Source of the DNA: Parvularculales bacterium
GTDB taxonomy: Bacteria; Pseudomonadota; Alphaproteobacteria; JAPOUT01; JBAJNM01
NCBI GenBank assembly: GCA_036881865.1
Contig: JBAJNM010000017.1
Location: 1 to 34,322 of the forward strand
DNA length: 34,322 nucleotides
Reading direction: 5' to 3'
Shown: piece after piece, positions 1 to 34,322 of the stretch
Position numbering within the stretch: position 1 is the first letter of the stretch
Layout: every line of letters begins with the position of its first letter
Made by a program: the position numbers and the translations under genes
The notes under the pieces: model-generated
Told to the model about the DNA's origin: nothing
Database searches by the model: none
What the model saw: only the letters and a program-made list of their open reading frames with translations

Positions 1-660
1 CGCAAGGTTTTAATTTCCGCCCCGGCCAACGGCGCAGACCAGACAATTGTTTATGGTCTTAATCATAAAAAGTTACGCAAGAGTCACACCATTGTTTCTA
101 ATGCCTCCTGCACCACCAACTGCTTAGCACCGGTAGCCCACATTATTCATCGGGTCTGTGATATCAAGCAGGGTTTTATGACCACGGTTCATGCCTACAC
201 GGGTGACCAGAACATGGTGGACACCCTCCATCCAGACCCCCGGAGAGCACGAGCGGCAGCGGTTTCTATGATACCCACCTCAACAGGGGCCGCTAAAGCT
301 ATCGGCCTTGTGTTGCCGGAATTGGACGGGCGGTTGGATGGCTCATCTATACGAGTACCCACTCCCAATGTTTCCATGGTTGACCTCACCGTTACCACCG
401 CCCGCCCTACGACAAGTGATGCCATAAATGCTGCTATGAAAAAAGCTGCCAACGGTTCCTTTAAGGGGATTTTACAAGTGGTAGACGAGCCGATGGTCTC
501 TATTGATTTTAATCATAACACGCACTCTTCTGTGTTTGACTTAACGCAAACTCAAGTGATGGGCGGACGGCTAGTGCGGATTTTAAGCTGGTACGACAAT
601 GAATGGGGATTTGCCAACCGCATGAGCGATACGGCGGTTGCCATGGGAAAACTCATCTGA
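1..660 (+). CDS. gap: Glyceraldehyde-3-phosphate dehydrogenase, 3' part
   Basis: Converts glyceraldehyde 3-phosphate, NAD(P) and phosphate to 1,3-bisphosphoglycerate in the cytoplasm. The reading frame is open from the first base, so the gene is cut by the window edge: 219 residues remain of about 335, and the N-terminal half of the nucleotide-binding domain is missing. The visible part contains the active-site motif SNASCTTNCLAP with the catalytic Cys encoded at 109-111, the HAYTGDQ segment, the RRARAAA phosphate-binding region and the C-terminal WYDNEWGF motif. pgk starts 10 bases after the stop, the usual glycolytic gene pairing. Cofactor preference cannot be judged because that region is missing. 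Confidence 0.97.
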   Translation, partial: RKVLISAPANGADQTIVYGLNHKKLRKSHTIVSNASCTTNCLAPVAHIIHRVCDIKQGFMTTVHAYTGDQNMVDTLHPDPRRARAAAVSMIPTSTGAAKAIGLVLPELDGRLDGSSIRVPTPNVSMVDLTVTTARPTTSDAINAAMKKAANGSFKGILQVVDEPMVSIDFNHNTHSSVFDLTQTQVMGGRLVRILSWYDNEWGFANRMSDTAVAMGKLI

Positions 661-670
661 CCTAACGCCT

Positions 671-1900
671 ATGGCCTCTATTCAAGATTCTGATACTTCT
701 GTTGTTACAATACGGCGCACCCTTGATGATCTCCTAGCCACCATAACACGGGGACAACGGGTACTCTTACGTGCCGACCTCAACGTACCCATGGCCGGCA
801 ACAGTGTGAGGGATGCCACCCGCCTTGAGCAGCTACGCCCAACCCTCCATGACCTAACCAATGCCGGGGGGAGGGTTATTATTTTATCTCACTTTGGGCG
901 ACCGGGTGGCACACCAGATGCAACGTTAAGTTTAGCTCCTATTGCCCGCGCCCTAGAAGGGTATATAGGCATCCCCGTTGCGTTTGCGCCGGATTGCCTT
1001 GGGGAAACCGCTCAAAAAGCCATAGAAGCGCTATCTGTGGGGGGTATTCTGGTGCTAGAGAACACCCGCTTTTATCCCGAAGAAGAAGCCAACGACCCTG
1101 CCATGGCGCAAGCGTTGGCACGTTATGCGGATTTTTTCGTCAATGATGCTTTTTCAACCTCTCACCGCGCCCATGTCTCAACCCACGGCCTTGGGGCGCT
1201 ACTGCCCACCTATGGGGGACGCGCCATGGAGGCTGAGCTTCAGGCGCTGGAGAGAATATTAAAAAACCCGGCCCGCCCGGTGATGGCGATTGTTGGGGGA
1301 GCAAAAATATCCACAAAACTGGATTTGCTAAATCACCTCACCGAAAAAGCTGATTGCATAGCGATTGGCGGTGCCATGGTCAACAGTTTCCTAGCCGCCA
1401 TGGGCCATGAGATAGGTCAATCTCTTTATGAATCTAACCAAGTAAAAACCGTGCAAGATATTTTATCGCGCATCGGGTCATCTCTTGTACTGCCCCATGA
1501 TGTGGCGGTAGCCTGCACTGATGCGCCCCGTACACTTCACCGCATAGCGTCGGTAACCGATGTGGCGCAAGATGAAATTATTCTTGATTTAGGCCCGGTT
1601 TCCATTGAGGAGTTGGGCACTCGCATAAGAGCCTCCCGCACAGTTTTGTGGAACGGCCCGCTGGGGGCTTTTGAAATTTCGCCATTTGATGAGGGCACCA
1701 TAAGCCTTGCTCGCCACATCGCTCTGGCAACCCGAGAGGGTGAGCTGATATCAATAGCGGGTGGGGGTGAAACGGTAGCGGCTTTGAAGGCGGCGGATGT
1801 TACGGCAGACCTCACCCATGTTTCTACAGCAGGGGGCGCGTTTCTGGAGTGGCTAGAAGGACGTACCCTGCCCGGTGTTACGACGTTGAATAGAACCTGA
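671..1900 (+). CDS. pgk: Phosphoglycerate kinase
   Basis: Transfers phosphate between 1,3-bisphosphoglycerate and ADP. The 409-residue length is normal. The N-terminal RVLLRADLNVPM substrate-binding motif, the SHFGRP motif, GGAKISTKLDLL in the hinge/nucleotide region and the C-terminal AGGGETVAAL motif (GGGDT in most homologues) are all present. The ATG at 671 is chosen because it lies just past the gap stop. An in-frame ATG at 638 would overlap gap by 23 bases and add 11 residues unlike the family. The N-terminus before the first motif is about 20 residues longer than usual, so a later start is possible. It sits between gap and fba, presumably in one transcript. Confidence 0.96.
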   Translation: MASIQDSDTSVVTIRRTLDDLLATITRGQRVLLRADLNVPMAGNSVRDATRLEQLRPTLHDLTNAGGRVIILSHFGRPGGTPDATLSLAPIARALEGYIGIPVAFAPDCLGETAQKAIEALSVGGILVLENTRFYPEEEANDPAMAQALARYADFFVNDAFSTSHRAHVSTHGLGALLPTYGGRAMEAELQALERILKNPARPVMAIVGGAKISTKLDLLNHLTEKADCIAIGGAMVNSFLAAMGHEIGQSLYESNQVKTVQDILSRIGSSLVLPHDVAVACTDAPRTLHRIASVTDVAQDEIILDLGPVSIEELGTRIRASRTVLWNGPLGAFEISPFDEGTISLARHIALATREGELISIAGGGETVAALKAADVTADLTHVSTAGGAFLEWLEGRTLPGVTTLNRT

Positions 1901-1921
1901 AATGCAAGACGGGAGAAAATC

Positions 1922-2953
1922 ATGACCACAAAACCGGACACTCTTGTTGCTGTTGCTAAATCTTTGACGGTATCCGGCAAGGGTATTTTAGCAGCCGATG
2001 AAAGCACTGGCACGATGGAAAAACGCTTGTCTTCTATTAGCGTACCATCAACGGAACAAAACCGGCGGGACTATCGTGAGCTCTTGTTCCGCACTGAAGA
2101 GGCCATGAGTCATTACATCTCCGGTGTCATCTTGTTTGATGAAACCCTACGACAGAATGCGGCGGATGGAACGCCTCTTGTGTCTCTGATTAAGAAGGCC
2201 GGTTCTTGTTCAGGCATCAAGGTTGATAAGGGAGCTAAACCTCTCGCGGGGGCACCGGGAGAAACCGTAACGGAAGGCTTGGACGGCTTACGAGAGCGCC
2301 TTGAAGAATACACCACGCTGGGGGCACAATTTGCTAAATGGCGTGCTACATACACGATTGGTTTAAGCCTGCCCACCTCCACCGCCATCTCCGCCAACGC
2401 ACACGCCCTGGCACGCTACGCCGCCCTGTGTCAGGAAGCCGGTATTGTGCCTATTGTAGAGCCGGAAGTGCTCATGGATGGCGATCATGACATCAATCGC
2501 TGCCTTGAGGTAACCGAAGCCGTGCTTCATAGTGTTTATGAAGCCCTCAACAACCAAAACGTCCTGCTGGAGGGTACATTACTCAAGCCCAATATGGTCT
2601 TATCCGGTAGTGACTGCAAAACCCAAGCCAGTGTGGAGGAGGTTGCTCAAGCCACCCTGTCTTGCCTACAACGCGCTGTGCCTAAGTCCGTATCAGGCAT
2701 TGCCTTTTTGTCCGGTGGTCAATCAGACAAAGCTGCCACCGCTCACTTGAATGCTATGAATGCTCTTGGTAATGCATCATGGCCCCTGACGTTCTCTTAT
2801 GGGCGCGCTCTTCAGGCAGCTCCTCTTAAGGCATGGGCCGGCAAATCTGAAAACAAATCCGCCGCTCAAAGCGCCTTTGCGCACCGAGCACAAATGAACA
2901 GCCTAGCCACTCAAGGTCGCTGGCAAGCGGCCATGGAGCAGGACACCGCCTAA
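1922..2953 (+). CDS. fba: Fructose-bisphosphate aldolase, class I
   Basis: Cleaves or forms fructose 1,6-bisphosphate through a Schiff base, with no metal. The protein has 343 residues. The Schiff-base lysine is K222 in the motif LLEGTLLKPNM. The upstream GILAADESTGT motif and the VPIVEPEVLMDG segment are characteristic of the class I (animal/plant-like) family rather than the zinc-dependent class II enzyme. A GGGAGA ribosome binding site lies about 7 bases before the ATG. It follows pgk by 21 bases, consistent with a gap-pgk-fba unit. Confidence 0.97.
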   Translation: MTTKPDTLVAVAKSLTVSGKGILAADESTGTMEKRLSSISVPSTEQNRRDYRELLFRTEEAMSHYISGVILFDETLRQNAADGTPLVSLIKKAGSCSGIKVDKGAKPLAGAPGETVTEGLDGLRERLEEYTTLGAQFAKWRATYTIGLSLPTSTAISANAHALARYAALCQEAGIVPIVEPEVLMDGDHDINRCLEVTEAVLHSVYEALNNQNVLLEGTLLKPNMVLSGSDCKTQASVEEVAQATLSCLQRAVPKSVSGIAFLSGGQSDKAATAHLNAMNALGNASWPLTFSYGRALQAAPLKAWAGKSENKSAAQSAFAHRAQMNSLATQGRWQAAMEQDTA

Positions 2954-2959
2954 CACCCC

Positions 2960-3631
2960 GTGCCTACTTCTCCCGACACCGGCTCCAGCCTCTGTCGCCT
3001 TTATCTGGTGACACCGCCTCAGTTTGACCCAGTGGCGTTTGCAGCTGACCTGGCTCCTGTTCTGGATGCGGGCGATGTTGCTTGTTTGCAGATTAGGGTA
3101 AAACACCCTCAGGACACCCCTGCGCACGATGATGATATTCGCCGAACCGTAAACACTCTTATGCCTGTGGTACGGCGTTATCCGGTAGCGATGATACTCA
3201 ATGACCGACCAGACCTGGCCCACGAGCTAGGCACCGATGGTGTTCATGTAGGTCAGCAGGATATATCCTGCAAACAAGCACGCAAAATTGTAGGATCAGA
3301 GTGTAGTGTTGGTGTTACTTGTCACAATTCACGTCATTTGGCGATGGTCGCCGGAGAAGACGGTGCTGATTATGTAGCTTTTGGAGCTTTTTTCCCTACT
3401 GCCACCAAACAAGCAAAGACCCGTGCTACACTGGATCTATTACGCCAATGGCAGGAAGATATGCTAATACCCTGCGTTGCCATCGGCGGTATTACGCCAG
3501 AAAACGCCCGCCCTCTTGTTGAGGCGGGAGCAGATTTTCTGGCGGTAAGCCACGGTGTGTGGGGATATGCTCACGGGCCTGCCGTCGCCGTTGCAGCCTT
3601 TAATCATCTTTTCTCAGAAATTGCTTCCTGA
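2960..3631 (+). CDS. Thiamine-phosphate synthase family protein (ThiE/TenI-like)
   Basis: A TIM-barrel protein of 223 residues starting at GTG 2960, six bases after the fba stop. Family motifs are visible in order: LYLVTPP (first strand), LQIRVK (usually vqlReK), [18 protein letters not shown], then [10 protein letters not shown] (usually fGPvFpTxTK) and VAIGGI near the C-terminus. ThiE joins HMP-pyrophosphate with thiazole phosphate to make thiamine phosphate. TenI-type paralogues share the fold but do other chemistry. The K in the ReK motif is kept, but the neighbouring residues differ from classical ThiE, and no other thi gene is nearby, so the exact reaction is uncertain. A ThiE-like gene after fba is, as I recall, a familiar neighbourhood in alphaproteobacteria. 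Confidence 0.85.
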
Positions 3632-3663
3632 CCCCATAGCACCAAGCCACAAAAGTGTGCCAT

Positions 3664-3692
3664 TTGTCTTAGGCTCCATAGAGTGCTATCAG
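3664..3692 (+). promoter_or_regulatory. Candidate sigma-70 promoter for efp
   Basis: TTGTCT at 3664-3669 and TATCAG at 3687-3692 are separated by 17 bases. The expected transcription start falls on or next to the efp ATG at 3700, so the transcript would be leaderless or nearly so. No good Shine-Dalgarno sequence precedes the ATG. Each box matches the consensus at only four of six positions, so this is tentative. Confidence 0.35.
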
Positions 3693-3699
3693 AACTCTC

Positions 3700-4263
3700 A
3701 TGAAGATAAACGGTAATGAGATTCGTCCCGGTAATGTTATTGAACATAAGGGGGGATTATGGGTTGCGGTTAAGACTCAACATGTTAAGCCGGGCAAGGG
3801 CGGTGCTTTTGCGCAGGTGGAACTGAAAAATCTTATTGACGGCACCAAGCTCAATGAGCGGTTTCGCTCGTCAGAAACGGTTGAGCGCGTACGCTTAGAG
3901 CAAGGAGACTATCAGTTTCTCTATGCGGATGGCGATCAACTCACATTCATGAACACCAATACCTATGACCAAGTAAACGTACCCTCAGACCTCATGGGTG
4001 AGCGCACAGCCTTCTTGCAAGACGGCATGATGGTAACGGTGGAGAGTTACGAAGAACGCCCCATTGGGGTTAACCTTCCCGACCAAGTCACCCTTGAGGT
4101 GCAAGAGACAGAACCCACGGTTAAGGGCCAAACGGCAGCCTCATCTAACAAACCAGCGATTCTAGAAAATGGCCTACGCATTATGGTGCCGCCCTTTATA
4201 GCAAACGGCGATAAAATCATTGTAGATACCAGCGACATCGCTTATGTCCGCCGTGCCGACTAA
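3700..4263 (+). CDS. efp: Translation elongation factor P
   Basis: EF-P binds between the P and E sites of stalled ribosomes and helps form peptide bonds at polyproline stretches. The 187-residue protein has the three beta-barrel domains of the family. The tip loop reads KPGKGGA, with K33 at the position that is lysylated in species carrying EpmA/EpmB. The central domain has the RERFRSSE-like segment ([12 protein letters not shown]) and the C-terminal domain ends in [15 protein letters not shown], typical of the family. No modification enzyme is encoded in this window. An IMPase-like gene follows 18 bases downstream. Confidence 0.97.
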
Positions 4264-4281
4264 ACGTCTTGTCACTACCCC

Positions 4282-5088
4282 ATGACAGATTTCTCGCCGC
4301 CTCTGGCTCTTATGGCACAGGCCGCACGTCGCACCGCGCGTGGTTTTGCCAGAGAGTTTGGCGAAATTGGTTACCTCCAATCTTCTCTTAAAGGGCAGAC
4401 CGGGTTTGCGGCCAATACGCATACCAAAATGAGTGAAGCCCTGCGGGAGGAACTAGCCCCGTCCGGGTATGGATTCTATGACGATTCTCCCTCCCTCACA
4501 TCCCATACGCGCTGCTGGGTAGCCACGCCTCTGGATGGGGCTATTAATTTTTTGCATGGCATTCCCGCTGTCGCCATCTCCATTGCACTGGAAGACGAAG
4601 GCGAATGTATTGCCGGCGTCGTCTACAATCCCCTAACGGGAGAATTATTTCGGACTGAACGAGGCGTAGGTGCTTTTCTGAACAATCGCCGCTTACGTGT
4701 TTCAGCTCGTAACCAGTTAACAGAGGCCATAGTTGCCGTTCATCCACCCGGTACGCGCAGTGCTGATTTTGCCCCTTACACTATACAGCAAGCCACCTTA
4801 GCACCAAAAATATCAGGTCTTCGTCAAAGCGGATGCCCCTCTCTTGATTTAGCACTTCTGGCTACCGGTCGATTGGATGGCTTTTGGGGTTATAGCCTAA
4901 CCCCACAAGCCATAGCGGCAGGGATATTACTGGTTCGGGAAGCCGGTGGCCATGTAACGGATATGCAAAACATACCCACTACGCTGGCAAGCCCTTTTGG
5001 CGGCCATGTGGTAGCTGCCCCCGCCTCTCTCCATGAAAAAATGCATGAAACTCTCACAAAAGCCCACCCCCGCCAACAGAATGATTAG
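4282..5088 (+). CDS. Inositol monophosphatase-like protein with degraded metal site
   Basis: The 268-residue protein has the overall IMPase/SuhB pattern: a CWVATPLDGAINF segment (residues 78-90), GVVYNPLTGELF, and C-terminal LDLALLATGRLDGFW and EAGGHVTD motifs. Several residues that bind Mg in active family members are changed. The first Asp of DPxDGT is T82, its Thr is A87, and the WD pair that supplies the last metal ligand is Q209-A210. Only D85 is clearly kept, and the usual GEE is replaced by YDD. By family knowledge this should reduce or abolish phosphatase activity, so a binding, structural or altered role is inferred. It is co-directional with efp with an 18-base gap. Confidence 0.82.
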   Translation: MTDFSPPLALMAQAARRTARGFAREFGEIGYLQSSLKGQTGFAANTHTKMSEALREELAPSGYGFYDDSPSLTSHTRCWVATPLDGAINFLHGIPAVAISIALEDEGECIAGVVYNPLTGELFRTERGVGAFLNNRRLRVSARNQLTEAIVAVHPPGTRSADFAPYTIQQATLAPKISGLRQSGCPSLDLALLATGRLDGFWGYSLTPQAIAAGILLVREAGGHVTDMQNIPTTLASPFGGHVVAAPASLHEKMHETLTKAHPRQQND

Positions 5089-5160
5089 ACAGGTGCAAAA
5101 AAACAGGTAAAGTGAGTTAGAGTTTATATCCTGAGGAGGATCCAAGAGAAAGGGTGTCTC

Positions 5161-5358
5161 ATGACTGTTATGGATCACATCAACAAACTGATTGAGCGGC
5201 ATCGTAAAATTGAGAGTGATATTACTCTTGAAAACCAGAGACCCAATCCTGACCAAATTAAGCTCTCAGAAATGAAACGACAGAAGCTACAAATTAAAGA
5301 AGAGATTGAACGCCTGAAAATCACCCCCGACAACGCACGGGATATCAACGCAGTATAA
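5161..5358 (+). CDS. Small DUF465 (YdcH-like) protein
   Basis: A 65-residue, highly charged, predominantly helical protein with the DUF465 pattern: an N-terminal helix (DHINKLIERHRKIESDI), then a second helix (KLSEMKRQKLQIKEEIERL) joined by a short turn. It probably forms a helical hairpin or coiled coil. The family is common in proteobacteria and its function is unknown. A GAGGAGG sequence lies upstream (about 5133-5139) but is rather far from the ATG; an AAAGGG at 5150-5155 is closer. It ends 13 bases before the convergent trcR gene, with no clear terminator between them. Confidence 0.8.
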   Translation: MTVMDHINKLIERHRKIESDITLENQRPNPDQIKLSEMKRQKLQIKEEIERLKITPDNARDINAV

Positions 5359-5371
5359 AGAATCAAAACTT

Positions 5372-6091
5372 TTACGGCTGATCCGATGAAAAGGTTTTTC
5401 TCTCTTCCATATCGCTTGCGCTTGCATCGGCTACAGCATTATCTGTAGCACTTTCCGGAAGGGCAGCAGACGTTACATCAGAGCGAGACTCTCCAACAAG
5501 GGCCAGAGAGACATTAGCGGTATCCTTCTCTTTTTTGCGGGCTTCACGCTCCTCTTTTTTGCGGGCTCTCTCTACACGAGCGGCAGCCTTAGATACAGCC
5601 TCATCCATTTCAATCTGAGTGCACAATCCCAACACCACCGGATCGGTTGGCGTTATATTGGGTGTGTTCCAATGAGAGCGTTCACGCACCCTTTTAATGG
5701 TTGCTTTAGTTGTATTGACCAGCCGACCAATCTGAGCATCGTTTAATTCAGGATGATGCCGTAACAGCCATGATATGGCGTCGGGCCTGCTTTGGCGGCG
5801 ACTCACCGGCGTATAACGTGATTTTTTCTTAGTGCCCAGGCTTTCTTGAACTTGCTCAATCAGCGCAAGTCGGGCCGTTTCTTCTGCCTGACAGCGCTCT
5901 AAGTCTTCACGACTAATCTGCCCGTTACTTATAGGACTAATCCCTAATATACCCTGCGCAACATCTCCATCCGCAATGCCCTTTACTTCAAGAGGGTGCA
6001 GACCACAAAAATCAGCAATCTGATCAAAGGTTAGCGTGGTGTTGTCCACCAACCAGACAGCGGTGGCTTTAGGCATCAAAGGTTGCGGCAT
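5372..6091 (-). CDS. trcR: DUF1013 family regulator (TrcR)
   Basis: A 239-residue protein of the DUF1013 family, annotated in databases as cell cycle transcriptional regulator TrcR and essentially confined to alphaproteobacteria. The N-terminal half (MPKATAVWLVDNTTLTFDQI, then FCGLHPLEVKGIADG) looks like a helix-turn-helix domain. A second HTH-like part is RPDAISWLLRHHPELNDAQI followed by GRLVNTTKATIKRVRERSHW. The C-terminal third has a strongly basic-acidic helix (residues about 170-195, rich in RKKEER) and a low-complexity tail. It lies 56 bases upstream of nothing but downstream of rpmE in the same orientation. Its DNA targets cannot be seen here. Confidence 0.85.
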   Translation of the reverse strand: MPQPLMPKATAVWLVDNTTLTFDQIADFCGLHPLEVKGIADGDVAQGILGISPISNGQISREDLERCQAEETARLALIEQVQESLGTKKKSRYTPVSRRQSRPDAISWLLRHHPELNDAQIGRLVNTTKATIKRVRERSHWNTPNITPTDPVVLGLCTQIEMDEAVSKAAARVERARKKEEREARKKEKDTANVSLALVGESRSDVTSAALPESATDNAVADASASDMEERKTFSSDQP

Positions 6092-6147
6092 TATTGTTTC
6101 TCTGAGTTTTCTTAAAGCGGACGTCCCAAGGGAGTTATGCCCGATGA

Positions 6148-6369
6148 TTAAGATACAAAGCCATCATATTTTTTCTTGAAACGGCTCAACCTTCCACCTC
6201 GGTCAACAAGATGCTGCCCACCACCAGTCCATGCCGGGTGGGTCGTCGGGTCAATATCCAACGTCAGCGTATCTCCCTCCGCGCCATAGGTTGAGCGAGT
6301 CTGAAAGGTCGTACCATCGGTCATAACCACCGTAATGGTATGATAAGCAGGATGAATGTCTTTTTTCAT
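6148..6369 (-). CDS. rpmE: Ribosomal protein bL31
   Basis: A 73-residue large-subunit protein beginning [19 protein letters not shown] and ending [10 protein letters not shown] plus two residues, as in bL31. It lacks the CxxC zinc-binding cysteines and so belongs to the zinc-free type. Zinc-independent paralogues are often induced under zinc shortage, but this one may simply be the only copy. A GAGAGAC sequence precedes the ATG. It is transcribed away from the ABC transporter gene. Confidence 0.95.
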
Positions 6370-6397
6370 GGGGACGTCTCTCTAATTTGTCGGCCTC

Positions 6398-6427
6398 ATT
6401 ATATTATGGACGCCCCCATAGATGCAA
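6398..6427 (-). promoter_or_regulatory. Candidate sigma-70 promoter for rpmE
   Basis: Read on the minus strand, TTGCAT (6427-6422) is followed after 18 bases by a perfect TATAAT (6403-6398). The predicted start is about 20-25 bases before the rpmE ATG, giving a short leader. The remaining 120 bases to the ABC transporter start show no clear feature other than an AT-rich stretch. Confidence 0.6.
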
Positions 6428-6550
6428 GTCATGGAAACTACCCTTTTTTTGAGCTACTTTTCTTAAGAGGTCAATTTTGATACCATTTCAGGCAAAACGG
6501 GTAGCCCATGCCACCTGATGAATGAGACTTACCCTAGATAATATCATCAA

Positions 6551-8434
6551 GTGACCGATTCTTCTCTCCAATCTTCCGGCACTCACCCCTCTGGTCGAGG
6601 AGTCAGTGGCAGCATCCCCGTTGAGGAAATCACCTCCCAGCGTCCTCGTAGCGAGACCCCCCGCCCCCTGGTCAGGCTTATGCCCTACATACGCCGCTAC
6701 CGGTTGATGTTATCCATTGCAGCGGTCGCCCTAATTACCGCTACTGTCGCCACCTTAGCGGTGCCTCTCAGTGTTCGCTGGATGATTGACCTCGGTTTCT
6801 CCGGCGATAGCAGCATCTTTATTGACCGCTACTTTGCCCAAATCCTAATGGTGGGTCTTATACTCGGCATCGCCAGCGCTACCCGATTTTTCTGTGTGAG
6901 TTGGCTAGGAGAGCGCTTGGTGGCAGATTTAAGAAATGCCGTCTATCGCCACATTATGATACTTAGTCCAGCATTCTTTGAAGTGACCCGCACCGGCGAA
7001 ATCCTCTCACGCCTAACATCAGATACCACCCTCATTAAAACCGTTGTGGGCTCCAGCCTTTCTGTGGCCCTACGCAATTTGTTTCTCTTTGCAGGTGCCT
7101 CCGTAATGCTGGTAGTCACCAGCGTTCAGTTGAGCAGTATGGTTTTGCTCGCTCTGCCCATTATCATCGTGCCCCTCATTATCTTTGGCCGTTTGGTGCG
7201 CCGCCTCTCGCGCACAAACCAAGATAGAATTGCTGATACCAGCGCCCACGCCGGAGAAAGCCTCAACGCCATACAAACAGTGCAAGCCTTCACCCGTGAG
7301 ACGTACAACAGCGCCATTTTTCACAGCTCCGTTGAAACCGCTTTTCAGGCAGCCCGATGGCATATCACGGCCCGTAGCGTCTTGACAGGGCTTGTGATTT
7401 CTCTGGCCTTCTCAAGTGTAATTGTCATTCTCTGGGTTGGCGCGCAATTGGTTCTGGACGGCCAAATGACCGCCGGGCAATTAGGACAATTTGTGCTATA
7501 TGCTGTTTTTGCGGCAACCTCCATGGGAGCCTTGAGCGAAGTCTGGGGAGAGATACAAGCAGCAGCCGGTGCTACAGAACGCCTCATGGAACTTCTAGAT
7601 ACAATCCCCGATATTGTAGCGCCCGAGACGCCGCGATCTTTTCCAACTCCCTCCATCGGCACCGTTACCTTTGATTGTGTTGATTTTTCCTATCCCACCC
7701 GTCCGCAAACAAGAGCAATAAAGTCTTTTTCACTGACAGTGGACTCAGGCGAAACCGTAGCCCTTTTTGGACCCTCAGGGGCCGGAAAAACCACTCTCTT
7801 TCAGCTCTTGCTGCGTTTTTATGATCCGCAAGCGGGTAGTATATTTTTTGATGGCATAGATCTTCATCACGCCACTCCCCAAGATGTCCGTTGCCGAATT
7901 GGATTAGTTGCACAAGATCCTACCATTTTTGCTATGAGCATCGCCGACAACATTCGCTATGGTTACCCTGACGCCGATGAGACCGCCATCCGAGATGCAG
8001 CAGAAGCTGCCCAAGTAACAGAGTTTGTAACCACCTTACCGGACGGCTACAATACTATGATTGGAGAGCGTGGCGTCACCCTGTCCGGTGGACAGCGCCA
8101 ACGCATTGCCATCGCCCGTGCCTTATTAAAAGATGCACCAGTGTTGCTTTTGGATGAAGCTACCAGCGCTCTGGACTCCGAAAACGAAGCGCTAGTACAA
8201 CGGGCACTGGAGAGGCTGATGGAGAATCGTACCACTCTCGTTATTGCTCACCGTCTAGCGACAGCACGACGGGCGGAGCGTATAGTGGTAATGGACAAAG
8301 GGGAGATTATAGATACAGGCACACATGATCAGCTCGTAGCCGAAGGAGGGCTTTATGCACGTCTTGTGCAACTTCAGATGGAAGATAACAAACACCCCAT
8401 CCCGCCAAAGGCAACAGACGCCGCCGCAGAGTAA
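6551..8434 (+). CDS. ABC exporter, fused permease and ATPase (MsbA/lipid-exporter type)
   Basis: A half-transporter of 627 residues that should act as a homodimer in the inner membrane. Residues about 45-340 form six membrane helices, starting with [20 protein letters not shown]. The ATPase domain has Walker [10 protein letters not shown] (407-415), signature LSGGQ (511-515), Walker B VLLLDEAT (531-538) and the switch His in VIAHRL. The start is GTG 6551, and the first 40 residues are Ser/Pro/Arg-rich and probably cytoplasmic. Genes of this type beside rpmE are common in alphaproteobacteria. The substrate (lipid, lipid A precursor or drug) cannot be read from sequence. The gene is followed 26 bases later by a paraoxonase-like gene. 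Confidence 0.93.
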
Positions 8435-8460
8435 CACCGATATCACGAAAAAGAAGAATT

Positions 8461-9519
8461 ATGATTATGATTAAGACGTTTATATGGATTATAGTAGCGG
8501 CGTTCGTTATCGTCATTGTGTATGGGGTGTGGACGTTTCTTTCTATTTCCGGTGGTTTTGATGATGTTCAATCCTCCTTTGGTGGACAGTGCCGAACCAT
8601 TGGTGGGGTGGTTGGCGCAGAGGATTTACAAATAAACCATAGCACAGGCCTAGCGTATATCGCCGCCCTAAATCGACGCATCATAGGAACCGAAGACGCC
8701 TCCAGAGGCATGATTTATCGTCTGGACATGCGCGCCCACACACCCGTTCCGGTAGATGTAACCCCCGATACACCTGCAGACTTCCAGCCCCATGGCGTGA
8801 GTTTGATAAGAACAGGTGACGGCTTTACCTACCTTTTTGTCGTCAATCACCCCCAAGCCGGCGGGCACACAATTGAAGTCTTTGAGATTGTCCCTTCAGG
8901 TATCAATTATGTTGAAACCATCACTTATGATGCACTCACCACCCCTAACGACTTAGTCGCCGTGGGGCCACGCTCATTTTACGCCACCAATGATATTGAT
9001 ACGGGCGGTAGTGAGATCGGGCAATTCGTCGCTCTTCTGCTAGCTTTACCTCTGGGGAGTGTGTCTTATTTTGATGGCGCACAAGGTACCATCACAGCAG
9101 ATGACCACCGCTTTGCCAACGGCATTAATATATCCCCCGACGGACGCACAGTTTATGTTGCAGAAATGTTGGGACGCCAGATTATTCTCTACGACCGTAA
9201 CATAGAAGCCGGTATACTCACCCGCATTAATGTTATTCCTCTACCAGGGCTCGTGGATAATATGGATGTTGATGAAGAGGGGGCTCTCTGGGTTACCCTT
9301 CATCCGCGCTTTCCGTCCCTCATCAGCCACAGCCGCGATGAAGCCGCCCTATCCCCCTCCCAAATTGTGAAGATAGATCCGACAACAGGCAAGATGGAGC
9401 AAATTTATCTCAACAGCGGCGAAGAAATCTCAGGTGCCAGTGTTGGGGCCGCCTATGACAATAAAATGCTGATTGGCTCTATCTTTGAACCCAAAATATT
9501 GCTTTGCAGGCTACCCTAA
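8461..9519 (+). CDS. Membrane-anchored paraoxonase/arylesterase-like lactonase
   Basis: A 352-residue protein with an N-terminal membrane anchor (residues 4-28) and a six-bladed propeller resembling animal PON enzymes. Residues matching the PON calcium and catalytic sites are present: E54-D55 (AEDL), H111 (PHG), H130 (VVNH), N163 (PND), N220 (FANG) and D266-N267. C44 and C349, near the two ends, match the PON disulfide. Members hydrolyse lactones and aryl esters, so a periplasmic lactonase is the inference; the true substrate is unknown. It starts at ATG 8461 after GAAAAAGAAG, with a second ATG six bases on. It may be co-transcribed with the ABC exporter 26 bases upstream. Confidence 0.8.
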   Translation: MIMIKTFIWIIVAAFVIVIVYGVWTFLSISGGFDDVQSSFGGQCRTIGGVVGAEDLQINHSTGLAYIAALNRRIIGTEDASRGMIYRLDMRAHTPVPVDVTPDTPADFQPHGVSLIRTGDGFTYLFVVNHPQAGGHTIEVFEIVPSGINYVETITYDALTTPNDLVAVGPRSFYATNDIDTGGSEIGQFVALLLALPLGSVSYFDGAQGTITADDHRFANGINISPDGRTVYVAEMLGRQIILYDRNIEAGILTRINVIPLPGLVDNMDVDEEGALWVTLHPRFPSLISHSRDEAALSPSQIVKIDPTTGKMEQIYLNSGEEISGASVGAAYDNKMLIGSIFEPKILLCRLP

Positions 9520-9585
9520 TTATCCAACTTGCCCGCTCTAGTTACACACCAACCAGCGGATAATAGGCAGTTCACTGAAACCGGC

Positions 9586-9613
9586 TTGTCATAAGCCCGC
9601 TTTTCCCTATAAT
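9586..9613 (+). promoter_or_regulatory. Sigma-70 promoter for purE-purK
   Basis: TTGTCA (9586-9591) and a perfect TATAAT (9608-9613) with a 16-base spacer, 26 bases before the purE ATG. The -35 box overlaps a small hairpin, GGCTT and AAGCC around a 5-base loop, which could be an operator half-site or chance. No PurR box was recognised. Confidence 0.7.
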
Positions 9614-9639
9614 CCGCCGTTTGCTGATAAGGACAGCGT

Positions 9640-10137
9640 ATGACGATGACATCTCCAAAAATTGGCGTCATTATGGGAAGCCAGTCCGATTGGGAGACCC
9701 TGCGCCATAGCGCAGACATTCTAGCCACTCTGGATATACCCCATAAATGCCAGATTATCTCGGCCCACCGCACTCCCGAGCGACTTTATGATTACGCCCG
9801 CAATGCCCACACTCGTGGGCTGAAAATTATTATCGCCGGTGCGGGAGGGGCAGCCCACCTGCCCGGCATGACGGCAGCCCTTACACCCTTACCGGTGTTC
9901 GCCGTGCCTGTAGAAAGTCATGCCCTTGGCGGGCAAGACAGTTTGTTTTCCATCGTTCAGATGCCTGCGGGGGTTCCCGTCGGTACTCTTGCCATTGGCA
10001 AGGCGGGTGCTATCAACGCGGCGTTGTTAGCTACAGCAGTGCTCGCTCTTGAAGATGATGGTTTGCGCCAACGCCTTGAGCAATGGCGGGCGGCACAAAC
10101 GGCTGGCGTTCCTGACACTCCAATAAACGACGGTTAG
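9640..10137 (+). CDS. purE: N5-carboxyaminoimidazole ribonucleotide mutase
   Basis: Moves the carboxyl group of N5-CAIR to give CAIR in purine synthesis. The 165-residue length fits class I PurE. It shows [10 protein letters not shown] at the N-terminus, [10 protein letters not shown] with the catalytic His, and [11 protein letters not shown] followed by [18 protein letters not shown]. An AAGGA ribosome binding site lies 7 bases before the ATG. The class I form works with PurK, which starts four bases after the purE stop. Confidence 0.97.
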
Positions 10138-10141
10138 GACT

Positions 10142-11218
10142 ATGACGGGCGAAGCCCCCCCTCTGGTGCCTGGTGGTATCGTTGGCATTGTAGGAGGCGG
10201 ACAGTTAGGGCGGATGCTAGCGCTGGCAGCAGCGCAATTGGGGTTGCATTGTCATATCTATACGTCTGAGGAAAATTCTCCCGCCAGTGCCGTAGCCTCA
10301 CAGACTATATGCGCTCCTTATGATGATGAACAGGCCTTAGGGCAATTTGCAGCGAAGGTGGATGTTATTACTTATGAGTTTGAAAACATTCCTCTTGAGA
10401 CCATAGATTTTCTATCCCAGCGCAAGCCTGTACGCCCTAGTGCTCATGCGCTGGATGTAGCTCAAGACCGGTTAACGGAGAAGACGTTTATAAGGGAGAT
10501 TGGTATTCCTGTTGCTGATTTTTCCACAGTGAATGATTTACACTCCCTGCAAGAGGCGGTTGCGGGTTTGGGTACGCCATGTGTTCTTAAGACGCGGCAT
10601 TTTGGCTATGATGGAAAAGGGCAAGTTCTTATTCAGGACAGTGCCCAGTGTAAGGAGGCTTATACTGCCCTTGAGGGTGCACCCGCCATTGCAGAGGCTT
10701 TTGTGTCCTTTGAACGAGAGGTCTCCGTTTTGGTGTCGCGTTTTATAGATGGAGCGGTAGTATTTTATGATCCGGTAGAAAATGAGCATAAAAACCACAT
10801 TCTCCACCGCTCTTATGCACCTGCCCGCCTTACAACTGCGGAACGCGGCGCGGCGCTCTCTTGTGGAGCGCGTCTTGTCGAGGCTCTGGATTATGTGGGG
10901 CTTTTGGCGGTGGAATTATTTGTTCTACCTGAAGGTGACTCTCAGGAACCACACCTGCTTGTCAACGAAATAGCGCCTCGGGTTCATAATTCCGGTCACT
11001 GGACTCAGGATGCATGCGCTACGAGTCAGTTTGAGCAGCATATTCGTGCGGTGTGCGGTTGGCCCTCGGGCGATGTTATGCGCCATTGTGATGCTGTGAT
11101 GACCAATCTTATCGGTGATGATGTTGAGAGATGGCATATGATGGCTTCTGAACCCGCCTGTGCTCTTCTCTTTACGGTAAGGATGATATTCGCCCGGGCC
11201 GTAAAATGGGCCACATAA
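10142..11218 (+). CDS. purK: N5-carboxyaminoimidazole ribonucleotide synthase, 3' end frameshifted
   Basis: An ATP-grasp enzyme that carboxylates AIR with ATP and bicarbonate to give N5-CAIR for PurE. The N-terminus has GIVGGGQLGRMLALAA, the middle has the ATP-grasp segments (KTRHFGYDGKGQ and EAFVSFEREVSVLVSR), and NEIAPRVHNSGHWT forms the metal and phosphate site. As written the frame gives 358 residues and the last 15 or so (after CALLF) look random. The family's usual ending, YGKDDIRPGRKMGHIT, is present in the -1 frame from 11173. The gene therefore either lost one T near 11171-11173, contains a read error, or uses frameshifting at CTCTTTA. The catalytic core is intact. It overlaps no neighbour and starts four bases after purE. 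Confidence 0.93.
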   Translation: MTGEAPPLVPGGIVGIVGGGQLGRMLALAAAQLGLHCHIYTSEENSPASAVASQTICAPYDDEQALGQFAAKVDVITYEFENIPLETIDFLSQRKPVRPSAHALDVAQDRLTEKTFIREIGIPVADFSTVNDLHSLQEAVAGLGTPCVLKTRHFGYDGKGQVLIQDSAQCKEAYTALEGAPAIAEAFVSFEREVSVLVSRFIDGAVVFYDPVENEHKNHILHRSYAPARLTTAERGAALSCGARLVEALDYVGLLAVELFVLPEGDSQEPHLLVNEIAPRVHNSGHWTQDACATSQFEQHIRAVCGWPSGDVMRHCDAVMTNLIGDDVERWHMMASEPACALLFTVRMIFARAVKWAT

Positions 11219-11268
11219 CGCAGCTTTATCCTTTGGGCAAAATGTCAAGGACGTTTAAGATAGGTTGA
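11173..11268 (+). other. Out-of-frame conserved C-terminus of purK
   Basis: Reading TAC from 11173 to the TGA at 11266-11268 gives 31 codons starting YGKDDIRPGRKMGHITQLYP, the normal PurK C-terminal element. It is offset by -1 from the upstream frame. With one T added in the 11171-11173 run the protein would have about 375 residues, in the family range. The good preservation of the shifted tail argues for a very recent mutation, a sequencing error, or functional frameshifting rather than old decay. Confidence 0.85.
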
Positions 11269-11305
11269 TAAAACTTTCGTAATTTTATGAACAAGAGTTG
11301 TAGAG

Positions 11306-11836
11306 ATGATCGATCAACAAAACGAATCCGATTATGTACTCGATGACGTATTACAGGATGGTTTAGACGTTGTCATTTGCGGAACAGCGGCGGGGACCCG
11401 TTCAGCAGAACTCGGACAATACTATGCCGGACCCGGCAACAAGTTCTGGCCTACCCTTCATGAGATTGGCCTAACACCGCGCCATCTTACGCCAGCAGAG
11501 TTCCCCCACCTGCCCGAGTTTGGCGTAGGCCTTACGGATCTTGTCAAACACAACAGTGGTGGAGATGCCAGCCTCGGTCAGGAAGATTATGATATTTCAG
11601 GTTTCCGGGAAAAAATTCTTAGGTACCAACCCCGTTTGCTCGCTTTTAATAGCAAGAATGCAGCGGCACAAGCATTCAACACAAAGACAAAGAAAGTAGA
11701 ATATGGTTTTCAGCAGCGTCAAGTTGGCGAAACCCGACTTTTTGTTCTTCCTTCAACCTCCGGTGCTGCAAGCAAATACTGGGATGCAAAGCATTGGCAT
11801 GACATGGCGCACTGGCTTGGGCGAGGGGTTAATTAG
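11306..11836 (+). CDS. mug: Mismatch-specific (G:T/U) DNA glycosylase, Mug/TDG type
   Basis: Removes uracil or thymine mispaired with guanine. The 176-residue protein is in UDG superfamily family 2. Motif 1 reads VICGTAAGTRSA, a variant of the GINPG motif that I recall in alphaproteobacterial members. AGPGNKFWPTLHEIGL forms the next element and GVGLTDLVK follows. The C-terminal motif is VLPSTSGAAS, which inserts into the DNA helix in this family. The start at 11306 follows GTTGTAGAG. It is convergent with COQ9, 15 bases apart, with no evident terminator. Confidence 0.88.
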   Translation: MIDQQNESDYVLDDVLQDGLDVVICGTAAGTRSAELGQYYAGPGNKFWPTLHEIGLTPRHLTPAEFPHLPEFGVGLTDLVKHNSGGDASLGQEDYDISGFREKILRYQPRLLAFNSKNAAAQAFNTKTKKVEYGFQQRQVGETRLFVLPSTSGAASKYWDAKHWHDMAHWLGRGVN

Positions 11837-11851
11837 TGACTACCCTCTATC

Positions 11852-12496
11852 TTAAAAAGGATAACGCAACCGAGCGAGAATAACAAAAGGGTTCGGCACC
11901 TTATCTAAGGTCCGCCTGACATCGCTCTTTACTCGTTCAAATCGCATCACATCAGCGATACGCCGGTCAAGAAAGCACCACGTATCGGCAAAATGTTCAC
12001 TTTCATCCCCCAACCATACTGTGAGCGTTGCCCCAAAAACTCCCGCCAGAATGGCACGCTTGGTATAAAAATTGAAATCCGCAGACGTATCCCCGCACAA
12101 CTGCCAAATAGCATCCACCGTGCGGTACATCATGGTCAACGCCTGTCCGCTATAGGCCGGTAATAGAAGAAGCGACATAGCACGCCGCACCTCATCTCTA
12201 TGGAGAGCATCTGCCTCAAGACGATACCGAACAGCACGGGTTATCCGCTCCCGCACCTTGTAAGACGCCCACTCCACATCAGCTTCTATGGTTTGCGCCA
12301 TGCGCTCATCGCCCATTTTAGAAAAAAACGCAATAATCTGACCCATACCACCGGGAAAGGCCAATTTCACAGCTCCACTGTCCATAGATTGTGCAGTAGT
12401 AGCACGCTCAAGAGCGACCCTAGACCAGCCATCAAAGGGCACATGGTGCAACATTTCCTCTACAAGACCACGCCTTATATAATCAGAACTACCCAT
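11852..12496 (-). CDS. COQ9 family protein (ubiquinone biosynthesis)
   Basis: Members bind lipid and assist the hydroxylation steps of ubiquinone biosynthesis in mitochondria and alphaproteobacteria. The 214-residue protein is largely helical, with the TetR-like COQ9 fold. Typical segments are MLHHVPFDGWSRVALERAT at the N-terminus, IEADVEWASYKVRERI in the middle, DESEHFADTWCFLDRRI and the short LRYPF ending. A CAGGAG ribosome binding site lies 5 bases before the ATG. It diverges from rpsU across about 190 bases. Confidence 0.88.
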   Translation of the reverse strand: MGSSDYIRRGLVEEMLHHVPFDGWSRVALERATTAQSMDSGAVKLAFPGGMGQIIAFFSKMGDERMAQTIEADVEWASYKVRERITRAVRYRLEADALHRDEVRRAMSLLLLPAYSGQALTMMYRTVDAIWQLCGDTSADFNFYTKRAILAGVFGATLTVWLGDESEHFADTWCFLDRRIADVMRFERVKSDVRRTLDKVPNPFVILARLRYPF

Positions 12497-12688
12497 AGTA
12501 CTCCTGTATGGACATCATTCGCCCCTTGTGCTATAAACGCTTGTTGTGGCCCTTTCCGTAATCTAGCAGAAAGATAGCCACCCGCCAAATGGTTGTAGCA
12601 TGATATACGAGGTTTGGTGCCTGCAAGGCTGGGTGAACACTCAGTGGGAACAGGGTTTTGCGAAATAATGTTTGGCAAAAACAAAGAG

Positions 12689-12928
12689 ATGGTGTCTGTG
12701 CAAGTACTTGTGCGCGATAATAATGTGGACCAAGCCCTTAAGGTACTAAAGAAGAAAATGCAGCGTGAAGGCATTTTCCGCGAGATGAAGTTACGTACCC
12801 ACTACGAGAAGCCATCGGTGAAAAACGCCCGCGAAAAAGCAGAGTCCATTCGCCGAGCCCGCAAACTGGCCCGCAAACAGGCCCAACGCGACGGATTGCT
12901 ACCTAGCAACTATTCCTCTCATCGTTAG
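12689..12928 (+). CDS. rpsU: Ribosomal protein bS21
   Basis: A small-subunit protein close to the anti-Shine-Dalgarno region. It shows the family core [34 protein letters not shown] and a Lys/Arg-rich tail ([13 protein letters not shown]). The start is chosen at ATG 12689, giving 79 residues. An ATG at 12668 would add MFGKNKE, and GTGs at 12692 and 12698 are nearer the usual N-terminus; none has a strong ribosome binding site. The 170-base leader toward COQ9 contains a small GCCT-GCA-AGGC hairpin but no clear promoter. Confidence 0.93.
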
Positions 12929-13008
12929 GCTCCCCCATCGCAGGGTTTTCCACCGTCAAATTTCTTACTGCTATCTGATAGCACGCTGCCTGCCACCTCA
13001 TCAGCGCC

Positions 13009-14418
13009 CTAGAATGCGCGGATAATGTTCTCTACCATCTTCTTTGCGTCTGCAAACAACATCATAGTGTTATCCCGGAAGAACAATTCATTTTCCACGC
13101 CTGCATAGCCCGCCCCCATACCACGCTTAATAAACAAAACCGTTCCGGCTTTTTCAACATCAAGAACAGGCATTCCAAAAATAGGACTTGTCTGGTCTGT
13201 CTTGGCGGCAGGGTTGGTGACATCGTTAGCACCAATAACAAAGGCTACATCGGTCTGGGAAAACTGGCTATTAATATCTTCCAACTCAAACACTTCATCG
13301 TAAGGCACATTAGCCTCCGCCAGAAGAACATTCATGTGCCCCGGCATACGTCCGGCAACCGGATGAATAGCATAAGAGATCTTAACGCCTTCTTGTTTAA
13401 GAACGTCCACCATTTCCTTCAACGCATGTTGGGCTTGAGCCACAGCCATACCATAACCGGGCACGATAATCACGGAGCCTGCGTTTTTCATAATGAAGGC
13501 CGCATCATCCGCACTACCCTGTTTGACTGGGCGGGTTTCCGCCACGCCGGATGTTGCAGCCTCCGTTCCGCCAAAACCGCCTAATATCACGCTGAAGAAG
13601 GAGCGGTTCATGCCCCGACACATAATGTAGCTCAAAATAGCGCCGGATGATCCCACCAACGCACCGGTGATAATCAAGGCCATGTTGGACAAAGTAAACC
13701 CGATACCGGCCGCCGCCCATCCGGAATATGAATTCAGCATAGAAATCACAACAGGCATGTCTGCCCCACCGATGGGAATGATAATCAAAAACCCGACAAC
13801 AAAACTTAAAACGGTGATGGCAAGAAATAATTCTAACGGATAAGACGCTCCGTTAAAACACAACCACCCGATAGAAAGGGCAATCATTAAGCCCAAAGTA
13901 CCGTTCACCCCGTGGCGCGCCGGAATGAGAATGGGAGCACCAGACATAATGCCCTGTAATTTGGCAAAAGCGATAACCGAACCGGAAAACGTAACGGCGC
14001 CGACCGCCACACCCAGTGACATCTCCAATAGGCTGGCGGCTTGTATGGCTCCGTCAGCGCCCAGAATACCAAAAGCCCCAGGCGCTAAGAACGCTGCCCA
14101 CGCCACCAGCACAGCGGCCAACCCCACCAAAGAATGAAAGGCGGCTACCAACTGGGGCATGGCAGTCATGGCGATGCGTTGGGCTATAATGGCACCGATG
14201 CCCCCGCCAATAGCAACGCCTATAATAATAAGCCCCGCTGTAAAGGCATCAGAGGATTCCAACTGCAACAGAGTGACCAGCACGGCAAGGGCCATACCTG
14301 CCACGCCAAAGCTATTGCCTTGACGGGCGGTAGCGGGAGAACTCAGCCCACGCAGGGCGAGGATAAAGAAGACACCGGCGGTAATATAAAGAACCGCTGC
14401 CAGATTGGCGGATATCAT
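13009..14418 (-). CDS. pntB: NAD(P) transhydrogenase subunit beta
   Basis: Carries part of the proton channel and the NADP(H)-binding domain III of the membrane-bound transhydrogenase. The 469 residues comprise about nine membrane helices in the first 270 positions and then a soluble domain with the NADP site VPGYGMAVAQAQ, the VAGRMPGHMNVLLAEANVPY segment, GANDVTNPAA and the lid region GAGYAGVENELFF. It starts three bases after the pntAB stop. It is convergent with rpsU. In the 80 bases between them there is a 15-base palindrome (12969-12983, arms TGCTATC and GATAGCA), a weak terminator candidate. Confidence 0.97.
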   Translation of the reverse strand: MISANLAAVLYITAGVFFILALRGLSSPATARQGNSFGVAGMALAVLVTLLQLESSDAFTAGLIIIGVAIGGGIGAIIAQRIAMTAMPQLVAAFHSLVGLAAVLVAWAAFLAPGAFGILGADGAIQAASLLEMSLGVAVGAVTFSGSVIAFAKLQGIMSGAPILIPARHGVNGTLGLMIALSIGWLCFNGASYPLELFLAITVLSFVVGFLIIIPIGGADMPVVISMLNSYSGWAAAGIGFTLSNMALIITGALVGSSGAILSYIMCRGMNRSFFSVILGGFGGTEAATSGVAETRPVKQGSADDAAFIMKNAGSVIIVPGYGMAVAQAQHALKEMVDVLKQEGVKISYAIHPVAGRMPGHMNVLLAEANVPYDEVFELEDINSQFSQTDVAFVIGANDVTNPAAKTDQTSPIFGMPVLDVEKAGTVLFIKRGMGAGYAGVENELFFRDNTMMLFADAKKMVENIIRAF

Positions 14419-14421
14419 AAC

Positions 14422-14733
14422 TTACCCACCCTTTTTTCGATACATGGAGAGCATCCGACGGGTGACAAGAAATCCGCCAAAAATATTAACGGAAGCTAAT
14501 ATGATGGCAAGAAAGCCAAGCCATTTAGCAATGCCGTTACCCTCCGTTGCATTGCCAAAAGAAACACCGGCGGCAATCAGCGCACCCACCACAATGACCG
14601 ATGAGATGGCATTGGTTACCGACATAAGCGGTGTATGCAACGCCGGTGTAACAGACCACACCACATAATAGCCGACGAATATCGCCAGAACGAAAATGCC
14701 CAAAAGGTAAATAAGCGGGTCAACGTCAGTCAT
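14422..14733 (-). CDS. pntAB: NAD(P) transhydrogenase subunit alpha part 2
   Basis: A 103-residue membrane protein with three to four helices (for example [20 protein letters not shown] and [15 protein letters not shown]). It supplies the alpha-side membrane segment of the proton channel. In E. coli this part is fused to the NAD-binding domain; here it is a separate gene, the split arrangement usual in alphaproteobacteria. The spacing is three bases to pntB and three to pntAA, indicating translational coupling. Confidence 0.95.
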
Positions 14734-14736
14734 AAA

Positions 14737-15882
14737 TTAAGCATCCTCCTGTTTTGTGTCACTAAACATGGGGTGAATAGCGCTACCATCGTGGGTTAGC
14801 GCCGTTGCAGTGATAATTTCATCTTCCCAGTCGATCTCCAGGGCACCGGCTTCCTGATTGACGATAAACTCTAAAAAATTAAATACGTTTTTGGCATAAA
14901 GCGCGCTTGCATCGCTGGCAAGGCGACCCGCTACATTGCTATGACCAATGATGGTAACACCGCCGACCTCCGTTACGGTATCGGCCTGAGTGAGAGCGCA
15001 ATTTCCTCCCTGCTCTACAGCTAAATCTACAATGACCGAACCCGGCTTCATGGAGTGCACCATATCCTCGCTTACCAAAACCGGCGCAGGGCGTCCGGGT
15101 ATCAGCGCCGTGGTGATTACAATATCCTGCTTCGCAATATGTTCCGCCACCAATGCCGCTTGACGGCGTTGGTAGTCCTCACTCATTTCTTTGGCATAAC
15201 CTCCAGCGGTCTCTCCGCTATCGTCTGCTGCATCCTCTTCCACCATAACAAATGACCCTCCCAGACTTTCCACTTGCTCCTGGGCAACGGCGCGTACGTC
15301 TGTAGCAGAGACAATAGCTCCTAAACGCCGTGCGGTTGCAATCGCCTGAAGACCCGCAACCCCGACTCCCATCACAAACACCCGTGCGGGGGCAACGGTT
15401 CCGGCTGCCGTCATCATAAGAGGTATCATGCGGGCATAATGTTCGGTGGCATCCAGAACAGATTTATAACCTGCCAGATTAGCCTGAGAGGACAAAACAT
15501 CCATAGACTGCGCCCGCGTAATCCGGGGCATGAGTTCCATAGCAAAGGCCGTAACCCCCGCCGATACGTATTGTTGTATCGCGCCCCCGTAGGCATCCAA
15601 CAGACCCACCACACAGGCGCCCTGTTTGGCATGTGCCAGATGCGCTTCGCCCGGAGGCCGCACGGTTAGAATAACATCGGCACCCTCAAGAGCCTCCCGT
15701 TTATCTTTTGCAATATGAGCTCCGGCCTGAGCGTAATGGTCATCGTTAAAAAATGCCCTAGCACCGGCGCCGGTCTCAACAGCCACCTCAAACTTTAGAC
15801 CCAGTAGTTTCTTCACTGTCTCAGGAGAGACGGCAACGCGGCGCTCGCCCTCGCGGTGTTCTTTCGCAATACCGGCTTTCAT
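14737..15882 (-). CDS. pntAA: NAD(P) transhydrogenase subunit alpha part 1
   Basis: The soluble NAD(H)-binding domain I (381 residues from the ATG at 15882). It is homologous to alanine dehydrogenase: KEHREGERRVAVSPETV at the N-terminus, the RAQSMD segment (123-128) that contacts the nicotinamide region, and the Rossmann motif GVGVAGLQA with glycines 172, 174 and 177. The complex couples hydride transfer from NADH to NADP+ to proton entry. A GTG two codons earlier (15888) is the longest start, but the ATG gives the usual MKAGIAKE beginning. Neither has a clear ribosome binding site, so translation may depend on coupling to the oxidase subunit gene 17 bases upstream. Confidence 0.95.
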   Translation of the reverse strand: MKAGIAKEHREGERRVAVSPETVKKLLGLKFEVAVETGAGARAFFNDDHYAQAGAHIAKDKREALEGADVILTVRPPGEAHLAHAKQGACVVGLLDAYGGAIQQYVSAGVTAFAMELMPRITRAQSMDVLSSQANLAGYKSVLDATEHYARMIPLMMTAAGTVAPARVFVMGVGVAGLQAIATARRLGAIVSATDVRAVAQEQVESLGGSFVMVEEDAADDSGETAGGYAKEMSEDYQRRQAALVAEHIAKQDIVITTALIPGRPAPVLVSEDMVHSMKPGSVIVDLAVEQGGNCALTQADTVTEVGGVTIIGHSNVAGRLASDASALYAKNVFNFLEFIVNQEAGALEIDWEDEIITATALTHDGSAIHPMFSDTKQEDA

Positions 15883-15899
15883 AAGCACTAATCAAACGC

Positions 15900-16049
15900 T
15901 TACGTAAGAAAGAGCGCCATAAGAATCAAAATGAGAGCAACAACCCCTGTTGACCACTTTACCAGCCTCAAAAACCCCTCATAAGCCCTCATATGGGATT
16001 GGCTATCCATGGCTTCACCCCACTGCTGGCCACTTTTTTCATCCCTCAT
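15900..16049 (-). CDS. Small aa3-type cytochrome c oxidase subunit IV
   Basis: A 49-residue protein with a soluble N-terminus (MRDEKSGQQWGEAMDSQSH), a short amphipathic segment (MRAYEGFLRLVKWST) and one C-terminal membrane helix (GVVALILILMALFL). This layout matches the bacterial aa3-type cytochrome c oxidase subunit IV family, a small helix packed at the side of the oxidase and not needed for catalysis. A strong AGGAGGT ribosome binding site sits 5 bases before the ATG and fixes the start. As often in alphaproteobacteria, it lies just upstream of pntAA and away from the main oxidase genes. Confidence 0.85.
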   Translation of the reverse strand: MRDEKSGQQWGEAMDSQSHMRAYEGFLRLVKWSTGVVALILILMALFLT

Positions 16050-16083
16050 AATACACCTCCTACACCATCAGCCTATTGATGAG

Positions 16084-16110
16084 ATTATACCAACAACCAA
16101 CCCGGAGCAA
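16084..16110 (-). promoter_or_regulatory. Candidate promoter for the oxidase IV-pnt operon
   Basis: On the minus strand a perfect TATAAT (16089-16084) is preceded after 15 bases by TTGCTC (16110-16105). Predicted transcription starts about 30 bases before the ATG at 16049. The -35 box is weak and the spacer short. It lies in the only gap (about 95 bases) between the alpha/beta hydrolase and this operon, which suggests that the pnt genes have their own transcript. Confidence 0.45.
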
Positions 16111-16144
16111 GCCTCCCCGGTACATAACCCTCTAGCTCATAGAC

Positions 16145-17107
16145 CTAGAACTCTCGCACAGAAAGAGAATAATCCCATTCTGCCAGCAGTGTCCGCAAGG
16201 CCGAGACAAAAGCCAAGGGCTGGTCTAGCATCACATGATGCCGCGCTTCGGGAATGCCAATAACAGGTGCTTTGCGTCCCAACAGATCAAACATATAATT
16301 AGCTACATCAAGGGGCATCAACACGGATTTATCACCACGGACAATAGCAATGCGGCAACGGGCATTGCGTAACCTATCGGACATATCGCCAATAGAAAAC
16401 CGGCGATAGACATCAGGATCAAACTTCCACCCCCACCCTGTGTGTTCGCCATTGTCATCCTGGGCGGCGCGCACGGAATGCCGAGCAATATAATTAAGCA
16501 GAAAACCATTTTCGCATGGCTGCTCCGGTGCCAGCCGAAACCGGCCCATAGCTGCCTCAACGGTGGGATAGACACGGTTGGGACGTATTAACCGACGAGG
16601 CCGTTTATGCTCCCGACCCGGGGGATTGATAGGACTATCTACAATCACCGTGCCTGCTAGCCGCTCGCCATACAAAGCCGAGGTCAGGATAGTGATAAAC
16701 CCGCCAAAAGAATGCCCCACAATGACAGGGGGCGTTTTGTGATTAAAGAACCCCGCATCCTGACAAACTTCCATCTGCTCTTGTGTGTAGGTTTCAATGT
16801 CGTAAGCCCCCCGCCAACCGCTATCACCCATGCCGGAGAGATTCATGGCGGCTACGCAAAAATCTTGCGCTAGAAATGGCGCAATGAAAGACCACCAACG
16901 CGCATGAGCGCCATTGCCATGCACCAACAAAAGCCCACGTTTATCAGGGCTGCCCCACAACAGATACTCAATAGAGCACCCTGAAACCTCAATATTCCGG
17001 ATTTCGCATGGCGTATTGATAGCATCCGTGAACCATTCCGGTGGCTGAAAATGTTTCTGCCCGGGAACAGCCGTATTGTTCATGTCGGTCTTTAGCATGT
17101 CAGTCAT
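16145..17107 (-). CDS. Alpha/beta hydrolase
   Basis: A 320-residue hydrolase. The oxyanion motif is HGNG (63-66), the nucleophile is S133 in GHSFGG, the acid is probably D259 (VRGDKS) and the base is one of the His pair H290-H291 near the C-terminus. A lid insertion of about 90 residues follows the nucleophile. The substrate is not predictable; esters, thioesters and C-C bonds are all possible. Its ATG overlaps the end of the upstream thioesterase gene by eight bases, so the two are probably translationally coupled and may work in one acyl or ester pathway. Confidence 0.87.
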   Translation of the reverse strand: MTDMLKTDMNNTAVPGQKHFQPPEWFTDAINTPCEIRNIEVSGCSIEYLLWGSPDKRGLLLVHGNGAHARWWSFIAPFLAQDFCVAAMNLSGMGDSGWRGAYDIETYTQEQMEVCQDAGFFNHKTPPVIVGHSFGGFITILTSALYGERLAGTVIVDSPINPPGREHKRPRRLIRPNRVYPTVEAAMGRFRLAPEQPCENGFLLNYIARHSVRAAQDDNGEHTGWGWKFDPDVYRRFSIGDMSDRLRNARCRIAIVRGDKSVLMPLDVANYMFDLLGRKAPVIGIPEARHHVMLDQPLAFVSALRTLLAEWDYSLSVREF

Positions 17108-17537
17108 TGGTTGTCCGCCGTCCCAGCATTTTGAACACTCCCGTGCCCGTCATAATCGTCCGCTCCTCACACCACAGCCTGCCTTGTACCGTGACAAAAT
17201 CGTCATGAATTGATGTTATCTCTCCTTTGCCCTGTACCCAGTCCCCCGGTTTTGCAGGACTTATAAAATCCGTCAGCAAGCGCACCGTAATCCAATACCG
17301 ACCATACCGTTCACCGATAATATGGCCAAAAGCCATATCGGCAAAGGCCATCAGCATACCGCCATGACAATCCCGCCTGCCATTCGAATGACGTGTTGCA
17401 ACCCGAAACCCCCGGATACCGCCTTCCTTTTGGTAAAACGGCCCCATGATATCGCTGAAGCCCTCACGCCCATGCCACGTTACACGCTCAAACCCGTCAG
17501 GGGCGTCCTCTGCAAGGGATATGTTTCCATCAGACAC
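17100..17537 (-). CDS. Hotdog-fold thioesterase, PaaI type
   Basis: A 145-residue single hotdog domain. The PaaI/4HBT motif is visible as HGGMLMAFADMAFG (residues about 58-71) with the catalytic-type Asp in the following helix. RLLTDFISPAKPGDWVQGKG is the central strand region. Members hydrolyse acyl- or aryl-CoA thioesters. The start abuts the DUF1244 stop exactly and its end overlaps the alpha/beta hydrolase, so these three genes look like one transcript. Confidence 0.85.
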   Translation of the reverse strand: MSDGNISLAEDAPDGFERVTWHGREGFSDIMGPFYQKEGGIRGFRVATRHSNGRRDCHGGMLMAFADMAFGHIIGERYGRYWITVRLLTDFISPAKPGDWVQGKGEITSIHDDFVTVQGRLWCEERTIMTGTGVFKMLGRRTTND

Positions 17538-17852
17538 CTATTTGCCGGTCTCCTGAACCGCCTTAAAAGCCTCTACCTGCTCCAGCGTTGCCTCCTTCTG
17601 ATAACGCGCCTTCCAATCAGAAAATGGCATGCCGTAAACACGCTCCCGCGCCTCATCCCGCGAAAGAGAAACACCCCGCTCCGTACCTGCCTCCTGCAAC
17701 CAATCCGACAAACAATTACGGCAGAATCCCGCTTGAATCATCAAATCAATGTTTTGAACATCATGACGCCCGCGTAAGTGCTCTACCAACCGGCGAAATG
17801 CCGCCGCCTCCATCGCTATAAGCGTATCTTCATCTACTGTTGTCATTTTCAT
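17538..17852 (-). CDS. DUF1244 family protein
   Basis: A 104-residue helical protein with the family hallmark GFCRNCLSDW (Cys 44 and 47, a CxxC pair that could bind a metal) and a conserved YGMPFSDWKARYQ segment. Function is unknown. AAAGGGA precedes the ATG at 17852; a second ATG two codons later has better spacing. The family recurs in alphaproteobacteria near N-formylglutamate amidohydrolase, DUF1036 and pyruvate kinase genes, and all three are neighbours here. Confidence 0.88.
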   Translation of the reverse strand: MKMTTVDEDTLIAMEAAAFRRLVEHLRGRHDVQNIDLMIQAGFCRNCLSDWLQEAGTERGVSLSRDEARERVYGMPFSDWKARYQKEATLEQVEAFKAVQETGK

Positions 17853-17915
17853 ATTCCCTTTGACTCTCTATAACGTAAACTCAGTTACGGTGATACCGTC
17901 ACGGGAGCTTCTTCG

Positions 17916-18746
17916 TTAAGAAGCCTCCCATGATCTGTCATGACGGGATCCATAGTGACATATTGCACGAATTTCAGGCTGCACCAACAAAGGACGCAAC
18001 AAATCCGCCAACCGCTCAGCCCAGACAGATTGCCCTGATGCATCCCCGATTAAATCATGACGCAACTCTACCAAAACATGCGCCCGCCCCCGAGCCGTAC
18101 CATGGCGATACATCGTATCTCCCGGCAAATCTCCGCTATAAGGCTTATTATCACCCACACACAGACCCGACACAGAACGCAACCCTTCAAGAAGCGGTGT
18201 AACCATACGATCGTCTTTGTCCCACAAAATGCCCACATGCCAAGGCCGCTCTTTACCCCTCCAGATCGGCGTAAAACTATGCACAGAAAATAGCACCGGT
18301 GTGGTTTCTTCCACACTCAGCCGATTAATCTCTTCATCAATCGCCCGATGATAAGGTTCATACCAATCCTCTATTCGCATTGCGATCTCATCTGCCGTAA
18401 GGTTTTGATTGCCCGGAACAGGGCGGCCATCAGAGAGTTCCATAATCAACGTCGGATCAACTAACCCCCGATTGGCATCAATAAAAAGACGGGAAAAACC
18501 ACACAGAATAGCCGGGCACTCAAGAGCCTCCGCCACCTGTCGCGCTACATGCGCCGCACCCACATCATAAGCAATATGGTTGGCGAACTCGGCAGGCTCC
18601 AACCCAAGAGACCCATAGCCTTGAGGCAGAGCATTAGAGGCATGGTCACAGACAACCACCGCACCAGCATTCTTATGACCCGCAGTGCACTCAAAGGGCG
18701 CAGATGCTATAGGGGGAAGAGTCTCAAATGTGGAGGAGGGTGGCAT
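17916..18746 (-). CDS. N-formylglutamate amidohydrolase family protein
   Basis: A 276-residue zinc-type amidohydrolase family member. Diagnostic segments are VVVCDHASNALP, HIAYDVGAAHVARQ, SRLFIDANRG, SVHSFTPIW and GRAHVLVELRHDLIG. In histidine degradation HutG-like members release formate from N-formylglutamate, but most proteins of this family lie outside hut clusters, as here, and their substrate is unproven. The start has no clear ribosome binding site. It diverges from DUF1036-pyk. A second, distinct family member lies at 25820. Confidence 0.85.
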   Translation of the reverse strand: MPPSSTFETLPPIASAPFECTAGHKNAGAVVVCDHASNALPQGYGSLGLEPAEFANHIAYDVGAAHVARQVAEALECPAILCGFSRLFIDANRGLVDPTLIMELSDGRPVPGNQNLTADEIAMRIEDWYEPYHRAIDEEINRLSVEETTPVLFSVHSFTPIWRGKERPWHVGILWDKDDRMVTPLLEGLRSVSGLCVGDNKPYSGDLPGDTMYRHGTARGRAHVLVELRHDLIGDASGQSVWAERLADLLRPLLVQPEIRAICHYGSRHDRSWEAS

Positions 18747-18803
18747 ATTTATTGGCCGGACGGAAGATAGCTGATAGACTCTTACGCGTTTGTTCCTTAC
18801 GGG

Positions 18804-18841
18804 TTATCATTGTTTTTCAGGTAGTAGCACAACAATGATAA
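18804..18841. repeat. Perfect 11-bp inverted repeat upstream of DUF1036-pyk
   Basis: TTATCATTGTT (18804-18814) is repeated as AACAATGATAA (18831-18841) with a 16-base spacer. The centre-to-centre distance is 27 bases. It lies in the divergent region between the amidohydrolase and DUF1036, 32 bases before the DUF1036 ATG. It could be a binding site for a dimeric regulator or a hairpin in the leader RNA. The lack of a T-run after it argues against a simple terminator. Confidence 0.7.
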
Positions 18842-18873
18842 GCAAGACAACAAAACAAAGCCGGAGCGCAAAA

Positions 18874-19326
18874 ATGCAAAATGAACAAATCAAAACACAT
18901 CGTCCCCTCGTTGTAGTTCTCATAGCGATAGTATGGACTTGTTTTAGCGCTCAAGAATCGCAAGCCGACTTGGTTTTGTGTAATGAGACGAAAAATCGGG
19001 TGGGCGTTGCTATTGGCTATCATAATGCTCAAGACTGGATAAGTGAGGGATGGTGGACTATCTCCGGTGGCTCGTGCAATATCCTGTTGAAGGGTGATTT
19101 AAGCGCTCGCTATTATTACATCCACGCTACAGATTATGATGAATACCGCACATGGGAGGGATCGGCACGTCTGTGCACATCAAATCAAGAGTTTATTATT
19201 GTCGGACGACAAAGATGCGTTGAGCGTGATTTTGACGAAGAGGGTTTTCGGGAAGTTGATGTCGGTGAGGCGACCGACTGGACATATAAGCTCACCCCCG
19301 GAACAGCTAACACCCCTAAACCATGA
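18874..19326 (+). CDS. DUF1036 family secreted protein
   Basis: A 150-residue protein with an N-terminal signal sequence (positively charged MQNEQIKTHR, then hydrophobic PLVVVLIAIVWTCFSA, cleavage probably near QADL). The mature part begins with the family's LVLCNETKNRVGVAIGYH and continues EGWWTISGGSCNILL. It has four cysteines suited to two disulfides in the periplasm. Function is unknown. The ATG at 18874 is preferred because CGGAG lies seven bases before it and the signal sequence starts there; longer in-frame starts (18790, 18835) run into the inverted repeat. Its stop overlaps the pyk start by four bases (ATGA). Confidence 0.82.
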   Translation: MQNEQIKTHRPLVVVLIAIVWTCFSAQESQADLVLCNETKNRVGVAIGYHNAQDWISEGWWTISGGSCNILLKGDLSARYYYIHATDYDEYRTWEGSARLCTSNQEFIIVGRQRCVERDFDEEGFREVDVGEATDWTYKLTPGTANTPKP

Positions 19327-20762
19327 TGGTTCTCCCGCACCGTTCGGCACGAAACGTCAAAATCATAGCAACGCTAGGGCCTTCATGTAAAGACTATGAC
19401 ATCATTCGCAACCTGCATTTGGCGGGAGCGGATACGTTTCGGCTCAACATGAGTCATCAGTCTCGTGAGAATTTGCGCCACTTCCACACAATACTGCGTG
19501 CCGTAGAACAAGACGTAGAGCGGCCTATTGGTATTTTGGTTGACTTGCAGGGACCAAAGCCCCGCATTGGCCGATTGAGCGGCGGCGAGGCGGTGCTTAC
19601 GGCCGGAGAGTCTTTTCGCCTTGATTTAGAAGAGACCCCTGGCGACAACCGCCGTGCACCCCTGCCTCATGAAGATATTATTGCAACCCTATCACTTGGG
19701 GACCTGATTTTGCTGGATGATGGACGATTAAAACTTCGCACCACAGCCTGTGACAAACGTGGCGTTGATACTATCATTGAAGAGGGTGGAGTACTATATG
19801 ACCGCAAGGGTATTAATTTGCCGGATACTACCTCCCCTGCAGTTCCCTTAACCCCAAAAGATAACGCCGATATTGATGAAGCACTGTCTCTTGGAGTGGA
19901 CTGGATAGCGCTTTCTCTGGTGCAACACCCTGAAGATGTGCGCTCTTTGCAAGAGCGGGTGAAAAACAGAGCCGCCATCATGGCAAAAATTGAAACACCC
20001 TCAGCCCTCAATACGCTAGATGGTATTATTGATGTAGCCGATGGCATTATGATTGCCCGCGGGGATTTGGGTGTAGAACTGCCCATAGAACAGGTTCCCG
20101 GGTGGCAAAAGCAAATCACCCGACGTTGCCGTCGAGCCGGAAAGCCGGTTGTTGTAGCAACCCAGATGCTGGAATCCATGATTACCTCTCCCCTGCCTAC
20201 CCGCGCTGAAGTGTCGGACGTAGCCACAGCCGTCTTTGAGGGTGCAGATAGTATTATGCTATCAGCTGAATCGGCCACTGGTGCTCATCCTGTTGAGGCA
20301 GTGCGCATGATGGACTCCATCGCCAAATCCGTTGAAACCCACACCACCTATTCCGGCATTCTTAATGCCCAACGCGCCAAGCCTGAACCTACCGGTCCGG
20401 ATGCCATTAGTGCCGCTGCCTATACCATAGCCCTTACTCTAAATACGGCAGCTATTTTGTGCTACACCACCTCCGGCTCCACAGGTTTGCGAGTTGCCAG
20501 AGAGCGTCCGCCCATTCCGACACTAGCTCTCACCCCCAACCATCACACGGCACGGCGTTTAGCTCTGGTTTGGGGTCTACGCTGCATTTTGACCGAAGAC
20601 CCTAGCAGTCTTGATGATATGGTGGCCCGCGCTTGCGCTATTGCCGTCCAGGAAGGACATGCTACTAAGGGCGATAAAATTATCATTACCGCAGGTGTTC
20701 CCCTTGGAACTCCGGGAGCAACTAACATGTTACGGGTAGCAGATATTGAGGGGGACGAATAG
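19323..20762 (+). CDS. pyk: Pyruvate kinase
   Basis: Converts phosphoenolpyruvate and ADP to pyruvate and ATP. The 479-residue length is standard. Motifs are KIIATLGPSC at the N-terminus, FRLNMSH, the active-site IMAKIETPSAL and IMIARGDLGVELP, then VVATQMLESMITSPLPTRAE, the family signature. The C-terminal allosteric domain is complete. Translation is coupled to DUF1036 by an ATGA overlap, an unusual partner for a core glycolytic enzyme but one I recall in related genomes. It is convergent with rpmJ, 35 bases apart. Confidence 0.97.
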   Translation: MMVLPHRSARNVKIIATLGPSCKDYDIIRNLHLAGADTFRLNMSHQSRENLRHFHTILRAVEQDVERPIGILVDLQGPKPRIGRLSGGEAVLTAGESFRLDLEETPGDNRRAPLPHEDIIATLSLGDLILLDDGRLKLRTTACDKRGVDTIIEEGGVLYDRKGINLPDTTSPAVPLTPKDNADIDEALSLGVDWIALSLVQHPEDVRSLQERVKNRAAIMAKIETPSALNTLDGIIDVADGIMIARGDLGVELPIEQVPGWQKQITRRCRRAGKPVVVATQMLESMITSPLPTRAEVSDVATAVFEGADSIMLSAESATGAHPVEAVRMMDSIAKSVETHTTYSGILNAQRAKPEPTGPDAISAAAYTIALTLNTAAILCYTTSGSTGLRVARERPPIPTLALTPNHHTARRLALVWGLRCILTEDPSSLDDMVARACAIAVQEGHATKGDKIIITAGVPLGTPGATNMLRVADIEGDE

Positions 20763-20797
20763 TCCGTCACTCTCTGAAATCTTTCACCTTAAAGCTT

Positions 20798-20923
20798 TTA
20801 TCCCTGACGAGCCTTAAAGCGGCGATTGGTTTTGTTTATGACGTACAGGCGTCCACGCCTGCGCACCAGACGATTATCACGATGCCGACCCCGCAGAGAT
20901 TTCAGTGAATTGCGCACTTTCAT
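20798..20923 (-). CDS. rpmJ: Ribosomal protein bL36
   Basis: A 41-residue, very basic protein beginning [20 protein letters not shown] and ending NRRFKARQG, as in bL36. It lacks the CxxC/CxxxxH zinc site of the canonical form and so is the zinc-free type, like the bL31 in this window. A GAGAG sequence lies eight bases before the ATG, followed by a run of T. It is a free-standing gene outside the large ribosomal operons, downstream of an MFS gene in the same orientation. Confidence 0.93.
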
Positions 20924-21013
20924 GAAAAAAACTCTCTTTTACTTTTATATCACTCTTCACAAGCCGGAAGCGCTCTGCAGACTTAACACACGGGCAGCCC
21001 CTACTGCAAGAGG

Positions 21014-22327
21014 TTATACTTTATCCTGCTGTTCATCACTATCTGCGATGTCACGCAATCCGCGAACCCGTGGACTGGCGAGCGCATAAAATACCATTAA
21101 AACCATCAGGGCCGCTCCAAGAAAAAATGGGCCCTGAGGATATACTCCATAGAGCGGCATGCCCGTTACAGGGTTCAAAATATGCCCTACTGCCGCCGTC
21201 CCTGCCAAAAGACCCGCCATAGCGCCTTGTTCACGAGAACTCACCAATAAAGACCCCGCTGCCATTAACCCCGGACGCAACATGCCAAACCCCAACCCCG
21301 CAAAAACCAAAGCTCCTGTTAGCACACCATAACTATCCCCCGCCACGAGCAAAACAAACGCCAGAAATGAAAAACCCCCACCCCAGTAGATTAAAGTCAG
21401 TGGCCCCGGATCAAATGACCGAATAAACACCACCTGCACAAACAGCGCCGCCATCGCCATAGCCATAAAAGAGACACCAACCAATTGAGCCGTGTTTTCG
21501 GGAGCCAGTTCCAGAGTATCCATAAAATAAAAAGCTGTAATCTGCATAACTATAGTCTGTGAAAAAGCAAGCGCCACCTCCATAATCAATATGGGAAAAA
21601 TCCGACGGTCCGTTAGTTTTAATCGGACCTGACGCTCCAACGTTCCCATAGGGGCCGTGCGTTCCGGTAAGCGATACCAAACCAGCACCGCGCTGGCGGT
21701 TGCCAAAAAAGACACCACGAAAAACGGTGTGAGAATCCCCAACGAAACTAACATAGAGGCAAACCCGGGCCCGATAACGGTGCCAACTCCAAAGGCTGCC
21801 GCTATAGAGGCCACACCGGCACTTCGTTTAGAACGGGTTGTGCGATCAGCCACATAGGCCTGAGCACCCGGCATGGTGCCGGAGCCAAACGTACCAAAGA
21901 TAGAACGCACCGCAACAAGACAGAAAAAAACTGCCGTCACCCCCAACATTCCCTCAAGACCTGCATAGACGACAAGAGCAAACCCCAGAGTGGAGACGGC
22001 AAACCCAAACAACCCTACAAGAATGATAGGCTTGCGCCCCCATGTGTCGCTACGCCGTCCCCAAAACGGACTCATAACGACCCACAAAACGGCAGACAGT
22101 GCAAAGATGGCCCCTGTCTCAACCTCCGTTAAGCCCAACTCGCGCGCCAGAGGAGGCAAGACGGCAAAAAACAAAGACTGCCCCATCCCCACACACAACA
22201 GGCTGATAAAAAGCGTATTGAATCCCCGTTGGCGCTCCTGAGCCGATGTAACCGCCCCGGAAACCGGTGCCGGAGCACTCCCCCCCGGGGGCGACTGTAT
22301 AAGATAATGTTCATCAGGGGGAGACAT
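21014..22327 (-). CDS. MFS transporter
   Basis: A 437-residue inner-membrane transporter with about 12 helices and a Pro/Ser-rich N-terminal tail of about 35 residues. The motif between helices 2 and 3 is GRRSDTWGRKPI, the MFS motif A. GTFGSGTMPGAQAYVADRTT and GPGFASML match the drug:H+ antiporter pattern (TetA-like) in helices 4 and 5. An efflux role is the inference and the substrate is unknown. The C-terminus ends in charged residues (RDIADSDEQQDKV). No ribosome binding site is clear. Confidence 0.88.
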   Translation of the reverse strand: MSPPDEHYLIQSPPGGSAPAPVSGAVTSAQERQRGFNTLFISLLCVGMGQSLFFAVLPPLARELGLTEVETGAIFALSAVLWVVMSPFWGRRSDTWGRKPIILVGLFGFAVSTLGFALVVYAGLEGMLGVTAVFFCLVAVRSIFGTFGSGTMPGAQAYVADRTTRSKRSAGVASIAAAFGVGTVIGPGFASMLVSLGILTPFFVVSFLATASAVLVWYRLPERTAPMGTLERQVRLKLTDRRIFPILIMEVALAFSQTIVMQITAFYFMDTLELAPENTAQLVGVSFMAMAMAALFVQVVFIRSFDPGPLTLIYWGGGFSFLAFVLLVAGDSYGVLTGALVFAGLGFGMLRPGLMAAGSLLVSSREQGAMAGLLAGTAAVGHILNPVTGMPLYGVYPQGPFFLGAALMVLMVFYALASPRVRGLRDIADSDEQQDKV

Positions 22328-22414
22328 AGGATTTTTATATCATACATCTCTCATACTTTGAGCTTAATCGGTGACCGGCAGGTAGCAAGATTATGGCGTG
22401 ATGATGTTGCGGGT

Positions 22415-22442
22415 TTGCCCAAATCTATCCTTTTAGTACAAT
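22415..22442 (+). promoter_or_regulatory. Candidate promoter for the 22490 membrane protein
   Basis: TTGCCC (22415-22420) and TACAAT (22437-22442) with a 16-base spacer. This places the start about 40 bases before the ATG at 22490. Both boxes are imperfect. It would also transcribe the TauD-type gene downstream. Confidence 0.4.
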
Positions 22443-22489
22443 ACTGCCATTATAGACCTGCCAGCCCACACAAAAGACAGGAGCGTTTT

Positions 22490-22948
22490 ATGACCATCGG
22501 TGACCGGACAGCAAACCTACCCCCCACTCAGGATGAACCCCGACATGAGCCCCCCACCAGTTCTTTCTTCAACCTGACGCCGTTTGACTCTCTTTGGCAG
22601 CAGATGGAGCGGGGAATTCAGATTATCTTCGGTATTGGGCTCATTACCCTGTTTGGATTTCTGGGCGAGGCGTGGGGTGCACCCAATGTGCCTTATGAGG
22701 CAATTTTCCGAACCATCGCGCTGTTTGGCCTGTGTTTTATGTGCACAATTTTTATCACTCCCATGGCCCTTTATCTTTATATGGCCCTTAGACTCTGGAC
22801 AAATCTTTCCGTGGTTCGCATTAACCAAATCCGCACCGGATTGTTTAACATTCTGCTTTTATTTTTAGCCATACTTCTTTACGTTCAGGTAAGAGAGCTC
22901 GTTATCGCTATGGTAGAGGCCCAAGGTCTGGAAGCTTGGGACGACTAA
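22490..22948 (+). CDS. Hypothetical three-helix membrane protein
   Basis: A 152-residue protein that I do not recognise. A polar, Pro-rich N-terminus of about 40 residues is followed by three hydrophobic segments: IIFGIGLITLFGFLGEAWG, FRTIALFGLCFMCTIFITPM running into ALYLYMAL, and LFNILLLFLAILLYVQV. The C-terminal tail is acidic. The start at 22490 is fixed by CAGGAG six bases upstream; the frame is open further upstream, but that extension is not membrane-like. It precedes the TauD-type gene by 33 bases and could be co-transcribed with it. Confidence 0.75.
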   Translation: MTIGDRTANLPPTQDEPRHEPPTSSFFNLTPFDSLWQQMERGIQIIFGIGLITLFGFLGEAWGAPNVPYEAIFRTIALFGLCFMCTIFITPMALYLYMALRLWTNLSVVRINQIRTGLFNILLLFLAILLYVQVRELVIAMVEAQGLEAWDD

Positions 22949-22981
22949 CATCAAATAAACCAATCTCAGGAGAGCAACCTC

Positions 22982-23824
22982 ATGGCTTTAAAAAAAATTG
23001 ACATAGAACCTCTCTCCAGCGCTATGGGTGCGACCATCACCGGCGTTGATTTATCCGATAATCTGGACAATGAAACCGTGGACGATATCCATCAGGCACT
23101 TCTGGATAATCACGTAATCTTTTTCCGCGACCAGACGCTCACTCCCGAACGGCACAAGATGTTCGGACGGCACTTTGGTTCTCTCAACATTCACCCTTAC
23201 GTTAAGGGCATGGCGGACCATGAAGAGGTTATGGAAATCATCAAAGAGCCGGAAGAGAAGGTGAACTTCGGCGGGGGATGGCATTCGGATATGTCTTTTC
23301 TGGAGGAACCCGCCATGGGCTCCATTCTTTATGCCGTGGAGACACCACCGATTGGGGGCGATACGCTATTTGCCAACCAGCATCTTGCCTATGAAACTCT
23401 CTCGGACGGCATGAAAGATATGCTGGGTGGCCTTGTCGCCATTCACACCGCAGGCGAGGAATACAGCCGAAAAGGCCATTCTGCACAACAAAGAGTATCT
23501 ATGGATGTTAAACAGATAGATGAGGCACCCACTTATGAGCATCCCGTTGTGCGCACTCATCCTCAGACCGGACGCAAGGCGCTGTATGTCAATCGCGGTT
23601 TCACAATACGTTTCAAAAACATGACCCGTGCCGAAAGTAAACCCTTGCTAGATTATCTCTATAAACATTCAACCCGCGAACCGTTCACGTGCCGCTTTCG
23701 ATGGCAACCAGGCTCTATTGCTTTTTGGGATAACCGCTCCGTTCAGCATTATGCCTTAAACGATTATCACGGCCACCGCCGCCATATGCGCCGTGTCACC
23801 ATTAACGGCGACCGTCCTTTTTAA
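22982..23824 (+). CDS. TauD/TfdA-family Fe(II)/2-oxoglutarate dioxygenase
   Basis: A 280-residue non-haem iron dioxygenase. The iron ligands are H101 and D103 (GWHSDMSF) and H256 (SVQHYA). The Arg that binds 2-oxoglutarate is among the arginines of HRRHMRR near residues 266-271. The N-terminus GATITGVDLSDNLDNE is typical of TauD. Known members oxidise taurine, alkylsulfates, phenoxyacetates and other acids. The substrate pocket cannot be read here, and no sulfonate transporter is nearby. CAGGAGAG lies seven bases before the ATG. Confidence 0.9.
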   Translation: MALKKIDIEPLSSAMGATITGVDLSDNLDNETVDDIHQALLDNHVIFFRDQTLTPERHKMFGRHFGSLNIHPYVKGMADHEEVMEIIKEPEEKVNFGGGWHSDMSFLEEPAMGSILYAVETPPIGGDTLFANQHLAYETLSDGMKDMLGGLVAIHTAGEEYSRKGHSAQQRVSMDVKQIDEAPTYEHPVVRTHPQTGRKALYVNRGFTIRFKNMTRAESKPLLDYLYKHSTREPFTCRFRWQPGSIAFWDNRSVQHYALNDYHGHRRHMRRVTINGDRPF

Positions 23825-23835
23825 GGAAACTTTGC

Positions 23836-24642
23836 CTACAAATTAAAGATACGTTGCGCCGTGCCGCCAAGAAAGGCCGCTCGCGCATCAGGCTCCAGCC
23901 CAAGCCCCTCTAAACCGTCAAGAGCTTGTGCGGCCGTAATCATGGGATAATTTGTCCCAAATAATACCTTTCCCCCTCCACGACCTGCCATGAACCGAAT
24001 CAGTTCCGGCGGATATCTGCTGATCGTATAAGCTGACGTATCAATGTAGACATTCTCATGTTTTGTTGCCACCGCAACGGCTTCCTCCGTCCACGGATAG
24101 CCTATATGCCCCCCCACAATCACAAGGTCCGGAAAATGCAACGCTACCTGATCCAGATAAATAGGCCGCCCCACCTCCGAGGGCATTAACGGCCCCGTAT
24201 GACCAATTTGCGTGCAAAAAGGAACCCCTTCTTCAATACAGGCTACATAAACCGGATAATACCGACTGTTCGTCGGAGGCACTTCCCACAACCACGGCAA
24301 AACCCTGATGGCCTTAAAACCATAATCACGTACGCATCTGCGCACCTCGGCTATGGCCTCCATGGGTTTGCTAATATCAACGGACCCCACCCCGACCAAC
24401 CTGTCCGGAAACTCACCAACAAATTGTGCAACCTCCTCATTTGAAATCATGACGTTGCGGGGAGCCACCCATGCGCTGATTAACATGCGATCAACGCCTG
24501 CCTTGTCCATCATGCCAACGGTTTCGGAGACCGGCAGTTCTTCGGTAAGGGGCGACTCTCTTGTCCAGCGTCTTAAAGAGTCAAAAATCACATCCTGACT
24601 ATGACGCAACGTCGGGTGTTGTCCCCAAGCATCTATAATCAT
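23836..24642 (-). CDS. Amidohydrolase family protein (ACMSD-like)
   Basis: A 268-residue TIM-barrel hydrolase/decarboxylase of the amidohydrolase-2 family. The beginning MIIDAWGQHPT takes the place of the usual HxH metal motif, so the first His is replaced by Gln. Later ligands are H in QIGHTGP, H in IVGGHIGYPW and D in VYIDTSAY, and FGTNYP replaces the common FGSDxP. The start is set at ATG 24642, which has GAGAGGAAA upstream; a start 27 bases earlier adds MPNRERKPA and is less likely. It is convergent with the TauD-type gene, 11 bases apart. The two may act on one compound, but that is inference. Confidence 0.83.
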   Translation of the reverse strand: MIIDAWGQHPTLRHSQDVIFDSLRRWTRESPLTEELPVSETVGMMDKAGVDRMLISAWVAPRNVMISNEEVAQFVGEFPDRLVGVGSVDISKPMEAIAEVRRCVRDYGFKAIRVLPWLWEVPPTNSRYYPVYVACIEEGVPFCTQIGHTGPLMPSEVGRPIYLDQVALHFPDLVIVGGHIGYPWTEEAVAVATKHENVYIDTSAYTISRYPPELIRFMAGRGGGKVLFGTNYPMITAAQALDGLEGLGLEPDARAAFLGGTAQRIFNL

Positions 24643-24777
24643 CGCGGGTTTCCTCTCTCTATTCGGCAAAAATGGCGGGCGTGGTTGAGGTTGAACTTAT
24701 GTTCCTTACGATGTCAACTGTGTCAAAGATTCTAGCGCTTTAGATTGTTGTTCAGGTATATAAAATTGGCAAAAATC

Positions 24778-24805
24778 TTTACAAAAACAGAGAAGCGCTT
24801 ATGTT
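24778..24805 (+). promoter_or_regulatory. Promoter for tRNA-Val
   Basis: TTTACA (24778-24783) and TATGTT (24800-24805) with a 16-base spacer. The predicted start is about nine bases before the mature tRNA 5' end, the usual layout for a monocistronic tRNA gene. Confidence 0.6.
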
Positions 24806-24821
24806 AGCAGGTTCATCATTG

Positions 24822-24898
24822 GGGCGGTTAGCTCAGTTGGTTAGAGCGTTCGCTTGACATGCGAGAGGTCGTTGGTTCGAATCCAGTACCGCCCACCA
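24822..24898 (+). tRNA. tRNA-Val(GAC)
   Basis: A 77-base cloverleaf with the CCA end encoded. The acceptor stem pairs GGGCGGT with ACCGCCC, the D arm is GCTC/GAGC, and the anticodon loop TTGACAT carries GAC at 24856-24858. The T loop is TTCGAAT. GAC reads the valine codons GUC and GUU. No repeat of its 3' end occurs in the following sequence, so there is no sign of an integrated element using it as an attachment site. Confidence 0.97.
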
Positions 24899-25231
24899 TT
24901 TTATTGAATTGAAACCAATCGCCTGGTTTTCCCCAATGTTTTCCACAATCCTCCGTGGTCACAAACAAGGCCCCACGGAGGGGACGAATTGCATGGTATT
25001 ACTAGGATATCCAAGGTGTATCGCCCTGATCCGCAATAGCTACTGGAACGCCGGGGCGCATGCTCAGGCTGCCGAACGGGAAGGTTCTGCACATTTTTAT
25101 ATCCCTTGACTCCTATCCTCCACCGTCAATTACCATCACATCTGCTTTTTTCATGACTTTTCAGCGATGGCTGATAATTGATGAGTAGTTCAAACCAATT
25201 GCTAAGATTGGTTATTAAGGATACTCTGCCA
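24899..25231. other. Intergenic region behind tRNA-Val with RNA-like structure
   Basis: 333 bases with no convincing gene. A perfect 9-bp hairpin, CCTCCGTGG (24950-24958) and CCACGGAGG (24973-24981), encloses a 14-base loop. Further on are the palindromic GGATATCC (about 25006-25013) and a GC-rich block (about 25049-25085). A second hairpin near 25190, AACCAAT/ATTGGTT around a 7-base spacer, lies just past the DoxX stop and has no T-run on either strand. Short open frames exist on both strands, but neither resembles a protein I know. A small RNA is possible; I could not match it to SRP RNA, tmRNA, RNase P or 6S RNA. Confidence 0.4.
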
Positions 25232-25636
25232 TTATGCCCTCACCGCCGTGCGTCGCGCATAGCTCGCCAGCATCGGGCAACCGGCGAAAATACCGAGGTT
25301 TTTAACAAAGTTTTGAGTTTCGTGCTGCCCTTCAATTCCACTGAAATTCCAGAAGTCATGCAGGTTGAAATTAATAACCAAAATATAGATGGCGCAGGCA
25401 TAGGCCATTTGCCAGACATAGCGATTGGCAAGCAACGCCCCGCCAAGCACCAAATTGGTAAGGCTGGCAATCAGTAAAAGCGGCGTGGTGAACGGCACAC
25501 CATGACGTTGCATCAGGTTAATATGGGTTTGCCAATCGGAAAATTTTGCCAAGCCGGGTAAGACAAAATACAAGCCCAGCAAACTCCGGCCGACAATTAA
25601 TGACAGTTGATCTATATGTTTATCCAATTTCTGCAT
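25232..25636 (-). CDS. DoxX family membrane protein
   Basis: A 134-residue protein with four hydrophobic helices. The N-terminal LSLIVGRSLLGLYFVLPGLAKF matches the DoxX pattern, with the conserved Gly/Lys after the first helix. MQRHGVPF leads to the second helix, LVLGGALLANR lies in the middle, and MAYACAIYILVINFNLHDFW is the third. DoxX proteins are linked to redox and oxidative stress functions, but the biochemical role is poorly known. It diverges from the second N-formylglutamate amidohydrolase gene across about 180 bases, where TTATAGT at about 25769-25775 is a possible -10 box for the + strand. Confidence 0.83.
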   Translation of the reverse strand: MQKLDKHIDQLSLIVGRSLLGLYFVLPGLAKFSDWQTHINLMQRHGVPFTTPLLLIASLTNLVLGGALLANRYVWQMAYACAIYILVINFNLHDFWNFSGIEGQHETQNFVKNLGIFAGCPMLASYARRTAVRA

Positions 25637-25819
25637 GGCGGAGACTTTCGCCTTTCCCAGTTCGTTTCAGCGTAAACTAATCCTCGGTAAAGAGGCAACA
25701 CTGATTGCCCACAACCTAGAAGAAGAACCCCCGAAAAAAACCACCCCTTTATCAGATGGCATAATACGTTATAGTACAAAGTTAGTTGAAACCCGCATCA
25801 AGACAAACAAGCCCCGCCC

Positions 25820-26737
25820 ATGCCTCTACCATCCCTCAACCCCACCATTGAAAAAGAAACAGCACAACTGTTTGAAAACCCTTTTGAGGTTATAACTCCT
25901 CCTGAAAGTAATCAGGCACCAGTGATTTTATGTTTACCTCATTCGGGACGCACATACCCTCTTGAGTTCATTCGCCAGTCGCGCCTTGAGATTAATAAGC
26001 TCCGGCGCTCAGAAGATAGCTTTGTCGATGCCCTTCTTGAAAATGCACCCCAAGAGGGTGCCAGCATGATTGTCGCCCGCTTTCCCCGTGCCTGGTTGGA
26101 TGTCAACAGGGAGCCCTATGAACTAGACCCAACCATGTTTTCCGAACCCCTGCCCCCTCATGTTAACAGGCACTCACCCCGGGTGGGAGCCGGTCTTGGC
26201 GTCATTGCCCGTATTGTGAGCGAGGACGTAAACATATACAAAGCGCCGCTACAATTTGCCGAGGTCGAACAACGGATACGTCATTTATACTTCCCCTTCC
26301 ATACCCAGCTTCAAACTCTGATGACGAACCTTCGCCACCGCTTTGGCTATGCGGTTTTAGTGGATTGCCACTCCATGCCATCAGGCCCAATCAGCACAAC
26401 AGGAATGGCGGATATCGTATTGGGTGATCGTTACGCCACCACAGCCACCAGCGCTCTTGTAGATCATATTGAAAGTCACCTAACCCATGCCGGCTATAAA
26501 GTTGCGCGCAACAGGCCTTATGCGGGTGGGTTTATTACCCAACGGCACGGGCATCCCTCTCTTGATCTACATGCCCTGCAAATTGAAATAAACCGGGCGC
26601 TTTACATGAATGAAAAATCCTTTGACCTTCATCATGGCTTTACCAAACTGCAACATGACATGACCACTATGGTGCGGGAGATTGTCACTCTCTCTCCGGA
26701 GGATTTTGGGTTCTCCCCCAAGCAAGCTGCTCAATAG
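25820..26737 (+). CDS. Second N-formylglutamate amidohydrolase family protein
   Basis: A 305-residue member of the same family as the protein at 17916-18746 but of a different subgroup. Its motifs read VILCLPHSGRTYP, SEDSFVDALLENAP, RAWLDVNREPYELDP, LVDCHSMPSGP and the HGHPSLDLHALQIEINRALY segment with the metal and substrate Arg region. Family members hydrolyse N-formyl or related N-acyl amino acids. No hut genes surround it, so the substrate is open. The start ATG lacks a good ribosome binding site. Confidence 0.87.
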   Translation: MPLPSLNPTIEKETAQLFENPFEVITPPESNQAPVILCLPHSGRTYPLEFIRQSRLEINKLRRSEDSFVDALLENAPQEGASMIVARFPRAWLDVNREPYELDPTMFSEPLPPHVNRHSPRVGAGLGVIARIVSEDVNIYKAPLQFAEVEQRIRHLYFPFHTQLQTLMTNLRHRFGYAVLVDCHSMPSGPISTTGMADIVLGDRYATTATSALVDHIESHLTHAGYKVARNRPYAGGFITQRHGHPSLDLHALQIEINRALYMNEKSFDLHHGFTKLQHDMTTMVREIVTLSPEDFGFSPKQAAQ

Positions 26738-26769
26738 GGGATTACAAAAAAGGGATGCACAAAAGACGG

Positions 26770-26794
26770 CGTTAAGTTTGTATAACCCTTAACG
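26770..26794. repeat. 7-bp inverted repeat before the FMN glutamate-synthase-like gene
   Basis: CGTTAAG (26770-26776) and CTTAACG (26788-26794), with an 11-base spacer containing TATAAC. It lies 35 bases before the ATG at 26829. The -10-like sequence within the spacer would make it suitable as an operator, but no matching -35 box is clear. Confidence 0.4.
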
Positions 26795-26828
26795 GTTAAA
26801 AATTACAGCCACAAAAGGAAGTCTCCCC

Positions 26829-28346
26829 ATGGAAAATTTAATTGAAGAAGTCGTCTCTTTGCTTGATTTCTCAGCCTCCTTGTTTTTGTTTGCGCTGGGA
26901 ATTGGCGTTGCTTTTATTATGGTCTTGTACATTATTGACCGCTTCCAAACGACCCATGCCATAAGGCGCAATTATCCTCTCATTGGCCGGTTCCGCTATT
27001 TGTTTGAATATCTGGGAGAATATTTCAGACAGTATTTCTTCGCTCTGGACCGCGAAGAAATGCCCTTTAACCGAGCGCAGCGCAGCTGGGTTTACCGAGC
27101 TTCAAAAGGTGTGGATGCTACTATTGCTTTTGGGAGCACCCACGATATTCGCCCCACAGGGTCAGTCTTGTTCGTCAATTGTCCTTTTCCAAAATTAAAA
27201 GAAGATACCACCGAGCCGCAGTTTGTGACCATAGGTCCTCACTGCCCTCATCCATACAAGACCAAATCCATTTTCAACATATCCGGCATGAGTTTCGGTG
27301 CCATCTCAAAACCGGCGGTTCAGGCTCTTTCAAACGGTGCCCGCATGGCAGGGTGCTGGATGAATACAGGTGAGGGAGGATTATCTCCCTATCATGTTGA
27401 GGGCGGTGCAGACATTGTATTTCAGATAGGCACGGCAAAATATGGCGTTCGTGATGAGGACGGCCATTTGTCAGACAAAAAACTTGCCACCATAGCCACC
27501 TACAACCAAGTTAAAATGTTTGAAATCAAACTCAGTCAAGGTGCCAAGCCCGGCATCGGCGGGATTCTTCCCGCTGCCAAAGTAACACCGGAGATTGCTG
27601 CCGTACGCGGCATTGAGGTGGGGGAAGCCTCGTTAAGTCCGAACCGTCATCCGGAGATAGATAATGCCGAACAACTCCTTGATATGATTCACCACGTGCG
27701 TACCCATACCGGAAAGCCAACAGGCTTCAAAATGGTTATCGGGGCTTATGGTTGGCTGGATGAATTGTGTGAAGCTATTATACGGCGCGGTCCTGATGAA
27801 AGTGCTCCTGATTTCATTACCCTTGATTCAGGCGACGGCGGAACCGGTGCTGCCCCCATGGCCCTTATGGATTCCGTCGGGCTCCCCATTCGTGAAACTT
27901 TACCCATGTTAGTCGATATCCTCTCACGCTACGATTTGCGAGAACGCATTAAAATCATTGCCGGGGGCAAACTGATTAATCCGGCTGACGTGGCGTGGGC
28001 TTATTGTATAGGCGCTGATTTTGTAATCTCCGGGCGCGGCTTTATGTTTGCGCTGGGGTGTATACAGGCACTGCAATGTAACAAAAACACGTGTCCCACA
28101 GGTATTACGACCCACAGTCGAAGACTGCAAAAAGGTCTTAACACGGCAGTCAAAGCCGAGCGGGTGAGGCGTTATGCTGAAGCCATGACCCGTGATGTGT
28201 GCACCATTGCTCATTCCTGTGGTGTGAGTGAACCACGTGCACTCAGGCGTTATCATGTCCGTATGATCGGAGAAGATGGTTACTCCCGCGGCTTTCATGA
28301 AATCTATCCCGAGGTAACGCCGGAAGCCCAACAATCAAAAACCTAA
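26829..28346 (+). CDS. FMN-binding glutamate-synthase-domain protein with N-terminal membrane helix
   Basis: A 505-residue protein whose main part is the FMN/3Fe-4S synthase domain of glutamate synthase (GltB). It has FNISGMSFGAISKPAVQALS, the FEIKLSQGAKPGIGG motif, TLDSGDGGTGAAP and the cluster cysteines C411, C417 and C422 (Cx5Cx4C) before PTGITTH. There is no glutaminase domain, so ammonia or an amine may be the donor, as in archaeal-type or N-methylglutamate-synthase-like proteins. Residues about 12-36 form a membrane helix, tethering the enzyme to the inner membrane. AAGGAAG precedes the ATG. No small-subunit (gltD) gene is present. Confidence 0.88.
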   Translation: MENLIEEVVSLLDFSASLFLFALGIGVAFIMVLYIIDRFQTTHAIRRNYPLIGRFRYLFEYLGEYFRQYFFALDREEMPFNRAQRSWVYRASKGVDATIAFGSTHDIRPTGSVLFVNCPFPKLKEDTTEPQFVTIGPHCPHPYKTKSIFNISGMSFGAISKPAVQALSNGARMAGCWMNTGEGGLSPYHVEGGADIVFQIGTAKYGVRDEDGHLSDKKLATIATYNQVKMFEIKLSQGAKPGIGGILPAAKVTPEIAAVRGIEVGEASLSPNRHPEIDNAEQLLDMIHHVRTHTGKPTGFKMVIGAYGWLDELCEAIIRRGPDESAPDFITLDSGDGGTGAAPMALMDSVGLPIRETLPMLVDILSRYDLRERIKIIAGGKLINPADVAWAYCIGADFVISGRGFMFALGCIQALQCNKNTCPTGITTHSRRLQKGLNTAVKAERVRRYAEAMTRDVCTIAHSCGVSEPRALRRYHVRMIGEDGYSRGFHEIYPEVTPEAQQSKT

Positions 28347-28427
28347 CGAGCAAACCTATAATCTTCCACTTGTGATGAGGGATTAATAATTTTATCTTTC
28401 AGCATATTTGGTTTGTTAGGATCCCCT

Positions 28428-29270
28428 GTGACCGAGACTTCCGTGCCCTTTCCCCGGCTTGATCAATACAGAGCGCTGGCTCACCGCCTTGCCGATGCCA
28501 CAGGGCCTCTTATTTTGCCTCACTTCAGGGCTGGTGGTCACATAGATAACAAAGCAGATGTAAGCACAGATACAAGGTTTGATCCGGTAACCAAAGCCGA
28601 CAAAGATGCCGAACGGGTCATGCGTACTCTCATTGCCGATGCTTTTCCAGATCATAACATTATCGGTGAAGAATACGATGACACATTTGGCACAAGTGAG
28701 GGCGGTGCAGGTGAATACAGCTGGGTGCTAGACCCTATTGATGGAACCCGCGCCTTTATTATGGGCCTGCCCACATGGGGCACTCTGATTGCTCTTTGTC
28801 ACAAAGGAACCCCCGTTTTGGGTCTGGTCAACCAACCCTGGACACAAGAACGTTTTGAAGGAGATCGGGAGAGTGCGCATTTTATCTATCAAAACCACGC
28901 CGCTCCGTTGCACACCCGCCCCTGTCCAAATTTTGACACAGCTATTTTAGCGGCGACAGCACCAGAGATATTTACAACCCCGGGTGAAGTCAACGTCTTT
29001 GAAAAGCTCACTTCATACGTGCGTATGCGCCGCTTTGGAGGGGATTGTTATAATTACTGCCTGCTGGCCAGAGGGTTGATTGATATAGTGGTGGAATCAT
29101 CCCTTAAACAGGTAGATGTTCAAGCCCTTATACCTATCGTAGAAGGCGCAGGCGGCATTATAACCGACTGGAAGGGACGCCCCAACCCGACGGACGGGCA
29201 AGTTATCGCCGCCGGCGACAAAACCCTACACGCTACCGCTCTTGATATTTTAGCTCCTGCCGCCACCTAA
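28428..29270 (+). CDS. hisN: IMPase-family phosphatase, probably histidinol-phosphatase
   Basis: A 280-residue metal-dependent phosphatase. The metal ligands are intact: E81-E82 in GEE, D102 and D105 in DPIDGT, and D230 in the C-terminal KQVDVQAL, followed by GAGGIITDW. The DPIDGTRAFIMGLPTWGTLI variant resembles HisN, which makes histidinol in histidine synthesis; a general inositol or nucleotide phosphatase cannot be excluded. The start is taken as GTG 28428 with TTAGGA upstream; a TTG at 28413 would add five residues. It contrasts with the degraded relative at 4282. Confidence 0.87.
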   Translation: MTETSVPFPRLDQYRALAHRLADATGPLILPHFRAGGHIDNKADVSTDTRFDPVTKADKDAERVMRTLIADAFPDHNIIGEEYDDTFGTSEGGAGEYSWVLDPIDGTRAFIMGLPTWGTLIALCHKGTPVLGLVNQPWTQERFEGDRESAHFIYQNHAAPLHTRPCPNFDTAILAATAPEIFTTPGEVNVFEKLTSYVRMRRFGGDCYNYCLLARGLIDIVVESSLKQVDVQALIPIVEGAGGIITDWKGRPNPTDGQVIAAGDKTLHATALDILAPAAT

Positions 29271-29440
29271 AAATTCTTATAAAAAACTATCGGTGTGGGC
29301 CAGTTTGTGTTTTTCAGTGTTCTTTGTCGTCATATCATCTTTTATATCATTTCTATCTCTTTTTCGCCGTACGTGTTGTTACGTTGCCACCGTAGGCAAA
29401 ACTCCTGTATCCTGCACCATAGGAAACAAGAGGGCATTTT

Positions 29441-30997
29441 ATGAGTTGGAAACCGGAAAGTGATGAAATTCACCAACGCCGGATGTGGGCGAAACACCAA
29501 GGTGGACAAGAAGCCGTCGCACGCCAACACGAAAAAGGACGGCTCACTATTCGCGAACGTATCGCGGCTCTCATTGACAATGGTAGTTTTCGTGAATTGG
29601 GAGAAGGAGCCGGTGTGCCCGAATTTGACGAGAACGGCATCCTCACCGGATTTCAACCCGCCAATTTTGTTTTGGGATTTGGCAAAATAAATAACCGCCA
29701 AATTATTGTAGGTGGCGAAGATTTTACCCTCAAGGGCGGCTCACCTAACCCCGCCGGATTACGCAAAAGCATTTATGCAGAAGACGTAGCCCTGCAATAC
29801 CGTCTACCCCTTGTGCGCCTCCATGAAGGTGGTGGTGGCTCCGTAGCAGGAGCAGGGGGTAACAAAAAACGCCGCCCTATGGGAGAATCCGTTTTTGGGA
29901 ACCCGCGGTTTCTCTCCGTTGCTAAACTTCTAGGTGTCGTACCCGTAGCCTCTGCCGCCATGGGTCCGGTTGCTGGATTGCCCGCCGCACGCCTAGTATC
30001 GTCTCACTTTACCATTATGTGTCGACACGCACAGGTGCTCATCGCAGGACCCGCCGTCGTAAAACGCGCCCTCAATGTGGATATGACTAAAGAACAATTA
30101 GGCGGTGCTGAGGTTCATGCCCGCTCCGGTGTCATTGATAATATCGCCGAAGACGAAACGGATGCCCTGAATCAAATTGCGCGTTTTTTGTCTTACCTGC
30201 CCGATAACGTCTGGCAACTTCCCCCCCGTGGATCAACAGAAGACAGCGCCCAAAGACAAGAAGAACGTCTGCTTTCCATCGTACCTCGCAACCGGCGATA
30301 CCCCTTCGCCATGCGCGACGTTATTAGCGATGTTTTTGATGTTGATTCATTTTTCGAAATGAGCCGTCATTATGGACCCGGGACCATTACGGGGTTAGCA
30401 CGGTTGGATGGCTGGCCGGTAGGCGTGCTGGCCAATGATTGTATGGTGTATGCTGGTGCCATGACAGCCGAGGCCGCACGCAAGACCCGTCGCTTTGTGG
30501 ACATGTGCAATACGTTCAACCTGCCGATTATAAGTCTGGCAGATGAGCCGGGCTTTATGATTGGGCCGGACTCCGAAAAAGCCGGAACCATTCGCGAAGG
30601 AGCAGCCGCCATTGCTGCCGTCATGCAAAGCCGCGTTCCCTGGGCTACAGTTATTGTTCACAAAACATTTGGTGTTGCCGCGGCAGCTCACTTCGGGCCG
30701 GGTGGTTTTGTCTTGTCGTGGCCATCAGCTGCCAGCGGAGCACTACCCGTTGAGGGTGGTGTTGCGGTAGCCTTTGGCCGTGAGATTGCCGCCGCCTCCG
30801 ATCCGGAAGCCAAACGGCGGGAACTGGAAGAAACACTGTCTCAAAGTCAATCACCCTTTCCCCGCGCTGAAGGATTTTCGGTTCATGAGTTGATAGACCC
30901 CCGTGAGAGCCGCCCGCGCTTGTGTGACTGGATAAATTGGGCCCGCCCCGCCATGGAAACCCAAACGGAACCGTTTCAGGTGACCATGAGGCCTTAG
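29441..30997 (+). CDS. Acyl-CoA carboxyltransferase (biotin-dependent carboxylase beta subunit), copy 1
   Basis: A 518-residue carboxyltransferase with two crotonase-fold domains. In the N-domain, RLTIRERIAALIDNGSF and HEGGGGSVAG contribute the acyl-CoA side. In the C-domain, DEPGFMIGPDSEKAG and TFGVAAAAH supply the biotin side and oxyanion holes. It transfers carboxyl from biotin to an acyl-CoA such as propionyl-CoA or a related thioester. No biotin carboxylase or biotin carrier is in this window. GAGGG lies 6-7 bases before the ATG. The 170 bases upstream show no strong promoter. A paralogue follows after 15 bases, and both proteins end in MRP. Confidence 0.9.
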   Translation: MSWKPESDEIHQRRMWAKHQGGQEAVARQHEKGRLTIRERIAALIDNGSFRELGEGAGVPEFDENGILTGFQPANFVLGFGKINNRQIIVGGEDFTLKGGSPNPAGLRKSIYAEDVALQYRLPLVRLHEGGGGSVAGAGGNKKRRPMGESVFGNPRFLSVAKLLGVVPVASAAMGPVAGLPAARLVSSHFTIMCRHAQVLIAGPAVVKRALNVDMTKEQLGGAEVHARSGVIDNIAEDETDALNQIARFLSYLPDNVWQLPPRGSTEDSAQRQEERLLSIVPRNRRYPFAMRDVISDVFDVDSFFEMSRHYGPGTITGLARLDGWPVGVLANDCMVYAGAMTAEAARKTRRFVDMCNTFNLPIISLADEPGFMIGPDSEKAGTIREGAAAIAAVMQSRVPWATVIVHKTFGVAAAAHFGPGGFVLSWPSAASGALPVEGGVAVAFGREIAAASDPEAKRRELEETLSQSQSPFPRAEGFSVHELIDPRESRPRLCDWINWARPAMETQTEPFQVTMRP

Positions 30998-31012
30998 AAA
31001 GAAACTCCGCCT

Positions 31013-32560
31013 ATGACATGGAAATCCGACCTTGAAGAGATCAAAAAACGCCGTGACCTAGCATACAAAATGGGGGGTGAGGAAAAAGTTACCCGTCAGC
31101 ATAATACAGGACGGCTAACGGTACGGGAACGCATTGATCGCCTTCTTGATGCGGGTAGTTTTCATGAAATTGGTGTTCTTGCCGGACGCGCTCTTTATGA
31201 CGAGCAAGGTGATGTATCTGAGTTCACCCCTGCTAATTTTGTTATGGGGCGGGGCCGTATAGAAGACCGCCCTGTTGTGGTGGGAGGTGATGATTTCACC
31301 GTACGTGGGGGTGCAGCAGATGCAGCGATTGCTCAAAAACAAATTATGGGAGAGCAGTTCGCTAGTGAATACCGGCTGCCTCTTGTGCGTCTTATAGAAG
31401 GCACCGGAGGCGGTGGATCCGTTAAATCCCTTGATATGGATGCCCGTACGTATGTGCCGGCAAACCCGGGCTGGCAATGGGTGGTGGAGAATATGTCCAC
31501 CGTACCGGTGGTCTCTCTGGCTTTGGGACCGGTTGCCGGATTGGGAGCGGCCCGAACCGTCACCAGCCATCTGGCAGTGATGGTGGAAGGGGTATCACAA
31601 TTATTTGTTGCGGGGCCACCGGTGGTGAACAGGCTTGGTGAATCGGTTACCAAGGAAGAACTAGGAGGTGCCGATATTCACGCCCGCAATGGGGCCATTG
31701 ATCTTGTTGTGGCCAGTGAAGAAGAAGCCTTTGAGGCTACCCGTCGGTTTTTGTCTTACCTGCCGTCATCGGTGTATGACCTGCCGCCGCACGCACCTTG
31801 CCATGATCCTGTTGACCGACGCGATGAGGCGCTGTTGTCTATTGTACCCCGAAATCGGCGTCAGGTTTACAAAATGCGCACCATTATAGAGGCAGTGGTA
31901 GATAAAGACTCATTTATGGAGATGGGCCGAATGTGGGGACGGTCATTGATTACGGGTCTGGCGCGGTTGGACGGCTGGCCAGTAGCGGTAATGGCTGGAG
32001 ACCCCTATCATTATGGCGGCGGCTGGACAGCGGAAGTTTCACAAAAAGCAACCCGCTTTACAGACATAGCAGAAACATTTCATTTGCCGGTTGTTCATCT
32101 GGTAGACAATCCGGGGTTTGTTATCGGTTCAGAGTCAGAAAAAGCCGCTACAATTCGCCATGGCGCACGAGCGCTGGCATCGGTCTATCAAGCTAGCGTG
32201 CCATGGTGTTCTATACTTATTCGCAAAGTGTTTGGTGTTGCGGGTGCAGCTCACATGAATGCCGCACGGGTTCATTACCGCTACGCCTGGCCATCGGGTG
32301 ATTGGGGATCTCTGCCCATGGAAGGTGGTATTGAGGCGGCATATAAATCGCAGATTGAAGAGGCAGACGACCCTGATGCGCTCATTAAAGAAATTGAAGA
32401 GCGCATGAACCAAGTGCGCTCTCCCTTTCGCACCGCCGAAGCCTTTATGGTAGAAGACATTATCGATCCCCGCGATACGCGCCGCTTGCTCTGCGAGTTT
32501 GCCAATCTGGCCGCACCCCTTAGAACGCCCGGCAAAAGCGCCCATGGCATGAGGCCTTAA
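31013..32560 (+). CDS. Acyl-CoA carboxyltransferase (biotin-dependent carboxylase beta subunit), copy 2
   Basis: A 515-residue paralogue of the preceding protein with the same layout. RLTVRERIDRLLDAGSF and EGTGGGGSVKS lie in the N-domain; DNPGFVIGSESEKA, VFGVAGAAH and YAWPSGDWGSLPMEGG lie in the C-domain. The two copies are clearly homologous along their length but well diverged. The acyl-pocket regions differ (for example HYGGGWTAEVSQKA here against VYAGAMTAEAARKT), so they are unlikely to be a recent duplication. The upstream ribosome binding site is weak, which suggests coupling to copy 1. Whether the two form a mixed hexamer or separate enzymes is not known. Confidence 0.9.
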   Translation: MTWKSDLEEIKKRRDLAYKMGGEEKVTRQHNTGRLTVRERIDRLLDAGSFHEIGVLAGRALYDEQGDVSEFTPANFVMGRGRIEDRPVVVGGDDFTVRGGAADAAIAQKQIMGEQFASEYRLPLVRLIEGTGGGGSVKSLDMDARTYVPANPGWQWVVENMSTVPVVSLALGPVAGLGAARTVTSHLAVMVEGVSQLFVAGPPVVNRLGESVTKEELGGADIHARNGAIDLVVASEEEAFEATRRFLSYLPSSVYDLPPHAPCHDPVDRRDEALLSIVPRNRRQVYKMRTIIEAVVDKDSFMEMGRMWGRSLITGLARLDGWPVAVMAGDPYHYGGGWTAEVSQKATRFTDIAETFHLPVVHLVDNPGFVIGSESEKAATIRHGARALASVYQASVPWCSILIRKVFGVAGAAHMNAARVHYRYAWPSGDWGSLPMEGGIEAAYKSQIEEADDPDALIKEIEERMNQVRSPFRTAEAFMVEDIIDPRDTRRLLCEFANLAAPLRTPGKSAHGMRP

Positions 32561-32603
32561 CCTTTCATAATAATTAGGTGTCATAAAATAGTTTTTTCTG
32601 CAC

Positions 32604-32632
32604 CTTGAAATTCCCTCCTTAGCATCCCACAT
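32604..32632 (+). promoter_or_regulatory. Sigma-32 (heat-shock) promoter of hsp20
   Basis: CTTGAA at 32604-32609 (CTTGAAA with the next base) is followed after 16 bases by CCCACAT at 32626-32632, close to the RpoH consensus CTTGAA and CCCCATnT. The start should be near 32640, giving a leader of about 70 bases before the Hsp20 ATG. Confidence 0.65.
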
Positions 32633-32640
32633 GAGCGTTA

Positions 32641-32710
32641 TGAGGCAGGTGCCTTACGGGCCTCCCTTAACATAGTGATTAGATGAAACATTGCTTCAAA
32701 GGAGAATGAC
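32641..32710 (+). promoter_or_regulatory. Candidate ROSE-type RNA thermometer in the hsp20 leader
   Basis: The leader ends in TTGCTTCAAAGGAG, where TTGCT (32691-32695) sits just before the Shine-Dalgarno AGGAG (32700-32704). ROSE elements in alphaproteobacterial small heat-shock genes carry a U(U/C)GCU motif that pairs imperfectly with the Shine-Dalgarno at low temperature and opens on heating. Here CTTC can pair with GGAG around AAA. An upstream hairpin, GAGGC (32642-32646) with GCCTC (about 32660-32664), gives the second stem expected. The element is short compared with known ones. Confidence 0.5.
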
Positions 32711-33175
32711 ATGAGCTATTTTGATTTTTCACCTCTTTACAGGTCTACAGTCGGCTTTGATCGCCTTGCGCCTTTTTTTGATACTCTAACCAAGGGTGAC
32801 GATAATTCCGGGTATCCGCCCTATAACATTGAGCGGACCGGTGAGAATGACTATCGCATCACCATGGCGGTTGCCGGTTTTGAGGACGAGGACTTAACGG
32901 TTGAAGCCAAGCAAAACGAACTGTTGATTACGGGAAAACGTGAACAAGATGAGCAAACGACTTATCTTTATCACGGCATTGCAGGTCGCAGTTTTGAACG
33001 CCGGTTTCAGTTGGCAGACCATGTCAACGTTACAGGTGCTCATCTATCCAACGGATTGTTGTATGTAGAACTCGTCCGTGAAATTCCGGAGGAAATGCGC
33101 TCACGCCGTATCCATATTTCAAATGGATCAAACACAGACAAGGCCATAATTCAAGCCGGTGCTGACGCGGCGTAA
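32711..33175 (+). CDS. Small heat-shock protein, Hsp20/IbpA type
   Basis: An ATP-independent chaperone that holds unfolding proteins. In 154 residues it shows the IbpA-type N-terminus (SPLYRSTVGFDRLAPFFDTL), PPYNIERTGENDYRITMAVAGF opening the alpha-crystallin domain, the GIAGRSFERRFQLADHV segment and the LSNGLLYVELVREIPEE strand. The tail is short. AGGAG lies seven bases before the ATG. Heat-shock control is expected from the sigma-32-like promoter and the leader. It is a single-gene transcript closed by a strong terminator. Confidence 0.95.
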   Translation: MSYFDFSPLYRSTVGFDRLAPFFDTLTKGDDNSGYPPYNIERTGENDYRITMAVAGFEDEDLTVEAKQNELLITGKREQDEQTTYLYHGIAGRSFERRFQLADHVNVTGAHLSNGLLYVELVREIPEEMRSRRIHISNGSNTDKAIIQAGADAA

Positions 33176-33204
33176 ACCCTAAACACAAATATTAACACAA
33201 GCAC

Positions 33205-33246
33205 AAAGAGGCGTTTTGGCAGATTTTTCTCCAAAGCGCCTCTTTT
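33205..33246 (+). terminator. Rho-independent terminator after hsp20
   Basis: A 15-bp stem, with 5' arm 33205-33219 (starting AAAGAGGCG) and 3' arm 33231-33245 (ending CGCCTCTTT), contains one G.U pair and encloses an 11-base loop. Beyond the stem is a T-rich run (TTTTACTTTTTCTCTTTTT). It separates hsp20 from the convergent tamB gene. The minus-strand side has no comparable T-run, so it should act mainly on hsp20. Confidence 0.9.
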
Positions 33247-33287
33247 ACTTTTTCTCTTTTTAACGAGACAGAAGACTCTATGCGAGG

Positions 33288-34322
33288 CTAATAGTTCTCG
33301 CGCCAACTCACCCCAACACCAGCGCCAACCTCACTGCCTATATCAGCATCCAGTATTATGTTGGAGGTTACGTCAACTTCTACCGTCACTCCGCTGCCTC
33401 CACCATCTGTTCCCTGCTCTACGCCAACATACAAGTCGTCCGTAATATATTTGCCAACCGCCAAAGAGGACCCTTCATCATCTCGAGCCGAATCAAACCG
33501 CACTACATCAAGACCTAAATTGGTGCGCAAATCTCTGAGAAGACGATCCCCTGGTATCCGAAACCCCGATAATTGTGCCACAGAGAAGGCAAATTGTGCC
33601 GCTTGTCCCGGCGATAATTCTCCCTCACTCCGCCCAAACAAAATATGTGCGACAATCTCCTCTTCCGAATAAGGTGGCTCTGACGTCATAGAAAGCACCG
33701 GACTATACAACTTGCCGTAAAGAATAATTTTAGCGCTAATATCAGATGCATCATAGACGGCCTGCAAATCGATGGTAGGATCAATCTCCTGACCACCATC
33801 AAATGCAATTTTCCCCTGCGACAAATTGATAGTACGACCCGTAAGGTCAAGAACTCCTTCCGTAAGTGTAATATCACCTGCCAGTTTTATCTGATTCAAC
33901 GGCCCTGTCGCCTGCAAACTTCCTTCCCAAGAAGACTTAAGACCCCGACCGGATAGTTGAACAGGTGTCTTTGTACGCACAGTTACATTCGTCAATATGG
34001 GCATAGGACGCTCATCTACGATGGGGTCTTCTCCAACGGGAGCATTAATCTCCACATAAGGCACAAAATACAAAGATTCTGGTAATTCGCCAGGAATAAG
34101 AATGTCAGCCTTTGTTGTTTCCAACTCCCCGGCTATAACAAGGTTTTCACCCGGATTCCGATTGTTCAACCCCACCTCACCACTGATGGCAATAGATACT
34201 TCATCAAGGTTCACAACTCTGAAATCTTCAAATTGCAACGAACTCTGCACCAGAGGTAATAAAAACCGACTTACACTAATTTCCCCCCCACCCCGAAGAT
34301 GCCCCCCTAATCCATCCTCGGC
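33288..34322 (-). CDS. tamB: TamB family translocation/assembly module protein, C-terminal part
   Basis: TamB is a large periplasmic beta-groove protein, anchored in the inner membrane, that partners the outer-membrane protein TamA in protein export or lipid transport. The frame stays open to the window edge, so only the last 344 residues are visible; full proteins exceed 1,000. It shows the conserved C-terminal (DUF490) domain: repeated amphipathic beta strands, GVLDLTGRTINLSQGKIAFDG, the YSEEEIVAHILFGRS motif, and a final domain with DDLYVGVEQG and GVGVSWRENY. The GTG at 34250 is internal and not the start. tamA is expected beyond the window, further upstream on this strand. Confidence 0.93.
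   Translation of the reverse strand, partial: AEDGLGGHLRGGGEISVSRFLLPLVQSSLQFEDFRVVNLDEVSIAISGEVGLNNRNPGENLVIAGELETTKADILIPGELPESLYFVPYVEINAPVGEDPIVDERPMPILTNVTVRTKTPVQLSGRGLKSSWEGSLQATGPLNQIKLAGDITLTEGVLDLTGRTINLSQGKIAFDGGQEIDPTIDLQAVYDASDISAKIILYGKLYSPVLSMTSEPPYSEEEIVAHILFGRSEGELSPGQAAQFAFSVAQLSGFRIPGDRLLRDLRTNLGLDVVRFDSARDDEGSSLAVGKYITDDLYVGVEQGTDGGGSGVTVEVDVTSNIILDADIGSEVGAGVGVSWRENY

Follow-up and report, generated by a model that had tools for sequence, protein, structure and literature searches.

The 34,322-nt stretch of DNA analysed here (the window) carries, upstream of an ibpA-like small heat-shock gene, what is very probably a short RNA thermometer of the ROSE type under an RpoH (sigma-32) promoter, both predicted from sequence to control that gene. 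It is a compact form of a known kind of leader, and the assignment is well supported. A divergent short ROSE element under RpoH is the most likely reading because the motif found in relatives, the models made without the window, the promoter and a second copy of the gene all agree. The first-pass annotation had proposed this same combination, and its core is supported by the comparison with relatives and by those models. The promoter and both hairpins are held within the 150 bases that separate the upstream carboxyltransferase gene (end 32560) from hsp20, arranged as follows:

32604–32609, + strand: −35 element CTTGAA, RpoH-type; top promoter-matrix match in the window and identical in the second copy
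32626–32632, + strand: −10 element CCCACAT, spaced 16 nt from the −35 element; identical in the second copy
32638–32640, + strand: predicted transcription start region, placed from the position of the −10 element and giving a 5′ UTR of ~72 nt
32641–32669, + strand: hairpin I, with a GGTGCC-TTAC-GGGCC core, a bulged G and the outer stem UGAGG/CCUUA; top match of model R2, supported by fold and covariation
32670–32688, + strand: linker, the site of hairpin II in most sampled relatives; placed from sequence, folds and spacing
32689–32708, + strand: ROSE-type thermosensing hairpin, predicted to sequester the Shine-Dalgarno (SD) sequence; top match of model R1, supported by family covariation and the fold up to the ATG
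32691–32695, + strand: UUGCU anti-SD motif of the U(U/C)GCU type, seen as T[TC]GCT in relatives
32700–32704, + strand: AGGAG SD, read from the sequence
32711–33175, + strand: hsp20/IbpA-like small heat-shock gene (154 aa), assigned from Pfam, NCBIfam and the alignment with Escherichia coli IbpA

The 154-aa product matches the Pfam family PF00011 (HSP20) over the cut-off (E 6.1e-20), and the best NCBIfam model for it is IbpA (E 1.3e-48), with a score of 164.6 bits that lies below the cut-off of 212. Identity is 51% with E. coli IbpA and 40% with IbpB. Its five named matches in the protein scan, from Aureimonas, Rhizobium (two), Frigidibacter and Octadecabacter, are all from alphaproteobacterial genera, which suggests that the window comes from the Alphaproteobacteria too. 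By its PF00011 match and its closeness to IbpA, the leader is the 5′ UTR of a small heat-shock gene, the usual location of ROSE-like thermometers. Directly upstream of hsp20 is a tandem pair of carboxyltransferase genes (PF01039; 29441–32560).

A protein match at 1e-20 was found in 279 of the 385 genomes of the class searched, a set that includes three other genomes of the window's order. We handled 120 loci, of which 119 gave an ATG (L080 was dropped); these comprise 117 relatives, the window and the second copy. The leaders of the relatives were drawn from the better-scoring part of the matches listed and from other protein-scan matches and do not form a random sample.

The promoter matrix was trained on the promoters of 94 relatives, excluding both the window and its second copy. 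Its −10 form is CCYANAT, and the spacing is 15 or 16 in 92 of the 94 training promoters. The element CTTGA[AT] was located 88–170 bases before the ATG in 96 of the 119 leaders. In the window, the site at 32604 scored 17.6, the best on both strands (next best 12.4). Training promoters have a median score of 21.1 and a lower quartile of 18.5; with a score below that quartile, the window promoter is a fair, not a top, member of the relatives' set. The site agrees with the sigma-32 consensus CTTGAA-N(13-18)-CNCCATAT, as given in an excerpt of PMC3669281, and CCCACAT departs once from CCATAT. The first-pass annotation had described a near-consensus RpoH promoter about 70 bases before the gene. The promoter is borne out as the top matrix match; the distance does not apply to it, with the −10 element starting 85 and ending 79 bases before the ATG and the −35 element starting 107 bases before it. 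The figure of about 70 bases fits the predicted transcription start instead.

The same genome encodes a sigma-32 factor (287 aa, C8), which scores 321.6 bits with NF005693 against a cut-off of 315 and falls below the cut-off of TIGR02392. Upon heat shock, RpoH would thus be expected from the promoter sequence to raise hsp20 transcription. Against the combined reading of RpoH and thermometer, the upstream regions of groES and clpB in this genome score just moderately with the matrix, at 8.4 and 7.1, respectively. In locus L144 (147–2292), the open frame ahead of the sigma-32 gene would encode a 413-aa protein rich in lysine and alanine.

At low temperature, the last hairpin is predicted to pair CAUU(G)CUU with GAGAAUG, leaving G32693 bulged and hiding AGGAG, as indicated by covariation, by the alignment to model R1 and by the fold of the leader as far as the ATG. 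In the model alignment and the fold, G32693 is unpaired between a U-A and a C-G pair; this is the bulged G by which ROSE-like thermometers are defined in PMC11342760. In keeping with ROSE elements, the U(U/C)GCU motif pairs imperfectly with the SD within the hairpin nearest the 3′ end, a feature on which folds with longer coding sequence are mixed. The bulged G and the A-U and G-U pairs would weaken the hairpin, such that warming could open AGGAG and allow translation to start.

Conservation among relatives is consistent with this pairing. The first-pass annotation had placed TTGCT so as to mask AGGAG; both motifs lie where it put them, and their pairing covaries in relatives and fits R1. Its proposed comparison with relatives likewise turned out in its favour: 113 of the 117 relatives have T[TC]GCT no more than 45 nt from the start codon, the exceptions being L021, L058, L064 and L090. 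For covariation analysis we used an alignment (A3) of 87 of the 117 relatives, hand-picked without a fixed rule and covering the fixed stretch from −38 to +3; the other 30 were held out. A3 folds as one hairpin with a bulged G, in which 95.0% of cells are paired and seven of nine pairs show changes on both sides. Double-change cells numbered 75, against 21.8 in shuffles, and the covariation score was 0.452, against 0.264 in shuffles and reached by 0 of 500 of them. Paired percentage, double-change cells and covariation score were all above every slid version of the alignment; the counts of double-change pairs and of pair types in A3 were not.

The covariance model of the thermosensing hairpin (R1) was made with the window and the second copy left out. 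Its best match in the 34-kb window was at 32675–32715 (17.6 bits, E 0.0022; next 13.9 bits). Seven of the nine R1 consensus pairs form in the window hairpin, each of a pair type seen in the family, and the two outermost remain unformed. Among the 30 held-out relatives, R1 matched 23 at E ≤1 with 10.3–34.3 bits, a range that includes the window's score. Genome-wide, R1 places the two hsp20 leaders second and third (18.2 and 17.6 bits). R1 alone is not specific, because a 19.7-bit match elsewhere in the genome outranks both of them; this top match, on C39, lies antisense to a 609-aa open frame.

Further upstream, hairpin I had been described as an extra GAGGC/GCCTC hairpin. A hairpin at this position is supported as the top R2 match, in a different register: the family register consists of UGAGG/CCUUA, AGGU/GCCU and CC/GG with a bulged G. 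The alignment for hairpin I (A1) contains 68 of the 96 relatives with a match to a regular expression and was chosen by the expression, a fold-energy limit, the bulge and the distance. This selection biases A1 towards structure: it accounts for the invariant GC and GG columns and for some of the pairing. Of its cells, 89.2% are paired; it has 127 double-change cells against 47.8 in shuffles, and its covariation score was reached by 0 of 500 shuffles. The count of double-change pairs in A1 was reached by 74 of 500 shuffles and that of pair types by 56 of 500.

R2, the covariance model of hairpin I, was likewise made without the window and the second copy. Its best match in the window was at 32639–32671 (16.7 bits, E 0.071; next 14.1 bits), with one consensus pair mismatched. 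In the whole-genome search with R2, the window match is absent among the 150 of 255 candidates that were scored (listed scores 16.3 and 15.5; window 16.7). The R1 and R2 matches in the window adjoin each other in the correct order. By these models both hairpins are above chance, each being the top match in 34 kb for a model made without the window. An alignment of full leaders (A2, 56 of the 68 in A1) recovered the last hairpin with RNAalifold and missed hairpins I and II, probably as a result of misaligned variable spacers. Because of this, the two hairpins were modelled separately and not as one full-length model.

These matches bear on the possibility of an ordinary leader in which TTGCT faces the SD by accident. 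Genome-wide there are 30 instances of the arrangement TYGCT..RGGAG..ATG and 12 of a reversed control, and the window gives no Rfam match, both of which leave some room for coincidence. However, R1 and R2, which model separate hairpins, coincide at one place with the promoter-matrix match and with the gene family, and the motif is carried by the leaders of relatives, a conservation that contradicts an accident. We regard a chance origin as highly improbable.

The ROSE reading has to accommodate that missing Rfam match. A match to the Rfam ROSE models had been put forward as a check, and here the expectation failed: the models gave no match in the window at the gathering threshold or at a permissive one (E up to 10), and the window leader does not reach the 45-bit gathering threshold of RF00435. 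Over the whole genome, RF00435 gave a single 18-bit match, on another contig. Weak matches to non-ROSE Rfam families in the permissive scans of the window were taken as chance. The positive control, E. coli ibpA, was found by RF01832 with 100.4 bits. The missing match says little against the ROSE reading, because Rfam at gathering score also missed the leaders of 73 of 74 relatives. These 74 of the 117 were searched either at the gathering threshold only (54) or at E ≤0.1 (20). The sole leader to pass RF00435 was L067, with 45.8 bits against the cut-off of 45; among the 20 searched permissively, whole-model matches below the cut-off were obtained for L075 (44.7 bits), L063 (41.9), L078 (37.4), L074 (34.6) and L065 (33.7). 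We read this as suggesting that the relatives' leaders are homologous to the described ROSE family, that the window is a divergent member and that the Rfam model is narrow. At its cut-off the Rfam ROSE model thus catches one leader in 74, though two covarying hairpins and a promoter of the RpoH type are common to most of the leaders compared, and a broader ROSE model is needed for the leaders of this class (L003–L036, L042–L082).

The window leader is shorter than those of most relatives, and the difference is located in the linker. Neither its sequence nor its folds contain a GC-rich hairpin at 32670–32688. The gap from the hairpin I core to T[TC]GCT is 28 nt, against a median of 51.5 nt in 96 relatives; these spacing figures were obtained with another expression, which put hairpin I in the wrong place in L003 and L056 at least. 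From the −35 element to the ATG there are 107 nt; the median over 96 leaders, window and copy among them, is 129. Hairpin I is predicted to be a stable hairpin at the 5′ end, and the leader has no counterpart of the middle hairpin that most sampled relatives carry. By reading, L057, L070 and L071 (94–108 nt) look equally short, without hairpin II and with the anti-SD motif kept; L057 and L070 belong to one family and L071 to another. The two-hairpin form thus seems, judging from these sequences, to occur in three families of the class as sampled, the window's own included. At ~72 nt from the predicted start, with two hairpins, the leader is within the range of ROSE-like elements (60 to >100 nt, two to four stem-loops) quoted in an excerpt of PMC10474464.

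The loss of the middle hairpin admits another explanation, a vestigial ROSE element that has no useful temperature response and leaves heat control to RpoH alone. In addition to the missing hairpin, this explanation draws on the folding results given below, namely an unremarkable fold, a minimum-energy fold without the ROSE hairpin and competing folds once coding sequence is included. However, the three short leaders just described apparently lack hairpin II as well and retain the anti-SD motif, and, according to an excerpt of PMC3669281, the Pseudomonas thermosensing hairpin alone confers heat control. The second copy, described below, also speaks against decay: it has diverged without a substitution in either remaining hairpin. 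We consider a vestigial element unlikely next to a working short ROSE.

Folding at 25–42 °C had been suggested as a check, with a result that is partly favourable. Predicted AGGAG pairing in the leader from 32639 up to the start codon averages 0.94 at 25 °C, 0.82 at 37 °C and 0.71 at 42 °C. Adding 12 nt of coding sequence gave 0.98, 0.94 and 0.90 at these temperatures, and adding 32 nt gave 0.67, 0.48 and 0.43, with a ROSE-pair probability of 0.37 at 25 °C. On the unfavourable side, the 101-nt segment 32640–32740 showed no extra stability over shuffles (z −0.09), and its minimum-energy fold lacks the ROSE hairpin and has AGGAG in a loop. Over the 119 leaders, with the SD placed by a crude rule, the means were 0.76, 0.73 and 0.71 at 25, 37 and 42 °C. 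Folding does not decide the matter, because the same calculation hardly responds to temperature over these leaders. Single-sequence folding is equivocal, and we take the predicted folds as weak evidence either way for a thermometer.

The second hsp20 copy is partial. It is located on contig C54 (14142–14470; L037, L038), encodes 58 aa that are 95% identical to the window protein and is cut by the contig end. About 155 upstream bases are homologous, followed by a different upstream context; a paralogue and a strain variant are both possible. Over 32604–32713 (110 nt) it differs from the window by seven substitutions and two indels. None of the seven substitutions falls in the 62 nt of the −35 element, the −10 element and both hairpins (chance 0.002, substitutions only). 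One of the indels adds an A to the A run bordering hairpin I, whose sequence is unaffected.

It has long been known that small heat-shock genes of alpha- and gammaproteobacteria can be preceded by ROSE elements, as passages of PMC4166951 and PMC2873474 describe, and genes with a ROSE element in Sinorhizobium are noted as rpoH-dependent in an excerpt of PMC3989490. The closest parallel is Pseudomonas ibpA (Krajewski et al, 2013), which, according to PMC3669281, has a sigma-32 promoter and a 61–62-nt two-hairpin ROSE leader that is heat-dependent in reporters, its 3′ hairpin being sufficient. The combination of an RpoH promoter with a two-hairpin ROSE element is therefore not new. The leader had been called short, with just two hairpins and perhaps a minimal ROSE; the absence of hairpin II and a length below that of most relatives agree with this, and a ROSE element of two hairpins has a precedent in Pseudomonas. 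In the literature searched, in which the main survey (Waldminghaus et al, 2005) figures by citation only, we noticed no short two-hairpin ROSE in alphaproteobacteria.

The window shares with Pseudomonas the ibpA gene, the sigma-32 promoter, the two hairpins and the U(U/C)GCU motif that pairs with the SD in the 3′ hairpin, whereas its hairpin I is of its own class's type (GGYGCC..GGGYC with a bulged G). With RF00435 ROSE it has in common a homologous position and gene, and relatives with the same hairpins reach 45.8 bits at most in matches spanning the full model; the window itself does not score and is without the middle hairpin. The RF01832 ROSE_2 element of E. coli ibpA belongs to the same gene family and provides the same kind of control, but its leader differs, and both R1 and R2 miss it. 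A weak R1 match of 8.7 bits lies just upstream of E. coli ibpB (L150:2908–2923). The leader set compared here offers natural variants from which the contributions of hairpins I and II could be worked out.

The E. coli parallel raises a different role for the leader, as mainly a binding site for IbpA itself, by which the protein would repress its own synthesis until aggregates titrate it, with melting secondary. Excerpts of PMC10474464 report that E. coli IbpA binds its own leader and represses its own translation, for which R93 and an aromatic residue at position 34 are needed, and suggest, from sequence conservation alone, that the same holds in alphaproteobacteria. In the alignment with E. 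coli IbpA, the window protein has R93 opposite R93 and Y35 opposite Y34, and R93 is present in 59 of 59 aligned proteins, the window's included. The bulged-G anti-SD motif is, on the other hand, the signature of a thermometer. We judge it improbable that IbpA binding is the main function, and such binding can coexist with a thermometer. By analogy with E. coli, self-repression by IbpA as a further layer here is speculation. It is possible, though we would not expect it, that RpoH, a working ROSE without the middle hairpin and IbpA repression together give a single short leader, outside the gammaproteobacteria, three layers of control; the class-shared hairpin I, with its bulged G and GGYGCC..GGGYC core, might then be part of the RNA that IbpA recognises.

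Downstream of the short ROSE leader and its gene, an inverted repeat, AAAGAGGCG..CGCCTCTTTT, was read by eye at 33205–33246, between hsp20 and a convergent TamB-like gene, and from its sequence looks like a terminator shared by the two genes.
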